From an uncultured Spirochaetales bacterium (GTDB taxonomy: Bacteria > UBP6 > UBA1177), in assembly GCA_902774115.1 (NCBI GenBank), contig CACYHH010000002.1:186001-250000 (forward strand): a DNA stretch of 64,000 nucleotides, read 5' to 3'. Position 1 is the first letter of the stretch. Every line of letters begins with the position of its first letter. The position numbers and the translations under genes are program-made. A model generated the notes under the pieces. It searched no databases. It was not told the origin of the DNA and saw only the letters and a list, made by a program, of their open reading frames with translations. Below are positions 1-64,000 of the stretch, piece by piece.

Positions 1-2165
1 ATTATCTTGTCGTCGATGTTCGCCGATTTTGTCGCGTAGTCGTCGTCAAGTCTGCCTTTGAAGTCTGCGAATTTTCCGTTTTCAGCGGCGATCTGGTCGT
101 CGATATTGCCGGCTTCCGAAATGAGTTTTTCGTTTTCCGAACGGAGAGCGTTTTCTTTGTTCGCCTTTTCATTCTCCTCATCGTCCACCGTTTTTGCTAC
201 CAGATCCTGAAGTTTTGCGATTTTTTCTTCATATTCCTGCTCGGTTTTTGCGGTAGCTTCTTCATTTGCGGAGATTTTCTGTTCAGCTGCAACGATCGTC
301 TTTTCATTCTCGGCGATCATCGTCTCTTCTTTCTTCGCCTTCATCGTCTCGGTGTCGTCGGTATGTTTTGCGATGGCTTCTTCGAGCTTGGTTTTCTGTG
401 AAGCAAGCTGGTTGAGCTTGTCTTCGTAATCTTTTTCAAGCTTCGTCTGAGCCGTCTCTTTTTCTTTTGCATAGTCGGCTTCGGCTTTAGCGCGGTCTTT
501 CTCGACATTTTCCTGAATTTGTCCGAGAGTCGTTGCGCTCTTCATCATGAACTCTTCGATTTCCTGCTGGTATTTCTGGAGTTCTTTTTCTTTAGCCGAT
601 TCCTGATCGTCGTATTTTACGAGGTTCTGGTTGAGGCTGTCGAATTTTTTCTGATACTCTTTTTCGACCTGGACATTGTATTTTCTGTCCTCGTCCTCGT
701 TTTTCATTCTGGTAGCTTCATTCGCAGCCATGATCTTGCGTTCTTCGGCTTCGAATTCATCCGCCATTTTCTGGATCTTGGCATCGGTATCTCTGTTTTT
801 AGCTTCGAGAGCCTGTTTGCGTTTTTCGAGTTCCGCGACTCTTTTCGTTACTTTCTCGCCTTCAGTGGTTTCAAGTTTTTTCTGCTTTTCGTAATAAGCG
901 TCCTTTTCCTGCTGGTGTTTCTTTTTCCACTCGCTGTAAGCCTTGTCGTTGTTTTTGAAATCGTTCTCTTTGGCTTCATCACGTTTCTTGTTCGAAACTT
1001 TGATGACGCCCTTTTCACGCTGTTCGATCTGAGTGATCTGGCTTTCGAGATTTACGATTTCCTGTTCGAGGCTGGTGTCATCCTTTTCCCACTGGTATTT
1101 CATATCGCGGATTTTGTTTTTGAGAGCGGCTTCGGCATCCTTCTGCTGTTTTACGAGCTCTTTTTCTTTGGTTTTGAGGTCGTTTATAGCCTTTTCTCTC
1201 GCCTTGATATTATTGTTTACCCAGTCATCGATGTCGGAAAGCTGTTTTGCACGCCATTTTCTGAGATCTTCGATTTTCGATTTGAAGGTCTTGTGGATCT
1301 GCTCTACAGTCTGGGCATCCTGCGGATTCGGCTCGGCGTATCTTTTACGGTTGTTTTTGTCTTTTTTGAAAACCATCGCCTTGTAGCCCTGTTCGCGGAG
1401 CTCGGTATCCGATTTTCTGAGAGATTCAAGAGTTCTGAGAGCAGCTTTGTAGTCGCCGTCGTCAAGAGAATCCGTTGCTTTCGGAAGACCTTTCTGGATC
1501 TTTTTGACTGTGTCAAGAAGCTGGCGCGCGATTTCGTTCTGCTGGCATTTGCAGTTGAGTTCGTTTGCCGCTCTGTCGAAAGTTTCGACCGCACCGTCAA
1601 GGTCGCCTTTGTCGTAAGCCGCGAAGCCTTTCTTGATTTCTTCCTTGACTTCGGAATATGAAGCGGTTCTGTTTGCCGCAACTGCCGGTTTCTTCGGAGC
1701 TTCCTCTTCATCCGGAGCTGCCGAAGCGATCAGCGATTTAAGAGCATTGAGCATATCGGAAGCGATATCTTCGCTGTCTGCATCCGAACCTGAGGTCACT
1801 GTTTTCGAACCTTTCTTTTTGCCGCTCGCATCGAACATGGTGAGAACGACTTTTACGTCGGACGATCCCTTTTTGATTTTCGGAACGATGACGAAATCTG
1901 AAGATTCGTTTTTCGTAACGACTTGCGCCACACACTTTGCATCGTCCTTGCATTTGTCGGTTTTCGCAGATTTTGCCGCTGTGACGTTTGCGGTTTTGAT
2001 GCTCGAAAGCAGCAGGGACAAATTGTCATCGATCTCTTTTGCAAGTTTTTTCTCCTGCGCGGTTTTCGATATCGTCGAAGTAACGGATACCGAATCAGCT
2101 GCAAACAGCTGGCAAGAGATGAAAACGATAATCAGGAAACTTAATGCATTAACAATTTTTTTCAC
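1..2165 (-). CDS. Long secreted coiled-coil protein, 3' end outside the window
   Basis: The frame is open from a GTG at 2165 to the left edge, at least 721 residues, with no stop. The GTG is chosen because AGGGGAG lies about 7 bases upstream and it gives a good Sec signal (KKIVNALSFLIIVFIS, then QLFAAD); the next ATG would lose the signal. Residues about 20-190 form a small globular part with a Cys pair (DKCKDDAKCV). A 4-Cys/Gln stretch (ELNCKCQQNE) follows in a TPR-like region. From about residue 250 it is almost pure Lys/Glu/Gln/Ala coiled coil to the edge. Export to the periplasm is inferred. I do not recognise the family. The function may be structural or envelope-related, but nothing here proves that. 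Confidence 0.8.
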   Translation of the reverse strand, partial: MKKIVNALSFLIIVFISCQLFAADSVSVTSTISKTAQEKKLAKEIDDNLSLLLSSIKTANVTAAKSAKTDKCKDDAKCVAQVVTKNESSDFVIVPKIKKGSSDVKVVLTMFDASGKKKGSKTVTSGSDADSEDIASDMLNALKSLIASAAPDEEEAPKKPAVAANRTASYSEVKEEIKKGFAAYDKGDLDGAVETFDRAANELNCKCQQNEIARQLLDTVKKIQKGLPKATDSLDDGDYKAALRTLESLRKSDTELREQGYKAMVFKKDKNNRKRYAEPNPQDAQTVEQIHKTFKSKIEDLRKWRAKQLSDIDDWVNNNIKAREKAINDLKTKEKELVKQQKDAEAALKNKIRDMKYQWEKDDTSLEQEIVNLESQITQIEQREKGVIKVSNKKRDEAKENDFKNNDKAYSEWKKKHQQEKDAYYEKQKKLETTEGEKVTKRVAELEKRKQALEAKNRDTDAKIQKMADEFEAEERKIMAANEATRMKNEDEDRKYNVQVEKEYQKKFDSLNQNLVKYDDQESAKEKELQKYQQEIEEFMMKSATTLGQIQENVEKDRAKAEADYAKEKETAQTKLEKDYEDKLNQLASQKTKLEEAIAKHTDDTETMKAKKEETMIAENEKTIVAAEQKISANEEATAKTEQEYEEKIAKLQDLVAKTVDDEENEKANKENALRSENEKLISEAGNIDDQIAAENGKFADFKGRLDDDYATKSANIDDKI

Positions 2166-2307
2166 TTGACTCTCCCCTGGTTCATTTGTAAATCTCCCAA
2201 AAAATCATAGCAGGATACAATATAGACTTACTTTAGTCAAATTTTTCAGATACTATTACATAAAAAGGAATTTTAGGCGGTTTTTGTTGGTGAATTAAAA
2301 CAAAATG

Positions 2308-3417
2308 TTATTGTTTCATCAGATCATCGAGCTCTGAAATCCTGTTTTTGAAGTTTTCACGCTCGTTTTCCGGGAGTTTTTCGATTATTGTCTTGTGATA
2401 CTTCATCGGATCAACGACTTTTCCCTTGTTTCCTACGTTGATCTGGTAGTGCAGATGCGGCGCGGTCGATTTTCCGGTGTTTCCTGAAGCGGCGATCTGC
2501 TGTCCCGGAGAAACTTTCTGTCCCGGTTCGACGTTGACCTCGCTCAAATGGAGATATTTGAAGACGTACGGGCTTCCTTTCGCCTCGATTTCGATGCAGT
2601 AGCCGTTGTATCTCGTTTTCCAGTTGATGCGTGAAACAGTGCCGTTGACAGTTGCATAGACCGGAGTCCCGACATTCGTTTTGAAGTCGATGCCTTCGTG
2701 TTTCGGAGCCCTGTCTCCGATAGTACTCGTTATTTGAATGTAGTTTTTGACAGGCGGAAACGGAGATATGATTTTTTCAAGCATTATTCCGTCTGAATAA
2801 TAATATTTGGCAATAGAATTTTTTGCTGCATATTTGTAAATGTTTATTTCTTTGTTGAATTTATGCGAGAAATATTTTACAGCAATGATTTCGAGAACAT
2901 CGGGCAGATCGTTTCTCGTTCTTTTTTCTTCATCGGGAATGACCCGGAAGACGAAATCGATCCTGTCGCCTTTTCTGACGTCGTTTCTGAGAACGATGTC
3001 CCAGATCAGAAGCCTTCCGACATGCGCGCTGATTATGTCGGCGAGGTTAGGCATTCCGAGCGCTTTCGCTATCTGCTTGAGATCATCATTCGAGTTGAAA
3101 GCGTTGTAGAAGTTGTCCTCGATCACTGCCGAAGCGGAGATGAGCTCGCCCGGATCGGTGTTTATGTTAAGCTCTTTTTCAGGTTTTTCGGGTTCCGCCG
3201 GCTGAACTCCTTCCTGCTCGGCTGCTGCAGCCTGCTGTTCGCCTGCTTCAGCGTTGTCGGATGCAGTCTGGACTGGTTGAGTTTCCTCTTTCCGGTCATT
3301 TTCACCGCTTTTTACGGTGTAGACGATGATGGCGATAAGGATAAGGTTCAGGCAAAACGAAAGGACAAAGAGCGTCTTCCACTTTTTTACCTGCGGATTT
3401 GTGAAAAGATAGGTCAT
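2308..3417 (-). CDS. M23 family metallopeptidase, membrane-anchored
   Basis: 369 residues. An N-terminal membrane segment (about residues 15-35) is followed by a Glu/Ala/Pro-rich linker, a middle domain, and a C-terminal LytM/M23 domain from about residue 235. The zinc motifs are visible as HEGIDF and HLHYQI, so the catalytic ligands are intact. M23 enzymes cut peptidoglycan peptide bridges, and this one would act in the periplasm. The start has AGGAGAG just upstream and overlaps the stop of the glycosyltransferase gene as ATGA, so translation is probably coupled. It is the last gene of the operon that starts with the indolepyruvate oxidoreductase. The exact cleavage specificity cannot be read. 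Confidence 0.9.
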   Translation of the reverse strand: MTYLFTNPQVKKWKTLFVLSFCLNLILIAIIVYTVKSGENDRKEETQPVQTASDNAEAGEQQAAAAEQEGVQPAEPEKPEKELNINTDPGELISASAVIEDNFYNAFNSNDDLKQIAKALGMPNLADIISAHVGRLLIWDIVLRNDVRKGDRIDFVFRVIPDEEKRTRNDLPDVLEIIAVKYFSHKFNKEINIYKYAAKNSIAKYYYSDGIMLEKIISPFPPVKNYIQITSTIGDRAPKHEGIDFKTNVGTPVYATVNGTVSRINWKTRYNGYCIEIEAKGSPYVFKYLHLSEVNVEPGQKVSPGQQIAASGNTGKSTAPHLHYQINVGNKGKVVDPMKYHKTIIEKLPENERENFKNRISELDDLMKQ

Positions 3418-5075
3418 TTCTCTCTCCTGAAAAGTGCGGAATAGAATACAGAATCCGTTGACGAAACCGCCAAAGGTCTGACTGTTCCGAATTCGTAAGC
3501 TATATTGTTAAGAATATGTTCATTCTGCTTCTCATAGAAAAAAAGCGCCATATCAGCTTCGTTCAAGGTATTTGTCTGTCGGATGTCGCTTCTTATCATT
3601 CCCGCCTCAACCATGAACTTGAAAGAATTCTGGTTTAAACCTTCATAACCGGTCATTATAAAAAGTTTCGCGTTTTCAGGAGCCTCTCTGTTGAGCGTGT
3701 CCGCAAGATCGATCATGTCATAACCCCAGAAATTTCTTTGCATTCTTGCTTCGGCAGCTCCCTGGGCACCGCCGATAAGTTCGTTATAGAACGCTGCGCC
3801 CCGTTTTGCAAATTTTATGTTAGGGGAAATTAAAGAAACTGCGGCAAGCACAAAAAGTGCGCAAACGGTCAGGTTCTTCTTTAAATCGCTTGTTTTTATT
3901 AGCCTTTTTGCCGATTCTTCGATTGCAAAAACGCCAGATGTGAGCATGAGCGGATAACCGGTGAACCAGTGTTTTATGCCGCCGAAAATCGGAACGCTCG
4001 GGAGTGCTATGAGAAAAATCGGGAAAAGCGAGCCTGTAATCATTGCGAAAGCAGCCTCTTTTTCACAAGTTTTTTCACTTTTCAGAAAATCGCGGCAGAA
4101 ATAGACTATTCCTGCAAAAAAGCAGACGAGTTGCGGAGTCGGGGTTGTAAAAAACGTCATCGCCCACGGAAAACTGAAAGGGAAGGGTCCGTTTTTAAGC
4201 GGCGTTCCGAAGTAGTAGTTGAGATAGTTCACGTGTTTGCCGTGAAATTCGGCGTAGGTCATGAGCCTGTCGAAAGTGTTGAACCACATTCTCGGCCAGA
4301 TGAGGAAATAAACCGGAAGCGAAATTATCACCATGAAGTAAAAAACTTTCGGGATCGCCTTGAAAAATCCGGTGAAAGAGCCGTAACCAGCTTCTTTGCG
4401 GTATGAAAAAGCGTAGAAAAAAAGCCACGAAACAAAGAGGAGTATCGGAATGAAAAGAACGTTGTGCTTTGTCGCCATGCCGAAAGCGAAAAAGAGGGCG
4501 GTGAGTGCATGAACGGAAGTTTTTTTCGTTTTGAGGCAGATTATGTAGAGAATGAAGGTTGCGCTCCAGAAAAAAAGTATCGGCATATCGAAGCATGCAA
4601 GGTGCGAGTGGAAAAAGATGTGCGGCATCATGAAAAAGAGGAGAGGAGCCGCTGCCGCGGTGATCCTGCTGAAGAAAATGAGACCGAAAAGATAGATCAT
4701 AAGTGCCGTCAGAGCCGCGAAAACAGCTGCGACAAGTCTTGCCGACATCGGAGCTGACAAAATTCCGAGTTTCCGCGTGAAAATGAACTGAGAAAGACCG
4801 AAGAGCTCTTTCATGAAAGGCGGATGCTCAGAGTTATAGTTGAAGTATCTGTCGATCTCCTTTTTCGAAAAAATCTTCGCAAATTCGCCGTTCGAAATAT
4901 TCGTACCAATTGATTCGTACCAGTCGGCCATGTAGTTTGCCGCTTTCATGTAAAAGCCTTCGTCTCTGACAAAACCGAAAGAGCCGTTAGTCAGAAAAAT
5001 CATCAGAAAAACAAAAACCGCAACGGCTGCGGCGAGCAGAAAATCTATTTTTTCAAATCTGTTTTTAAAGTTCAT
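3414..5075 (-). CDS. GT39/ArnT-like membrane glycosyltransferase
   Basis: 553 residues with about ten hydrophobic segments. The first periplasmic loop has the acidic motif RDEGFY (about residue 37) and a later EHPP, as in polyprenol-phosphate-dependent mannosyl- and aminoarabinosyltransferases. A C-terminal soluble domain follows from about residue 420. Such enzymes transfer a sugar from a lipid carrier to protein or lipid A on the periplasmic face. The acceptor here is unknown. The start overlaps the end of the upstream gene by 11 bases, and the stop overlaps the M23 peptidase start, so the three genes look co-translated. This fits an envelope-modification role, which is inference. Confidence 0.82.
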   Translation of the reverse strand: MNFKNRFEKIDFLLAAAVAVFVFLMIFLTNGSFGFVRDEGFYMKAANYMADWYESIGTNISNGEFAKIFSKKEIDRYFNYNSEHPPFMKELFGLSQFIFTRKLGILSAPMSARLVAAVFAALTALMIYLFGLIFFSRITAAAAPLLFFMMPHIFFHSHLACFDMPILFFWSATFILYIICLKTKKTSVHALTALFFAFGMATKHNVLFIPILLFVSWLFFYAFSYRKEAGYGSFTGFFKAIPKVFYFMVIISLPVYFLIWPRMWFNTFDRLMTYAEFHGKHVNYLNYYFGTPLKNGPFPFSFPWAMTFFTTPTPQLVCFFAGIVYFCRDFLKSEKTCEKEAAFAMITGSLFPIFLIALPSVPIFGGIKHWFTGYPLMLTSGVFAIEESAKRLIKTSDLKKNLTVCALFVLAAVSLISPNIKFAKRGAAFYNELIGGAQGAAEARMQRNFWGYDMIDLADTLNREAPENAKLFIMTGYEGLNQNSFKFMVEAGMIRSDIRQTNTLNEADMALFFYEKQNEHILNNIAYEFGTVRPLAVSSTDSVFYSALFRREK

Positions 5076-6003
5076 CGCTCAGATATCCGTTAAAAACAAA
5101 GTGTCTCTGCCTGTCGTCGGCAGTTGTCAGCTTTATTGTAAATTCTTTAGTGTTTTCAGGTATTTCTGCAATTTTTTCGGTTGCTTTTGAAGAGAACGGG
5201 CTTGGATATTGCAGCAGGATTTTCTGGTCAGCTGAAATTTCGACATTGACCGGAGCCCGGTTTTTCGAGCGGTAAGCCGATTCTGCAAAAACGGAGTTGA
5301 AGTAGATTTTTCTGCTGTTTTCCGGCACATCAAAGACGATCTCAAGCGTTTTTCCTGTAACCGGATGTGCCCATACCGCCTGTTTCTGCTGCCCGTTGAA
5401 AGAAGCCGTCGTCAGACCAACGTAATTCCATGTTTCATCGGAGCACTGCCACTTTGTTTCGGAAATTTTTCGGCAATCTTCGCTTTTTTCACCGTTCAAA
5501 AATGCAACGCGTTTTGCCTTGCCGATGTCGCGGGAAAAAACAAGGGTTCGTTTTACAGTTTTGAAAAGCGTTTCTGCAAGAAGGATCTCGCCTTTGCCCG
5601 CCTTGAATGTCTCAATGACCTTTAAATTCAATTTTTTGATGTAAAAATCCCCCGAATTTGCCGATTTAAGCAGCAGAAAAACTCTGTCGTCGCTGTTTTT
5701 CATCATCGCAGCAGATTTTTCCGTCGCATTTTTCAGGTCTAAAACAACCGGAAAAATTCCGCTTTTGAGATTTTTCAAAAACTCAAGATCCCAGTCGTTT
5801 TCGGTAAAAATAATGTCGCCGTGCCTGAAATTTTCGTTGAGAATCTCTGCAAATTTCCGTTCTGTTTCTTCATCGAGCGCATTTTTGTCGCTGAGTCCGC
5901 TCCACCAGAAAATAAAAGTCGAAAAAATCGAAATCACAAATAGTGCAAGAAAGATCTTTTCGGTAATTGCTGAATATTTTCCGGCAGTTGCGTTTGGAGA
6001 CAA
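5065..6003 (-). CDS. Membrane-anchored protein of unknown function
   Basis: About 312 residues from a TTG at 6003. That start is preferred because GAAGAGGAAA sits about 7 bases upstream, directly after the oxidoreductase stop. An in-frame ATG at 6057 would overlap the upstream gene by 53 bases and has no ribosome site. One hydrophobic segment (IFLALFVISIFSTFIFWW) is followed by a soluble region, probably periplasmic. The region around FTENDWDLEFLKN looks like an alpha/beta domain, and the last third is beta-rich. Its position directly before the GT39 gene, with overlap, suggests that the two act together. I do not recognise the family. Confidence 0.7.
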   Translation of the reverse strand: MSPNATAGKYSAITEKIFLALFVISIFSTFIFWWSGLSDKNALDEETERKFAEILNENFRHGDIIFTENDWDLEFLKNLKSGIFPVVLDLKNATEKSAAMMKNSDDRVFLLLKSANSGDFYIKKLNLKVIETFKAGKGEILLAETLFKTVKRTLVFSRDIGKAKRVAFLNGEKSEDCRKISETKWQCSDETWNYVGLTTASFNGQQKQAVWAHPVTGKTLEIVFDVPENSRKIYFNSVFAESAYRSKNRAPVNVEISADQKILLQYPSPFSSKATEKIAEIPENTKEFTIKLTTADDRQRHFVFNGYLSDEL

Positions 6004-6004
6004 A

Positions 6005-8515
6005 CTATTTTCCTCTTCCTGCGATGAATGCCGCGTAGTTTGCCGCCTTTGCTGCATCGGTTGGCGAAAGTTTCATGAGTGCGCTTAACCAGATTTCTTT
6101 CGGAATTGCCGAGAAAGGTTCTATCGAAGACATAAGTCCGAGCATCGCGATATTCGCTGTTTTGCCTGACTTGTCGCCGGTTTTTGCAACAGTTTCAAGG
6201 ACATCTGTTTCGATGACTTTGTAACCCGAAAGAGCTTTTCTGATATCTTCGATTTTCGGGTAATCCTCTTTTTTCGCGTTAGCCGGAAGCGATTCGAATC
6301 TGTTGAGGATTATTGTTCCGTTCGGCTTCAAAAGGTCGAGGAAACCGTTGCAGAAAACTTCGGAAGTCTCCATTACGACGAGGACATCGGCACTTTTCGG
6401 TGAAAGAATCGGACTGTAGACGTTGCCGCAGGCGAAAGTTGAAATAACGCTGCCGCCCAGCTGCGCCATGCCGTGGGTATCGCCTTTAACGATGCCGGTT
6501 TCGCCGTATGGAGTGTGGAGCGCGACTTCGCTGAGTATTTTGCCGAAGAAAAGGTTTCCCTGTCCTCCGATACCGCGGATCGCGATTCTTATTGATTCGG
6601 GAAGAAGCTCTTTTGCAACAGTAACTTCCTTGATTTCTTCAGGAATTCTGACTTCTGCCGCGGCTTTTTCCTTCTTCTCGGTTATTTCGACCGGAACTAT
6701 TGCTCCGAACGGACATCTCTGCATGCAGATCTGTTTGTTTCCGCCGCAGTTTATGCACATATTCGTAAACTCCGGCCCTTTTTCCTTATCGAATTTAATG
6801 CCGGGGCAGACGTTGCATCTTCCGCATTTCTTACATTTTTCGGCATCGATTTTTATGGTTCTTTTCTTCTGCGATTTGTCCATTATCTGCTGGCACGGTC
6901 CTTCGATTACCAGATTGGTGAATTTGCCTTCTTCGGCATCATCGAGAGCTTTTTCGAGAGCCTTTTCGATTCCTGAAAGATCGTAGGCGTTGACTGCGAC
7001 GACATCGCATTTTTCAGCCGCGATCGCCTCTTTCAGCCTGAATTTGTTGGGAACTCCTGCAAGGTTTGCATAGCTTGTCGGAGCGGGCTGGCCGCCGGTC
7101 ATAGCCGTTACGCTGTTGTCGAGAATGACCTTTACGCCGGGAACGTTTCTGAAAACGCCGTTTCGTGTCGCGTCAAGACCGCTGTGGCATTCGCACGAGT
7201 CACCGATTACGCTGACGACTTTCGACGCCATTTCGGGTCTGCTAAGGCAGAAACCCTGTCTCATCGAGTCGCTTCCGCCCATGCAGAGGACTGTGTCGAT
7301 TCCTTTGTTGATGAAAAGGAGCGTCGAGCAGCCGATTTCGCCGAAACCTGCGAAAAGTTTTCCTTTTTTCCTCAGGTTTTCAGCCGAAAGCGCATAACCG
7401 CGGAACGGACATCCGGGGCAGATTGAAGGCGGTCTGACAAGAGGCTTTATCAACGGTTTTTCTGATTCTTTATGCAGTTTGATCTCAATGAAATCTTTAA
7501 GAAAATCAATAACATCCTGCGGGGTCCAGTCGGTAAGGACCGAATATTCGGGTTTTCCGATGACTTTTATTCCGGCAGCTTCGATCTTTTCCTGCAAAAA
7601 TCTGTCGCCGTCTTCAAAAACAAAAAGTTTCCCTTTGATTTTCGAAGCAAAATCGCGGATTCTGCTTATCGGAACAGGGTTTGCGATCGACATCGAAAGG
7701 ATAGATGGCTCAAGTCCGACGTTGAGAAGAGCCTCTTTGACGATGATTTCGCTCTCGCCTACAACGACGATGCCGAAGTCGTCCTTTCCTTTCGTCTCTT
7801 TTATGAAAGTGTCGTTTTGTTCAATGAATTTAAGTACTTCTGGGATTCTGTGAGTGGTGGCTTCGTTATAGTTTTTCCTCGCGATCCCGGGCATAAGCAT
7901 CCACTTCGAAAGATCTGCCGGAACGGGCATAGGCTCGATTTTACGCGGTTCTCTCGTTACGACCAAGCCTTCGCTGTGAGCTAAAATGCCGCTTGGCAGA
8001 ATGCAGACCTGCGTTTTGAACGAACGCGAAAGATCGGCTGCGATGAAAGCCATGTCGTAAAGTTCCTGATGTGTCCTCGGTTCGAGAACGGGAATTCTCG
8101 CCGCACTCAGGAAGTATCTCGCGTCGATTACGTGCTGCGTACTTGACGGAACATAGTCTGTAGCTGCGTAAACTACGAAAGCGCCCATCTGACCGGTGTA
8201 GAAAGCGGAAGTCGTGATGGTGTCGGCAGCCTGGAAAAGACCGGGAATCTTCATCGTGACGACGCTGTCCATGCCTGCGACGGCGTGACCGATAGTGACT
8301 GCGACAGCCGAGGCTTCGTTTACGCTCCAGCCGACAGTCATTCTGTCCTGAACGTATTTGAGGTTTTTATCGATGACTTCGGTGCTCGGAGTGCCCGGAT
8401 ACCCGTCAGCAGCGTGGTAACCCGCATGAACTACGCCGAGAGCGAAAGCGCTGTTGCCCTGAAGAATGAGGCGCGTTCCCGCCGGCGAATCGACAAGTTT
8501 CAAAAAATCAGCCAT
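6005..8515 (-). CDS. Indolepyruvate:ferredoxin oxidoreductase, IorA-IorB fusion
   Basis: 836 residues. The order is: N-terminal pyruvate-oxidoreductase-type domain (GYPGTPSTEV, about 38-47); a thiamine-diphosphate domain with GDSCECHSGLDATRNGV near residue 433; a ferredoxin-like part with clustered Cys (CKKCGRCNVCP and CINCGG...CMQRCP, about 555-600); then the beta-subunit domain beginning GIGGQGN near residue 645. IorA and IorB are usually separate; here they are one chain. The reaction is oxidative decarboxylation of aryl pyruvates to acyl-CoA with ferredoxin, in the cytoplasm during anaerobic amino acid use. The start has GGGAGAT upstream, and a good promoter lies at 8570-8597. It heads a four-gene unit with envelope genes, an odd grouping. 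Confidence 0.92.
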   Translation of the reverse strand: MADFLKLVDSPAGTRLILQGNSAFALGVVHAGYHAADGYPGTPSTEVIDKNLKYVQDRMTVGWSVNEASAVAVTIGHAVAGMDSVVTMKIPGLFQAADTITTSAFYTGQMGAFVVYAATDYVPSSTQHVIDARYFLSAARIPVLEPRTHQELYDMAFIAADLSRSFKTQVCILPSGILAHSEGLVVTREPRKIEPMPVPADLSKWMLMPGIARKNYNEATTHRIPEVLKFIEQNDTFIKETKGKDDFGIVVVGESEIIVKEALLNVGLEPSILSMSIANPVPISRIRDFASKIKGKLFVFEDGDRFLQEKIEAAGIKVIGKPEYSVLTDWTPQDVIDFLKDFIEIKLHKESEKPLIKPLVRPPSICPGCPFRGYALSAENLRKKGKLFAGFGEIGCSTLLFINKGIDTVLCMGGSDSMRQGFCLSRPEMASKVVSVIGDSCECHSGLDATRNGVFRNVPGVKVILDNSVTAMTGGQPAPTSYANLAGVPNKFRLKEAIAAEKCDVVAVNAYDLSGIEKALEKALDDAEEGKFTNLVIEGPCQQIMDKSQKKRTIKIDAEKCKKCGRCNVCPGIKFDKEKGPEFTNMCINCGGNKQICMQRCPFGAIVPVEITEKKEKAAAEVRIPEEIKEVTVAKELLPESIRIAIRGIGGQGNLFFGKILSEVALHTPYGETGIVKGDTHGMAQLGGSVISTFACGNVYSPILSPKSADVLVVMETSEVFCNGFLDLLKPNGTIILNRFESLPANAKKEDYPKIEDIRKALSGYKVIETDVLETVAKTGDKSGKTANIAMLGLMSSIEPFSAIPKEIWLSALMKLSPTDAAKAANYAAFIAGRGK

Positions 8516-8569
8516 TGAAATCTCCCGAAATTATTACTCTAAATAACCTTAATAAACAAAAAACCGCTG

Positions 8570-8597
8570 ATTATAGCGAAAATATTTAAAGTGGCAA
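8570..8597 (-). promoter_or_regulatory. Sigma70-like promoter for the indolepyruvate oxidoreductase operon
   Basis: On the minus strand TTGCCA (8597-8592) and TATAAT (8575-8570) are separated by 16 bases. They lie 55 bases before the ATG at 8515, in the space after metK. The -10 box is a perfect consensus match. The flanking GCTATAATCAGC is also weakly palindromic. Confidence 0.65.
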
Positions 8598-8623
8598 ATC
8601 TTGTGATTTTTTCTTAGCGGATG

Positions 8624-9781
8624 TTAAACCAAATGTTTGAGATCTTCGGTTCTGTCGGTTTTTTCCCAACTGAAGCAGTTCCGGCCGAAGTGACCGTAGG
8701 ATGCTGTCTTTTTGTATATCGGACGAAGCAGGTCAAGCTGCTCGATAATTGCAGCCGGGCGCATATCAAAACATTTTTTAACTGCTCTTTCGATGTCGCA
8801 TTCTTTTGCTGCGGATGTTCCGAAAGTGTTAACATAAACGGATACCGGCTCAGCGACTCCGATTGCGTAGGCGAGCTGGACTTCGCATCTTTTCGCAAGT
8901 CCCGCCGCAACGACGTTTTTCGCGATGTAACGCGCCATGTAGGAGGCCGATCTGTCGACTTTCGAAGGATCTTTGCCAGAGAATGCACCGCCGCCGTGAC
9001 GACCCATTCCGCCGTAAGTGTCAACGATAATTTTTCTGCCAGTGAGACCTGTGTCGGCAACTGGACCGCCGATAACGAATTTTCCGGTCGGATTGACGAA
9101 AATCTCGGTTTTGTCGTGCAGAAGATGCGCCGGAATTATCGGCTTTATGACCGTGTCGATAATGGTCTGCCTGATCGTTTCGTAGCTGACTTCCTCTTTG
9201 TGCTGCGTGCTGACAACGATTTTATCAACTGCGACCGGCATATCGTTTTCGTAGCGGACTGAAACCTGAGTTTTGCCGTCGGGCAGAATGAAAGATGATT
9301 CGCCGCTTTTTCTGATTTCGGCAAGTCTGAAAGCAAGCTGGTGTGCCAGATGAATAGGAGTCGGCATGAAATCCTCGTTTTCGTCAGTTGCATAGCCGAA
9401 CATAAGTCCCTGGTCGCCCGCACCCTGTTCTTTGAAAAGACCTTCGCCGGCGTTTACACCCTGAGCGATGTCGGGAGACTGCTTGTCGATTGTTGAAAGA
9501 ACGCCGCAGGTATGGCCGTCGAAGCCGCAGGTTTTCGTGTCTTTGTAGCCGATTTCCATGATAGTGTTTCTGACAATTTCTGGGATGTCGACATAAGTGT
9601 TTGTCGTGATTTCGCCGCCGACAACGACAAGTCCTGTCGTGACGAATGTTTCGCAGGCGACTCTAGCAAATCTGTCGCGTTCTAAAATAGCGTCGAGAAT
9701 GGAATCCGAAACCTGATCGGCAACTTTATCCGGATGTCCTTCTGTAACTGATTCCGATGTGAAAAGGTAAGGTCTTGACAT
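8624..9781 (-). CDS. metK: S-adenosylmethionine synthetase
   Basis: 385 residues from the ATG at 9781, which has GGAGG six bases upstream. A longer in-frame start at 9799 is rejected because it would put the ribosome site inside the gene. MetK hallmarks are present: [17 protein letters not shown] near the N-terminus, [12 protein letters not shown] near residue 115, and a phosphate-binding stretch [16 protein letters not shown] near residue 260. Length is normal for the family. It makes SAM from methionine and ATP in the cytoplasm. It sits 75 bases behind rpsI with a terminator-like hairpin between them, so its expression may depend on readthrough. Confidence 0.97.
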
Positions 9782-9800
9782 ATTAGCCTCCATAAACACA

Positions 9801-9825
9801 AAAACCCCCTCTTTTGAGGAGGGGG
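9801..9825 (-). terminator. Rho-independent terminator between rpsI and metK
   Basis: A 7-bp perfect stem (CCCCCTC at 9805-9811, GAGGGGG at 9819-9825) with a 7-base loop is followed on the minus strand by TTTTGTGTTT. It lies 31 bases after the rpsI stop and ends only about 20 bases before the metK start. It would end the ribosomal protein transcript or act as a partial terminator in front of metK. Confidence 0.75.
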
Positions 9826-9856
9826 CATAAAAATCCGAGAAACCGTATATAAAATA

Positions 9857-10243
9857 TTATCTCTTCGAGAACTGGTATCTTGCTCTTGCAGAACGAAGAC
9901 CGTATTTCTTTCTCTCTTTCATTCTTGCGTCTCTCCTCAGGAAACCTTCCTTTTTGAGAGCCGGTCTCATTTCGGGATCATACTCAACGAGAGCTTTTGA
10001 AATGCCGTGTCTGACTGCTTCAGCCTGAGCACAGATTCCGCCGCCGCAAACCGTAACGAGGATGTCAAATTTACCCTGTGTTTTCGTGATTGCGAGAGGA
10101 GCATCAATTTTAATAATGTTGCTGTCGGTGTAAAAATACTCTTTTGTGGTTTTACCGTTGACAACGATTTCACCTTTTCCCGGTCTCAAAAAAACTCTTG
10201 CGACTGCTGTTTTTCTTTTGCCGGTAGCGTACCACTGTTCCAT
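9857..10243 (-). CDS. rpsI: 30S ribosomal protein S9
   Basis: 128 residues, the usual length. It has the S9 start WYATGKRKTAVARVFL, the GGGICAQAEAVRHGISKAL core and the basic tail RSARARYQFSKR that reaches toward the P-site tRNA. GGAGAT precedes the ATG. It lies 17 bases after rplM, the normal bacterial pair, and a terminator follows. Confidence 0.98.
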   Translation of the reverse strand: MEQWYATGKRKTAVARVFLRPGKGEIVVNGKTTKEYFYTDSNIIKIDAPLAITKTQGKFDILVTVCGGGICAQAEAVRHGISKALVEYDPEMRPALKKEGFLRRDARMKERKKYGLRSARARYQFSKR

Positions 10244-10260
10244 TCTTTATCTCCAAATAG

Positions 10261-10719
10261 TTAAATTTTTTCAACTTTGCCGGTTACGTCAACTCTGAGC
10301 TTGGTCGGCTGCTGAGCTGTGTGGGCATGTTCGTTTCCTGCGAAGATTTTGAGCTTGGTCATAATCTGGTTCGCAAGTTTGTTCTTCGGCATCATTCCCT
10401 TTACCGCGTGAAGAATGAGGTAATCAGGATGTTTCTGGATCATTTCAGCTGCCGTAAGCGATTTCATACCGCTCTGATAACCTGAATAATGGTAATAATT
10501 CTTTTCAGTAAGTTTGCTGCCGGTAAGGTCGATCTTTTCGGCATTAGTAATAACTACATAGTCACCGCAGTCAACGCTCGGCGTGTAGTCAACTTTTGTT
10601 TTTCCGCGAAGGATGTTTGCAACAGCCGTCGCAAGTCTTCCGAGTCTGACGCCCGTTGCGTCGATCTCGAACCATTCTCTCTTAACGTCTTCTTTTCTTT
10701 TGTATTTTGTCAATTCCAT
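10261..10719 (-). CDS. rplM: 50S ribosomal protein L13
   Basis: About 152 residues. The ATG at 10719 (MELTKYKRK) is preferred because AGGAAG lies about 6 bases upstream; an in-frame start at 10746 has none. L13 features are seen: WFEIDATGVRLGRLAT, the DYVVITNAEKI core, YYHYSGY and AVKGMMPKNKLA. It is the first gene of the rplM-rpsI pair, with a promoter at 10759-10786. Confidence 0.97.
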   Translation of the reverse strand: MELTKYKRKEDVKREWFEIDATGVRLGRLATAVANILRGKTKVDYTPSVDCGDYVVITNAEKIDLTGSKLTEKNYYHYSGYQSGMKSLTAAEMIQKHPDYLILHAVKGMMPKNKLANQIMTKLKIFAGNEHAHTAQQPTKLRVDVTGKVEKI

Positions 10720-10758
10720 GACACTCTTCCTCATGTCAGTTACCAAAAAAGCGACGGT

Positions 10759-10786
10759 ATATTACGCGACTAAACTTCAAAGTCAA
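10759..10786 (-). promoter_or_regulatory. Promoter for rplM-rpsI
   Basis: On the minus strand TTGACT (10786-10781) and TAATAT (10764-10759) are separated by 16 bases, 40 bases upstream of the rplM start. It is one of two promoter-like sites in the 340-base gap between rplM and the next lipoprotein; the rest of that gap shows no gene. Confidence 0.6.
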
Positions 10787-11003
10787 GAAAAAAGTGAAGA
10801 ACTCTGAAATTTTTTAATGATTATGCAGTTTTTTGCTTCGAGATTCCGGGCCTTTTGCCGGAGCTTAGGTCTGCTTGCCCGCAGTTTGTCTTGCTTCCAT
10901 CTCTTTTAGTTGCGCCGGAGATAACGCTTGTACACCGCGGCAGGTAAGAAAATATTCTTGCAGAAACGTATTGGAAGTAATATATTAAAATCTCAAAAGT
11001 TCC

Positions 11004-11033
11004 TTGACAGTTCTGATTTTTGCATTTTGTATT
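11004..11033 (+). promoter_or_regulatory. Promoter for the small lipoprotein gene
   Basis: TTGACA (11004-11009) is a perfect -35 box. A weaker -10 (TGTATT, 11028-11033) follows after 18 bases, 27 bases before the ATG at 11060. Confidence 0.5.
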
Positions 11034-11059
11034 TTTAACAATTTCATTGGAGTAAAACC

Positions 11060-11521
11060 ATGACTAAGAAATTATTGTTTATCATAATTTCAGCAGTTTT
11101 TATGTTTTTGAGCTGTGGCAATGAAGGCTTTAAGGCGGTCGATGTCAGCGAATGTCTTCACGAAGAACCTGCTTTTGCTTTCAAGGATAGAATCTATAAT
11201 GAGACTGAAAACTACTATTCTTGCAAAGAATATGTCGAAGTAATCGAAAAAACAGACACAACCATTAAATTCAACTGGTTTGCCGCGTTTCATTGTGATG
11301 ATTGGGAATACGGCTACGAAATCGAGGGGATCGTGGAAAATGTTCTTAAAGTCAGCATTAAAGAACGGGACCTCAGTGATTTGGCGACTGACTGCGACAA
11401 CTGCTGCCGCCTTATGCCGATAGAATATGCGGCTTCAAGCGCAGAAGAGATCGAATCAATCAAAGGAATCGAAATCAATTACGAAGGCAAAAACCACACT
11501 GCTTATTTCGAAATAATTTAA
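11060..11521 (+). CDS. Small Cys-containing lipoprotein
   Basis: 153 residues. A lipoprotein signal (KKLLFIIISAVFMFLSC) puts the lipidated Cys at residue 19. The mature part has seven further Cys (SECLHE, YYSCKEY, FHCDDWE, TDCDNCCR), which suggests disulfides in the periplasm or on the surface. GGAG precedes the ATG and there is a clear promoter. The family is not recognised. It stands alone between the ribosomal protein operon, which points away, and the dehydrogenase operon. Confidence 0.75.
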   Translation: MTKKLLFIIISAVFMFLSCGNEGFKAVDVSECLHEEPAFAFKDRIYNETENYYSCKEYVEVIEKTDTTIKFNWFAAFHCDDWEYGYEIEGIVENVLKVSIKERDLSDLATDCDNCCRLMPIEYAASSAEEIESIKGIEINYEGKNHTAYFEII

Positions 11522-11735
11522 ACGAAGAAAACAAACTGTTTTTCCTATGCTGTAAAACAGCAGAAAAAATAAAAATCGTGGAGGAAAACAGGTGATACGA
11601 TGAGGCAATCTGCGGCAACCTCTCAAAAAATCCCAAAATTTTTTTGTGCTAAAAATAAATATGACTATATTTCCGATTTCGTAAAAGTCTGCGGATCGTC
11701 GCAGATCGGATTATGGTTTTTTATTGGAGAAAAAA

Positions 11736-12695
11736 ATGAAAAGAATTCTTGTTGTGGGTGCCAGCGGTCAGATCGGAAGCGAACTTGTTCCCGAACTCAG
11801 AAGAATTTACGGCGAAAGCAATGTTGTTGCGGCAGATCTTAAAGATCCGTCCCAGCTTGCTCCGACGCTTGTTGACGGTATTTACGAACAGGCAGACATT
11901 CTCGACACGGCGCGTGTTTCCGAGATCATTAAAAAATATAATGTTGACGCGGTTTACAACCTCGTTGCTCTTCTTTCGAGCGTCGGCGAGCAGAAGCCGC
12001 AGCTTTCCTGGAAGATCAACCTCGGCGGTCTGATGAATCTTCTCGAGATCGCGAGAGAGCTTCATTTCCAGCTTTTTACTCCGAGTTCGATCGGTTCTTT
12101 CGGCCCGGCTACCCCGAAAGACAACACTCCTCAGGACACGATCCAGCGTCCGACTTCGATGTACGGTGTTACCAAAGTCGCGGGCGAACTTCTCTGCGAC
12201 TACTACTATAAAAAATACGGCGTCGATACGAGAGGCGTCAGATTTCCGGGTATCATTTCGAACGTCACGCTTCCCGGCGGCGGCACGACCGACTACGCAG
12301 TCGATATTTACTACGAAGCGATCAAAAAACATCACTACACCTGCTACATCAAAGCCGGAACTTACATGGATATGATGTATATGCCAGACTGTCTCAAGGC
12401 TGCTATCGGCGTTATGGAAGCCGATTCTTCGAGATTCATCCACAGAAACTGCTTCAACGTCGCTTCGATGAGCTTCGAGCCGGAACAGATCGCAGCTGCA
12501 ATCAGAAAAGTTATTCCTGATTTCACGATGGATTACGACATTGATCCGGTCCGCCAGGGCATCGCTGAAAGCTGGCCGAACAAAATGGACGACTCCTGCG
12601 CAAGAGCTGAGTGGGACTGGGCACCGAGTTACGATTTGGACACTATGACTGAGGATATGATCAAAGTTCTCAGCAAAAGATTGTTGAACAAATAA
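11736..12695 (+). CDS. NAD-dependent epimerase family, L-threonine 3-dehydrogenase type
   Basis: 319 residues from the ATG at 11736, which has GGAG 6 bases upstream; an in-frame TTG at 11724 overlaps that site and is rejected. The Rossmann motif VGASGQIGSEL opens the protein. An SDR active site is visible as TPSSIGSFG and the catalytic YGVTK (Tyr/Lys). The PGGGTTDYAVDIYYEA stretch is characteristic of SDR-type threonine dehydrogenases. These oxidise L-threonine to 2-amino-3-ketobutyrate with NAD+. Assignment within the broad epimerase family is by these motifs. mscL follows after 15 bases. Confidence 0.85.
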   Translation: MKRILVVGASGQIGSELVPELRRIYGESNVVAADLKDPSQLAPTLVDGIYEQADILDTARVSEIIKKYNVDAVYNLVALLSSVGEQKPQLSWKINLGGLMNLLEIARELHFQLFTPSSIGSFGPATPKDNTPQDTIQRPTSMYGVTKVAGELLCDYYYKKYGVDTRGVRFPGIISNVTLPGGGTTDYAVDIYYEAIKKHHYTCYIKAGTYMDMMYMPDCLKAAIGVMEADSSRFIHRNCFNVASMSFEPEQIAAAIRKVIPDFTMDYDIDPVRQGIAESWPNKMDDSCARAEWDWAPSYDLDTMTEDMIKVLSKRLLNK

Positions 12696-12710
12696 CTGAG
12701 GGAGAAAAAA

Positions 12711-13160
12711 ATGAAAAATCTGCTTAAGGAATTTAAAGATTTCGCAATGAAGGGAAATGTTATGGACATGGCTGTCGGTATCATCATCGGCGGTGCGTTC
12801 GGCAAGATCGTAACTTCGGTCGTCAACGATGTCATCATGCCGCTCATCGGTCTTATCGTCGGCGGTGTCAACTTTACCGACCTCGCCATCACTCTGAAAG
12901 AAGCTGTTCCTGCTGCTGAAGGCGTTGCGGCAAAACCTGCTGTCCTTCTGAAATACGGAAACTTCCTCCAGACCACTTTCGATTTCCTCATCGTTGCGTT
13001 TTCGATCTTCCTTTTCATCAAAATAATCAACACGGCTAAGGAAAAACTTGAAAAAGCTACGAAAGCTGCTGAAGAAGCTGCTGCAGCTGCGGCTCCGGCA
13101 CCGGCTCCGGATCCTCAGATCGTTCTTCTTACCGAGATCAGAGACCTTCTCAAAAAGTAA
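12711..13160 (+). CDS. mscL: Large-conductance mechanosensitive channel
   Basis: 149 residues. MscL order is clear: amphipathic N-terminus ([31 protein letters not shown]), first membrane helix, a periplasmic loop, a second helix ([16 protein letters not shown]) and a charged C-terminal helix. An unusually Ala/Pro-rich linker (about residues 122-135) precedes the last helix. It opens under membrane tension to release solutes. GGGAG precedes the ATG, and the gene is probably co-transcribed with the dehydrogenase gene. Confidence 0.96.
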
Positions 13161-13212
13161 CTGTTTTTCCGTTCTTTTCCGTTAACCAACGGATATTCTT
13201 TAAAGGTGAAAA

Positions 13213-14298
13213 ATGTCACAGACACTCAAAATCCTTAAAATTTTGTATTCGGCTTTCGGTTTCCGCTTCAAATACATTGGTATCCTCATTTTCAGGACTT
13301 TCATCGGCGCACTGATGACGGTAACGCTCTTTCTGGACAAGATTTTCTTTCCCGGCGCGGCTAAGCAGAAAATCGAAAAACCCGTCTTTTTAATCGGACA
13401 TCTGCGCAGCGGAACGACTTTCCTGCACCGTTTTCTGACTGAAAACTGCGATGAACTGCGCGGTTTCGCGATGTGGGAGATGGTTTTTCCCTCCATTTTT
13501 ATGCGGAAAATCATAAAACCGTTCCTTCCGCTCGTGAAAAATCTCTCTTTCGACGGAGTCTGGGACCCGAAAATCCACAAAACCGACCTTTTTTCGATGG
13601 AAACAGACGACATTGCCCTTTCGATGCGCTATTTCGACGGACTTCTTTCGTGGATCTACTTCTACTGCTGGCAGAATTTTGACGAAAGCCACACTTTTGA
13701 AAAAGAGCTTGTCGAAGTCGCCGGGCAGGAAAAATTTGCCGAGTATCTTCAGGAAATCCACCGCAAAAACATCTGGAAAACGGGCAGGAGAATGTTCTCG
13801 AAGTCGTTTGCACAGCTTTTTGCGGTCGATAAGATCGAGGAGATCTACGAAGATCCGCGCATCATGCTCATAATCAGGAACCCGCTCGAGGCAGTGCCAT
13901 CGATGATGTCGCTTGAAAAACGGGTTCAGGAGTCGCTGAACAACTACAGTTCTCAGCCGGCAGAGCTTCAGCAGCGTTTCCTCAAAAACATGTACCGCAC
14001 GTCGCTTTTCTACTATAAAATGTTCGACGAGATAGCGGAAAAGAAGAAAAACTCTCCGAATTTCCTGCTTCTTACCCACAAGCAGCTTATGACCGATTTC
14101 GACAATACTTTCGAGCGGATAATCTCTTTCTGTGATCTCAAAAAAGATGAAAAGTTAGCGGCTGCGCTTAAAATTCAGTCCGAAAAGCAGAAAACTTTCA
14201 AGACCGAGCACATCTATTCGCTCGAGCAGTTCGGACTTACCGAAGAGCAGGTGAGACGCGACTTTGCCTTCGTTTTTGAAAAATACGATCTCGATTGA
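13213..14298 (+). CDS. Sulfotransferase family protein
   Basis: 361 residues. The PAPS-binding motifs are in place: GHLRSGTTFLH (about 62-72) as the 5'-phosphosulfate loop and RNPLEAVPSMMS (about 223-234) as the 3'-phosphate motif. A hydrophobic stretch near residues 20-45 may anchor it to the membrane. Members transfer sulfate from PAPS to sugars, lipids or peptides. The substrate cannot be read. It lies 52 bases downstream of mscL in the same direction. No PAPS synthesis genes are in the window. Confidence 0.82.
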   Translation: MSQTLKILKILYSAFGFRFKYIGILIFRTFIGALMTVTLFLDKIFFPGAAKQKIEKPVFLIGHLRSGTTFLHRFLTENCDELRGFAMWEMVFPSIFMRKIIKPFLPLVKNLSFDGVWDPKIHKTDLFSMETDDIALSMRYFDGLLSWIYFYCWQNFDESHTFEKELVEVAGQEKFAEYLQEIHRKNIWKTGRRMFSKSFAQLFAVDKIEEIYEDPRIMLIIRNPLEAVPSMMSLEKRVQESLNNYSSQPAELQQRFLKNMYRTSLFYYKMFDEIAEKKKNSPNFLLLTHKQLMTDFDNTFERIISFCDLKKDEKLAAALKIQSEKQKTFKTEHIYSLEQFGLTEEQVRRDFAFVFEKYDLD

Positions 14299-14393
14299 TT
14301 AAATCCGCATTTTCTTGATTTAATGCGCTTTGCGGCAATAATAACGCGTTTTACGGCATTTAGCCGATTTTTTTGATAATTTTGGAGTCAGAT

Positions 14394-15815
14394 ATGCAAG
14401 TTTGGATTGAAGAAAGCCTTAAAAACGGCGAATTGTTTTTCTATATCGTGCCGGCGGTTCTTTTGCTTCTGCTTTTGATCGTTATTTTCTGGCCCGACAA
14501 GAAAAAAGAGAAAAAGGAAGAAACCGAAGAAGACGAAATCGACAAGCTCATAAAAGCCGACAAAAAGCTGAAAGCTGAGATAGAACCGATTGTTGAAAAT
14601 ACGGAAGAACCTCCTTTCAAAGAGGCCGGCGCCGAAATCCAATTGTTCGAGGAACAGGATGTACAGACGTTTCCCGAAACGTCTCAAAAACCGATTGAAC
14701 CCGAACAACCTGCGGAACCGGAAAAAACCGAGGAACCCGCACCCGTAGAGACGTCACCTGAGACGTCTCCGGAACCCGAAAAACCTGCGGAACCGGAAAA
14801 AACCGAGGAACCTGAATCCGTAGAGACGTCACCTGAGACGTCTCCGGAACCCGAAAAACCTGCGGAACCCGCACCTGTAGAGATGTCACCTGAGACGTCT
14901 CCGGAACCCGAACAACCCGCCGCAACAATCAAAAGCGGTCTCGAAAAAACGAAAAAAGGCGGCTTTATGTCGCGTCTTCTCGGTCTTTTCAGAAACAGCG
15001 TCGTTGATGACGACCTTATCGAAGAGCTCGAAGAGATCCTTTACACCGCCGACATGGGTGTCGCTACAGTTTCGTGGCTTATGGATCTCGTCAACAAAAA
15101 CCGTTCAAAATTCTCAAGCGGCGACGATGTCAAACAGTTCCTCAAAGAGCAGATCCGTGAAGTTCTCGTCGCAAACCATAAACCGTTCCCCGAAATCACC
15201 GAAAAACCGACGGTATTCCTCATGGTCGGCGTAAACGGCGCGGGAAAAACGACGACTATCGGCAAACTTGCGCACAAATTCATTGCTCAGGGAAAAATCC
15301 CGATGCTGGCGGCAGGAGACACTTTCCGTGCAGCGGCGGTCGAGCAGCTCAAGGTCTGGGGCGAGCGCAATAACTGCACGGTCATCAGCGACAAAGACGG
15401 CGCTGATCCGGCATCGGTCGCTTTCAACGCGGTAAACAGCGCGATCAGCAAAGATGTTGACGTTCTTCTTGTCGATACGGCGGGAAGGCTGCAGAACCGC
15501 GTAAATCTTATGGAAGAACTTATCAAGATAAACCGCGTCATCGGCAAGGCAAAACCAGGTGCTCCGCATGAAACGATAATCGTGATCGACGCGAACAACG
15601 GTCAGAATGCGCTCACTCAGGCAAAACAGTTCAGCGAAGCCGTAAAAGTTACCGGAATCATTATCACGAAACTCGACGGCAGCGCAAAAGGAGGCGTTAT
15701 AATCGGCATTTCGAAAGAACTTGGCCTGCCGGTTTACCTTGTCGGAGTAGGCGAGAAAATCGAAGATCTTCGCCCCTTCGACCCGAATGAATTTGTTGAG
15801 GCTCTTTTTGAATAA
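14394..15815 (+). CDS. ftsY: Signal recognition particle receptor FtsY with repeat-rich linker
   Basis: 473 residues from the ATG at 14394 (GGAG 6 bases upstream; an earlier in-frame start at 14373 is rejected). An N-terminal membrane helix (about 15-34) and a Lys/Glu stretch are followed by a Pro/Glu-rich linker with a 25-residue repeat (copies from 14704, 14779 and a shortened third). The NG GTPase domain follows: P-loop GVNGAGKTTT near residue 278, then GDTFRAAA, DTAGR and TKLDGSAKGG. It receives SRP-ribosome complexes at the inner membrane. The linker DNA contains four palindromes of a type also found between genes in this window. Confidence 0.95.
   Translation: MQVWIEESLKNGELFFYIVPAVLLLLLLIVIFWPDKKKEKKEETEEDEIDKLIKADKKLKAEIEPIVENTEEPPFKEAGAEIQLFEEQDVQTFPETSQKPIEPEQPAEPEKTEEPAPVETSPETSPEPEKPAEPEKTEEPESVETSPETSPEPEKPAEPAPVEMSPETSPEPEQPAATIKSGLEKTKKGGFMSRLLGLFRNSVVDDDLIEELEEILYTADMGVATVSWLMDLVNKNRSKFSSGDDVKQFLKEQIREVLVANHKPFPEITEKPTVFLMVGVNGAGKTTTIGKLAHKFIAQGKIPMLAAGDTFRAAAVEQLKVWGERNNCTVISDKDGADPASVAFNAVNSAISKDVDVLLVDTAGRLQNRVNLMEELIKINRVIGKAKPGAPHETIIVIDANNGQNALTQAKQFSEAVKVTGIIITKLDGSAKGGVIIGISKELGLPVYLVGVGEKIEDLRPFDPNEFVEALFE
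14665..14684. repeat. Palindrome inside ftsY, first
   Basis: Arms AGACGTTTC (14665-14673) and GAAACGTCT (14676-14684) are perfect inverted repeats with a 2-base loop, in the coding sequence of the FtsY linker. Confidence 0.8.
14704..14914 (+). repeat. 75-base coding repeat in the ftsY linker
   Basis: Two 75-base copies and one shortened third copy encode Pro/Glu-rich units ending in SPETSPEPE. Each copy carries a palindrome with arms GAGACGTC and GACGTCTC and loop ACCTGA: 14748-14769, 14823-14844, and 14880-14901 (the last with one mismatch). Slipped-strand copy-number change would stay in frame. Confidence 0.85.
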
Positions 15816-15851
15816 CGACCTGATTTTATTTAATATTTTGTGAGGGAAACC

Positions 15852-17078
15852 ATGGAAGACAAAAAATCCGTTGCAATTCTCTGCTCCGGCGGCCCGGCCC
15901 CTGGCATAAACACTGTCGTCTGCTCGATAGCCAAAGTCTTTTTGAAGGCGCACTACAGAGTTATCGGCATAAATTACGGCACGAAGACACTTTTCACAGA
16001 CCATGTCGATACGGTCGAGATCGATTTTGACCTTGCCGACCATTATTTCAATCGCGGCGGATCGTTCCTTAAAATGAGCCGCTACAAACCGAAAGACAGC
16101 GAGTTCAAGCCCGATTTCTTCATCAAAAACAACGTTGAACTGCTCGTAACAATCGGCGGCGACGATACTGCGTCCACTGCGAACAGAATTACAAAATATC
16201 TGAACGAAAAGAACCTTCCTGTCCGCAATATCCACGTTCCGAAGACGATTGACAACGATCTTCCGCTGCCAGAAAGACTTCCCACTTTCGGCTATCAGTC
16301 GGCGAAAAACGAAGGTGTCAGGATCGCGACGACGATTTACGAAGATGCAAGAACGAGCGGAAACTGGTTCGTTGTCTCTTCAATGGGACGCGAGGCGGGA
16401 CACCTTGCTTTCGGAATCGGCTCAGCCTGCCACTATCCGATGATAATAATTCCCGAAATGTTCAAAAATGTCGAAGTCACCTTTGACAGAATCATAAAAA
16501 TGATGATCTCCTCAATCGTAAAAAGAAAAATCTACGGCATGGACTACGGCGCTATCATGATCAGCGAAGGCGTTTTCCACTTCATGTCTGATGAAGAGAT
16601 AATCGGATCGGGAATCAAATTCTCCTTCGACGAGCACGGACATCCCGAACTCGGAAACGTCTCGAAAGCGCATATATTCAACGTTCTCCTCAACGAAGAA
16701 CTTACTAAACTCGGCCTCAAGGTAAAATGCAGACCGACCGAAATCGGCTACGAAGTCCGCTGCTGCGCTCCGTGCGCTTTTGACCTCAAATACTGCACGC
16801 TGCTCGGTTTCGGCGTAAAAGAACTTTTCGACCGCGGCGTTTCGGGCTGCATCGTAGTCTGCCACAACGACGGAACAGTTTCTCCGCTCTACCTCGAAGA
16901 TGTCGAAGATCCCAAAACAGGCAAAATCAAACCGCGTCTTGTCGATACCGAAGCTGACGACTACAAAATGCTTGTCGAAAACTTCCACTACATCGATGAA
17001 GACGACTACGAAAAAGCCTCGAAATGGCTCAAAAATCCGCAGCTTTACAACATAAAACACATTCTTAACGAAAAATAG
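15852..17078 (+). CDS. Phosphofructokinase, pyrophosphate-dependent type
   Basis: 408 residues from the ATG at 15852, with GAGGGA just upstream; an in-frame GTG at 15840 is rejected. The phosphate-donor motif is GGDDTAS (about 102-108), with Asp where ATP enzymes have Gly. The next motif is PKTIDND (130-136), with Lys. This pair marks PPi-dependent enzymes in the PFK family. The reaction is reversible phosphorylation of fructose 6-phosphate, saving ATP in anaerobic glycolysis. The gene lies between ftsY and mnmA in one direction with short gaps. Donor specificity is by motif only. Confidence 0.88.
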   Translation: MEDKKSVAILCSGGPAPGINTVVCSIAKVFLKAHYRVIGINYGTKTLFTDHVDTVEIDFDLADHYFNRGGSFLKMSRYKPKDSEFKPDFFIKNNVELLVTIGGDDTASTANRITKYLNEKNLPVRNIHVPKTIDNDLPLPERLPTFGYQSAKNEGVRIATTIYEDARTSGNWFVVSSMGREAGHLAFGIGSACHYPMIIIPEMFKNVEVTFDRIIKMMISSIVKRKIYGMDYGAIMISEGVFHFMSDEEIIGSGIKFSFDEHGHPELGNVSKAHIFNVLLNEELTKLGLKVKCRPTEIGYEVRCCAPCAFDLKYCTLLGFGVKELFDRGVSGCIVVCHNDGTVSPLYLEDVEDPKTGKIKPRLVDTEADDYKMLVENFHYIDEDDYEKASKWLKNPQLYNIKHILNEK

Positions 17079-17089
17079 CCGGAGGAAAC

Positions 17090-18163
17090 ATGGCAAAAAT
17101 CGCTGTGGGCTTAAGCGGCGGAGTCGATTCCGCTGTCGCGGCGGCACTTCTCAAACAGCAGGGTTACGATGTCGTCGGAGTCACGATGTCGAACTGGGAC
17201 GGTTCGCTTCATGTCGAGGGCCCGATGCCCGATTCATGCTACGGGCCTTGCGAGGGAGAAAGCCTGGAAGCGGTTGAAGAAATCGCAAAAGTGCTTGATA
17301 TCCCTTATAAAGTTTTTGATTTGAGCGAGGCATACCGCGAAAACATCATTTCGTATTTCAAGCACGAATACATGTGCGGCAGAACGCCGAATCCGTGTGT
17401 GAGATGCAATTTCAAGATGAAGTTCGGGCTTCTTTTCGAAAAGGCGAGGGCTGAGCTTGGGATCGACCTTTTTGCGACAGGTCATTATGCGAGAATTATT
17501 GAAGAAAACGGCAAGTTTTTCCTTGCGAAAGCGTTGAATACGGCGAAAGACCAGAGCTATTTCCTGCAGATGCTGCGCCGCGAGTGGCTTCCGCACATCA
17601 TTTTTCCGCTCGGAAACATGACGAAAGACGAAGTGCGCGAAACGGCGAGAAAGTTTGATCTTCCCGTTGCCGAAAAAGAGGAAAGTCAGGATTTTATGGG
17701 CGGCAACCACGCTGTGCTTTTTGACGACGAAGTTGTGAAAGAGGGCAATATCGTTGACGAAAACGGCAAAATCTTAGGCCGCCACAAAGGAATAATCCAC
17801 TACACGATAGGGCAGCGCAAAGGGCTCGGCATCAGCAATCCGAAACCGCTTTTTGTCCTAAGGATCAATGCCGGAAAGAATGAAATCGTCGTCACCGAAA
17901 AGGAGCATTTATTCTCCAACGGGCTTGAAGGGGCGGAACTCAACCTGCTTGACGATATAGAAAATCCTAATGAATTCAAAGCATTGGTCAAAATCAGGCA
18001 GAAACACAAAGAGTGCCAGGCCACAGTTTCGATCCTGGACGGCGGCAGATTCAAAGTCGTTTTTGAAACGCCGCAGCTTTCGGTCACTCCCGGTCAGGCA
18101 GTCGCAATTTACCGCGAAGACGGGATCCTTCAGGGCGGCGGAATCATAGAAAAAGGGTTTTGA
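17090..18163 (+). CDS. mnmA: tRNA 2-thiouridylase MnmA, atypical active site
   Basis: 357 residues. The ATP-loop SGGVDS (9-14), the first catalytic Cys in NPCVRCN (Cys103) and the ATGHYARI motif are normal. The segment that usually carries the second Cys (STGICFIG in E. coli) reads EESQDFMGG near residues 198-206 and has no Cys. Extra cysteines appear at 50 and 54 (DSCYGPCEGES). MnmA thiolates U34 of Lys, Glu and Gln tRNAs. The change suggests a different sulfur-transfer chemistry, possibly with a metal cluster, which is inference. GGAGG precedes the ATG, 11 bases after the kinase stop. Confidence 0.92.
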   Translation: MAKIAVGLSGGVDSAVAAALLKQQGYDVVGVTMSNWDGSLHVEGPMPDSCYGPCEGESLEAVEEIAKVLDIPYKVFDLSEAYRENIISYFKHEYMCGRTPNPCVRCNFKMKFGLLFEKARAELGIDLFATGHYARIIEENGKFFLAKALNTAKDQSYFLQMLRREWLPHIIFPLGNMTKDEVRETARKFDLPVAEKEESQDFMGGNHAVLFDDEVVKEGNIVDENGKILGRHKGIIHYTIGQRKGLGISNPKPLFVLRINAGKNEIVVTEKEHLFSNGLEGAELNLLDDIENPNEFKALVKIRQKHKECQATVSILDGGRFKVVFETPQLSVTPGQAVAIYREDGILQGGGIIEKGF

Positions 18164-18202
18164 TTCGAAGCAGTTCAACGTTTTTCTTGATTTTTTAGAC
18201 TG

Positions 18203-18346
18203 CTATTTCTGAAGCAAATTCCTAAGTTCGGGAATGTCATTGACCAGAGTGTCGTAGACAATTCCTAAATCCACGCGACCGTATTCGTGAACGATTTTAT
18301 TTCGCAAACCGTAAATGTCTGTCCAAGGAATTTCGCCGCGTTGCAT
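18203..18346 (-). pseudogene. 3' remnant of a HepT-like HEPN toxin gene
   Basis: Only 47 codons remain from an ATG at 18346 to a TAG at 18203. They encode the C-terminal part of a HepT/DUF86 protein: IPWTDIYGLRNKIVHEY with the HEPN R-x4-H-x-Y signature, then a typical PELRNLL tail. A full HepT is over 100 residues. The frame closes upstream at a stop within the neighbouring antitoxin gene, so the N-terminal helices are missing. The remnant follows directly after the nucleotidyltransferase gene, the usual MntA-HepT order. It overlaps no other gene and is probably inactive. Confidence 0.8.
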
Positions 18347-18356
18347 TTTGTATGTT

Positions 18357-18836
18357 TCAGTCAGTATATATTCTGACCCCGTATTTCAAGATTTCGTTCA
18401 AGAGTTCAGCATTTCCCTCAAGCTGCCTGACATTGAGAAGATCGACATTCTTTTTCAAAGCATTTTTGAGCTTTTCGATCATGCCGTAAAATTTCAGTCC
18501 GCTGACATCCGATGAAACCAGAAGATCGACATCGCTGCTTTCGGAAGCCGTTCCTTTGGCATATGAACCGAACAGATAGCAGTATTGAACACTGTATTCT
18601 TCAAAAACACTTCTGCACGCCTCTCGAATCGTTTCGACATCCAGAATCCCGTGCGTTTCATCGACCAGAACAAGCTGCTTCAACCTATCCAGCATATAAG
18701 CGTATTTGATAGTGGAAGTCTTGTCAGCCTCGTTTTCATAAGTTTTGTAAGAGCGCAGAGAAACATTTAAATAGTTAGCTGCTTCTTTCTGCGTCAAATG
18801 CCCTTGCACCCTGAGTTCTTTCAAAGATTGTTCCAT
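18357..18836 (-). CDS. HTH-nucleotidyltransferase antitoxin, MntA-like
   Basis: 159 residues from the ATG at 18836 (GAGGTGA upstream; an ATG at 18884 lacks a ribosome site and lies in the operator). An N-terminal helix-turn-helix (LTQKEAANYLNVSLRSYKTYE) is fused to a minimal nucleotidyltransferase domain with GSYAKGTASESSDVDLLV. The G-S and D-x-D residues for metal and nucleotide are intact. MntA-type antitoxins AMPylate HepT toxins. Here the HepT partner is only a fragment. The HTH and the palindromes directly upstream (18867-18939) suggest autoregulation. Whether the protein still has a job is unknown. Confidence 0.85.
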   Translation of the reverse strand: MEQSLKELRVQGHLTQKEAANYLNVSLRSYKTYENEADKTSTIKYAYMLDRLKQLVLVDETHGILDVETIREACRSVFEEYSVQYCYLFGSYAKGTASESSDVDLLVSSDVSGLKFYGMIEKLKNALKKNVDLLNVRQLEGNAELLNEILKYGVRIYTD

Positions 18837-18866
18837 TTCATCACCTCGCGAGGAGAAAAATACTCC

Positions 18867-18939
18867 ATTTTGCACTAAAGTCAAGACTAAGAGTGCAAAA
18901 TTTACACCTTCTCAATTGATTAAATGCAATAATTGCACT
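18867..18939. promoter_or_regulatory. Operator-like inverted repeats before the HTH-MntA gene
   Basis: ATTTTGCACT (18867-18876) and AGTGCAAAAT (18892-18901) are perfect 10-bp inverted repeats 15 bases apart. A third half-site, ATTGCACT (18932-18939), follows. All share TGCACT. They lie 30-100 bases upstream of the HTH-nucleotidyltransferase start, as expected for an autoregulatory operator. Confidence 0.65.
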
Positions 18940-19028
18940 CTGAGTGAATGTAAAGATGCAAAAAATGGAGGTCTACACTCACAAACCCCGCAGTTTTTCA
19001 CATTTTTGTGATTGTAACTTTTCGAAAA

Positions 19029-19268
19029 TTATTCCTGAGGCGCGCTGTTCAGTTTTTCTTCCACTTTTTTCACTAAATAGTCGGGGGAAACTTCCAGCGC
19101 GTTCGCGATTTTGAAAATTGTTGAGATTTTGGGTTCTCTCTGCGCGGTTTCAAGGCGTCCGATGATCACGGTCTGGCAAAAACAGCGGTTCGCCACATTG
19201 TCCTGAGAAAGCTTTTTTTCCTTTCTGATTTCCTTGATAGTCAATGCGAATGCTGTTTTGAGATCCAA
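19029..19268 (-). CDS. Small XRE-family regulator
   Basis: About 79 residues from a TTG at 19268 with GGAG about 8 bases upstream; a TTG at 19283 is also possible but lacks a ribosome site. The protein is nearly all one helix-turn-helix domain (IRKEKKLSQDNVANRCFCQTVIIGRLETAQREPKISTIFKIANALEVSPDYLV shows the usual five-helix pattern in parts). Two Cys (CFC) lie in the second helix. It is transcribed away from the large lipoprotein gene, with 131 bases between, and may control itself or that gene. Confidence 0.75.
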   Translation of the reverse strand: MDLKTAFALTIKEIRKEKKLSQDNVANRCFCQTVIIGRLETAQREPKISTIFKIANALEVSPDYLVKKVEEKLNSAPQE

Positions 19269-19399
19269 AGGACGACTCCGCAAAAGGTTTGTGATTTTTA
19301 AACGATAGCAGATAATAATTTTATAACCTTTTGGCTATAAGAATTGACTCCATTTTGGCTATAAAAAATGCAGTTTTTTGTTTGTTTTAGGAGAGAAAA

Positions 19400-22300
19400 A
19401 TGAAGAAAATTTTAGCTGTTTTTGCGCTTTTCTGCGTGATGTTTTTGTTTGCTGCCTGCGGCGGCGGCTCGAAAGAAAATGTCTATGGTAACACGGACAC
19501 TTCAGATTCAACGAGTGACAAAACTGATTCGGACACAACTAACACGACTTCCGATGATGCTGATTCGCAAAGTGATTCGACGGCAGACACAATACCGGAC
19601 AATGGTGACACAGCTCCCGACAACGGTGATACAACACCTGACAACGGCGATTCTCAGCCGGATAACGGTGACACAACACCGGACAATGGTGATACAACAC
19701 CTGACAGCGGCGATTCTCAGCCGGATAACGGTGATACAAAACCGGACGATGATGCCGATACAGGCGATTCGCAGCCTGAGCATGAAACAGGAGAAACAAG
19801 AGAGGCCGACTGCACTGGACTTCCGGCAAACGCAAGCTGGAACACGGTTTCAAGCATAACCCAGACTTGGAACGGAAACGAGTGGACACCTTCAACTGAA
19901 GCGGTTTTCAGCACAACATCAAGTAGCACAAAATGCCGTTTTATCTGCAACCAGAACTATGAATGGAACGATTCTGAATGTGTCGCCGGAACGAGAACGG
20001 CAAACTGCGAAGGTCTTCCCGAAAATGCAGTCTGGAACGGTGCCGCAAGCATCACGCAGACTTGGGATGACGAGAATTGGGTTCCTTCAAATACCGGAAC
20101 TTACAACAAAACCCCAAATTCTTCGGAATGCCGTTTCAAATGTGCTGAAAACTACAACTGGACTGGTTCGCAGTGCGTCGCGGCAACAATTCAGACTGAC
20201 TGCACTGGGCTTCCCGAAAACGCGCTTTGGAATACGGTTTCAAATATAACCCAGAGCTGGAGCGGCACGGCGTGGACTCCGTCCGAGATCGGAACTTTCA
20301 ACGAAACTCCGAGCTACAACGAATGCCGATTCGTCTGCAAAACGAACTACTCATGGAACGGTATCGCCTGTGCTCCGAATGAACTTCCCGCGGTCGCCTG
20401 CACCGGAAAGCCGGACAATGCAGTCTGGAACAGCGTTTCAAATATAACGCAGACCTGGAACGGAAACGAGTGGGTTCCGACGACATCGGCAACATTCAGC
20501 GAAACGCCGAGCACTACGGAATGCCGCTTCAAATGCGCTGAAAACTATGAGTGGAACAACTCTCAGTGCGCCGCAGGAACAAGAGAAGCCAACTGCACCG
20601 GACTTCCGACAAACGCAGAGTGGAACACCGCTACAAAAATCATGCAGACATGGAGCGGAAACGCCTGGATTCCGTCAAATACCGGCTCTTTCAACTCTTC
20701 TGCAAGCCAGAGCGAATGCTACTTCAAATGCAAGGAACACTATACATGGAACAACACGATCTGCGCCCCCGACACACAGCCTGCAACATGCACCGGACTT
20801 CCTGAAAATGCAGTCTGGAACAGTGTTTCCGAAATAACCCAGACATGGAACGGAAACGGCTGGATTCCGTCAAATGTCGGGACATTCAACGCTTCGGCAA
20901 GCGTAGCCGAGTGCCGTTTCAAATGCAAAGATCATTACTCATGGAACTCCTCAACTTCAAAATGCGTGGCAGATACTCAGCCTGCAAGCTGTCTGGGACT
21001 TCCGACGAACGCAAGCTGGAACACAGCTTCAAGCATCACCCAGACCTGGAACGGGAACGCGTGGATCCCGTCAAATACCGGAACATACAACGAAACACCG
21101 AGTTCAAACGAATGCCACTATAAATGCAACCAGCACTACACATGGAACTCATCAACTTCGACATGCGTAGCCGACACACAGACTGCAAACTGCCTGGGAC
21201 TTCCGACAAATGCAGTCTGGAATACCGCTTCATCCATAACTCAGACTTGGAACGGAAACGCCTGGATTCCGTCAAATAGCGGAACCTACAACGAAACTCC
21301 GAGTTCAAACGAATGCCACTATAAATGCGACATTGACTACCATTGGGAAAATTCAGCATGTATCTCGAACACAAGAACAGCAAACTGCACGGGACTTCCT
21401 ACGAACGCAGTCTGGAACACAGCTTCCAGCATAACACAGACCTGGAGCAGCGCAAACGGCTGGCAACCATCAACCATTGGAACTTACAGCGCAACCCCGA
21501 GCACAAATCAATGTTACTATAAATGCGACAGTGACTACCACTGGGAAAATTCAGCATGTATCTCGAACACAAGAACAGCAAACTGCACTGGTCTTCCAAC
21601 GAATGCACAATGGAATACAGCTTCATCCATCACTCAGAACTGGGACGGAAATGCATGGACACCCACAACAATAGGAAGTTTCAGCTCAACCCCAAGCGCA
21701 ACACAGTGTAAATTCAAATGCAAAACAAACTACACTTGGAACAATTCAATCTGCAAAGCCAATTCCAAAGTTTCAAACTGCACAGGTCTTCCGGAAAATG
21801 CTGAGTGGAACACTGCTTCAACCATAACCCAGACTTGGAACGGAAATGCATGGATACCAAGCAATGCCGGCGCTTACAACGAAACAGCAAGCACTGAGGA
21901 ATGCCATTACAAATGCGGTTCCGGCTATTTTTGGAATAATTCATTTTGCAAAAAACCGATTGGCATTGGTAACATCTGCACAGGTCAGACGAAATGCTAT
22001 AACAATGAAAATGCAATTACTTGCCCTTCCTCACCAAGTGCCGATTTTTACGGACAGGATGCGCAATATCGGAACAAATGCACGGCAAAGAGCTTCACCG
22101 TTCAGACAATTTCAAGCCAAGAAGTGGTTCTTGACAACAACACTGGTCTGATGTGGCAGCAGACGATTCCAACTGAAACATATACTTGGGAAAATGCAAA
22201 AAATTATTGTGATAATCTGACTTACGCCGGATACAATGACTGGAGACTGCCGAGACCACATGAACTCTTGACTATTGTTGACAACGGCAAATATGACCCT

Positions 22301-22855
22301 GCGACAAACCCAACATATTTCCCGGGTACACCAAGTGAGCATTTCTGGTCGTCCTCTACCAAATTGAGCAGCAATTATGACGCAGTTTGGTGTGCGGATT
22401 TCTATCACGGGTATGTCAGCGCCTACTGCAGTAAACCTTTCAATCACTATGTACGTTGCGTGAGAGGGACAACTTTACCTGCCAGTTCGTTCAAATCCTC
22501 GACCGTGAACGGTGATGTAATCGTAACCGACACTGAAACAGGACTTATTTGGCAGAAAACTTATGTCGGTGGCAAAACCTGGCAACAAGCTCTTTCTTAC
22601 TGTGAAAATCTGACTTATGCAGGATATTCCGATTGGCGACTTCCCAACAACAACGAACTTGCCTCGCTTGTAAATTACGGGAAACGTAATCCTGCATCAG
22701 ACTTTCCTAATATGTCGACAAACCCTTTCATACCATCCTCTACCGTCGTCAGCAATACTAAGGCCACTTGGTATATATACTTCTTTGACGGTAATACTTC
22801 CAACGACTCTCTTAAGACTACTACTATGGGTGTCTTTTGTGTGCGAAATGATTAA
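19400..22855 (+). CDS. Giant lipoprotein with eleven 4-Cys repeats and two DUF1566 domains
   Basis: 1151 residues. A lipobox signal (VMFLFAAC, Cys 19) is followed by an Asp/Thr/Ser tail with about nine PDNGDT-type units (residues 70-120). Eleven repeats of about 65 residues follow from about residue 134 to 853. Each runs CTGLPxNAxWNT, ITQTWNGNxW, ECxFKC, xYxWN, C, with four Cys. The end carries two Lcl_C/DUF1566 domains (TGLMWQQ...DWRLPRPHEL...YVRCVRG, and TGLIWQK...DWRLPNNNEL). It is probably exposed on the outer surface with disulfides. The ligand is unknown. AGGAGAG precedes the ATG. Confidence 0.85.
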   Translation: MKKILAVFALFCVMFLFAACGGGSKENVYGNTDTSDSTSDKTDSDTTNTTSDDADSQSDSTADTIPDNGDTAPDNGDTTPDNGDSQPDNGDTTPDNGDTTPDSGDSQPDNGDTKPDDDADTGDSQPEHETGETREADCTGLPANASWNTVSSITQTWNGNEWTPSTEAVFSTTSSSTKCRFICNQNYEWNDSECVAGTRTANCEGLPENAVWNGAASITQTWDDENWVPSNTGTYNKTPNSSECRFKCAENYNWTGSQCVAATIQTDCTGLPENALWNTVSNITQSWSGTAWTPSEIGTFNETPSYNECRFVCKTNYSWNGIACAPNELPAVACTGKPDNAVWNSVSNITQTWNGNEWVPTTSATFSETPSTTECRFKCAENYEWNNSQCAAGTREANCTGLPTNAEWNTATKIMQTWSGNAWIPSNTGSFNSSASQSECYFKCKEHYTWNNTICAPDTQPATCTGLPENAVWNSVSEITQTWNGNGWIPSNVGTFNASASVAECRFKCKDHYSWNSSTSKCVADTQPASCLGLPTNASWNTASSITQTWNGNAWIPSNTGTYNETPSSNECHYKCNQHYTWNSSTSTCVADTQTANCLGLPTNAVWNTASSITQTWNGNAWIPSNSGTYNETPSSNECHYKCDIDYHWENSACISNTRTANCTGLPTNAVWNTASSITQTWSSANGWQPSTIGTYSATPSTNQCYYKCDSDYHWENSACISNTRTANCTGLPTNAQWNTASSITQNWDGNAWTPTTIGSFSSTPSATQCKFKCKTNYTWNNSICKANSKVSNCTGLPENAEWNTASTITQTWNGNAWIPSNAGAYNETASTEECHYKCGSGYFWNNSFCKKPIGIGNICTGQTKCYNNENAITCPSSPSADFYGQDAQYRNKCTAKSFTVQTISSQEVVLDNNTGLMWQQTIPTETYTWENAKNYCDNLTYAGYNDWRLPRPHELLTIVDNGKYDPATNPTYFPGTPSEHFWSSSTKLSSNYDAVWCADFYHGYVSAYCSKPFNHYVRCVRGTTLPASSFKSSTVNGDVIVTDTETGLIWQKTYVGGKTWQQALSYCENLTYAGYSDWRLPNNNELASLVNYGKRNPASDFPNMSTNPFIPSSTVVSNTKATWYIYFFDGNTSNDSLKTTTMGVFCVRND
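19801..21960 (+). repeat. Eleven tandem coding repeats of about 196 bases
   Basis: The coding DNA of the giant lipoprotein holds eleven consecutive units. Adjacent middle copies (about 20990-21380 and 21380-21570) are close to identical over long stretches, while the outer ones differ more. This pattern points to recent expansion or gene conversion in the middle of the array. Confidence 0.8.
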
Positions 22856-22879
22856 GAATTTTTAAAGGAGAATAAAAAA

Positions 22880-23869
22880 ATGACAACAAGACCGAAAGTA
22901 TTGCTCTTAGGAAACGGTATCGCAAGAACATATTATAAGGGTGCTAATTGGGACAAAGTATTGGAAAAAATTCGTATAGACGGACATTTTGATTTGCCTT
23001 CAGAAAAATATCAGATGCCTATGCCATTGAAAGCTGATATGTTCGCAAGAAATAATCTGGATAAATTTTTAGAATTATTAGATATTAATTTGCCACATGA
23101 CAAAGAACATAATTTTTTTACTCAGCTTTTAAAGTTGGACTTTGATTACATCCTCACCACGAATTACACCTATGAAGCGGAATGCGCTATTTTAGGCGCG
23201 CCTTTCATATTCTACCAAAATATTAACCATTATTTAGATGGCAAGGATTGTAAAATAATCTTTAAAGACATTAGTGTTCCCTGTGATATTCGTAAAAAAA
23301 TCGACGAGAAACAAAAGGTCGAAGATCTTATAACCACATTTAATGCCGAAAAAGATAAGAAAATCTGGCACATACACGGTGAAGCCGCATACCCTCACAG
23401 TATGGTTTTGGGATATTCCGCTTACGCCAAGCTACTGCACAGCTATATTAAACATATTGACCATATTGACCCTTTGGAAATCAATAATCACGGAGAAGAA
23501 ACTTGGCTGGATAAATTTCTCGAGGGTGATGTTTATATCCTCGGTTTTGGAATGGATTTCGCCGAAATAGATTTATGGTGGCTACTACAATATAAATCTA
23601 AATTTGGGAAAAAAACCGAAGGTAAAAAGCCAGACACCTTATATTTTAATCCGCAGCCATTCATTCCAGACAGTTCAGAGACCCAGCAATATATCCAAGG
23701 AACAAGTGAATGGTGCAAGCTTAAGATGCTTAGAGCTTGTGGTGTAAAAATAATAGACATTAAATTCAACAACATTCTCGATGACGGATCTAAAAGCTAT
23801 AAAAAATTCTATGAACTTGCGAAGGATAAAATAGAAGAGCATTTTGAAAAAAGAAAACAAGAACTTTAA
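22880..23869 (+). CDS. SIR2-like domain protein
   Basis: 329 residues, no signal peptide. SIR2-like features appear in order: LLLGNG (8-13) as the nucleotide-binding loop, DYILTTNYTYEAE (89-101), IWHIHGE (162-168) with a candidate catalytic His166, and VYILGFGMDFAEIDLWWLL (218-236). Bacterial SIR2-like proteins in defence systems often degrade NAD+; others only bind it. The gene starts 24 bases after the giant lipoprotein stop with its own AAAGGAG and precedes another lipoprotein by 14 bases, so all three may share a transcript. It is more AT-rich than its neighbours, a sign of transfer. Confidence 0.75.
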   Translation: MTTRPKVLLLGNGIARTYYKGANWDKVLEKIRIDGHFDLPSEKYQMPMPLKADMFARNNLDKFLELLDINLPHDKEHNFFTQLLKLDFDYILTTNYTYEAECAILGAPFIFYQNINHYLDGKDCKIIFKDISVPCDIRKKIDEKQKVEDLITTFNAEKDKKIWHIHGEAAYPHSMVLGYSAYAKLLHSYIKHIDHIDPLEINNHGEETWLDKFLEGDVYILGFGMDFAEIDLWWLLQYKSKFGKKTEGKKPDTLYFNPQPFIPDSSETQQYIQGTSEWCKLKMLRACGVKIIDIKFNNILDDGSKSYKKFYELAKDKIEEHFEKRKQEL

Positions 23870-23883
23870 TCAAGGAGGTAAAA

Positions 23884-24654
23884 ATGAAAAAATTCATCTT
23901 CTCAATCACAGTTTTAACGGCAATGTTTTTAATGATCGCTTGCGGCGGCAGCGACAGCAAAAACGATGACAACAAAAACCAGAACCAGTCGTCAGGCGTT
24001 TGCACATACGGCACTTATGAATGCCACGGCGAAGATTCATACTTCTGCGGCTATCCTGATTCCAGCAACGAAGTAATGTGGATATTCGCAGAAAAATGTA
24101 ACGATGGCTGTAATGAGCAAACCGGAAAATGCGTTGAAAACTCGAACTCAGAAAATGGTGATCACGAAGATCCGTCTGGCAGCGATTCTGAGGAGGATTA
24201 CAGCAACAGTGAGTCGGAAGAGCCGACTTGCGAAGTAGACGACAACCTGACCTGGTCTTCAAAATCGGAAAGCATGATGACATGGGAGCAAGCCGTTTCT
24301 TATTGCGAAAATCTGAGCGAAGAAGGAGTATCCGACTGGCGTCTTCCGACAGTTTGCGAACTAAGAAGCCTGATACAAAACTGCCCGGCCACCGAAATTG
24401 ACGGATCCTGCACTTTTACTGACAACTGTCTGAATGTCACAGAGTGCATGAACACCGACTGTATCGGCTGCGGCGGCAACGAAAACGGTTACAGCAAATT
24501 CGGCGATCTTTACGGTTTCTGGTCATCTTCTGAAGCCGAGTTCTCGGCAGGTTCTACGGAAATGGCTTTCAGCGTCAACTTCTCATACGGAAGCGTTGAC
24601 CAAAATGTAACATCCTTAACAAATTATGTTCGTTGTGTAAGAAACGCAGAATAA
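23884..24654 (+). CDS. Lipoprotein with one DUF1566 (Lcl_C) domain
   Basis: 256 residues. A lipobox (MFLMIAC) is followed by an Asn/Asp/Lys linker, a Cys-rich segment (VCTYGTYECHGEDSYFCGY...CNDGC), a Ser/Asp/Glu linker and a DUF1566 domain (MTWEQAVSYC, DWRLPTVCEL, YGFWSSSEAE, NYVRCVRN). It resembles the C-terminal part of the giant lipoprotein upstream and is likely a shorter paralogue. AAGGAGG precedes the ATG. Location is inferred to be the outer membrane or surface. Confidence 0.83.
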   Translation: MKKFIFSITVLTAMFLMIACGGSDSKNDDNKNQNQSSGVCTYGTYECHGEDSYFCGYPDSSNEVMWIFAEKCNDGCNEQTGKCVENSNSENGDHEDPSGSDSEEDYSNSESEEPTCEVDDNLTWSSKSESMMTWEQAVSYCENLSEEGVSDWRLPTVCELRSLIQNCPATEIDGSCTFTDNCLNVTECMNTDCIGCGGNENGYSKFGDLYGFWSSSEAEFSAGSTEMAFSVNFSYGSVDQNVTSLTNYVRCVRNAE

Positions 24655-24890
24655 TTGGAAAGTTTTGAGGTCTTGATCTAAAGGTTATCTCCAACAAGAG
24701 CAGCAATATTTACAATTCAACAAAAATTTGCGCATAAAACAACAATCAAGAAAACAAATGAATTTCCGACCTTGCATTTTTGCGAAAAACATGGCAGATT
24801 TGCGGTGCTTTTTGATCCGTCAGAAATGAGAATACAGATGTCGAAACTTTCACCCAAAACATACTGCGAAAACTATAAAAAGAGGAAAAC

Positions 24891-27800
24891 ATGGCAAAGA
24901 AAGAAAAAAAGAAAAGTTTTCTTGAAGCTCAGATAGCAAAAAAATCTCAATCTTGCGATGAAAATAGAGACTTATGGAATATTGTACAAAATATAGTTTC
25001 TGATGTTGAAGATCACTTGGGACTCATATCTTCTCAAATGCCGAATTATGATATTCATGACGCGGAACATAGCCAAGAAATAATAAAAATTATGGGAGAA
25101 ATATTAGCTGACAAATTAAAATCTCTATCCTTTTATGAGCTGATTTTACTTTATTTGGCAGCATATCTGCATGACTCAGGAATGGCACTGCCGGATTGGG
25201 AATATGATACCTTAAAAATTGTTGAAGAATGCGACAAATATTCTCCATCAACATCGCAACATAAATTAAAATCTGATTTCCAATCTTCTAAAAAATCTGA
25301 CATTGCAGAAAAAATATTAGAGTATTTAGATTTTGACTATGAAAAGGCAAAAAATTATATTTTTATTGAGGATTGTAAAGAAAAAGTTGTCGAAAATATT
25401 TCTGACCTGATTGGCAAATATGAATCTTTTAGACATGAAGAAATTGCAAAAAGAAACAATACTTCTTATGAGGATTATAAGAAACTAAGTGAAGATATTC
25501 GTTATGAATTCATACGCACAAACCATCATAAAAAGGCTGCAAGCAATATAGAAAATTTAAATAATAAGATAAAAGTTGGTATAGGACCTTTCACGGAACA
25601 ATTTTTGGAAGATTTAGCAGATATTTGCCAAGCTCATTGTGAAAATATAGAGCGTGTAGAGGAACTTCCTAAAAACGACCGTATAGATTGGGAGAGTAAT
25701 GATAAAAATAACATACAATTCCTTGCGGAGATGTTAAGGTTAGGTGATATAATTCATTTTTCTTCAGATAGAGCACCACGGTCTTTATTTTCCGAGAAAC
25801 TAATAACTGATGAAAGAAGCATTAAACATTGGAAAGCAAAAGAAGGTGTTAAATGTCTGATCTTGCCTGGTAAAGATCTTGTAAAGATTTCTTTTCATGC
25901 TTCTTGTTCTAAGCCTGAAATGTATTATTTTCTTGCTGATTATATAAAAGAAATAGAAAGTGAAATAAGTAATTTTGATGAATTGAAAAAAGATTGGGAA
26001 ATTGGAAACAAATATAATGTTAACATATACAGGAAGGTTAAAAATAAGATAGAATGTAGTGGTTTTAAACCTGATTCAAAGTTGAAGTTCTCCATGGATC
26101 AATCCAAGATTCTTGAATTATTAATGGGGGTTCAACTATATCAGGATAAATTTGCCTGTCTGCGCGAAGTATATCAAAATGCTCTTGATACTTCAAAATG
26201 TTTACTTGCCTATAATAAATCAAGAGGAATTTCTGAAGAAATCAATATTGAATTTGGTATCGGAGAAGAAGAGTTGGAAGGCAGAAATAGAAAATTTATT
26301 TACTGCTGTGACAAAGGTTTAGGAATGAATAAAGAGATTATAAAAAAATATCTCCTTCATATAGGCAATTCATATTATAACTCGACAGATTTCAATGCAA
26401 AAAAGGTTGATTGGGAAAATAATGTAACACCGACATCTCAGTTTGGAATAGGAATTTTGTCATGTTATATGATTGCAGATAAAATAGGAATTTCAACCAA
26501 ATATTATGATAAGGGAGAAAAGATATCTTGCGTTTTGTCAGGTATTTCTGAAAGATTTTATTACATCGATATGAGTAGGACTGATGAAGAAAAAATTGGC
26601 AACCATGGAACAATTGTAAAGTTATATTTGAAGGATGAATATGCTGAATCAATAAATTCTGATTCTATCCCTGAAATGCCATTGATTTTTATGCTTGACG
26701 ACACCAAAGATAAATACATAAAAGAAAAAAATGAAGAATATGTTGCTATTTTAGGAGATGTAAAAAAGATAAAAAACAATTTAAGCTACATATTATTTCA
26801 ATATGTAGGAATTCAACACTTAGACATACCTGTGCGTATAACAGGCGATAAAACACCATTATGTCAATATAATCAAATATTTGAACCTGAAAATTTCGTA
26901 GAAGGTATTGAGAAAATTAGAAAATTGCATGATAAATTAACAACAAATTCTACCATACGTTTTTTGGAAAAATTTTTTTCTTTTGTAGGGAATCTAGTCA
27001 ACTATGCTGCAAAGACAGCGAACACAAATGATTACATAGTTACAACAAATTTATATAATGTAACACTCTATACATTGTTGTCGTTACCCAAAAAAGGTGT
27101 TACTAAATTAGATCTTGATCTTTACGTTATTAGAAGCAATTTTATCGGAAACAAACAAGTGGAATATTTATGCGTGGATGGCATTACTGTCGAAAAGCCA
27201 AATGATATCGATGAATACTTAGGTTTCTACGAAAATTGTTTATCTCATACTTTAATAAATTTCACTGGTGAAAAAAGACCTCTTTTATCAATTGATCGAA
27301 CTAAGTGTGTTGGGTTCAATACCAAGTTTTCAGAAGAAGAATCAAATCAACTGAAAGAAGAATTTTTGTCAAAGATGTTGGAACAAATAAAATCTCACAT
27401 GGAAGATGAAAGAATTAATTTAACAGATAAAGAATGTTCCTTGATATATGATTGTGTCTGCCACTATACGAATTTATCTGTAGCTCTAAAACTGTTGATG
27501 AAAACTTATTTGACATCATCAGATAAGAATATGTTTCTCTATTACGACGATTCGAATTATTTAAAAATGAAGGATGTTGATTCAAATCAATTAATAATAA
27601 ACAATATCGATTTTAGAAAATGCAAATATGTTTCCAAAGGACTAATATTTGATAAATGTGCCTCTTCTAAATCAATATCTGTCTCGGATAACAATTTAAT
27701 TATTGCCGATTCAAATTCTATGCTACATAACATTATATTATCACCTGACTACATTCCATTATTATACTCATTAAAAGGCATAAATAGGCAAAGCGTGGTT

Positions 27801-28361
27801 ATTCGCGCTAATGAATGGAAAGGCAAATATAAAGAATATGATATGGTTACTTCTATTTGGCCGATTATAAATCCAAATTTGTTTAATAAACTAACTTGGA
27901 AATCGACAAATATACCTCATTGCAAAGGCAGTAATTCTCGCCATATCTATGATATAGAGACTATTGCAAATTTAGATCATACTCATATTCGTTCGCAGCA
28001 TATTATCACTAACGATAGTGAAATAAAACAACACTTTAAGTTGACAGAATTACCAAATTATGAAAACACTGAATATTCTACTTTATTTGCTTATATTGCA
28101 CCAAGAAAATTGAATAACTCAGAAGAAGCAGAATTAAAAGAATACGAACAAAAAGATCCCGACTATTTCGAAGGAGTAAAAAACGGTTGGAGCATTTATT
28201 TCTTACCAACAAAGGGATACATCATTCGTTCAGGTATTCGTTCCAGAAAAGAAATGGAGGATCTTGTTCGAGAACAATATGAAGGGAAAACTGAAGATAT
28301 CACTTATGTTAATACAAATGATGAAATAGTGATACAAGGTGAAAACGGTGATGAAAAATAG
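24891..28361 (+). CDS. HD-domain plus GHKL (HSP90-like) ATPase protein, putative defence protein
   Basis: 1156 residues, strongly AT-rich against its surroundings. The N-terminal half has an HD phosphohydrolase-like arrangement: IHDAEHS (His56, His60), LHDSG (His94-Asp95), TNHHKKAA, and LRLGDIIH further on. From about residue 424 a GHKL/Bergerat ATPase follows: REVYQNALDT (N-box), CDKGLGM near 472 and TSQFGIGILSC near 515, as in HtpG-like proteins. The last 500 residues are not recognised. The pairing of an HD enzyme with an HSP90-like ATPase in an island suggests a sensor-effector, which is inference. AGAGG precedes the ATG. It stands between lipoprotein and DUF1016 genes. Confidence 0.75.
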   Translation: MAKKEKKKSFLEAQIAKKSQSCDENRDLWNIVQNIVSDVEDHLGLISSQMPNYDIHDAEHSQEIIKIMGEILADKLKSLSFYELILLYLAAYLHDSGMALPDWEYDTLKIVEECDKYSPSTSQHKLKSDFQSSKKSDIAEKILEYLDFDYEKAKNYIFIEDCKEKVVENISDLIGKYESFRHEEIAKRNNTSYEDYKKLSEDIRYEFIRTNHHKKAASNIENLNNKIKVGIGPFTEQFLEDLADICQAHCENIERVEELPKNDRIDWESNDKNNIQFLAEMLRLGDIIHFSSDRAPRSLFSEKLITDERSIKHWKAKEGVKCLILPGKDLVKISFHASCSKPEMYYFLADYIKEIESEISNFDELKKDWEIGNKYNVNIYRKVKNKIECSGFKPDSKLKFSMDQSKILELLMGVQLYQDKFACLREVYQNALDTSKCLLAYNKSRGISEEINIEFGIGEEELEGRNRKFIYCCDKGLGMNKEIIKKYLLHIGNSYYNSTDFNAKKVDWENNVTPTSQFGIGILSCYMIADKIGISTKYYDKGEKISCVLSGISERFYYIDMSRTDEEKIGNHGTIVKLYLKDEYAESINSDSIPEMPLIFMLDDTKDKYIKEKNEEYVAILGDVKKIKNNLSYILFQYVGIQHLDIPVRITGDKTPLCQYNQIFEPENFVEGIEKIRKLHDKLTTNSTIRFLEKFFSFVGNLVNYAAKTANTNDYIVTTNLYNVTLYTLLSLPKKGVTKLDLDLYVIRSNFIGNKQVEYLCVDGITVEKPNDIDEYLGFYENCLSHTLINFTGEKRPLLSIDRTKCVGFNTKFSEEESNQLKEEFLSKMLEQIKSHMEDERINLTDKECSLIYDCVCHYTNLSVALKLLMKTYLTSSDKNMFLYYDDSNYLKMKDVDSNQLIINNIDFRKCKYVSKGLIFDKCASSKSISVSDNNLIIADSNSMLHNIILSPDYIPLLYSLKGINRQSVVIRANEWKGKYKEYDMVTSIWPIINPNLFNKLTWKSTNIPHCKGSNSRHIYDIETIANLDHTHIRSQHIITNDSEIKQHFKLTELPNYENTEYSTLFAYIAPRKLNNSEEAELKEYEQKDPDYFEGVKNGWSIYFLPTKGYIIRSGIRSRKEMEDLVREQYEGKTEDITYVNTNDEIVIQGENGDEK

Positions 28362-28604
28362 GTTGGCTCACCTCTTTCCGTAAATTCCGCCACTTCAATT
28401 CACAAAACCCTCAACAACACCTGATTTCACCCATCGCTCAGCTCTCAAATATGATGCACGGCATGATTTTTGTGACAAAAATCAGGATATTGAATAGAAT
28501 TTCCCTCTGAAGACAAACTGCTGCGGGTTGCGTGGTAGCTGCTTTGACTCCTTCGACCACTCAGGAATCGAGGGTTGGGAGCGGCTCCTCATCTCCGCAT
28601 CAAT
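28362..28604. other. Gene-free stretch between the HD-ATPase and DUF1016 genes
   Basis: These bases, and the hairpin and promoter up to 28737, hold no credible reading frame. The stretch has a short imperfect inverted repeat near 28466-28488 (TGATTTTTGTGACAAAAATCA, partly palindromic in its core) that could end transcription of the upstream gene. Nothing else is seen. Confidence 0.4.
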
Positions 28605-28630
28605 GAGACGTATCAGAGGACGTCTCTACA
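28605..28630. repeat. Palindromic element with GAGACGT arms
   Basis: GAGACGT (28605-28611) and ACGTCTC (28620-28626) form a 7-bp stem with an 8-base loop, followed by TACA. The same layout (stem then CTCTACA) occurs at 29882-29906 and 31319-31343. Confidence 0.75.
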
Positions 28631-28665
28631 AATTCACAAACAAATTTTTCAAAATTAGATTTTTG

Positions 28666-28694
28666 TTGACTTAAATTTAAAATCGTTACATAAT
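28666..28694 (+). promoter_or_regulatory. Promoter for the DUF1016 gene
   Basis: TTGACT (28666-28671) and CATAAT (28689-28694) are separated by 17 bases, 44 bases before the ATG. The surrounding 50 bases are nearly identical to the sequence in front of the RhuM gene (29905-29960). Confidence 0.55.
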
Positions 28695-28737
28695 ATTGAT
28701 TATTTATGTTTTTTATATTTTTTGAGGAAATAACGAA

Positions 28738-29829
28738 ATGAGCCAGTTGATGAAAGTTAATTCATCTTATCGGGAATGGGTTTTGACTGTTGCGAAAAGG
28801 TTTAGAAAGAGTCAGATCAAAGCGGCTGTCAAAGTAAATAACGAAATGCTTAGATTTTACTGGTCGCTCGGGCAGGATATTTCATCCCTTCACATGAATG
28901 CAAAATACGGTTCATCGTTTTATAAAAGCCTGAGCGCGGATCTGCACGAAATCTTTCCGGAAGTTCACTCTTTTTCTGTAACGAATCTAAAATATATGCA
29001 ATATTTTTATGAACTTTATCCTGCCGAAGCAATCCGTCCCCAACTTGGGGATAAATTCACGGAGCAGGAAAATTGTCCCCGGCTTGAGGACGATTTCAGC
29101 ACGGATATTTTCTGTATTCCGTGGGGACATCAGAAGCAACTTGTTGACAAATGTAAAGGCAATACAACAAAAGCTCTTTTCTATGTCAGAAAAACGATTG
29201 AAAACAACTGGTCACGCGCCGTTCTGCTTAATGTTCTCGACTCTGAACTGTACGAACGGCACGGAAAGGCTTTTTCCAATTTCGCGGCAACGCTCCCGAT
29301 CCCGCAAAGCGATTTGGCACAGGAAATCACCAAAGATCCATACAATTTTGACTTCCTTACTATCCGCGGAAAATATGATGAAAAAGAACTAAAAGACGCT
29401 ATGATGGCTAATACAGAGCGGTTTTTGATGGAACTTGGCAACGGATTCGCCTTTCTCGGACGCGAAGTGCGGTTGGAAGTCGGCAATACCGAAAAATTTA
29501 TCGACCTGCTTTTTTACAATGTGAAAATTCACAGCTATATCGTTGTTGAAGTGAAATCAACAGATTTTGATTCTTCATACGCAGGACAACTCGGCACTTA
29601 TGTCGCAGCCGTCAACCATCAGATGAAATCGGAAACAGACAATCCGACTATCGGCCTTTTGATTTGCAAAAATATGGATAGGGTCGAAGCACAGTATGCT
29701 CTTGAATCCAGCAGCCAGCCGCTCGGCATTTCAACGTACCAACTGTCCAAAATGATACCGGATAAATTCAAAAGCAGTCTTCCGACGATAGAGGAAATCG
29801 AGAAAAATTTCAAAGAAAACAAAAAATAA
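28738..29829 (+). CDS. DUF1016/YhcG family PDDEXK nuclease-like protein
   Basis: 363 residues. The N-terminal DUF1016 domain (about 10-160) has the usual YWSLGQDIS and LSADLHEIFPEV...SVTNLKYMQYFYELYP. A PD-(D/E)xK fold follows: GNTEKFIDLLFYNVKIHSYIVVEVKS with the Asp and Glu-x-Lys in register (about 244-270). It ends PIGISTYQLS-type (QPLGISTYQLSKMIPDKFKSSLPTIEEIE in two parts). Members sit in restriction and mobile contexts and are thought to act on nucleic acid. GAGGA precedes the ATG. A remnant of a second copy lies at 31059-31244. Confidence 0.9.
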   Translation: MSQLMKVNSSYREWVLTVAKRFRKSQIKAAVKVNNEMLRFYWSLGQDISSLHMNAKYGSSFYKSLSADLHEIFPEVHSFSVTNLKYMQYFYELYPAEAIRPQLGDKFTEQENCPRLEDDFSTDIFCIPWGHQKQLVDKCKGNTTKALFYVRKTIENNWSRAVLLNVLDSELYERHGKAFSNFAATLPIPQSDLAQEITKDPYNFDFLTIRGKYDEKELKDAMMANTERFLMELGNGFAFLGREVRLEVGNTEKFIDLLFYNVKIHSYIVVEVKSTDFDSSYAGQLGTYVAAVNHQMKSETDNPTIGLLICKNMDRVEAQYALESSSQPLGISTYQLSKMIPDKFKSSLPTIEEIEKNFKENKK

Positions 29830-29870
29830 GATTTTAGGTTAATTCAACCTTTTCCTTAAATTCCGAGCCT

Positions 29871-29906
29871 CCGGCGCCAATGAGCCGTCTCAGTGACGGC
29901 TCTACA
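29871..29906. repeat. 36-base palindromic element, copy 1
   Basis: These 36 bases are identical to 31308-31343. The core has arms GAGCCGTC (29882-29889) and GACGGCTC (29895-29902) around a TCAGT loop. It lies between the DUF1016 and RhuM genes. Confidence 0.85.
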
Positions 29907-30007
29907 AATCTATAAACAAATTTTTCAAAACAAGATTTTTGTTGACTTAAATTGAAAATCACAATATCGTTATTTTGTTTTTGTTATTTAAAGTTGCGAG
30001 GTTTAAA

Positions 30008-31027
30008 ATGGAAGATTTCAACAAACGTATGACCATGGTTCTTTATAGATCGGATAAATACGATGTTTCCGTCAACGCATATCTGAAAGACGACACTCTC
30101 TGGGTTACGCAAAAGTCTATGGCGGATCTATTCTGCGTAAATGTTCCCGACATATCGAAACATCTCTCCAATATCTATGACGAAGGCGAGCTGCAGAAAG
30201 AGGTAACTGTTTCCAAAATGGAAATAGTTCAAAACGAAGGCGGCAGACAGGTGAAAAGACAGACGGTTTTCTACAATTTAGATGCGATAATCTCGGTTGG
30301 ATACCGGGTAAATTCCAAAGAAGCTACCCGTTTTCGCATCTGGGCGACCAAAATCTTAAAAGAGTATATGTTAAAAGGATTTGTCCTTGACGACAAACGC
30401 TTAAAACAGGGAAGTACCGCTTTCGGAAAGGATTATTTCCGCGAACTTTTGGAAAGGGTCCGTTCCATCAGAGCCAGCGAACGTATGATCTGGCAGCAAA
30501 TTACCGATATTTTCGCGGAATGCAGCATTGATTATATCGAAGACTCGGAAACAGCGTATCATTTTTACGCGACTATTCAGAACAAATTCCATTATGCCAT
30601 AACAAACCACACAGCGGCTGAAATCGTGTATAAATCCGCCGATCACGAAAAGGAACACATGGGTTTGACCTCATGGAGAAACGCTCCTGACGGCAGAATT
30701 CTCAAGTCAGATGTGTCAATAGCAAAAAATTATCTGGACGAGAAACAAATAGAACAGCTGGAAAGGGCAGTTACCGGATATTTTGACTACATTGAAGATC
30801 TAATCGAAAGAGAAAATGTCTTTACAATGACGGAATTTGAGAAGAGCGTAAATGCGTTTCTGGAGTTCAGACAATATAAAATCCTGCAGGATAACGGACG
30901 GATATCCCATCAGCAGGCACTTGAAAAAGCTCATCAGGAATATGAAATTTTCAATAAAACCCAACCGATAGAATCTGATTTTGACAAAGCTGTGAAAAAA
31001 ATGATTTCCGACATCAACGGCAAGTAA
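30008..31027 (+). CDS. RhuM family protein
   Basis: 339 residues from the ATG at 30008, with GCGAGG upstream; an earlier in-frame start at 29975 lies in the promoter region and is rejected. RhuM features: LWVTQKSMADLFCVNVPDISKHLSNIY near the N-terminus looks like a DNA-binding helix-turn-helix, then YRVNSKEATRFRIWATKILKEYMLKGFVLD. The C-terminal half is alpha-helical with AEIVYKSADHEKEHMGLTSW, a Fic/DOC-like neighbourhood in some relatives. RhuM genes are common on islands next to restriction genes. The function is unproven. The upstream sequence repeats that of the DUF1016 gene. Confidence 0.88.
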   Translation: MEDFNKRMTMVLYRSDKYDVSVNAYLKDDTLWVTQKSMADLFCVNVPDISKHLSNIYDEGELQKEVTVSKMEIVQNEGGRQVKRQTVFYNLDAIISVGYRVNSKEATRFRIWATKILKEYMLKGFVLDDKRLKQGSTAFGKDYFRELLERVRSIRASERMIWQQITDIFAECSIDYIEDSETAYHFYATIQNKFHYAITNHTAAEIVYKSADHEKEHMGLTSWRNAPDGRILKSDVSIAKNYLDEKQIEQLERAVTGYFDYIEDLIERENVFTMTEFEKSVNAFLEFRQYKILQDNGRISHQQALEKAHQEYEIFNKTQPIESDFDKAVKKMISDINGK

Positions 31028-31058
31028 AAACCAGGTTACGTACAATGAGTTTCCAATT

Positions 31059-31244
31059 TTGGACACAGTGAGTCTAAAATCTTTTTTACATGAAAACTGT
31101 CGGCAGCTTGCCGACGATTTCAGAAAACCGATAAACGCTCCGATCGGCATTTCCGAATATGAAATCGCGTGTAAGCAGCTCCCGAAAGAATTGCTGGATA
31201 AAATGCCTACAGTTGAGGAAATTGAGAGCGGATTGAACAAGTAG
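31059..31244 (+). pseudogene. C-terminal remnant of a second DUF1016 gene
   Basis: About 61 codons with no proper start. The last 40 residues (APIGISEYEIACKQLPKELL, then PTVEEIESGLNK) match the end of DUF1016/YhcG proteins, including the one at 28738-29829. The nuclease core and N-terminal domain are gone. It follows the RhuM gene by 31 bases and is best read as debris from duplication and deletion. Confidence 0.7.
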
Positions 31245-31307
31245 CAGAAACTTAAATTTTCCCCCACATTTCCGTTTTGAGACGGCGAAATGGAACTGTT
31301 GCCCTCT

Positions 31308-31343
31308 CCGGCGCCAATGAGCCGTCTCAGTGACGGCTCTACA
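31308..31343. repeat. 36-base palindromic element, copy 2
   Basis: Identical to 29871-29906, with the stem at 31319-31326 and 31332-31339. It marks the right edge of the accessory block, 150 bases before sppA. The remaining bases between 31245 and 31496 hold no gene. Confidence 0.85.
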
Positions 31344-31496
31344 GCAGGCGAACCGCCCGCGCTCCGGCAAGAAACAAACCAGTTGAAAACATTTGATTTT
31401 GTGATATGATTAACGGCTTTTGCAGTCGATATAAATGCGTATTGACGCAAAAAAATCGATTCAATAAAGTCGCTATTTAAGATTCTGGAGGCCAAA

Positions 31497-33296
31497 ATGT
31501 GGGATTTTATTAAGAAACTGATCGCGAGATTCTTCATTGTGATAGGAGTTCTCACGGTTCTCAACATCGCTCTTATTGTCTGGCTCATTTCGAGCATAGA
31601 TTTTTCGGGCTTCGGTAAAAAGGAAGTGCAGGAAAAAACGCTCCTTACGATCAATGCCGGAGCGATAAGCGGCGATGTTTTCCCTGAAACGAACTACATG
31701 ATGCTCGACTCGTTTTTCGGAAAGCAGATTTCCCTTCTTGACACTCTGACTTCAGTCCGCGCGGCTGCGGCTGACCCCAGAATTGTGGGGATTTTTCTTG
31801 ATCTGAGCGATATGAATTTAAGTTACGCTCAGGCTGAAGAACTCCGCAACGAGCTGATTTTGTTCAAAAATGCGGGCAAAAAAGTGTGGGCTTGGAGCGA
31901 TTCTTACGGCGAATACTCAAGCGGCACAAAAAGCTACTATCTTGCAACTGCTGCTGACAAGATTTTCCTTCAGAATTCGGGTTTCGTCACTTTCAACGGC
32001 ATGAGCTCGACCTCGATGTTTTTCAAAAATCTGTTCGAAAAAATCAAGGTCGAACCAATCGGCGCGGCGAGAAAGGAATATAAGACTTACTGGAACATGT
32101 ACAGCGAGGAAAAGTTTACTGAAGCACACCGTGAATCGACAGAAAGTTTAATAAATTCAATGTTTTCCAAAGTGGCAGCGGAAGTTTCCGAAAGCCGCAG
32201 GATCCCTGTCGACAAAGTCTATGAAATCGCCGATTCAGTCTCGATGACTTCGCCTTATGCGGTAAAAAACAACCTCATCGACGGGATCCGCTACAAGGAC
32301 GACATTCTTGAGGAAATGAGAAATCAGACCGGTTACGAGCACAGAATGTCGGTTGTCGCATACAAAAATATCGGCGAAGATTTGTTCAAAATCACGCCGC
32401 TCTCTGGGCCTAAGATCGCAGTCATCGAAGTTCCGGGCTCGATCCACCGCGGCGTAAGCGACATGTCGCCTTCGGGCAAGCCTCAGTCAAGCGGTTCAAC
32501 GACGATTGTTTCGCTTCTTAAAAAGGCATGGAAAGACGAGAATGTGAAAGGAATAATCCTCCGCGTCAATTCTCCCGGCGGCTCGGTAATTGCATCCGAA
32601 ACGATCTGGAATCAGGTCGAAACAATCAAAAAAACCGGCGGCAAACCCGTCATCGTTTCGATGGGAAGCGTCGCCGCATCTGGCGGATACTACGTTTCGA
32701 TGAATGCCGACAGGATTTTTGCAGACCACAACACGATAACCGGTTCGATCGGAGTCGTAATCGGCAAATTCTACACGAGAAACCTATTCGAATCGCTCGG
32801 GATCACCTTCGACAGCGTTACTATCGGAAAAAACAACAACTTCCTTTCTGCACTTGAAAAGTTCACGCCGGAGCAGGAAGAATATCTCAACAAAAATCTC
32901 GACGAAGTTTACAGCACTTTCGTCCAGAGAGCGGCTGACGGCAGAAAAATGAACGCAATGGATCTCGAAAAATTCGCTCACGGCCGCGTCTGGTCTGGCG
33001 GACTGGCTTACAAAAACGGTCTTGTTGATGAAATCGGCGGATTCATGGCTGCATACAGCTACATGAAGGAAAAAATCGGCGTTCCTGACTGCCAGTTTGT
33101 CAAATACCCAGACACAAACGGGCTCCTCAGCCTTTTCCAGGACGAGGAAGAGGAAGAAAACCAGTCGGATTCAGTTCTCGGCACGATCAACCGCTTCGCA
33201 GCGACACTTTTCAAAGCTGCGACACTCGTAAACCGCGAAATCAGAATGCATTCCGAAGAAATGTATCAGAGCAGGGAAGACGCGGTGCTAGAGTAA
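31497..33296 (+). CDS. sppA: Signal peptide peptidase SppA, long type
   Basis: 599 residues, the length of the E. coli-type duplicated enzyme. An N-terminal membrane helix (about 10-35) anchors it. The first half carries the Lys-bearing segment ARKEYKTYWNMY (near 193-204), where the general base of the family lies. The second half has the Ser motif GSVAASGGYYVSM (near 389-401) and TGSIGV. It degrades cleaved signal peptides at the periplasmic face. GGAGG precedes the ATG. Its last codons are duplicated at 34462-34480, beyond the next gene. Confidence 0.93.
   Translation: MWDFIKKLIARFFIVIGVLTVLNIALIVWLISSIDFSGFGKKEVQEKTLLTINAGAISGDVFPETNYMMLDSFFGKQISLLDTLTSVRAAAADPRIVGIFLDLSDMNLSYAQAEELRNELILFKNAGKKVWAWSDSYGEYSSGTKSYYLATAADKIFLQNSGFVTFNGMSSTSMFFKNLFEKIKVEPIGAARKEYKTYWNMYSEEKFTEAHRESTESLINSMFSKVAAEVSESRRIPVDKVYEIADSVSMTSPYAVKNNLIDGIRYKDDILEEMRNQTGYEHRMSVVAYKNIGEDLFKITPLSGPKIAVIEVPGSIHRGVSDMSPSGKPQSSGSTTIVSLLKKAWKDENVKGIILRVNSPGGSVIASETIWNQVETIKKTGGKPVIVSMGSVAASGGYYVSMNADRIFADHNTITGSIGVVIGKFYTRNLFESLGITFDSVTIGKNNNFLSALEKFTPEQEEYLNKNLDEVYSTFVQRAADGRKMNAMDLEKFAHGRVWSGGLAYKNGLVDEIGGFMAAYSYMKEKIGVPDCQFVKYPDTNGLLSLFQDEEEEENQSDSVLGTINRFAATLFKAATLVNREIRMHSEEMYQSREDAVLE
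33271..33289 (+). repeat. 19-base direct repeat at the sppA 3' end, copy 1
   Basis: GCAGGGAAGACGCGGTGCT encodes the REDAV part of the SppA tail. The identical 19 bases recur at 34462-34480, on the other side of the frameshifted lipoprotein gene. Confidence 0.85.
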
Positions 33297-33306
33297 AAAT
33301 CTAAAC

Positions 33307-34301
33307 TTATTGAACAGGATCGCAAACGGTTACTCGAATCTCAACTGAGATGTCGCCGTTGCCGTTGTAGTTTTTCGGACTGTAAAGTGTTACGCTGCCG
33401 TTAAAGGCAAGTGCGCCGTGGTCTGCTATATCGCCTATGTCTGTGATGTTTACAGTGCCTTCGCCTAAAGCATGAAAGCAGCTGATTGCGTCAGAGTTCC
33501 AGTCCATGTCAACAACATAAAGCAGAGCCTGGTAATCTGGATATAGAGAGGTGTTAAGGGTACCGGCATATGCGTTTTTCTCGTCAAAAGTAAAGATTAC
33601 AACCGGATTGCCTTTACATTCCGACCGTTATCGTCGTAAACAGGAATCTGCTGAACCATAACAGTGTTTCCATACGAAATATCAACGGAATAGACTGATA
33701 TTGTCTTGATCATGTAAGCGTCAGCCGGAGTGATTGAAGTCGGGCCGTTGCCGTAAGTTCCTGTTGCAAATGCAGACTGAACAATACCGGCAGTGTTCTC
33801 AGGATCATCGGAATCGTTTGCGATCTGATTAACAGAAAAGTCGAGTGAAAGTGAACCGTAAGGTGACGCGTAAGGTACATAAGGCTCGTAATAGGTGAGA
33901 CCGCAGTTTGAAATTTCAGTTATGCATTGAGAAAGGACACAGTTGGTGTAAAAGGAGCAGTTGTTTATGCACTGAAGAAGATCTTCGATCCGGCTTTGTC
34001 CTTCCGGAGAACCGCTGTCAATGCAATTCTGCTTACAGATCTCGTCGTTGCTGTAGCAATTCCCCATCATGCAGTGATAAATTTCTGCACAGGTAAGATT
34101 TCTTGTGTTGTTTTCTCCGTCGTCAGGCTCGTTGTTGTAATCATCAGAAGTTTCTTCGTCAAGATTGTCATCGTTGTTTGACTGAATTTCATCGTTTCCG
34201 GTATCGGATGAGCTGTCTCTATCTTCTTTTGTTGCGGAATTGCCGCATGAAAACAGAAAGAAAGATAAAATTACTATTAAAATTGAAAAACTGCGTTTCA
34301 T
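33307..34301 (-). pseudogene. Cys-rich lipoprotein gene with a frameshift
   Basis: The 5' part runs from an ATG at 34301 (MKRSFSILIVILSFFLFSC, lipobox) through an Asp/Asn/Glu linker and a 10-Cys segment (TCAEIYHCMMGNC ... NCGLTYYEP) to a stop at 33597. The protein clearly continues in the -1 frame: ECKGNPVVIFTFDEKN, then LLYVVDMDWNSDAIS and a C-terminal VEIRVTVCDPVQ at 33307. The switch must occur within about 10 bases near 33625, because the second frame has its own TAA just upstream. A sequencing error or a real mutation both fit. The function is unknown. Confidence 0.7.
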
Positions 34302-34424
34302 AGAGGCTTTGAAAAAACAAAATCGTAAAAAAAACAAGAGATTTTAAATGAATAATGAAAAAAGACAAGTTTATGTTCTCTCGCAATTTCGGGAAAATTG
34401 AGTACAATAATGGGGTTTGTTTTA

Positions 34425-34446
34425 GAGACGTAACCTGATACGTTTC
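34425..34446. repeat. Intergenic palindrome of the ftsY-linker type
   Basis: Arms GAGACGTA (34425-34432) and TACGTTTC (34439-34446), with one G-T wobble, enclose the loop ACCTGA. The loop and arm start are the same as in the three ftsY copies at 14748, 14823 and 14880. Confidence 0.75.
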
Positions 34447-34461
34447 TTTGGAGGATATTTC

Positions 34462-34480
34462 GCAGGGAAGACGCGGTGCT
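34462..34480 (+). repeat. 19-base direct repeat, copy 2 (orphan sppA tail)
   Basis: Identical to 33271-33289. The following bases GGAATGA would again encode Leu-Glu-stop, so this is a leftover of an sppA 3' end without the gene. Confidence 0.8.
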
Positions 34481-34541
34481 GGAATGAGATGCCACACGGA
34501 TTCGAAAAATTTACGATTTTTTCTAAATGGAGAGATTTGAA

Positions 34542-35807
34542 ATGAAAAAAATTCTTCTTAAATCGGCAGTTGTTGATATTCATAGCGGCAAAACTACGCG
34601 CAAGGATATAGTTATCGGAAACGGAAAGTTTCTGGAAATCGCTGATGAGGTCTCTTCGGAAGATTGTGACGGCTGTGAGGTTGTTGACTGCACGGATTTT
34701 GCAGTGCTTCCGGCATTTTACAACGGACATACCCATGCGGCGATGACTCTTCTTCGCGGTTATGCCGACGACATGGAGCTTTCGCGCTGGCTGAACGAAT
34801 ACATCTGGCCGTTCGAGGCGAAACTCAGCGATGAAGATATCGAAATAGCAAGCAGGCTGGCCGTTTTGGAAATGATAAAATCAGGCACGGTTTTCTTTTC
34901 CGACATGTACTGGCACCGCGAATATACGATGAAAGTTGTTGAAGAAATGGGGATCAGAGCTGCGATAGGAGTCACGATTTCAGACATGCTGACTCCTCCG
35001 GATGAGCTTGAAGAGAATTTTGCTTTTCTTGCGGCTCACAGAGGAAAATCGGAGAGAGTGAAACTTGTCGTTATGCCTCATTCGGTCTATACCGTGAGTG
35101 AAAAAATACTCAGGCGCTGCATTGAAATCGCAAAAGCTGAAAATTATATCGTGCACACTCATCTTTCCGAGACTCTTAGCGAGGTCGATAACTGCATGAA
35201 GCAGTACGGCTGCACTCCGGTTCAGCTTTTTAAGCGTCTTGGCGGGCTTGGTTCAAATCTTGTCGCAGCGCACTGCGTTCATTTTACAGATGAAGATATG
35301 AAAATTTTTGCAGATTCCGGGGCAACGGCAGTGCTGAATCCGTGCTCGAACCTGAAACTTTCAAGCGGGATCCCGCCGGTTCAGAAGCTGCTTGAAGCTG
35401 GGATAAAACTTGCGCTCGGAACGGACGGAGTTTCATCAAACAACAACCTTGACATGCGCGAAGATATGAAATTCGCCGCCCTGCTTGCGAAAGTCTGCGG
35501 TTCGGCAGAGACACTTCCTGCGCATGAGGCGCTTGAGCTGGCGACATCGAAGGTCGCAGATGCTTACGGGATCAACGCCGGAACTATCGCTGAAGGAAAA
35601 CTTGCCGACTGTCTTCTTGTCAATCTGAAGAATGAGCGCATGGTCCCGTGCCATGACCTCATCAGCAACTGGGTCTATGCTGCTGATTCTGAGTGTATCG
35701 ATTCTGTTATCTGCAACGGAAAATTCGTTATGCGTAACCGTCACGTTGACGGAGAAGAGGATATATTGAAAGAGGCCGAAGCCTGCGCAATGCGCCTGAT
35801 CCGTTAA
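34542..35807 (+). CDS. Amidohydrolase, methylthioadenosine/SAH deaminase type
   Basis: 421 residues from the ATG at 34542 (GGAGAG 9 bases upstream; the ATG at 34527 overlaps that site). Metal-site motifs of the ATZ/TRZ group are intact: NGHTHAAMT, HTHLSET, AHCVHF and LGTDGVSSNNNLDM. Such enzymes deaminate 5-methylthioadenosine or S-adenosylhomocysteine, or related purines, in the cytoplasm. This would serve SAM recycling together with metK. The exact substrate is not certain. The 3' end overlaps the convergent YihY gene by four bases. Confidence 0.87.
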   Translation: MKKILLKSAVVDIHSGKTTRKDIVIGNGKFLEIADEVSSEDCDGCEVVDCTDFAVLPAFYNGHTHAAMTLLRGYADDMELSRWLNEYIWPFEAKLSDEDIEIASRLAVLEMIKSGTVFFSDMYWHREYTMKVVEEMGIRAAIGVTISDMLTPPDELEENFAFLAAHRGKSERVKLVVMPHSVYTVSEKILRRCIEIAKAENYIVHTHLSETLSEVDNCMKQYGCTPVQLFKRLGGLGSNLVAAHCVHFTDEDMKIFADSGATAVLNPCSNLKLSSGIPPVQKLLEAGIKLALGTDGVSSNNNLDMREDMKFAALLAKVCGSAETLPAHEALELATSKVADAYGINAGTIAEGKLADCLLVNLKNERMVPCHDLISNWVYAADSECIDSVICNGKFVMRNRHVDGEEDILKEAEACAMRLIR

Positions 35808-36721
35808 TTTTTTTCCGGATAAATTTTCGACAGGGTTTTTATAAATTCCATGCAAATCAGAAGAATCAGCGCGCTGTAGTAAATCCAGAGGACACTTGTT
35901 ATGATCCAGGCTGCCGAACCGTAGAGAAAAGAGAAACTTGAAATCTCGTTGATGTAAAAATTGTATAGTAATTTCGCTAAGTTCCAAAGAACGCTGAAAA
36001 GCAGTGCGCCGCAGACGATAATGCTTTTTTTAAGTTTTATGCCGTAGACGAAATATGAAATCAGAATGCGGAAAAGGGCGATTATCATGATTGTCGAAAT
36101 GGCGAAACTGTAGGCTTTTCCAGTGGAAATTAGATCAACAATCCTTTGCAGATAAGGGATTTTCTGCGCGACATTTCCGGCAAACGAAAGGAAAATACCC
36201 GAAAAATACTGTACGAAAAAGAGAATTATCGTAAGTGTCAGCAGAAAAACTACTCCCATGAGCCTTGAAAGGATGAAATTTATCGATTTTCCGCCGAAAA
36301 TCCTGAAAAAAGAGTAGTGCAGAGTCGAAAAAAGAAGGGTCGCCGAAACGAGGAGCGAAAGAAGACCGACAGTAGTAAGCCCCGCTTTGTAGTTGGCTAT
36401 GTCAACTAAGCTTGAAACATATTTCTCGCTCAAAAAAGGTATCGCGATATGGAGCGAATTCATTATGTAAGAAGTGAGTTCTTCTGAAGTGAAATTCTGA
36501 ATATCCTTAATATAATCAACTATATAGCCGAGCGAAGCGCCGAGCAGGATGAGGAACGGAAGGAAACTCAGCATGAAGTAGAAACTTATTGCCGCAGTGA
36601 AGGTGAAACCGTCGTCGTTGTAGAAATTGTATCCTGTTTCCCAGATAACTTTCAGAAATTTATGTTTTTCAACAAAATCTAAAAACTTTTTCCAGATACC
36701 GTTCAAAACTGTCTCCCACAA
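35804..36721 (-). CDS. YihY/BrkB family inner membrane protein
   Basis: 305 residues with six to seven hydrophobic segments. The family pattern is visible: DDGFTFTAAISFYFMLSFLPFLILLGA near the N-terminus, and YGSAAWIITSVLWIYYSALILLICMEF near the end. Members were once called ribonuclease BN; the actual role, possibly transport, is unknown. It is convergent with the amidohydrolase gene and has no operon partner. The 115 bases upstream hold an 8-base tandem repeat. Confidence 0.88.
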   Translation of the reverse strand: MWETVLNGIWKKFLDFVEKHKFLKVIWETGYNFYNDDGFTFTAAISFYFMLSFLPFLILLGASLGYIVDYIKDIQNFTSEELTSYIMNSLHIAIPFLSEKYVSSLVDIANYKAGLTTVGLLSLLVSATLLFSTLHYSFFRIFGGKSINFILSRLMGVVFLLTLTIILFFVQYFSGIFLSFAGNVAQKIPYLQRIVDLISTGKAYSFAISTIMIIALFRILISYFVYGIKLKKSIIVCGALLFSVLWNLAKLLYNFYINEISSFSFLYGSAAWIITSVLWIYYSALILLICMEFIKTLSKIYPEKN

Positions 36722-36778
36722 AAACGGGCGATTTTAATGTTGTTGTTTTATTTCTCAACTTTTTGCGCCGCTCGGTGT

Positions 36779-36834
36779 CGTGACGCCGTAACGACGTAAC
36801 GACGTAACGATGTAACGATGTGACGGCGTGACGA
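36779..36834. repeat. Seven 8-base tandem units around CGTAACGA
   Basis: The units run CGTGACGC, CGTAACGA three times, TGTAACGA, TGTGACGG, CGTGACGA. They end three bases before the TolC stop codon, between two minus-strand genes. CGTAACGA also forms half of the palindrome at 44646-44664. Confidence 0.8.
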
Positions 36835-36836
36835 TA

Positions 36837-38213
36837 CTACAGTTCGCTTCCTGTGATTATTGCAAGTTCGTCGAGAGCGGTTTTGTATTTGTAGAGGTTT
36901 GCGATCTCTTCGGTTTTCGATTTTTTGACCATGAGCTGGGCGTTTAAGAGTTCCGTTTCGGTGGTCATCTGCTTTTCGTATTTCGCTTCCTGGATCTTGC
37001 GTGTCACTTCAGCCGATTCGATCTGAGTTTTGTTCTGTTCAAGCGCTTTTTCAAGGACTTTGATGTCTGCCATCAGTTTTTTGACCTGCAGTGTCATGTC
37101 CTTTTTGAGCTTGATGTTCTCGAGTTCGGTTGAAACCGACGACGCTTTTACAGCCTGATATTCGTAATACTGACGCGCTGTGTCGAAGCCGAATTCCCAG
37201 CGTGCGACTGCGCCGAAGAACATTACTCCTTCGGGGTTGATGAGTGTCGAATCCCAGTTTTTCTTGAATCCGAAAGTGAGTCCCACCTGCGGGATGAAGT
37301 TCTGTATTGCCCGTTTGTTGAGGTGATCCTGGATCTCGATATTTTTGTCGAGCATGTGCATTTCGGTCCTGTTGCTTGCCTGAGCCTCGATGATTTCATC
37401 CTCGCTTTTTGTGATCTCGCGGAATTCGGGCTTGTCGTATTTGATTTCAAAGCTCTCTTCATCGCGGTTCATTAACATGGCTAAAGCTGCTTTGATGACC
37501 GACTGATTGCCGAGATATTTCTCTTTTTCGACTTCGAGAGCAGCCCTTTCGACTTTTATTTTGTAGAGCGCTGTCTCATCGATAAGCCCCGCCTTGTGGA
37601 ATTTTTCGGCATTTTTCTCGTAGCGGTCAAGTTGTTCGAACGATTCGTCGAGAAGTTTCAGAATGTCGCTCAGCATGTTGTAGGAGTTGTAGATTTTGAC
37701 GATTTCAAGCTTGATTTTGTCCTTCGTGAGTTCCGATTTCAGTTTCGTGATCTCTGATTTCAGTTCAAGCGCTTTGTAGCCGTGATAGATACCCCAGAGC
37801 GGAGTGAGCGGCTGGACTACCGTGAGATCAAGCGTTCTCTGATGTGTCGGCACGCCAAGATCGATCTCCATCGGAGGAAGCTGGTCGGGAAGATCGATCG
37901 GAATCGGGCTCGATGAGTTGATTGACTGTTCGAGAAGACCGATCATCGGCGAAAGATCGACTGTGAGTTTGTCGGGTTCCGGGAAGTATTCAAGTTTCAG
38001 AAGTTTCGCTTCGAGTGAAATCGTGGGGAAAAAGCGCATGAAAACGGCTTTTTTCTCGTATTCGTCCTTGCCCGATTTGGAATCTTCCGCCTTTATGGCT
38101 TCGCTGTTTTCTATCGCGATCGAGATGATTTCGTCGATGCCGAGTTCTTCGGCAGTCAGATTAAAAGAAATTGCTAACAATAAACAAATTATTGAAATCA
38201 TTGACTTTTTCAT
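36837..38213 (-). CDS. TolC-family outer membrane efflux protein
   Basis: 458 residues from the ATG at 38213, which has AAGGAGG 6-7 bases upstream; the longer frame to 38297 is a shadow within the previous gene. A Sec signal (KKSMISIICLLLAISFNLTAEE) is followed by two long helical halves typical of the TolC barrel and tunnel. The family forms the outer membrane exit of RND pumps. It is the last gene of a TetR-adaptor-RND-small protein-TolC operon, so the complete tripartite pump is encoded here. Confidence 0.92.
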   Translation of the reverse strand: MKKSMISIICLLLAISFNLTAEELGIDEIISIAIENSEAIKAEDSKSGKDEYEKKAVFMRFFPTISLEAKLLKLEYFPEPDKLTVDLSPMIGLLEQSINSSSPIPIDLPDQLPPMEIDLGVPTHQRTLDLTVVQPLTPLWGIYHGYKALELKSEITKLKSELTKDKIKLEIVKIYNSYNMLSDILKLLDESFEQLDRYEKNAEKFHKAGLIDETALYKIKVERAALEVEKEKYLGNQSVIKAALAMLMNRDEESFEIKYDKPEFREITKSEDEIIEAQASNRTEMHMLDKNIEIQDHLNKRAIQNFIPQVGLTFGFKKNWDSTLINPEGVMFFGAVARWEFGFDTARQYYEYQAVKASSVSTELENIKLKKDMTLQVKKLMADIKVLEKALEQNKTQIESAEVTRKIQEAKYEKQMTTETELLNAQLMVKKSKTEEIANLYKYKTALDELAIITGSEL

Positions 38214-38214
38214 C

Positions 38215-38535
38215 TTATGCCTCCTTCTCTTCATCAGAATAGACATAATCTTCGCATTCCCACGACGCCGCGAGAATACGTTCGTTTTCGTTGACAATCT
38301 CCGTATTCATTCTGCGGACAGCCGAAAGCAGCTCTTTGCATTTTTCGGGAGTGACCTGCAGGAATATGACAGCGTTCGTTCCGGGCCATACCGAAGTGTT
38401 CATTCTCGGGTTGCCGTTTTCAAAGGAGCCTGCCGTGTCCTCGACGATCTGGAAAGTTTTTATTCCGAGATTTCTGATTTCTTCCGTCAGCTGTTCGAGT
38501 TTTGAAATATTGCAGCTTACATAAACGAATTTCAT
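38215..38535 (-). CDS. Small PII-like protein of the RND operon
   Basis: 106 residues with beta-alpha-beta pattern (KFVYVSCNISKLEQLTEEIRN, then AVIFLQVTPEKCKELLSAVRRMN). Length and layout recall PII/ferredoxin-like-fold proteins that sit beside RND pump genes in other bacteria; I cannot name the family firmly. The start overlaps the RND permease stop as ATGA, and its end carries the ribosome site of the TolC gene. It may regulate or assist the pump. Two Cys are present. It is not secreted. Confidence 0.7.
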   Translation of the reverse strand: MKFVYVSCNISKLEQLTEEIRNLGIKTFQIVEDTAGSFENGNPRMNTSVWPGTNAVIFLQVTPEKCKELLSAVRRMNTEIVNENERILAASWECEDYVYSDEEKEA

Positions 38536-41500
38536 TTTGCACCTCCTTCAGCCGCCGCTTTTGCAGCTTTTTCTTCCTTAATCATCTCTCTTGTGTGCAT
38601 AATTGCATAAATCGCAGGGATAAGAAGCAGCGTTACGAGAGTAGAAACCGTAAGTCCGCCGATAACCGTGATGCCGAGCGGCTTCCAGATTTCGGAACCG
38701 GCGCCGTTGTTAAGCGCCATCGGAAACATACCGATGATTGTAGTGATTGCCGTCATGAGAACCGGTCTGAGTCTTGATCTGCCGCCTTCCTTGATCGCTT
38801 CGACTATCGTGTATCCTCTGCCGCGCAGAAGGTTGGTGTAGTCAACAAGAACGATACCGTTGTTGACGACGATACCCAGAAGCATGATGACTCCGACGAA
38901 TGTTACCGCGCTCAGAGTGGTTCCGGTAAGGATGAATGCCCAGATGACGCCGATAATCGAAAGGGGAACGGTGAACATGATGATGAACGGATCCCTGAGC
39001 GATTCGAACTGGCTCGCCATAATTGCGTAAATCAGGAAAAGGCTTATCAGGAAAAGGATCTTCATGTCGCCGAAAGTTGACTGCTGGTCAACAACCTGGC
39101 CGCCGAGCTCAATGTAGACATCAGGATCGATAGTCTCGTTTTTGATGATATCCGTGACGTTTTTCGCAGCTTCACCGAGCGAGATGTTGTTGAGACCGAG
39201 TTTCAGATAGACGATCCTCTGCTGTGTTTCGTGGAGAATCTTTGTCGGACCGCTTGTTTCCTCGATGATTCCTACTGCGCTGAGCGGAATGAGCTCGCCC
39301 GTTGCCGAAGTGAGCATGATATTTCTCAAGTCACTTATTTTATTGCGTTTTTCCTTGTTGTAGCGGATCACGATTTTGTATTCGTCGTTGTCCTGCTTGT
39401 ATTCGCCAGATTCAGCTCCGTAAAGGCTCTCTCGAACCGCAAGCGCCGCCATTCCTGCATTGATTCCGAGTCTCGCAAGTTTGACTCTGTCGAATTTTAC
39501 GGTGATTTCGGGTTTGCCTCTGTCGGCAGTGGATTCGATATCCTGAAGGTAAGGCTGTTCCTCAAGTATTTTCTGAAGGCGGTCGCTTGTTTCGGTAAGT
39601 TTGTCGAGGTCGTGACCCGTTATTTTGATTTCGATCGGTTTGCTCGAGCCGAGCATTGCGCTCTGAAGAAGCGATCCTGCATTCATCGAGAACGAAACGA
39701 CTTCCGGGATTTCTTCAGCTTCTTTTCTGATTTTTGCCGCAACTTCCTTGATGTGGTAGGTTCGTTTGTTACGGTTTACAATCTTTGCCATGATTGTTGC
39801 GACGTTCTTGCCTTCCGAAAATCCGAAAAGCGAAAGAAGACCGCTGTCAGTCTGGCCTGTGATCGAGTAGTATGTTCTGACATCTTCGGGATTGATGTTC
39901 CTTTTGACGATTTCCTCGATTTTTTTGGCGACTTCGACAGTGCGCTCAGGGTCAACGCTCGATTCAAGCTCAGCGGTTGCAACCATATCGCCCATATCGA
40001 ACTCAGGAATGTAGTCGGTTCCTGTGCTTAAACCCGCTTTAATAGTGAAGAAGAATACTGCAGCGACAACAATAACGACAAGCCATCTGAATTTTATGTT
40101 GAGCCCGAGAAGCGATTTATAGATCTGCTCTACAAAAACAAAGAGCTTTTCCGAAGCGTTGTAGAGAAATCCGTGTTTTTTCTCCTTTATTTTTCTCTTC
40201 ATGAGAACAGAACTCAGCATCGGAGCGAGGGAGAGCGAGACGAGCAGTGACGCCGCGATTGTGACAGATGCTACGAAAGCGAGCTGTTTGAAGAGAAGTC
40301 CGACGATTCCGCTGACAAAAGCAAGCGGGATGAAAACCGCGACTGTTGTCAGAGTCGAAGAAGAGATAGCCGAAGTCATTTCCCCTGCACCGAAAATTGC
40401 CGCTTCCGCCGGACGCGAACCTTCCTCTATATGCCGCGTGATGTTTTCAAATACGACGACGGTGTTGTCGACGACCATACCGAGTGTGATCGAAAGTGCC
40501 ATGAGCGAGAAAATGTTTATCGTATATCCGAAAACATACATGAAAATAAGACCGATGATGAGCGAGAAGGGGATCGTGAGCGTAATGATGAGGCTTCCTC
40601 TCCATTCTCTGAGGAAAAAGAGAATGACTAAAATGACGAAAATAGCCGCGTAAGCCGCAGTTGTTCCCAGGTTTTTTATCGACATTTCGATGACTTCCGA
40701 AGTGTCGTTGAGTTCTTCGATGACAACGTCGGATGGAACATTTTTGCGGATCTCTTCCATAGCCGCCTTGATGTTTCTCGCGACTTCCAGAGTGTTTGCA
40801 CCGCTCTGTTTCTGCGTCATGATGACGGCCATCGTCTTTCCTTTCGCGCTTGCTGTGAAATCCTGCTCTTTCAGTTTGTCTCTGATTTCGGCGAGAGTCG
40901 AAAGTTTTACCATGCTGCCGTCTTTCGCGTGGATCATGATTGCGCCGATTTCGTCAACCGACTCGAATTCTGCCGGAACACGCACCGAAAGGTCCATTCC
41001 GCCTGTTTTGATGCTGCCGCCGGGGACTGAAATGTTCTGGGTTTCAAGGAGTTTTGCGATCGTTGCGACAGAAATTCCGCTCGAACGGAGTTTTACCGGG
41101 TCAACAATTATCTCGATTTCCCTTTTCGGCGCTCCGAGAGTGATAAGTCCGCCGATTCCGTCAACCTGTTTCAGCCTTCCTTCGATTCTGTCATCGATGA
41201 TTTTTGCAAGGCCCATTGCGCTTTCTTTTGCCGAGATTCCGTACATGATGACGGGAACCATCGAGCTGTCGACTTTGATGATCGCCGGATCGTAAGCGTA
41301 GGACGGAAGAACCTTCTTGACGGGGTCGATTCTGTCTCGGACATCGTTTGTAGCATCGCCTATCTCTGTTCCGAAGTTGAATTCAAGCATGACGAAGCTG
41401 ACGTTTTCCTTGGAAACAGACTTCAGCGACTTGATTTTTGGAACGCCGGCAAGCTGTTTTTCAAGCGGTTTTGTTACCTGCTGCTCGACATCTTCCGAAG

Positions 41501-41663
41501 ATGCGCCGGGGAGAATCGTTACAACTGTGAGCGAAGGATATTCAACTTCAGGAAGAATATCGAGTTTAAGTGCGTAGAACGCGAGCAGACCGAAAATCAG
41601 AATGCCTGTGAATATCATCGATATCGTGACAGGCTTTTTAACAGCAATCTGTGAGATTCTCAT
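38532..41663 (-). CDS. RND efflux permease
   Basis: 1043 residues, normal for AcrB/HAE1-type permeases. The first helix is KPVTISMIFTGILIFGLLAFY. Large periplasmic loops and a central GMVVDNTVVVFENI segment with the proton-relay Asp are present, and 12 membrane helices can be counted. It drives drug or metabolite export with proton flow, together with the adaptor and TolC genes on either side. The start lies 8 bases after the adaptor stop with AGGTG upstream. The substrate range cannot be read. Confidence 0.95.
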   Translation of the reverse strand: MRISQIAVKKPVTISMIFTGILIFGLLAFYALKLDILPEVEYPSLTVVTILPGASSEDVEQQVTKPLEKQLAGVPKIKSLKSVSKENVSFVMLEFNFGTEIGDATNDVRDRIDPVKKVLPSYAYDPAIIKVDSSMVPVIMYGISAKESAMGLAKIIDDRIEGRLKQVDGIGGLITLGAPKREIEIIVDPVKLRSSGISVATIAKLLETQNISVPGGSIKTGGMDLSVRVPAEFESVDEIGAIMIHAKDGSMVKLSTLAEIRDKLKEQDFTASAKGKTMAVIMTQKQSGANTLEVARNIKAAMEEIRKNVPSDVVIEELNDTSEVIEMSIKNLGTTAAYAAIFVILVILFFLREWRGSLIITLTIPFSLIIGLIFMYVFGYTINIFSLMALSITLGMVVDNTVVVFENITRHIEEGSRPAEAAIFGAGEMTSAISSSTLTTVAVFIPLAFVSGIVGLLFKQLAFVASVTIAASLLVSLSLAPMLSSVLMKRKIKEKKHGFLYNASEKLFVFVEQIYKSLLGLNIKFRWLVVIVVAAVFFFTIKAGLSTGTDYIPEFDMGDMVATAELESSVDPERTVEVAKKIEEIVKRNINPEDVRTYYSITGQTDSGLLSLFGFSEGKNVATIMAKIVNRNKRTYHIKEVAAKIRKEAEEIPEVVSFSMNAGSLLQSAMLGSSKPIEIKITGHDLDKLTETSDRLQKILEEQPYLQDIESTADRGKPEITVKFDRVKLARLGINAGMAALAVRESLYGAESGEYKQDNDEYKIVIRYNKEKRNKISDLRNIMLTSATGELIPLSAVGIIEETSGPTKILHETQQRIVYLKLGLNNISLGEAAKNVTDIIKNETIDPDVYIELGGQVVDQQSTFGDMKILFLISLFLIYAIMASQFESLRDPFIIMFTVPLSIIGVIWAFILTGTTLSAVTFVGVIMLLGIVVNNGIVLVDYTNLLRGRGYTIVEAIKEGGRSRLRPVLMTAITTIIGMFPMALNNGAGSEIWKPLGITVIGGLTVSTLVTLLLIPAIYAIMHTREMIKEEKAAKAAAEGGAK

Positions 41664-41671
41664 GGCTGCAC

Positions 41672-42721
41672 CTACTTGCTGCTGACAGTAACAGGAATAT
41701 TGTCTTTAAGTTTTGTCTTTCCGGCGCTGACCACCGTTTCGCCGCTTTCAACTCCTTTGACTGCGTAGAAATCGCCCAGATCTTCGAGGATTTCGACCTC
41801 TTTTCTGAGCGCGGTATTGTTTTCGACGACAAAAAGGTAATGCTGGTTTGTTCCGGCCTGACGCGCTACTGCAAGACGCGGAACCATGACGGCCTTGATT
41901 TCGGGAAGAGAGATTTTTACTCTGCCGAACATACCAGGTTTTATCAGTTTTTTCGCGTTGTTTATCTCGATTTTTACGACTGCCGTTCTCGAAATTACCG
42001 AGACAAGCGTTTCAGTCGAATAGATTTTTCCTTTTATTTTCGTGTCGGGGTAAGCATCGGCAACGACTTCGATATCCTTTATTTTCTGGATGAGCGGAAG
42101 TTCTTTCTCGTCAACCTGAATTTCAAGGAAAAGCCTGTTCAGATCCATAAATCTGATGATACCGTTTGCATGTGAGAAACCGGGAGTAAGACCGGGGTTC
42201 AGAAGCATGAACTCTTCGCCTTCTCTGAGCATGTGTTCTGCTACCATTCCGTCGAAAGGAGCGATGATTTCCATATTTTCCTTCGTCATTTTGACTTTTG
42301 CTTTCGACGCGTTGAGTTTAGCTTCGAGGTGATCCAGCTGTTGCTGCGGCAGAACGCCGGAATCAACGAGGTCTTTCACTCTTTCGTAGTCTTTTTCGAC
42401 TGCTTCGAGCTCGGCTTCGGCCGCTTCCGCCATCTCTCCTGAAAGTGTGACGATGACAGATCCTTTCGGAACTGTCGCACCTTCGCGGTAGTGGATCTTC
42501 TTGATTTTTCCGGGCATTCTCGCCGAAAGGTTCGCCTCTCTGAAAGGCTTGAACGAGCCGCCGAACTCAAGAACAGGGGAATAAGTCTCTTCTTTGGCTG
42601 GAACAACGGCAACAACAGGTTTTTTTTCGGTAACAGCAGACTGTTCCTGAACTTCCTCTTTTTCAAGGCAGCTGCTGAAAAGAAAAACTGAAACAGTGAA
42701 CAAAATCAATAACTTTTTCAT
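41672..42721 (-). CDS. RND periplasmic adaptor, lipoprotein type
   Basis: 349 residues. A lipobox (VFLFSSC) gives a lipid anchor. The membrane-fusion-protein order is clear: lipoyl-like half (SARMPGKIKKIHYREGATVPKGSVIV), a helical hairpin (AEAELEAVEKDYERVKDLVDSG), a second lipoyl half (IIAPFDGMVAEHMLREGE) and a beta-barrel domain. It links the permease to TolC. It lies between the TetR gene and the permease gene with gaps of 8 bases on each side. Confidence 0.93.
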   Translation of the reverse strand: MKKLLILFTVSVFLFSSCLEKEEVQEQSAVTEKKPVVAVVPAKEETYSPVLEFGGSFKPFREANLSARMPGKIKKIHYREGATVPKGSVIVTLSGEMAEAAEAELEAVEKDYERVKDLVDSGVLPQQQLDHLEAKLNASKAKVKMTKENMEIIAPFDGMVAEHMLREGEEFMLLNPGLTPGFSHANGIIRFMDLNRLFLEIQVDEKELPLIQKIKDIEVVADAYPDTKIKGKIYSTETLVSVISRTAVVKIEINNAKKLIKPGMFGRVKISLPEIKAVMVPRLAVARQAGTNQHYLFVVENNTALRKEVEILEDLGDFYAVKGVESGETVVSAGKTKLKDNIPVTVSSK

Positions 42722-42729
42722 AACAACCT

Positions 42730-43320
42730 CTATTTTAACAAACCATAATTGAAAACATTCACAAAAGTCTCTTTTACGCGCTCGTAGTCGTCGGCTTCGG
42801 GCGAAATATCCTTTGTAAGGCAGAAGATCTGCGAAACAAGGTTCAGCATTTTGACAAGGACTTCAAGATCGACATTTTTCACTTTTCCCGCTTCGACACC
42901 GCTCTGAAGTTTGTCGAGAATGATCTTCATTTTTTCCCTGTGCATCTCGTGGAAGAAATTGATCGAGTTCTGCGGCATCTGAAGAATGGCGTTCGCCACC
43001 AGCATGTAAGTCTCTTCATGTTCGCGGTAGTAGTCCATGTGGGCATCGAAAAGAACGCCGACGAAGTCGTTGTAGCCGACGTTTTCCAGCTTTTTGCCGA
43101 TTTCGTCATACATCTCGTCCATGCAGTATTTCACAGACTCGAAAAAGAGATCTTCTTTGTTCTGGAAGTAGCGGTAGAGCGTCCCTTTGCCGACACCTGC
43201 GTTCTTCGCGATTTTGTCGATATCGGAAATGTGGAAACCTGACGCTGCGAAACTTTTTACTGCCGCTTTCAATATTTTGAGCTTCCGCTCGATCTGGTTT
43301 TTTGTCATCTTGAAAAACAT
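42730..43320 (-). CDS. TetR-family repressor of the efflux operon
   Basis: 196 residues. The N-terminal HTH is typical (ILKAAVKSFAASGFHISDIDKIAKNAGVGKGTLYRYFQNKEDLF in outline), with a variable helical ligand domain behind. It is the first gene of the efflux operon, and a 14-bp palindrome lies 19 bases upstream, so it probably represses its own operon until a ligand binds. GAGG precedes the ATG by six bases. The ligand is unknown. Confidence 0.92.
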   Translation of the reverse strand: MFFKMTKNQIERKLKILKAAVKSFAASGFHISDIDKIAKNAGVGKGTLYRYFQNKEDLFFESVKYCMDEMYDEIGKKLENVGYNDFVGVLFDAHMDYYREHEETYMLVANAILQMPQNSINFFHEMHREKMKIILDKLQSGVEAGKVKNVDLEVLVKMLNLVSQIFCLTKDISPEADDYERVKETFVNVFNYGLLK

Positions 43321-43338
43321 AGCAAACCTCGCATTTCA

Positions 43339-43352
43339 AAACTCCGGAGTTT
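43339..43352. promoter_or_regulatory. Perfect 14-bp palindrome, likely TetR operator
   Basis: AAACTCCGGAGTTT lies between the TetR start and a -35-like TTGACA on the minus strand (43406-43401). The position fits a repressor site controlling the efflux operon. Confidence 0.65.
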
Positions 43353-43486
43353 CATAAAACGAAACTCGTCGGTTCTGTTTTTTAATACTGGACAGTCATT
43401 TGTCAAGAGAAAATAGGAAAAAATTTTTAAGTGGCTATAATCTGTTGTTTTTTAGGTTCTATAACCATTATTTTCAGGAGGAAAAA

Positions 43487-43864
43487 ATGAAAAAGATCAT
43501 CAGTTCGCCGAATGCTCCGGCAGCAATCGGTCCTTACAGTCAGGCAGTTGAGGCAAACGGCACAGTCTATGTTTCGGGGCAGCTTCCTGTTGATGTCAAA
43601 ACCGGCAAATTTGTTGAAGGCGGCATAAAGGAGCAGACAGAACAGTCGCTCAAAAATATCGGTGAAATACTCAAAGCTGCGGGCTGCGGCTATGAAAACG
43701 TCGTAAAAACCACGGTTCTTCTCAGCGATATGAACAATTTCAAGGATATGAACGAAGTTTACGCAAAATTCTTCACTTCGGAATGTCCTGCGAGAGCCGC
43801 TTTTCAGGTCGTTAAACTTCCTCTCGGCGCAATGGTCGAAATTGAGTGTATTGCAGTAAAATAG
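43487..43864 (+). CDS. ridA: RidA family enamine/imine deaminase
   Basis: 125 residues from the ATG at 43487, with CAGGAGG upstream; the longer frame from 43400 is rejected. RidA marks are present: [47 protein letters not shown] and the C-terminal [23 protein letters not shown] with the active-site Arg. It hydrolyses reactive 2-aminoacrylate from Ser/Thr/Cys metabolism. It may serve the cysteine desulfidase-like gene further along, which is inference. Confidence 0.95.
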
Positions 43865-43876
43865 CGTGATTTGTGC

Positions 43877-44641
43877 ATGAAAAAATTATTTTTATCCTTT
43901 TTTGCGCTTTTTCTTGTGATTTCCTGTTCGACTATGCCGCAGAAAACGGTGGACGAGAAGGGAAATTATTCGTGGAAGCCTGAAAAATTCGAGCTCAATC
44001 CTGAGAATGCCGCATTTTCAGCCGAAGGTGCCGTCACGATGTGGATAGATGTCGAGCAGTTCAAAGGCAAATTCACCGGCGACTACCAGATCCTCTCGTC
44101 TGATCCGGAAAAATGGCGGATGATAATCACAGGACCTTTCAATGTTTCTGTAGCAACTGTGATAATAAACGGCGAAACGGCGAACATTTTTCACGAAGGT
44201 GTTTGGGACAGCGGTCCGTGGAATGAAATTTCGAAACAGCTTTTCAATGCCTCGGTTGACGGCGACCTTTTTTCGGTGATGCTGGGCGGCAGATTCCGTT
44301 TCGAAGGTGAATGCGCCGAGATCGGAAACGGCGGTAAACTGTGCCGCAAAAACGGGATCTACTATAAGATTTCCCAAGGCAAAGTTGCCGAAATAGCAAG
44401 CGGTGACCTTTATATCGTTTCCGAAAAGAAAAAGCTGTTTCCTGCCGGAAAAGGGCGCGGCAGGAAGAATAAAACCGGAACGGTAAACGCCGTTAAAAAG
44501 GCTCGGCGCTGGATCGGAGTGAGCCGCGGAAAACCTGCTTTCATCTTTGAAAACAAATACCTGGATGCTTCGGCCGAGCTTCCGGAATCTCTTTTCGAGG
44601 CTCCCAAATCGGATGAACCCGATATTTTTGATGAACTGTGA
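43877..44641 (+). CDS. Lipoprotein of unknown function
   Basis: 254 residues from the ATG at 43877, 12 bases after ridA. A lipobox (LFLVISC) follows a short signal. The mature protein is beta-rich (AEGAVTMWIDVEQFKGKFTGDYQIL ... WRMIITGPFNVSVATVIINGE), recalling LolB/LolA-like folds, but identity is too vague to name it. A basic stretch GKGRGRKNKTGTVNAVKKARR lies near residue 195. It is probably periplasmic, on the outer membrane. Confidence 0.75.
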   Translation: MKKLFLSFFALFLVISCSTMPQKTVDEKGNYSWKPEKFELNPENAAFSAEGAVTMWIDVEQFKGKFTGDYQILSSDPEKWRMIITGPFNVSVATVIINGETANIFHEGVWDSGPWNEISKQLFNASVDGDLFSVMLGGRFRFEGECAEIGNGGKLCRKNGIYYKISQGKVAEIASGDLYIVSEKKKLFPAGKGRGRKNKTGTVNAVKKARRWIGVSRGKPAFIFENKYLDASAELPESLFEAPKSDEPDIFDEL

Positions 44642-44645
44642 TTGC

Positions 44646-44664
44646 ATCGTTACGACGTAACGAT
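44646..44664. repeat. Palindrome ATCGTTACG / CGTAACGAT
   Basis: Two perfect 9-bp arms flank a single A, five bases after the lipoprotein stop. No T-run follows on either strand, so it is not a standard terminator. Confidence 0.7.
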
Positions 44665-44763
44665 AATAATGGCGGCGTCGACAAGAACGACAGGCGCGGC
44701 AACGCTTTTTTGACAACTTTTCCAAAGTGAATATTATTCACGCGTTTGTTGTTTAGAGGTTCT

Positions 44764-45801
44764 ATGGCGCCGAAGTTTCTCGATAAAATAGTCGGTTTTT
44801 TAAAGAAAGATGTCGGAGATATTTTTTCGGCGGAAACGCTGCAGGATATCGGCAAGCTCGCGAATACCGATGTCTCTGACCTTATGAGCGACGCCAAGGC
44901 TTCCAAACTGCTTTCCGAAATCGAAAAAAATCCGGAAAAAGTTGAAAATTATATCCAGCTTGCAGAGCTTTACCGCTATAAAAACAAGATCGACAAGGCT
45001 GTAGACGTATATCTGGGCATGGCGCAGCGCGAACTTGACGCGAAACGCCTCGATCTTGCGGCAAGCTATGTTCAAATGGGGCTCAACGTCGCTCCGGACA
45101 ACGGTATTCTGAACAAATTCAGTGCCGATATCGATATTAGAAGAGGCAAATTCTCGGATGCTGCCGATAAATACCGCGCGGCTGTCAATTATTACATTAA
45201 AAAGAACGACAGGATGACGGCGATCTATCTTCTTCACACGATAAAGGAGATGAACAAGGCGACGGTGCGCGACCTTCTGAATCTTTCGAGCATTCTGATA
45301 CGCGAAAACATGACCGACGAGGCCGAAAAAATATTGATGTCAATAAGAGAAAGCCACAAAAAAGGGGAGATCAGCAACGTCAGAGACCTTGAAGCGTGTC
45401 TGCTGATGCTCTACTCGATGAGAAAGGATGATGATGTTATTCTTGGCGAGCTTATCGAAGCGAGGATCGAAATGGGACAGTATGAAAGCGTTATGGTCCT
45501 GCTGAAAAAACTTATTGCTAAAGATCCCGAAAACGTCAATTTCCTCAAGCGTCAGGCTTTTGTCTACAAGCAGATGAACGACATCAACAACTGCGTGAAA
45601 ATATTCAAGGTTATAGCCAATATATATGCAAAGCAGAACAATCTCATCTATAGAAACATCTACTATCACAAAGTTCTGAAATACGCTCCCGACGATGTCG
45701 AAGCTCTTTCCGTTCTGAGAATGGACGATCAGATCCGTGAAAAACTCGACAGCAAGATCGAAAATACCGATTCCAAGATTAAAATTTTCGACCGTCTGTA
45801 A
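44764..45801 (+). CDS. Tetratricopeptide-repeat protein
   Basis: 345 residues from the ATG at 44764, with AGAGG upstream. No signal peptide is seen. From about residue 50 onward, TPR-like helix pairs can be counted (AELYRYKNKIDKAVDVYLGM, ADIDIRRGKFSDAADKYRAA, AFVYKQMNDINNCVKIFKVI). Such proteins are scaffolds for complexes. The partner is unknown. It stands alone between two lipoprotein genes. An A/T-rich region with runs of A and T follows the stop and may end transcription. Confidence 0.82.
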   Translation: MAPKFLDKIVGFLKKDVGDIFSAETLQDIGKLANTDVSDLMSDAKASKLLSEIEKNPEKVENYIQLAELYRYKNKIDKAVDVYLGMAQRELDAKRLDLAASYVQMGLNVAPDNGILNKFSADIDIRRGKFSDAADKYRAAVNYYIKKNDRMTAIYLLHTIKEMNKATVRDLLNLSSILIRENMTDEAEKILMSIRESHKKGEISNVRDLEACLLMLYSMRKDDDVILGELIEARIEMGQYESVMVLLKKLIAKDPENVNFLKRQAFVYKQMNDINNCVKIFKVIANIYAKQNNLIYRNIYYHKVLKYAPDDVEALSVLRMDDQIREKLDSKIENTDSKIKIFDRL

Positions 45802-45903
45802 AAAAATCACTTTTTTTTAAATTTTTTTTGATTTTGAGTCAGAAAAATCGGCACTTGGTGGAACTAAACAGATGTTATTAACTTTTTTTGTTGAGGTCTT
45901 TCT

Positions 45904-47652
45904 ATGAAAAAGTCGGTGATTTCAATGTTTTTTGTGATTTTGCTCCTTTTTGTGGCTGCTTGTGACGGCGGTGCTTCCAAAAATGCTGACGGCGCCATCG
46001 GTGACGACGGCTATTACGAGCCCGGTGACAACGGCGGTTACAACGACAATTATGACACTGGAGATTCAAATGCTCCTTATCCGGAAGATTCGACGGATAC
46101 CGGATCATCTTATGAACCGGGTGCCGATCCGGCAGAACCCGGTTATGAAGACTGGGAAAGCAGTGACAGTGAGATGTCAGGAGACGATATGCCGACTGAA
46201 CCGGCTGAAGAACCGGCGCCGGGAGATCTTATCGAAAACGGCTGGGTTGAAACCGCAACGGAAAACACTTCCACTTTTTCGATAGATGTCGATACGGCAA
46301 GTTACACTCTGATCCGTAATTACCTTATGAAATCGAACTATATGCCGCCTAAAGACAGAGTCAGGATCGAAGAGATGGTCAACTATTTTGACTACGACTA
46401 TCCGCAGCCAGAAGAAGGAAAGCCGTTCTCTGTAACGATGGAAATGGCTTCTTCTCCGTGGAATAAAGATAACAAACTCGTTATGTTCGGGCTTCAGGGA
46501 AAAGCACTTGATCCCGACAAAGTTCCGGCTCACAATTTAGTTTTCCTCATTGATGTTTCAGGCTCGATGTACGGTGACGACAGACTCGGCCTTCTCAAAA
46601 AATCGTTCAAAAAACTCGTTGAAAAACTCGACAAGGACGACAAGGTTTCGATCGTGACCTACGCCGGAAGTGCAGGTGTTCTCCTTGATTCCGTAAGCGG
46701 CGATAAAAAAGATGAGATTATTTCGGCTCTGGACGAACTCGAAGCCGGAGGTTCTACTGCCGGTGCAGCCGGAATCAAAACAGCTTATGAACTTGCTGAA
46801 AAGAACTACAGCAAAGATGCGAACAACAGAATAATCCTTGCTACCGACGGCGATTTCAATGTCGGAATTTATGATACCGGCGAACTTGTTTCATACATCG
46901 AAACCGAGAGAAACAAAGGGATCTATCTCACAATCCTTGGCTTTGGAATGGGCAACTATCAGGACTACAGAATGGAAGAGCTTTCCAACGCCGGCAACGG
47001 AAACTATTTCTATGTCGATAACGAAAGGGAATCTGACAAGATCTTCACGTATGACCTGATGGGAACGATGTTCACGATTGCGAAAGACGTCAAACTTCAG
47101 GTTGTCTTCAATCCTGATAAAATCGCGAAATACCGTCTTATAGGCTACGAAAACCGCGTTATGGCGAATGAAGACTTCAACGACGACACCAAAGATGCGG
47201 GCGAGATCGGCGCAGGTCACAGAGTTACGGCGTTCTATGAGGTAATTTTAACTGAAAAGAAACCGGCTGAAACTCCTGAAACCGAGACAGATCCTGAAGA
47301 AGGCGGGGAACCGGCAGAATCTGATCCTGAAGAAAGCGAATCGGAGAGTGAATTCGGCGAAGACGATTTCCTCGTTCTCAAGATGCGCTACAAAGAGCCT
47401 GACCAGGATATCAGCAAATATATGGATACAGTAATGACTTCTGCCAATATCCTTGCCGAAATGAGCCAGAATATGGGCTTTGCTTCATCAGTCGCAGAGT
47501 TCGGAATGCTTCTCAGAGATTCGAAATTCAAAGCTGATTCAAGCTATGACTCGGTTTTGAAACGCGCAAAAGCGAATATCGGCAAAGATTCGTTCGGTTT
47601 CCGCGGTGAATTCCTTGAACTCGTAGAAAGAGCGAAAACTCTCGATAAATAA
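45904..47652 (+). CDS. VWA-domain lipoprotein, YfbK-like
   Basis: 582 residues. A lipobox (LLFVAAC) is followed by a Gly/Asp/Tyr/Glu-rich linker (about 20-115), then a conserved entry domain (STFSIDVDTASYTLIRNYLM), a von Willebrand factor A domain with an intact metal site (FLIDVSGSMYGDD; LATDGDFN) and a C-terminal domain (MRYKEPD and after). Relatives sit on the outer membrane or surface and bind proteins; the role is unknown. It is convergent with the desulfidase-like gene, with only 5 bases between stops. Confidence 0.88.
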   Translation: MKKSVISMFFVILLLFVAACDGGASKNADGAIGDDGYYEPGDNGGYNDNYDTGDSNAPYPEDSTDTGSSYEPGADPAEPGYEDWESSDSEMSGDDMPTEPAEEPAPGDLIENGWVETATENTSTFSIDVDTASYTLIRNYLMKSNYMPPKDRVRIEEMVNYFDYDYPQPEEGKPFSVTMEMASSPWNKDNKLVMFGLQGKALDPDKVPAHNLVFLIDVSGSMYGDDRLGLLKKSFKKLVEKLDKDDKVSIVTYAGSAGVLLDSVSGDKKDEIISALDELEAGGSTAGAAGIKTAYELAEKNYSKDANNRIILATDGDFNVGIYDTGELVSYIETERNKGIYLTILGFGMGNYQDYRMEELSNAGNGNYFYVDNERESDKIFTYDLMGTMFTIAKDVKLQVVFNPDKIAKYRLIGYENRVMANEDFNDDTKDAGEIGAGHRVTAFYEVILTEKKPAETPETETDPEEGGEPAESDPEESESESEFGEDDFLVLKMRYKEPDQDISKYMDTVMTSANILAEMSQNMGFASSVAEFGMLLRDSKFKADSSYDSVLKRAKANIGKDSFGFRGEFLELVERAKTLDK

Positions 47653-47657
47653 TCGGT

Positions 47658-48944
47658 TTATTTACACGTCATAATATCAAGAATTACTTCGTCGGTTTTT
47701 TCCATTCCTTCCGAAGCTACAGTCGCAAGGTTTTTGATCGTCTTTTCGATGTCGCGCTCGATTATTCCGTCGGTTTCTGAGATCTCGATGTTTTCGATTG
47801 CAAGAAGGGCACTCTGAAGTGCCGCGTTGATCGTAGTCGAGACTTTAAGGGCGCATCCAGCCTTAGCGCCGTCGCAGATCATGCCGGAAATGTTTCCTAT
47901 CATGTTTTTGATTGCGTAATTTATCTGCGTCAGGTTTCCGCCCATGAGGTATGTGATCCCGCATGCGGCTCCTGTTGATGCTGTGACTGTGCCGCAGAGA
48001 GCCGAAAGTTTCGACATGAATTCTTTCAAATGTATCGCTATCAGGTTGCCCAAATAAAGTGCGCGGATGAGTTTTTCCTCGCTTGAACCGAGCCTTTCGG
48101 CAGTCGCGACTATCGGCATCATTACGGTTATTCCCTGGTTTCCGCTTCCTGAATTGCTCATGACAGAAAGGGTGCAGCCTGCCATTCTCGCATCGCTTGC
48201 CGCAGCGGTAAGAGACATCGCGTAGTTTGCAAGGTCATCGGCAAGGAGTCCTTTCTGGACATTGAGGCGCAGAGTCTTTCCGACACGCAGGCCGTAATCG
48301 CCGCTTAGTCCTTCAAGTGCGATCTTTTTGTTCATTTCGGCACCTTCGAGGACATATCTGATTTTTTCAAGCGGAACTTTGTTGATGAAATTCCAGATCC
48401 CTTCGACTGTCATGTGGTATTCCTGAGTTTTCTGGCTGTTTTCGTTCCAGTCGAACGAGAAGGCGTTGCACGATTTCTGCGAGATTATTTTTCCGTTGAG
48501 CTCAGTGAGAACGATGTTCGTGTGGCTTCCGCAGATTACTGTTCTCGCGCACTCTCTGCCGCTGAAACAGATGGCTTCGATGTAGAGTTTATCCACTTTT
48601 TCTTTCATCGAAACGGCGATTTCCCCTTTTTTCACCATTTCTTTCGCCTGGGCAATGTGCTCTTTTGTAACTCCGCTCAACACTTCAAGCTCTTTCGAAG
48701 GATCGCCGCCCTTGATCCCGAGCGCAGCCGCGATCGGAAGCCCGACCATGCCTGTTCCCGGAATTCCGACACCGAGACCGTTTTTCATAATGTTGCCGCT
48801 GAGGGCGATTTCGGCTCTTTCTACCGGTCTCCCCAGAAGTTTCGCGGAAGTCGCCGCTGCAAGTGCCACAGCTATCGGTTCTGTGCAGCCGAGAGCCGGC
48901 ACGACTTCACTGTTGAAAGCGTCGATGTAAAGCTGGAAATCCAT
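47658..48944 (-). CDS. L-cysteine desulfidase-like protein (UPF0597/CyuA family)
   Basis: 428 residues if read from the ATG at 48944, which has AGAGGAAAAG directly upstream. Family marks: VPALGCTEPIAVALAAA near the N-terminus with the cluster-binding Cys, SGNIMKNGLGVGIPGTG, ECARTVICGSHTN, and later CDGAKAGCALK. These enzymes break cysteine into pyruvate, ammonia and sulfide with an Fe-S cluster. As written, the frame is open upstream and joins the amylase in one 1287-residue chain. I think this is a separate gene and that the fusion is due to an extra A in a run of A at 48968-48971. Confidence 0.82.
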   Translation of the reverse strand: MDFQLYIDAFNSEVVPALGCTEPIAVALAAATSAKLLGRPVERAEIALSGNIMKNGLGVGIPGTGMVGLPIAAALGIKGGDPSKELEVLSGVTKEHIAQAKEMVKKGEIAVSMKEKVDKLYIEAICFSGRECARTVICGSHTNIVLTELNGKIISQKSCNAFSFDWNENSQKTQEYHMTVEGIWNFINKVPLEKIRYVLEGAEMNKKIALEGLSGDYGLRVGKTLRLNVQKGLLADDLANYAMSLTAAASDARMAGCTLSVMSNSGSGNQGITVMMPIVATAERLGSSEEKLIRALYLGNLIAIHLKEFMSKLSALCGTVTASTGAACGITYLMGGNLTQINYAIKNMIGNISGMICDGAKAGCALKVSTTINAALQSALLAIENIEISETDGIIERDIEKTIKNLATVASEGMEKTDEVILDIMTCK

Positions 48945-51521
48945 CTTTTCCTCTTTGTCTTCGTTTATTTTGCTGACTACTTTGAAATCGGTGAAAACAC
49001 GGTATTCGTAAGCCTTGAGATGAATGTAAAAACCGTGTTCGAAAATATCTTCGGTGCTTAAAGTGTATTCACGCCCCGAAATAAGCTCTTTGAAGCGGAC
49101 GAAAGTCCCTTTTTCCCTTTTGAGACCGAGAGCGAAATCGAGGTTTATCCTCCTGAGTTCGCCGCTACCTTTGTCGAGCCAAGCACAGCTCTGCTTGATC
49201 CAGCCTGAGGTCTCTGCAAATCTGTTGTGGTAGAAAACAAGAACTTTGCTCTCTCCCCAGCCGTTGGAATATGCGAAAACGTTCTCGTCAACTGAGCCGT
49301 CCGATTTGTAGAAATCGTAGAAGTGGAAATCGTTGACGTGAGCGAAAAGGTGGCGCAGATGCAGTAGCGGGAAGATCTCGCGCTCATGCCGCTCTACAAG
49401 TGCCTGATTGACACTTTCGTTTTTGTAGGCGCGGCGGTATTCCATGCCGTATTTTTCGGAAAAACCTTCGATCTGGCCGTGTCCGAACATCGGAAGTCCC
49501 GGCATCGTGATCATAAGCAGCGTGACTCCGAAGTATTTGTCGTTGTCTCCGAACTGCGCGACAGCCGTCTCCTCATCGGGATTGTTGAGGAAGTTGACGT
49601 ATCTTTCGAGAATGTGCGGGTCGAATTCGAGAACGCTTTTTACAGACTGTCTGTATTTCGCGTTTTCCTCGTTTTTCATGAAGTTCATAAAGGCGCTGTT
49701 ATAGACGCGGTGCATTCCCAGAGTGCGGACAAAATAGCCTTCCATAAGCCAGAAAGCCTCGGCTAAAAGCAGCGTATCAGGTGCCTCTACTGCGACTCTG
49801 TCGACAACTTCGCGCCAGAATTCCTTCGGGAAAAGTTTGTTGAATTCTTCGGTCGTAAGTCCGTGTTCGGCGCGTGATGCAATGTCTCCGCCGCTTCCCG
49901 GTTCGGGGAACCAGAGCCTGTGGTAGTGCCTTTTTGCAAGCGTCATTGCCGCGTCAAACCTGATCACTGGGAAGTTTTTCGCGATTTTTATGATCGTCTG
50001 AATTACCTGCTCTCTGACGTCTTCACGCATATAGTTGAGCTGTGCCGTATCGTTCCACGGCATGCATGTCCCGTCGTTTCCGTGATAGATATAGTCGGTT
50101 CTGCCGGTCCTGAAATCGACACGTTTGAAAGTTACCGCCGCATCGCTTTTCGAATAGTAGTGGTCTTCAATGTAAATTCCTATATTCGGGTCGCTCGAAA
50201 GGTTTTCGCCGTTATATGTGTAGGCGGGGAAGGGCGGCTCGTCCGCCGAAATGAACCATTCGGGATGCTCCGAGATCCACTTCGAATCTATCGCCGTGTG
50301 GTTGGGGACCATGTCGCTCGCAAGTCTGATCCCGTGTCTCCACGCCCTTTCGCGGAGATTCTGCATCGCCGCTTCGCCGCCGAGTTCAGCCGCTATTTCG
50401 TAGTCGTAAAGCGAATATGCGCTTGCAGCAGCTTCGGGATTTCCCATTATCTGCTTGATCCTTTTCGATGCTTTGCTGCGCTCCCACAAACCGATCAGCC
50501 AGAGTGCCGTAAAGCCTCGTCTGGACAAGGTTTCAAGCTCTTCGTCAGGAATTCTGTCGAGAGTGTGGATGTCGGCTGAATACTGCTTTGAAAGCTGGTC
50601 GAGCCAGACAAAAATGTTCTTTGCGATCATTACGACTCGCGGCATCCAGAGCGAATCTTTCGAGAAATTCTCGTTCTCCGGGTCGCCTTCGCCCCAGCCG
50701 GCAAGAGCATCTTTTGTCAGTGCCGGAAAATCGCCGCCTCCGCCCGTCCCGAAGACAGGTTTTGTCTCCTCTTTTATGATATCGGCAGAAAGAAGAAGCA
50801 TTTTTGAAAAACGTGCCGAGATCTTTACTCCCCAGTTCTTGCGGATAAATTCAAGCTGACCCGCCAGAGAGTCCGGTGAAGCCTTGAACGGAGCCCGCAG
50901 AAGGTCAAGAACAGAAACTTTTTCGCCTCCTGAATCGATTTTCGGATTTCCTGCAAAAAATTTCTCAGCAATATCAAAAAATATGCTGTAAGTTGGATTT
51001 TCCGCAAGTTTTGAGTCTCCGAAAAGCTCGTCAAATTCGGAAAAAGCGGGGTTTTCATTAGCGATCTTCAGCAGGATAAGCTCTTCAAGCTCCGTAAATC
51101 TGTTGGGAACACCGTTCGTCGAAGCGGCTAAAAACTCAGCCTCCGACATCCCGCCAGATGCGACTACGCTTGTCGGGAACTCCCTGACAAAATCAAGCAT
51201 CAGCTTGTTGAAAGCATCCCCACCGGTTTCACGCTCGGCAGATTCAAAAAGTTTTTCCGAAAACTGAGGAAAAATCTCGGTTCTGTAAAGATGGAAAATA
51301 AAGTGGCTGATCTCGTCGATAAGCCCCATTGCATAAAGATTTCCTGGAGTTATATGCTTTCCGCTTTTTTCAGCGGCATACTGCAAATTAAGTTTGTGCG
51401 CGAAATCTTTCGCAGCTGCAAAATCGGCGAAAACAACATTCCCCGAAATCGAAAAAAGTTCTTTTGAAAGCTGGAAACGCTCTCTGGAAGCGCGTTTTAC
51501 GTGAAAATGATTCTTCTGCAT
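48945..51521 (-). CDS. GH13 alpha-amylase family protein, read through into the next gene
   Basis: About 859 residues before the desulfidase-like part. No signal peptide is seen. The first 280 residues are helical and not recognised. A GH13 barrel follows: region I DMVPNH, region II IRFDAAM (nucleophile Asp), region III LLLAEAFW (acid Glu), region IV QFGDND, and a beta-rich end. It would act on alpha-glucans in the cytoplasm. One A fewer in the AAAA run (48968-48971) would give a stop at 48965. The start is near GGAAAAACATG; AUG 51521 has a weak ribosome site. Confidence 0.82.
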
Positions 51522-51544
51522 GTTTTTCCGGAATTAAAATTTTT

Positions 51545-51982
51545 TTAAGAAAGTGCCTTTTTGACAAGTCCGCTTGCAGTTTTGCCGTCAAACTGACCGT
51601 CGTATTTTTTCTTGAGTTCAGCCATTACAGCGCCCATCTGACGCGGTGACTTGTCGGGAAGAGCCGCTACGATTTCTTCAATAACTTTAGCGAGTTCAGC
51701 TTCGTCGAGCTGCTTCGGAAGAAGCGATTCCAGAATCTCTTTTTCACGCAGAGTCGCGGTTTTATCCTTGCCGACTTCTTCCATCAGCGTAAGAGTTTCG
51801 TTCACGTTTTTGAGGAATTTTTTGATCATCGCAACCGTTTCGGCATCGGTCGTTTCGCGGTTCCCGTCATTCTTGCCGACCATTACAGCCTCTGCAACTA
51901 AAGTCGAAAGGAGATTTCCTTTGACCGTATCTTTCTCAAGTTTAGCCTTCATCATCATTTTTCTAAGTTCGCCAAGCAGCAT
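51545..51982 (-). CDS. GatB/YqeY domain protein
   Basis: 145 residues from the ATG at 51982, with GGGAGG six bases upstream; the earlier start at 52006 is rejected. YqeY features: LRKMMMKAKLEKDTVKGNLLSTLVAEA, a helical bundle, then EKEILESLLPKQLDEAEL and the C-terminal KSPRQMGAVMAELKKKYDGQFDGKTASGLVKKAL that resembles the GatB tRNA-binding tail. The role is poorly known, possibly tRNA-linked. It is a single gene followed by the amylase gene after 23 bases. Confidence 0.92.
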   Translation of the reverse strand: MLLGELRKMMMKAKLEKDTVKGNLLSTLVAEAVMVGKNDGNRETTDAETVAMIKKFLKNVNETLTLMEEVGKDKTATLREKEILESLLPKQLDEAELAKVIEEIVAALPDKSPRQMGAVMAELKKKYDGQFDGKTASGLVKKALS

Positions 51983-52079
51983 TTTGACCTCCCTGTTTAA
52001 AATCAATTAAAAAAGAACGAAAAAGTATAGTTGCAACTTTTTTGATGTCAAAAATAGAACCGTCTGCTATGTCGTCAAT

Positions 52080-53048
52080 TTATTTCGTGATTTTATGCGC
52101 CGAAAAGAAGCCGTAAGCGTCGGTGGCGCTGAAGACCGCTTTTTTGATCGCTTCGCTTACGACTTCTGCCGCGATAATTCCGACCAGATCGGTGTCCGTG
52201 CTGACGTTTCCGACTGAAAGAGCGTAAATACTGTCGCCGTCAGCCGATGTATGGACAGGATTTATCGACCTTGCGTAGCCGTCCTGCGCCATTCCAGCGA
52301 TTTTGCAGAGTTTTGCTTTCGGAAAAGCGGCGTTTGTGATGACGATTCCAAGCGTTGTATTGCCCGCGAACTTGTTTTCTTTCGGAATTATGCTCTTTTT
52401 CATGTATTCGGAAGTGCTGCGAAGCCCGTTTCTATCCTCGGTGAGAAGCCCTGCGATCTGTTTTCCCGTTTTGTGATCGAAGATATCGCCCAGAGCGTTC
52501 AGCGCGACAACGGCACCTATTTGAAGGTCTCCTATCTGCACGGCATAACTTCCGATGCCGGTTTTCATGCAATAGTCCATGCCGAGGATCTTTCCGACAG
52601 TCGCCCCGCACCCGGCTCCGTAGTTGCCGTCGCGGTAGTTGGGATTATCAAGCGCGATTTTTGCCGCCTCGTAACCCATTACGCTATCAGGCCGCGTGAA
52701 AGTGTCTCCGACAGTGAGATCGAACAAATCGGACTGCACCACGAGAGGCACTTTTGTGACTGAAACATCGAAACCGATCCCTCTCTCCTCGAGAAGTTTC
52801 ATAACTCCGTCTGCCGCGCCGAGCCCGAAAGCGCTACCGCCACCAAGAACGACAGCATGGATCTTTTCCGCCGCCATGAGAGGGTTGAGCAGCTGGCTTT
52901 CACGCGCAGCAGGGCCGCCTCCGCGGATGTCGATGCCAGCACGCATCCCGTTTTCGCTCACAAAAACAGTGCAGCCGGTCGCCGCTTTTTCGTTCTCGAC
53001 CTGACCGATTTTTATCCCTTTGATCTCAGTTACCGGTATTTCTTTCAT
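52080..53048 (-). CDS. P1/DmpA family aminopeptidase-like protein
   Basis: 322 residues. Family marks are clear: TGCTVFVSENGMRAGIDIRGGGPAARE, VVLGGGSAFGLGAADGVM, ALGDIFDHKTG and NTTLGIVITNAAF (the self-cleaving junction with a Thr nucleophile), and GYARSINPVHTSADGD. These proteins mature by autocleavage before the nucleophile and act as aminopeptidases or amidases. The start follows the stop of the acetyltransferase gene with no gap (TAA then ATG), so the two are probably translated together. The substrate is unknown. Confidence 0.92.
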   Translation of the reverse strand: MKEIPVTEIKGIKIGQVENEKAATGCTVFVSENGMRAGIDIRGGGPAARESQLLNPLMAAEKIHAVVLGGGSAFGLGAADGVMKLLEERGIGFDVSVTKVPLVVQSDLFDLTVGDTFTRPDSVMGYEAAKIALDNPNYRDGNYGAGCGATVGKILGMDYCMKTGIGSYAVQIGDLQIGAVVALNALGDIFDHKTGKQIAGLLTEDRNGLRSTSEYMKKSIIPKENKFAGNTTLGIVITNAAFPKAKLCKIAGMAQDGYARSINPVHTSADGDSIYALSVGNVSTDTDLVGIIAAEVVSEAIKKAVFSATDAYGFFSAHKITK

Positions 53049-53711
53049 TTATGCCTCCTTTTTGTTCTTCAGCTCGTTTCTGACTTTTTCCAGATCGCTG
53101 CAGGAAAGCAGAGGCATAAGATCGTCTATCTCTTCTATGCTTTTATCCCACCATTTGAACTCAAGCAGCAATTCAGTCAGCTCCTCGTCAAAGCGTTTTT
53201 TTATGACTCGGCACGGATTTCCTACTGCGACAGTGTAAGGCGGAATGTCCGATGCCACTACCGAATTTGCCCCGATAATCGCGCCGTCACCGATATGAAC
53301 ACCCGGCATCACCGTTACATTCTGACCGATCCAGACATCATTTCCGACGACAGTGTCGCCTTTGAGCGGCAGCTCTTCCGTTACCGGCGCAAGCGCGTTT
53401 CCCCACTTTCCTCCCATTATGTAAAACGGATAAGTGGTTACGCAGCCCATTCTGTGGTTGGCTCCGTTCATCACAAACTCGACACCTTTTGCTATAGCGC
53501 AAAACTTGCCGATGATCAGTTTGTCGCCGATAAAATCATAGTGATGCGTGACATGTTTCTCGAACTGGTCAGCACCGTTCACATCATCGTAATAAGTAAA
53601 ATCCCCGACAATGATATTCGGATTTTTCACAACATTCTTGATATAGCAGAGACTTGGAATCTTCGGATTCGGAAAAGCCTCGTCAGGACTGGGTGTTTGT
53701 CTGTTTGTCAT
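53049..53711 (-). CDS. Vat/CatB-like xenobiotic acetyltransferase
   Basis: 220 residues. A left-handed beta-helix with hexapeptide repeats is seen (IGDKLIIGKFCAIAKGVEF, VVGNDVWIGQNVTVMPGVHIGDGAIIGANSVVASDI). MNGANHRMG carries the active-site His found in streptogramin A and chloramphenicol acetyltransferases. It could inactivate an antibiotic with acetyl-CoA, but relatives also act on sugars. AGGAG precedes the ATG. It lies just after the toxin scar and directly before the P1 peptidase gene. Confidence 0.88.
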   Translation of the reverse strand: MTNRQTPSPDEAFPNPKIPSLCYIKNVVKNPNIIVGDFTYYDDVNGADQFEKHVTHHYDFIGDKLIIGKFCAIAKGVEFVMNGANHRMGCVTTYPFYIMGGKWGNALAPVTEELPLKGDTVVGNDVWIGQNVTVMPGVHIGDGAIIGANSVVASDIPPYTVAVGNPCRVIKKRFDEELTELLLEFKWWDKSIEEIDDLMPLLSCSDLEKVRNELKNKKEA

Positions 53712-53751
53712 GTTTTTCTCCTGCTACTTTGTATTTTTGCCGCAAGTCCAT

Positions 53752-53792
53752 TTACTTGAACAGCTCCGAATGTGTCCCCTTTAGTATTTCAT
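53752..53792 (-). pseudogene. Scar of a RelE/YafQ-type toxin gene
   Basis: The DinJ stop overlaps ATGAAATAC (53792), a normal toxin start (Met-Lys-Tyr), which meets a TAA at once. Eleven bases further, in another frame, GGG ACA CAT TCG GAG CTG encodes GTHSELFK-stop (53778-53752), the standard C-terminal end of these toxins. The whole middle of the gene appears to be deleted. Only about 40 bases remain. Confidence 0.7.
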
Positions 53793-54061
53793 GCTTCCAA
53801 TGCCGCTCTCAGTTCATCCATGCTGGAATAGCCTTTAACGCTGCTGTCGGCTGCGATGCGTCTGCCTTCCTCGATAGCGGCTGCTGTAACATCGTTCGGT
53901 TCGTTCAGCTTCAGCGCGAACGGGATCCCGTGTTCACGGATTGTTGTCCGCAGAAACATATTGATTGCGGTTGTCATGTTAAGTCCGAGTTCGGAAAAAA
54001 TCCTGTCAGCTTCTTCCTTTACGGCTTTGTCAGTCCTGATGTTTAAATTTGTTGCAGTCAT
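53789..54061 (-). CDS. RelB/DinJ family antitoxin, orphan
   Basis: 90 residues. The ribbon-helix-helix start (TNLNIRTDKAVKEEADRIFSELGLNMTTAINMFLRTTI in parts) and the toxin-binding tail are intact. GGAGG precedes the ATG. The promoter and an inverted repeat lie at 54086-54113, as expected for self-repression. The toxin gene that should follow has shrunk to a scar. Without a toxin it may still act as a repressor or neutralise a toxin encoded elsewhere. Confidence 0.92.
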   Translation of the reverse strand: MTATNLNIRTDKAVKEEADRIFSELGLNMTTAINMFLRTTIREHGIPFALKLNEPNDVTAAAIEEGRRIAADSSVKGYSSMDELRAALEA

Positions 54062-54085
54062 TTTTTACCTCCGTTTTTCGGTTAG

Positions 54086-54113
54086 AATATACACAATATT
54101 CGTTTATTGTCAA
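54086..54113 (-). promoter_or_regulatory. Promoter with overlapping operator for dinJ
   Basis: On the minus strand TTGACA (54113-54108) and TATATT (54091-54086) are 16 bases apart. An inverted repeat ACAATA / TATTGT (54093-54098, 54105-54110) fills the spacer, the usual place for antitoxin binding. Confidence 0.7.
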
Positions 54114-54218
54114 CACAATAGCTCTATTTTGTCATAGAAAAATGACTTTTCATCCAACCGCTCTGTTTTTCGTCCGATTCTGGCTGATTTTGGACAAAAA
54201 ATTCAATTTTATTTTGGT

Positions 54219-57029
54219 TTAAGCCGCCGTCGCGTTGGCATTGACTTTGTCTATCACTTTGCGGATGCCGAGCCAGAGTGAAGTGTCGCTGAAGACTTCC
54301 ACGATGCTGCCGCGGTCGGTAAACGGTGCTTCCTGAAGGACTGAGAGGTCTTTCATCATGCCGTTGTGAACGATGTATTCCACGATCTGGTTGACGAAAT
54401 AGATCTGGCGGCTGTCAAGGCTGGTGTTGTTCAGAAATTCCGCGAAAGCCTCTTTTGCCGCGTTCATGTCGAGTCCGACGATTTCACGCACGAATTCGCC
54501 GAGCGGTTTTGCTTTATACAAAGCTTCGTAATCTTCCCTGGTTCCTGCTTCGCTCCAGAGTATCGCCTCAAGATCGGTCATATCTTTGCCTGTGAGAGGA
54601 AGATTGCTTTTGAGTTTGGCGATGACACCTTCGTTCTGGTGCTTGCGGACAAAGTATTCCGCCCGTTCGCGGTAAGTTGTGAGATAGGTGGTTTCGGCTT
54701 CTGCGACGCTCCATTTTGTCGAAAGCACTTCGTCGCTGAAATTCGTGTCGTATAGACTGTGCGAATAGTTGACATACGTCATCAGATTGCGCAGATTTGT
54801 GCGGATCTCCTCAAATTCCATGATTCCTGCGGTATCCAGATAATATGTGTGGAGGATTTTGTTTATCAGTTCTGACTGCATCATAATTGCGGGAATATTG
54901 GCGATATTTGCCACGGCATTCACCTTTTTCATGAGGTCGTTCCGTGCCGCGCCGTATTTGTTTCCTGCTAATAATGCGAGTTCGATTCCATAAAGAAGCG
55001 CGTCGAAACGCAGTGCTTTGACATCATCGATGTCGGGCTGGATAAGCGGCACGAGTTCGCGCTTCATGTTGAGTGTCTCTTCGTAGGTCAAAGCCTTGTA
55101 GTTTTCAGGGTCTGAATAGAGTTCGACATATTTCAGATGCTGTCTTACGGCGAAATTGCCGCGGTCGAGTTCGCGCACTTTTTTCACCATTTCATCAACC
55201 AGTTTTTTGCGGAAAGCGATGAGTTCAGGTGTCTGCCGGATGATCTCCTGAAGTTTGAAGGCGATCTGCGCTTTGAGAAGGAAAAGAGCCCCTTGCAGAG
55301 CCACAGTGTCGGCACTTGCCCGCCCTTTGTTCATGCGGAAAAACTCGAAGTTCCCGCAGAAATCGAAGATGTAGAACTTTGTTTTGTCAAATCCGTCGAT
55401 AAGTCCGGGACAAAGTCGTGTTCCGCGCCCTATCATCTGCCAGAATTTTGCTTTGCTGAGGACGACTTTGAAGAAAACCAGATTCAGCACTTCGGGAACA
55501 TCGATTCCGGTATCGAGCATATCGACTGAAATGGCTACCTGCGGCAGTTTTTTTGCGTCCGAGAACTCGTCGATCGCGCTCTGGGCATAGTTTATGGTGT
55601 TGTCGATCACTTTGGCATAGTTGTTCAGGTGGGGAAATTCTTTTCCGAAAACTTCGAGGATTTTTTCTGCGTGTCTGTGGTTTTTTGCAAAGATGATCGT
55701 TTTGCCGATTTTGCTGTTGTAGTCGATTTTAAGTCCGTCGTTCATCAGGATGCGCAGAACTTTGCGGATGGTGTCTTCGTTGAAGATCCAGTCGTTCAGT
55801 GCTGACGGGGTTATGCTTTCGGGGATTTCACCGCTTTCATCGGCAAAAGTCTTTTCGTATTCCTCTTTTTCTTCATCGCTCAGTTCGTCGTAAACTATTC
55901 CGCGCTGGATGAATTTGAGTGTTGTTTCGACTGAAAGAAAATCGACCAAGTAGCCGTCTTTTACTGCCTGCGCCAGCTCGTATCCGTAAGTCGGAACGCC
56001 GTTTTCAAGCTCGAAAACCTCGTAGGTGTTTTTGTCGATTTCGTCTTTCGGTGTCGCGGTGAGACCTACAAGCGGAGAATCGAAGTAGTTGAAAATTTCC
56101 TGATATTTGTTGTAGATCGAACGGTGTGCTTCGTCGCAGATCAGAAGGTCGAAGTGTCCGCAGGAAAAGACTCTTCCTTCTTTGTCGCGCACTGAATCGA
56201 TGCAGTTTATCATTGTCTGGTAAGTCGAAAAGACGCAGTGAGCTTCGATGTTGCATTTTTCTTCGCAGAGATTTGTGACAGAAAGATCGGGGAGAAGGTT
56301 CACAAAGCTGCGCTTCGCCTGGGTCACGAGGGAATTTCTGTCTGCGAGGAAGAGGACGTTTTTGATCCAGCCTTTATCCATCAGCACTTTTACGAGAGCG
56401 ATGACGGTTCTTGTTTTGCCGGAACCTGTCGCCATGACAAGGAGAGCCTTTCTGCGGTTTTTCTCTCCGAAACTGTCGCATACTGCTTTTATTGCAGCTT
56501 CCTGATAGTAACGTCCGGCGATATTTCTATCCACCATAATGTTTTTCAGGCTGCTGCGCATCCGCTGGAGATTGAACCACTTTTCAAGATCGCGTTTTGA
56601 ATAGATCCTTGCGACTTTCCGCTCAGGATACTGGTTGTCAACGATCCTTGTCTCGAAACCGTTTGAAAGAAAAACAACCGGGCGGAATCCCTGCTTCTTC
56701 TCAATCAGATCGGCGTAAAGTTTCGCCTGCTGTCTACCTTTCGACACGTCAGCGCAGGTGCGTTTCGCCTCGATTACGGCAAGGATGCGGCCGTCGTCAC
56801 CAAACAGCGCGTAGTCGGCAAAACCCACTTCCGACTTGTTCGGCATACCAGGGAGTTCGTATTCGTTGAGCCAGTTTTTTCCCTCTATCCAGCCGTCATC
56901 ACGCAACATCGTGTCGATGTATTTTTTGCGGGTCGCGTATTCGCTTGGCTCGCCATTAGGGAGAGCTGGCTGCGCAGCAGACTGAGAGGGGTTTGAAACA
57001 TCAAACTTTTTAACTTCTTCCGGCATCAT
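54219..57029 (-). CDS. hsdR: Type I restriction enzyme R subunit
   Basis: 936 residues. An N-terminal PD-(D/E)xK nuclease part has GFADYALFG and AVIEAKR (about 69-90). The helicase has ATGSGKTRT (about 200-208), ICDEAHRS, LTATPK, DMLDTGIDVPEV and MIGRGTRLCPGL. A C-terminal EcoEI-type domain ends the protein. It cuts unmodified DNA at a distance from the site after translocation. Residues 13-28 (NPSQSAAQPALPNGEP) are encoded by a palindromic repeat also seen at 60258-60302, so the element sits in the frame without breaking it. GAAGGA precedes the ATG. It is the last gene of the defence island. Confidence 0.95.
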   Translation of the reverse strand: MMPEEVKKFDVSNPSQSAAQPALPNGEPSEYATRKKYIDTMLRDDGWIEGKNWLNEYELPGMPNKSEVGFADYALFGDDGRILAVIEAKRTCADVSKGRQQAKLYADLIEKKQGFRPVVFLSNGFETRIVDNQYPERKVARIYSKRDLEKWFNLQRMRSSLKNIMVDRNIAGRYYQEAAIKAVCDSFGEKNRRKALLVMATGSGKTRTVIALVKVLMDKGWIKNVLFLADRNSLVTQAKRSFVNLLPDLSVTNLCEEKCNIEAHCVFSTYQTMINCIDSVRDKEGRVFSCGHFDLLICDEAHRSIYNKYQEIFNYFDSPLVGLTATPKDEIDKNTYEVFELENGVPTYGYELAQAVKDGYLVDFLSVETTLKFIQRGIVYDELSDEEKEEYEKTFADESGEIPESITPSALNDWIFNEDTIRKVLRILMNDGLKIDYNSKIGKTIIFAKNHRHAEKILEVFGKEFPHLNNYAKVIDNTINYAQSAIDEFSDAKKLPQVAISVDMLDTGIDVPEVLNLVFFKVVLSKAKFWQMIGRGTRLCPGLIDGFDKTKFYIFDFCGNFEFFRMNKGRASADTVALQGALFLLKAQIAFKLQEIIRQTPELIAFRKKLVDEMVKKVRELDRGNFAVRQHLKYVELYSDPENYKALTYEETLNMKRELVPLIQPDIDDVKALRFDALLYGIELALLAGNKYGAARNDLMKKVNAVANIANIPAIMMQSELINKILHTYYLDTAGIMEFEEIRTNLRNLMTYVNYSHSLYDTNFSDEVLSTKWSVAEAETTYLTTYRERAEYFVRKHQNEGVIAKLKSNLPLTGKDMTDLEAILWSEAGTREDYEALYKAKPLGEFVREIVGLDMNAAKEAFAEFLNNTSLDSRQIYFVNQIVEYIVHNGMMKDLSVLQEAPFTDRGSIVEVFSDTSLWLGIRKVIDKVNANATAA
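56947..56994. repeat. GGCTCGCC...GAGAGGGG palindromic element, inside hsdR
   Basis: It matches 60258-60302 with a few changes and a small length difference in the middle. It holds two short hairpins. Here it keeps the hsdR frame and codes for the low-complexity residues 13-28. Confidence 0.75.
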
Positions 57030-57064
57030 GTTTTATTCCTTCTCCGCGTTCCAAATATTAAAAA

Positions 57065-58642
57065 TCATTCTACAATTTCCCAATATCCACCTTTTTTCGG
57101 ACCAATATGCCGAATGATATTTTCATCACGAAGCTTTTTTAATTGCCATTCCAATCCTTTTTCTGTGATGAAAAGAACCTCCGCCATTTCAACTGCTGTT
57201 ATATATGGATTTTCCTTTATGAGATTTAATATTTTTACCCTAGTTTTTTCGTTTTCTACCCTAGTTTTTTCGTTTTCTACCCTAGTTTTTTCACTTTCTA
57301 CCCTAGTTTTTTCCTCGGAATCAGTTTCATCTGCTGTTTGGGTAGTTTGGGTAGTTTGGGTACTACCCATTTCATTCAAATACTCCGGCTGGATCGGAAT
57401 TGTCACGCAGACAGCCCGCCTGTCATCGTCAGTTTCAAAAATCGCTCTGGGCGATCCGTTTTTCTCAAGTTCTTCCTGAATAGTCGGAATGCCTGTGCAT
57501 CTGCCTTCAGTAAGGTCAAGCTCTTTTAAAAATTCGCCAAGCCTCCTGTTGCGGTACATTCTGGTTTTAAAGCGTTCGCCTTTTTCTATGACGCTGGCGG
57601 GAATAGATCTATCAATCCCCGGATAGCTGATAATTCGGATGCATTCGGGCTCGATTTCTATGTGAACAGGCTCGTAGCACATATAATCTCTGTGGTAAAA
57701 CGCATTGACAACAGCTTCTTCCAAAGCCTCGTAAGGATAGCTTTTAAAACGGTTGGCTTCCATTTTGTCCGGAACTTTCTGGACATATTCAGAAATAGCG
57801 ATGTCCTGCAATTTTTCCATGGTTCGGCGGATAATCTGCGGCACAGTTCCCTTGATCGGCGGAATTTCGATAAAATTTTTGGGATCTTTTATGCTTCCGT
57901 TCGGGAAACGGACGATTTCGACCTGCATATAAGGAAAAAATTTGTCGGGATGGTCGCAGAACATCATCAAAGCGACATTTTTAATGCGCTGCCTTTCGTG
58001 CGGTCCTTCGATAAGCTCCATCTGTTCAAGGATTTCCTTAACTCCGAGTTTTGCAACTTGTTTAGCGAGCTTGCTGCCGGTTTCCTTCAGATGTGCTTCC
58101 AGAAGAAGCGGTGAAATATCGTCAATCGTAGCTTTCGGATTTCCCTGCACGTCAAACGGCTCGTGAGCGCTCATTGCCAGCAGCTCTTTTTCCTGCTCCG
58201 GTGTCGCGACGATAGAACTTGTTCCGTATCTGACGAAATATTTGTAATTGTTGTCGTGCTTTGATGTGACATGCTCCACTGTCTTATACGGCCGCTGCAC
58301 GCCGGCAGGAACCCAGATTACGATAATATTTTTCCCGTCTACTTTTTCAGTTATCAGTTTGGCGAAATAGTTCGGCTGGATTTTCCGGTTAAAACCGACC
58401 ATTTCCTTTTGAATCTTATCGAGAGTGTCCAGCGGAATCCCAGAAACGGGACGGACGGCAACTCCGTTTTTTTCTTCAACACCAACAACAATGTATCCGC
58501 CGCCCAAATTGTCGAAATCGTTGGCAAAAGCACAGATAGATCTATAAATATCGTTAGGATTCCATCCTTTTTTGAACTCTATTCTGTCGGATTCGATATT
58601 GTTTTTATTCAGCAGATCTTTGATGTTGAATTCTAAATCCAT
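57065..58642 (-). CDS. AlbA_2/Schlafen-like ATP-binding protein with heptad repeats
   Basis: 525 residues. The N-terminal AlbA_2 domain (SDRIEFKKGWNPNDIYRSICAFANDFDNLGGGYIVVGVEE) is followed by a HATPase-like part (EALEEAVVNAFYHRDY...RIISYPG), then a Thr/Gln run, an EKTRVEN heptad repeated about four times (from 57237), and a winged helix (TAVEMAEVLFITEKGLEWQLKKLRDENIIRHIGPKKGGYWEI in parts). Such proteins are transcription regulators or defence factors. It lies 35 bases upstream of hsdR and is similar in layout to the next gene. Confidence 0.83.
   Translation of the reverse strand: MDLEFNIKDLLNKNNIESDRIEFKKGWNPNDIYRSICAFANDFDNLGGGYIVVGVEEKNGVAVRPVSGIPLDTLDKIQKEMVGFNRKIQPNYFAKLITEKVDGKNIIVIWVPAGVQRPYKTVEHVTSKHDNNYKYFVRYGTSSIVATPEQEKELLAMSAHEPFDVQGNPKATIDDISPLLLEAHLKETGSKLAKQVAKLGVKEILEQMELIEGPHERQRIKNVALMMFCDHPDKFFPYMQVEIVRFPNGSIKDPKNFIEIPPIKGTVPQIIRRTMEKLQDIAISEYVQKVPDKMEANRFKSYPYEALEEAVVNAFYHRDYMCYEPVHIEIEPECIRIISYPGIDRSIPASVIEKGERFKTRMYRNRRLGEFLKELDLTEGRCTGIPTIQEELEKNGSPRAIFETDDDRRAVCVTIPIQPEYLNEMGSTQTTQTTQTADETDSEEKTRVESEKTRVENEKTRVENEKTRVKILNLIKENPYITAVEMAEVLFITEKGLEWQLKKLRDENIIRHIGPKKGGYWEIVE
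57237..57314 (-). repeat. 21-base tandem repeat in the AlbA_2 gene
   Basis: Units of 21 bases start at 57237, 57258, 57279 and 57300 (the last partial). They code for EKTRVEN-type heptads. Copy changes would keep the frame and alter the linker length. Confidence 0.85.
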
Positions 58643-58709
58643 CTGTTTTTCTCCTCCAACAATTTTTATGTTTTCTCCGCATTTACCTTCTCGTCTTCCA
58701 TTTCAAAGT

Positions 58710-60014
58710 CTACTTTACCTTCCAAACACCGTCCCTTTTTGAGCCAATTCTTTCAATCATTCCGTATTCCTGAAGTTTCGCGCAGATTTTCTTGACACCT
58801 GCAAGACTTAATCCTGTTTTGTCGGCTACATCCTGAAGAGAATCCGCAGGATTTTCCAACAGATATTCATAAATTTTCTTCTGATTTACGGTTAAATTGT
58901 TCTGTTTGAAAATACGATTTTTTCGTTCAACGACTTCTATCCGTTCAAAGGACAGCGGAATAGTCACTTTTATCATTCCGTCATCGAACGAAAATATATT
59001 TCTGCCGTATTTTTCAACGATTGTCGGAACTCCGTGTCCGCTTTGCTCTGCATATTTTGATACAATGAAAATTGTCAGAAGGCTTTTGTTTACAGGCACG
59101 CTTGTTCCATTGAAAAAACCTTCAAGTGAAAGGGAAAAAGGCAATCCGCCGTAAGAAACGATCTCTATTCTGTCATCAAACAAATATACCGACGGAGCAA
59201 TACCGCTATTCCAGTCATTATGAAGACATGCATTGATCCATGCTTCCTTGAAACTCGGGAAATCAAACAAAAACTCTTCGTTACGTTTAGAACCGGTCAC
59301 ATCTACATTTGTGATATTGATGGAGTTGAAATATTCCAAGACTTCCGACATAGACCAAAGCAGGCATTTTTTCCCATACTCAGTTCTTCTTGACATGACA
59401 CTTTTGCTGTTTCCTTCAAAAGTGACAACTTTTATTGAGATATCATTGTTATCCGACATGAGATAAGCGTTCATGTTATACTTGCCGTCACGATTCAGCA
59501 TTCCATAGTTTCCGTAAAACTCTTCCGAGTCTTTCGGATGAATACCCAGACCGGAAAGGATTGCGAAAAAAGATTGGAAAGTTAAATCCTGAACAGGAGA
59601 AGGTTTTTGCCTTATAAGATCAGCATCGGAATTGGAAAGCATTTTTCTGAGGATTTCATTAGATGCCTGCTCGTCAGCTGCAACATTTCTCAAAAAATAT
59701 CTGCCGTCAAAAGAATACGGGATATCCGAGCCTTTAGCAGATACTTTGATATATTTTTTTCCGGTTTCATCGCTTTCTTCCTTGATATCGGCATATATAC
59801 GGGGTTCTATTTTGTCTCTGATTCGGTTGCGGATATCCATGAGAGTATTTTTGCCGATTTCAAGCCCGCAGATATCACCGTTGTCGGTCACACCAAAATA
59901 AACAACGGCCTCTCCGTGCCTGTTTAGCATGGATGTTAAAGATCTCAATCCTTTATCCAGCTGGCTCAAACTCTCTTTGAATTCTTGAAATTCGTTTTCT
60001 TTGCCTAAATTCAT
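58710..60014 (-). CDS. AlbA_2-type ATP-binding protein with winged helix
   Basis: 434 residues from the ATG at 60014, with GGGAGG 6 bases upstream; the frame to 60029 is rejected. EFQEFKESLSQLDKGLRSLTSMLNRHGEAVVYFGVTDNG is a clear AlbA_2 start. A HATPase-like region (SFKEAWINACLHNDW...RIEIVSYGG) and a C-terminal winged helix (SLQDVADKTGLSLAGVKKI) follow. The protein is a cousin of the neighbour at 57065-58642. The stop codon lies in a 12-base unit that is repeated 13 times upstream of the gene (60047-60195). The role inside the type I locus is unknown. Confidence 0.82.
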   Translation of the reverse strand: MNLGKENEFQEFKESLSQLDKGLRSLTSMLNRHGEAVVYFGVTDNGDICGLEIGKNTLMDIRNRIRDKIEPRIYADIKEESDETGKKYIKVSAKGSDIPYSFDGRYFLRNVAADEQASNEILRKMLSNSDADLIRQKPSPVQDLTFQSFFAILSGLGIHPKDSEEFYGNYGMLNRDGKYNMNAYLMSDNNDISIKVVTFEGNSKSVMSRRTEYGKKCLLWSMSEVLEYFNSINITNVDVTGSKRNEEFLFDFPSFKEAWINACLHNDWNSGIAPSVYLFDDRIEIVSYGGLPFSLSLEGFFNGTSVPVNKSLLTIFIVSKYAEQSGHGVPTIVEKYGRNIFSFDDGMIKVTIPLSFERIEVVERKNRIFKQNNLTVNQKKIYEYLLENPADSLQDVADKTGLSLAGVKKICAKLQEYGMIERIGSKRDGVWKVK

Positions 60015-60046
60015 ATTTTTGCCTCCCAAGAACCATCCATCAAACC

Positions 60047-60195
60047 AAAGTCTACTTCAAAGTCTACTCAAAGTCTACTTCAAAGTCTACTCAAAGTCTA
60101 CTTCAAAGTCTACTCAAAGTCTACTCAAAGTCTACTCAAAGTCTACTCAAAGTCTACTTCAAAGTCTACTTCAAAGTCTACTCAAAGTCTACTTT
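60047..60195. repeat. Thirteen tandem units of AAAGTCTACT(T)C
   Basis: Units alternate between 11 and 12 bases without a strict order. They lie between the AbiH gene and the AlbA_2 gene. A single unit (58705-58716) covers the stop codon of that AlbA_2 gene. The array ends at 60195; 60196-60327 hold only the palindromic element and no gene. Confidence 0.9.
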
Positions 60196-60257
60196 CGTCT
60201 TTAATTACCTAAAATTACTGCGTTTTCTCGACTAGCCCTTCTCGGTTCCCACTTCTT

Positions 60258-60302
60258 GGCTCGCCCTTAGGGAGAGCTGTCGCAAAGCGACTGAGAGGGG
60301 TT
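60258..60302. repeat. GGCTCGCC...GAGAGGGG palindromic element, intergenic
   Basis: It contains a perfect GTCGC / GCGAC hairpin with an AAA loop and outer arms around CCCTTAGGG. It lies directly downstream of the AbiH gene. The sequence matches the element inside hsdR at 56947-56994. Confidence 0.75.
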
Positions 60303-60327
60303 GGTAGTAGTTTTGTTTTCAGGGGAA

Positions 60328-61389
60328 TTAACGATAATCAACTGTAGCCCTCCCAATAGGATTTTGATCAATATTTACAATGTTGGACAAATCGAATTTG
60401 GTATATCCTACAGGTATATGTATTTGAGCAGATAAACTTGTTAATTTGTTGTTATCAACTCCTTTATTTTTAAACAATATCTTAAGTAGTTCTTCATTTT
60501 TAGCATCTGCGATATCCTCTCTTTCAGTAACATCTGTTTCAGAAGCACTTTTTGCTACTAAATTATGATTGAAAAACACCAAATGATGTTTGGGATTATC
60601 TAATAGCCACTCTGCTACAGCCTGTCTCCAAGTCAAATCTGATTCACCAAGAGACAAACCAAATGCACAGATTACATTACTTGATTTAATGTAAGACAAA
60701 GCCTGCTCTTTCCTTTTACGGCAAAAACCTTCGAGCCATGTCGGCTTTATTGTTGTGCGTCTAAAACTACGATTAAGTCCATATGGCAACTTACAGAATT
60801 GAGATTCATTATCAATTCCCAATACAATATCCGCATTATTGTTTAAATCTCCATGTATATGCACCACGTCTTTATCAACGTAGTATTTGTATTTATCTTC
60901 TATAAATTCGAACGCAGACTTTTCTAGTGTATCAAACACGTCTGTATAATTAAAACTAATAAATTGCAGGATTCTTTCTGCTCCATCACTCAATTCCGAA
61001 GAAATAGCATCTTGATCATTTGGTCTTATATCTTTATAAAAATACAAAAGCAGATAGATCATTTTTTGTATTGAATCTCCGCTGTTCGGGTTAAAAGAAT
61101 TGTGAAATTTCGCCTGTTCTTTCTTTAAATAATCAATTAAATAAACTTTGTAATCACGAATACATGTAACTAAATCTTCTCCTTTTTCAAAATTTTTAGC
61201 ATATTCGGCAATTTTCATTTCAAAATCTGCCCAGGTATCAATATTTTTCTCAATATTTTTTTTAAATTTCTTGATTACATCAGACGGAGAAACGCTGTTT
61301 ATATAGCCATTATACGTGTCTTTATATTTGCTCTTCAACCCACACGCCAGATCAAAACCGTTGCCAATCAAAAAAGTTACAACCGACAT
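60328..61389 (-). CDS. AbiH family abortive-infection protein
   Basis: 353 residues, AT-rich. It starts TFLIGNGFDLACGLKSKYKDTY, the AbiH signature and a SIR2-like nucleotide loop. FISFNYTDVFD, VVHIHGDLNN and VICAFGLSLGESDLTWR complete the SIR2/AbiH pattern. AbiH stops phage growth in Lactococcus by an unknown route. The start follows the TIR gene stop by 2 bases, so they are co-translated. Its SIR2-like layout is shared with the protein at 22880-23869. Confidence 0.87.
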   Translation of the reverse strand: MSVVTFLIGNGFDLACGLKSKYKDTYNGYINSVSPSDVIKKFKKNIEKNIDTWADFEMKIAEYAKNFEKGEDLVTCIRDYKVYLIDYLKKEQAKFHNSFNPNSGDSIQKMIYLLLYFYKDIRPNDQDAISSELSDGAERILQFISFNYTDVFDTLEKSAFEFIEDKYKYYVDKDVVHIHGDLNNNADIVLGIDNESQFCKLPYGLNRSFRRTTIKPTWLEGFCRKRKEQALSYIKSSNVICAFGLSLGESDLTWRQAVAEWLLDNPKHHLVFFNHNLVAKSASETDVTEREDIADAKNEELLKILFKNKGVDNNKLTSLSAQIHIPVGYTKFDLSNIVNIDQNPIGRATVDYR

Positions 61390-61391
61390 TT

Positions 61392-62771
61392 TTATCTCCC
61401 TTTTAATTTATTCATATCTATCGTGTAACCCATGCCATCAAGTTCTTTTAGCACTTCAAATTCTAATGATGTTGAATCAGTATAGACAATACCTTGCATA
61501 TCTGAAGGAAGTTCGACACCGCGATCAGCAATAGTTATCACATGATCACGCCCCAATTTACCCATAAAAAATCCTGCTTCAAACACTACATTTTGCCGAG
61601 CACGGTCTTTTTCTTGTTCTTCTGTTTTTGCTTTTCCAATGTCATCTGCTGTGAATAGGCAAATGGCAGCTCCGACATCACTGTTTTGTTCAAATTTTTC
61701 AATAATAGTTGCGCCTTTATTCGGTTGTTCATGCAAAATAATTGCTTCAATGCCCTGTTTTTCTACTAAACGGGCAACCATTTGCTTTAATTCTCCATTA
61801 TGCCCGTGAACAATAAAAACTTTTTTTCTGTCCTTTGTTTCTTTTCCCATGCTTATTTCTCCTTTTTCTTTAGGGATATTTATTGCTAATTCCGTAGTTT
61901 CTCCTTTCATGTCATCCAAGTATGCTGATAATTCGGTTCGAGTTATTTCCAAACCACGCTTGCAAGAATCAATATAATCTTGTGCTGAAGTATGCGGAAG
62001 ACTTGGTGCAAAACTCCGCCCGATAAAATTCTTATATTGCTTGCTTTGTGTGCCGTATTTTTCTGACAAAAATAATCCGAGTTCTTTATGCCAGTTTTTG
62101 AATTCAGGCAATGAATATGTCATCTGTTTATCAATCAACTCATCTATTTCGTCGCGTAATTTCCTTAATTTCTCATATGGTGTCATGTTGTTCTCCTGCG
62201 TTGTTCCTATTTCTTCCATTTGTGATAATTTTGTCTGATACTCAGCAAGTTTTGAGGTTATTAACTGATGTAAAATAGCATACTGATTTTCAGCCTTTGT
62301 TTTGTCTGAAAGTATTGATAGTTTTTGTAGGTTAATCTTCTGTTCTCTTTGATAAGAATCAATGGAACTTAGTCCCTCTGGAACTTTTAATTCGGCAATT
62401 CTCTCATCACATTGCTTAAAAAACTTTTCAAGTTTTTGTGCTGGCCATATTTTTATTGGGTCCATCTGAGTATTGTCGCGGGTTACAGTTCTCATTGTCA
62501 AATATTTTTCCATTGCCATTTGTGCAATTTCTTGAGCAACTTCTTTTGTTATTCCGGCTGAACACATCATTTTTTTAGCATTTTGATAATATAACTGATT
62601 GACTTCATTATTTGTGTCCAACGGCGTTCCCCAGAAATAAAGCAAACAAAAACCGACAAGGTCTTTACACTCTAATGCTATTGGATACAACTGCGGCAAA
62701 ATGACAGATAATTTGTCACTATTCTCAGACAATTGCTTGAAAAGCCCTTCAATTTTATCAATGCTATTCAT
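61392..62771 (-). CDS. TIR-like effector protein (Pycsar/CAP12-type TIR)
   Basis: 459 residues. The first 300 residues are helical and unrecognised. The C-terminal 144 residues from about 316 are a TIR-like nucleotide-binding domain: KKVFIVHGHNGELKQMVARLV, AAICLFTADD and VVFEAGFFMGKLGRDHV with a candidate catalytic Glu398. Such TIR domains cleave NAD+ when a signal molecule or partner activates them. No cyclase gene is seen in the window. It sits directly behind hsdS (15 bases) and before the AbiH gene, in the same direction. Confidence 0.8.
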   Translation of the reverse strand: MNSIDKIEGLFKQLSENSDKLSVILPQLYPIALECKDLVGFCLLYFWGTPLDTNNEVNQLYYQNAKKMMCSAGITKEVAQEIAQMAMEKYLTMRTVTRDNTQMDPIKIWPAQKLEKFFKQCDERIAELKVPEGLSSIDSYQREQKINLQKLSILSDKTKAENQYAILHQLITSKLAEYQTKLSQMEEIGTTQENNMTPYEKLRKLRDEIDELIDKQMTYSLPEFKNWHKELGLFLSEKYGTQSKQYKNFIGRSFAPSLPHTSAQDYIDSCKRGLEITRTELSAYLDDMKGETTELAINIPKEKGEISMGKETKDRKKVFIVHGHNGELKQMVARLVEKQGIEAIILHEQPNKGATIIEKFEQNSDVGAAICLFTADDIGKAKTEEQEKDRARQNVVFEAGFFMGKLGRDHVITIADRGVELPSDMQGIVYTDSTSLEFEVLKELDGMGYTIDMNKLKGR

Positions 62772-62786
62772 CTTTTCTCCTCCTTT

Positions 62787-63971
62787 TTACCCAAAATATT
62801 CCTGCATCAAACTATCAAACAAAAGCTGTGTTTTTTCAAGGGATTTCTGTATTGCCAATTTTGATTTGTCGGTCTGAGCAACGAAATCTGAGAACTCTTT
62901 TTGCAACGAAACATTAGGCAACATAACAGGTATTTGCTCAACCTTATTCAAAAATAAATGACCGATAGCTGAAGCATGTACATTTGCATTCATAATTTGC
63001 TGAATGCTCTCTTGTCTTAATAGCCATGCAATATAATGGGGATTTATTTTTGTTCTATCCAATTTAAGAAGTGTAATCCCTCTATCCATAGTAAACGGCT
63101 TACTATTTATTGGAACAATCGCAACATTGCCAATAGTTCCTGTAGTAGTAATAAGAACATCATTACCCTCAGGATTACATCGCTTGTAAATACGCTTATG
63201 AATTTCATCAGAGGTATATGTCACTGCGTTCCAATCAATTTCTCCAGAAGATTTTATATGTTTAGCATTAAGAAACGGATGTCCGTGTTCAACTTTTGCA
63301 ACACTTCCATGTTCTCCATCTGTTATCTTTGTGCAGACAGATTTCATATTCTCGTAATCCCACCCTTTCGGATTTTTAACCGGATCCCCAAACATCTCCA
63401 CAAACCTTGCTTTAACGAGCTCATCGAGCGCGGAAAGCTGCGCTTTTCGCTTTTCTATAATGTCTGAAATCTTGTCCAAACGATAACATACGCTGATTTG
63501 TTTTTCATAATTTGCATCAGCGACTTCATATCGCTCAATGTAATCATCAATTTTCAAATTATGAAGACCTGTGGTTTTATTCTCAAAAGCCCTTGTACCA
63601 CCTTTCCTGTAATTTGCGTAAAGGGAATAAAACACATATCTAGGGAACCATTCTTTTTGGTTTTTAATTCTCAGCAAACCAGTGAAATTATTAAACAAAT
63701 ATTTGTTCTCAGGACCGTCATAATAAATAACTCTCCCAACAGGCTGCTTGTCGCTGCCACCTGATTTTTCAATAATAATATCACCAGTACGAAGGAATTT
63801 TTCTTCGATATTTTTTCTAGTAATAGTTCTTGTTACTACATTATCAAAATTCACAATACCTTCATTTGTAAAATTTGTAGTGCGGAGAACTGGAATTCCG
63901 TTGCCGTTTTCATCATCAGTTCCCCATTCCCCAGACAAGGCTTTGCCAGTAATATTAAATAATTTCGTCAT
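62787..63971 (-). CDS. hsdS: Type I restriction specificity subunit
   Basis: 394 residues with two target-recognition parts. The first is IPVLRTTNFTNEGIVNFDNV...GDIIIEKSGGSDKQPVGR, followed by a helical spacer (ISDIIEKRKAQLSALDELVKARFVEMFGDPVKNPKGW). The second is KITDGEHGSVAKVEHGHPFLNAKHI...DVLITTTGTIGNVAIV, ending in a second helical spacer. It sets the DNA site for the type I enzyme. The start overlaps the stop of the previous gene as ATGA. It is AT-rich like the TIR and AbiH genes. Confidence 0.92.
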   Translation of the reverse strand: MTKLFNITGKALSGEWGTDDENGNGIPVLRTTNFTNEGIVNFDNVVTRTITRKNIEEKFLRTGDIIIEKSGGSDKQPVGRVIYYDGPENKYLFNNFTGLLRIKNQKEWFPRYVFYSLYANYRKGGTRAFENKTTGLHNLKIDDYIERYEVADANYEKQISVCYRLDKISDIIEKRKAQLSALDELVKARFVEMFGDPVKNPKGWDYENMKSVCTKITDGEHGSVAKVEHGHPFLNAKHIKSSGEIDWNAVTYTSDEIHKRIYKRCNPEGNDVLITTTGTIGNVAIVPINSKPFTMDRGITLLKLDRTKINPHYIAWLLRQESIQQIMNANVHASAIGHLFLNKVEQIPVMLPNVSLQKEFSDFVAQTDKSKLAIQKSLEKTQLLFDSLMQEYFG

Positions 63972-64000
63972 CTCTCATCACCCCGCAATTTCCTGTGAAC
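63968..64000 (-). CDS. 3' end of a gene before hsdS, probably hsdM
   Basis: Only the last ten codons (VHRKLRGDER) and a TGA are in the window. The stop overlaps the hsdS start as ATGA. In type I loci the methylase gene normally precedes hsdS, so hsdM is the natural guess, but the sequence itself is too short to tell. Confidence 0.5.
   Translation of the reverse strand, partial: VHRKLRGDER

Follow-up and report, generated by a model that had tools for sequence, protein, structure and literature searches.

We found that a gene encoding a SLFN_AlbA_2, a HATPase_c_4 and a winged-helix domain carries the same short DNA unit at both of its ends, once across its stop codon and in thirteen tandem copies upstream of its start. 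Comparison with orthologues and more distant relatives suggests that this unit is probably the sequence bound by the winged helix at the C terminus of the gene's own product, and that the array would be an autoregulatory operator/promoter that has been expanded here.

The array, its gene and the orthologues

The array lies on the minus strand at positions 60046 to 60195 of the window, by which we mean the whole stretch of 64,000 nucleotides analysed, and was delimited using TRF and by inspection of the sequence. It consists of thirteen AAAGTCTACT(T)C units, which read GA(A)GTAGACTTT in the direction of the gene and start at 60047, 60059, 60070, 60082, 60093, 60105, 60116, 60127, 60138, 60149, 60161, 60173 and 60184, with unit-to-unit distances of 11 or 12 bp (in order 12, 11, 12, 11, 12, 11, 11, 11, 11, 12, 12 and 11). 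TRF gives one solution of period 11 (60046-60193, 13.0 copies) and one of period 23 (60046-60194, 6.5 copies). The 10-bp core AAAGTCTACT is without any change in all thirteen units, the sole variation being one extra T. The array sets in about 30 bp upstream of the ATG of the minus-strand AlbA_2 gene, and a further single unit on the same strand, AAAGTCTACTTT at 58705-58716, spans the TAG stop of this gene (58710-58712); read with the gene it is AAAGTAGACTTT, a near-palindrome of the form AAAGT-AG-ACTTT.

Next we examined whether this arrangement could be fortuitous. By first-order Markov simulation, the exact 12-mer unit would turn up on either strand of the neighbouring 1.4 kb with a probability of 0.00045, and AAAGTCTACTTC has 8 matches at one mismatch or fewer in the window versus 0.33 expected. 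A chance origin of the array and the stop-codon unit is thereby excluded, and the TRF solutions, the coordinates and the simulation confirm the thirteen-unit array and the unit over the stop codon that the first-pass annotation had described. We also searched for the unit elsewhere, as that annotation had proposed, and found that it is not common genome-wide. The 2.5 Mb genome contains AAAGTCTACTTT in exact form at three sites, the stop codon, the last array unit and C6:179221, and tandem copies are found in this array only. Allowing up to one mismatch, AAAGTCTACTTT has 30 matches genome-wide, array included, versus 82 for the same letters read backwards; the unit is therefore not over-represented elsewhere in the genome, and we rejected the idea that it is a genome-wide repeat.

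The gene (58710-60014, minus strand; 434 aa) starts at an ATG at 60014, immediately preceded by a Shine-Dalgarno-like GGGAGG. Its protein matches the profiles PF04326 SLFN_AlbA_2 (E = 2.1e-14), HATPase_c_4 (E = 3.3e-11) and HTH_24 (E = 5.9e-7), and the order SLFN_AlbA_2, HATPase_c_4, winged helix is present in this gene and in the six relatives examined, with the HTH matches of L184 and L051 falling under the curated cut-off. The winged-helix part was placed at about residues 374-431 (58722-58895, minus strand) from the HTH_24 match and a structure model with a mean pLDDT of about 70-84 over most of the winged helix and low values elsewhere (whole-model mean 39.9), in which residues 404-416 form the predicted recognition helix. 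We take the family to be COG2865-like.

The surroundings are those of a defence island, with all of the following genes on the minus strand. A type I restriction HsdR-like gene (54219-57029) and a second, different AlbA_2-HATPase-winged-helix gene identified by its domain matches (57065-58642) lie on the 3′ side, the stop-codon unit sitting 62 bp upstream of the start of the latter. Upstream of the array come an AbiH-like gene (60328-61389), which is the first gene there, a CAP12/PCTIR TIR-domain gene (61392-62771) and a type I specificity, HsdS-like gene (62787-63971). The six neighbouring genes scanned included neither a recombinase or integrase gene nor a ParM/ParR- or TubZ/TubR-like partition gene. 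Two in-gene arrays unlike each other are present in the second AlbA_2 gene, at 57232-57313 (21 bp x 4) and 57336-57362 (9 bp x 3), and both contain GGGTAG in one orientation or the other. The island also holds two copies of a REP-like hairpin element, CTCGCC.TTAGGGAGAGCTG...GACTGAGAGGGG; the copy at 60258-60306 lies between the AbiH-like gene and the array, and the copy at 56943-57000 is read in frame as NPSQSAAQPALPNGEPSE within the N-terminal part of the HsdR-like gene. The strict form of the pattern, which fits the HsdR copy only, has no further match in the genome.

Orthologues of the focal gene, with 66-86% protein identity, were found in a second species of the same genus as well as in Lachnospiraceae, at loci with neighbourhoods unrelated to each other. 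The unit is present upstream of the start in all six orthologues that cover this region (L050-L053, L182 and L183, degenerate in L183), and over or after the stop in five of the eight orthologues (L050, L051, L052, L054 and L055), the 3′ unit being missing from L053, L182 and L183. The closest orthologue, L050, comes from the congener G009, a yak-rumen genome; its protein is 86% identical to that of the window, and two units precede its start, a third spans its stop and a fourth lies 35 bp further on. L051-L054 (74-75% identity) are from Lachnospiraceae-type assemblies, L054 being labelled 'proteobacterium', L055 is a 3′ gene remnant from Eubacterium ruminantium (68%), and L182 and L183 are 66-67% identical to the window gene. 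As 28 genomes were available for the phylum of the window while Lachnospiraceae alone gave 397, we infer that the hosts span at least two phyla. Furthermore, the exact units in the host genomes are located at the gene for L051 (2 of 2), L053 (2 of 2) and L054 (1 of 1), and for L052 three of four are, counting a half split by a contig end, with one elsewhere; the four exact matches in the L055 host all fall in an unrelated 66-bp repeat. Collectively, the flanking of the gene by the unit, which the first-pass annotation rightly noted in the window, recurs in orthologues elsewhere and is a conserved feature of this gene.

Promoter-like arrangement of the units

Next we examined the position of the units relative to the start codon. 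A TAGACT-N16/17-TA(G/T)ACT arrangement formed by units or near-units is present in all seven genes, window included, and in the orthologues the two units that make up these -35/-10-like elements are 22-23 bp apart. TAGACT fits the -35 and the -10 consensus at four of six positions each, and the last unit reads TATACT, nearer the -10 consensus, in three of the seven genes (L050, L182 and L183). The gene-proximal pair ends 31-34 bp upstream of the ATG in five of the seven, at 22 bp in L183 and at 56 bp in L182; these two have an additional pair each, with N17 and N18, respectively. In the window, the putative gene-proximal promoter pair, TAGACT-N17-TAGACT (60049-60077, minus strand), is formed by units i and i+2 and occupies the position of the equivalent pair in most orthologues. 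Each unit of the array pairs in the same manner with the next but one, which gives 11 pairs with spacers of N16 to N18, the last ending 34 bp upstream of the ATG, and the orthologues have two to four GTA(G/T)ACT cores upstream of the start. The site is thus kept at the gene's own promoter, over the predicted promoter elements, in seven genes. From this geometry we infer that the unit would be an operator overlying both the -35 and the -10 element, and the two would be multiplied by the array. The array looks like a slippage-expanded autoregulatory promoter, because its 11/12-bp spacing repeats the 22-23 bp geometry of the orthologues.

We hypothesize that the gene's own winged helix binds AAAGTAGACTTT, and that two units 22-23 bp apart would supply TAGACT-N16/17-TA(G/T)ACT as -35 and -10. 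Because the units overlap the predicted promoter, protein bound to them would block transcription of its own gene. The unit or units at the 3′ end may be auxiliary operators, serving in looping or as a second boundary as in lac and gal. Under this hypothesis, the promoter copy would have slipped to thirteen units on a roughly helical repeat of 11-12 bp in this strain, and this expansion would multiply operator and promoter elements alike, probably shifting the set point.

Arrays and winged helices across the family

The genus, family and order to which the window genome belongs supplied relatives, as did Lachnospiraceae, with one genome available per species; searches at the class and phylum level added few further genomes, the group being small. 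This gave 81 unique family genes in an initial round and 127 in a second, of which 114, in 48 clusters, were usable, that is with a recognisable start motif, adequate length and adequate upstream DNA, the start codon being chosen automatically and at times wrongly (for example in L131 and L188). In-gene arrays of period 9-15 are present in 79 of these 114 genes, spread over 36 of the 48 clusters, but in only 4 of the 171 control ORFs, which are unrelated ORFs from the same stretches, and upstream arrays in 19 of 114 (7 clusters) versus 5 of 171. The best in-gene period among the 84 genes with an array is 12 in 67, 11 in 7 and 21-54 in 10. Most in-gene arrays lie in the linker preceding the winged helix, and those of period 12 read as four-residue repeats. 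Promoter arrays of about 4-5 units, with other sequences, are found in L184-L187, L193 and L037, and by eye in L220 and L221.

Fourteen plasmid regions from other phyla were fetched and 11 read, L204, L206 and L213 having no annotated or intact gene; an in-gene array of 11-12 bp is present in 7 of the 11 plasmid genes, and an upstream array of this period in one (L205). L191 and L199, with a wrong or partial reading frame, were dropped from the reading by eye. A search of phages gave six distant matches, each below 60% identity, and no relative of the family was found on viral contigs. On an IncC plasmid of Escherichia coli (LC744502.1), L200 is a shorter family member that by eye has neither winged helix nor repeats; it lies in a type I restriction operon, directly ahead of HsdS and two genes before an annotated anticodon nuclease. 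The flanks of L032, L107 and L150, next to intact family genes, contain short pieces that by eye look like the N-terminal beginnings of other AlbA_2 genes, TLEFKRELPQN being one example, suggesting gene turnover at these loci.

We next examined whether the in-gene arrays are constrained as DNA or as peptide. In the NV(G/Q/T) repeats, valine is encoded by GTC in 40 of 41 codons versus 22% elsewhere in the same 11 genes (7 clusters), and the 11-bp arrays of L044, L045, L070 and L083 cross two or three reading frames with one DNA word. With frozen codons and frame-changing 11-bp arrays, selection at the peptide level as the sole cause of the in-gene arrays is disfavoured. The word of the 12-bp arrays mostly holds one frame from gene to gene, which leaves room for an additional peptide role of these arrays.

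Furthermore, several lineages have the same word at the promoter and in the gene body. In L018 and L029, ATGTCGGT units lie upstream of a promoter-like pair, TTGA(C/T)T-N16-TATTCT, once inside it, and in the linker as well, and the word is at the promoter and linker alike in L194-L196, Lachnospiraceae relatives of these two; a search for more genes of the ATGTCGGT type gave six matches, none of them new. L037/L064 (TGACAAGATAAA), L197/L198 (GTTGGGAATAAA, in both orientations upstream) and L083/L107 (AACGGCGATAAA) likewise share a word between promoter and gene, and L205, from Mycoplasmopsis, has AGTGACAT in the promoter and its reverse complement ATGTCACT in the linker. In L193 an array is found at the promoter but not in the linker. 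Sharing is clear by eye in L018, L029, L194-L198, L037, L064, L083/L107 and L205. Matches of score 13 or more between a gene and its own upstream region were found for 26 of 114 genes versus 1.6% of swapped pairs, and on the reversed strand for 3 of 114 versus 1.1%; in the initial set, a shared stretch of at least 13 was found in 17 of 81 genes in forward orientation versus 27 of 957 swapped pairs, and in 1 of 81 reversed, with the reading that tests of the longest shared stretch also catch long end copies that are perhaps gene remnants (L032, L137, L150). The in-gene unit matches the gene's own 150-bp upstream region at p <= 0.05 in 11 of 78 genes (6 of 35 clusters), versus 3.9 expected. Several genes with in-gene units overlap or abut an upstream operon gene. 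Sharing between promoter and gene is thus real in several lineages and not general, since 11 of 78 genes pass and only L205 of the 11 plasmid genes has an upstream array. The L134-L136 clade combines promoter repeats with a matching word straight after the stop, and a gene bracketed by its own promoter word is found in at least three lineages. In this clade, L135 carries one and the same 57-bp stretch, itself holding several TGTGAAGT-like repeats, ahead of its start and straight after its stop, and CTTCAC immediately follows the stop in L134 and L136.

We then compared units with winged helices. Units are similar in all 17 between-cluster pairs with a winged-helix identity above 60%, in 66% of the 32 pairs at 50-60%, in 31% of the 255 at 40-50% and in 3-7% below 40% (overall Spearman 0.23), a correlation that is partly plain co-inheritance, because the in-gene array adjoins the winged helix. 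Promoter units are an independent case, since they lie more than 1 kb from the winged helix. L184-L187 and L188/L190 share 61-63% of their N-terminal part versus 25-36% of the winged helix, and their promoter units are AGTAGCAAATAA and TTGAATAAAGTG, respectively (L190 by eye). Judged from these alignments, the promoter unit appears to change when the DNA-binding domain changes, in a few lineages. The winged helices of the focal orthologues share 50-78% identity with that of the window gene and 43-44% between the most distant pairs, and the GVKKI of the predicted recognition helix and the unit are both conserved in all seven focal genes. A last search gave five matches with three new genes, L220, L221 and L222, which were read by eye with no prediction made beforehand, and all three have promoter arrays. 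L220 and L221 combine an SD(G/S)YIRK helix, resembling that of L184-L187, with AGT(A/G)GC(A/G)AATAA-like arrays, and L222 combines a new helix with a new word found on both sides of the gene, the copies ahead of the start and past the stop agreeing over 24 bp. When L202 (Aliarcobacter) is compared with L210 (Arcobacter) in blocks of 60 bp, identity is 90-100% and the 3′ ends are near-identical; the exception is about 240 bp containing the linker array and the winged helix, where identity is 57-67%. This block has the appearance of a natural specificity swap, in which array and winged helix were exchanged together.

Alternative readings and known systems

Could the array simply be neutral, a 14-bp promoter motif that slippage turned into a VNTR of 13 copies without any effect in itself? 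The identical cores in all units are what recent slippage predicts, and the orthologues hold just two to four cores; however, promoter arrays of other sequence recur in the relatives listed above, and upstream arrays are commoner in the family than in the controls, so that we consider a neutral array unlikely. A neutral copy number and a functional unit are nevertheless compatible with each other. The first-pass annotation had also proposed a lost gene duplicate, from whose 3′ end the array would have grown. A unit is indeed located at the 3′ end of the gene, and in L097 some 36 bp from around the 3′ end of a gene recur upstream, with the look of a tandem copy; yet the array edge and the 3′ end of the window gene agree over 14 bp only (AAAGTAGACTTTGA), and the orthologues, in unrelated places, bear both copies, which makes this origin hardly credible.

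The same annotation's other suggestion was that the units are recombination sites, at which genes or a block of array and winged helix would be exchanged within the island. Some hints point in this direction: the similarity of L053 to its orthologues ends right after AAAGTAG, longer copies (57 and 24 bp) lie at both ends of L135 and L222, respectively, and L202 and L210 differ by the block described above. However, the six genes scanned include no recombinase, the 5′ boundary is not at a unit, because L051 and L052 are identical for 141 bp upstream of the start, beyond every unit, and exchange leaves the promoter geometry and the codon freezing unexplained. An operator fits better than a recombination site, given that the units lie on predicted promoter elements and co-vary with the winged helix, and we regard recombination sites as very unlikely. 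A role of the unit in the mRNA, where the Schlafen-like RNase domain would recognise or cut its own message, would suit the SLFN_AlbA_2 domain of the protein and the mostly identical orientation of promoter and in-gene copies, but the L018/L029 units are upstream of or within the predicted promoter and, if that promoter is right, mostly untranscribed. Furthermore, the L205 units are inverted between promoter and gene and those of L197/L198 occur upstream in both orientations, which favours DNA rather than RNA as the level of action; a site in the message is highly improbable.

Starting again from the unit as a probable operator of the gene's own winged helix, we propose, far more tentatively, that bacterial Schlafen-type regulators use a self-addressed DNA code, with an exchangeable winged helix and its cognate word, and stay silent until infection; we consider this possible but doubtful. 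The exchangeable block would be the winged helix together with its cognate 11-12-bp word, which would be set in helical register on the protein's own gene, at the promoter, the stop codon or in the gene body, and tetrapeptide repeats such as NVGL, EKWP and KSSQ would be translated operator arrays. The protein may assemble along the array, which would hold an RNase-type effector silent on its own gene, and release may follow when infection disturbs the array DNA or titrates the protein away. If this were true, the DNA specificity of a large and mostly unstudied group of defence-island proteins would become readable, the word being taken from the gene, and the odd four-residue repeats of ever-changing sequence in these proteins would be accounted for. 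It would also tie these proteins to autoregulation, like other dangerous defence genes, and would provide a natural catalogue that pairs winged-helix recognition helices with their sites.

According to PMC12839542, proteins composed of a Schlafen RNase, a minimal histidine kinase and a winged helix are backup effectors associated with BREX/BR loci, in no fewer than 1017 taxa; it also refers to a preprint about the bacterial Schlafens in defence against phages. The domain order and the defence-island setting given there are like those of the window gene; the terms 'tandem repeat' and 'autoregul' are absent from the main text of that paper, and the repeats and self-matching sites are an addition of the present work. 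PMC7641849 and PMC10561277 mention COG2865 or AlbA_2, with nothing on repeats in these genes in the passages concerned. Our literature search, with most subscription papers and all preprints outside its scope, showed no report of such repeats among the papers listed, and self-matching words that go with the winged helix, and that often appear in the protein as linker repeats, seem to be undescribed in the searchable literature. The only solved chain matched at E <= 0.01 is PDB 3LMM (residues 164-305, E = 0.0016), an uncharacterised protein of Corynebacterium diphtheriae; this match brought no DNA complex or repeat information, and a literature search on 3LMM gave nothing relevant by title.

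Among known systems, parC of plasmid R1 and tubC are short direct promoter repeats bound by the DNA-binding protein of their own operon. The array resembles them in its direct repeats of 11-12 bp, set in helical register close to the promoter, but no ParM/ParR- or TubZ/TubR-like gene is among the six genes scanned here, and we rejected a plasmid partition system on this ground. The lac and gal operons have a primary operator at the promoter and an auxiliary operator inside or beyond, and here as well the sites are at the promoter plus inside the gene or at its end; in contrast to lac and gal, the regulator would mark its own gene, with arrays of 11-12 bp and with in-gene sites that are translated as peptide repeats. 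Phase-variable simple repeats also occur in promoters and resemble a tandem array located between a gene start and the upstream gene, whereas the unit described here is gene-specific, conserved across phyla and part of promoter-like elements.
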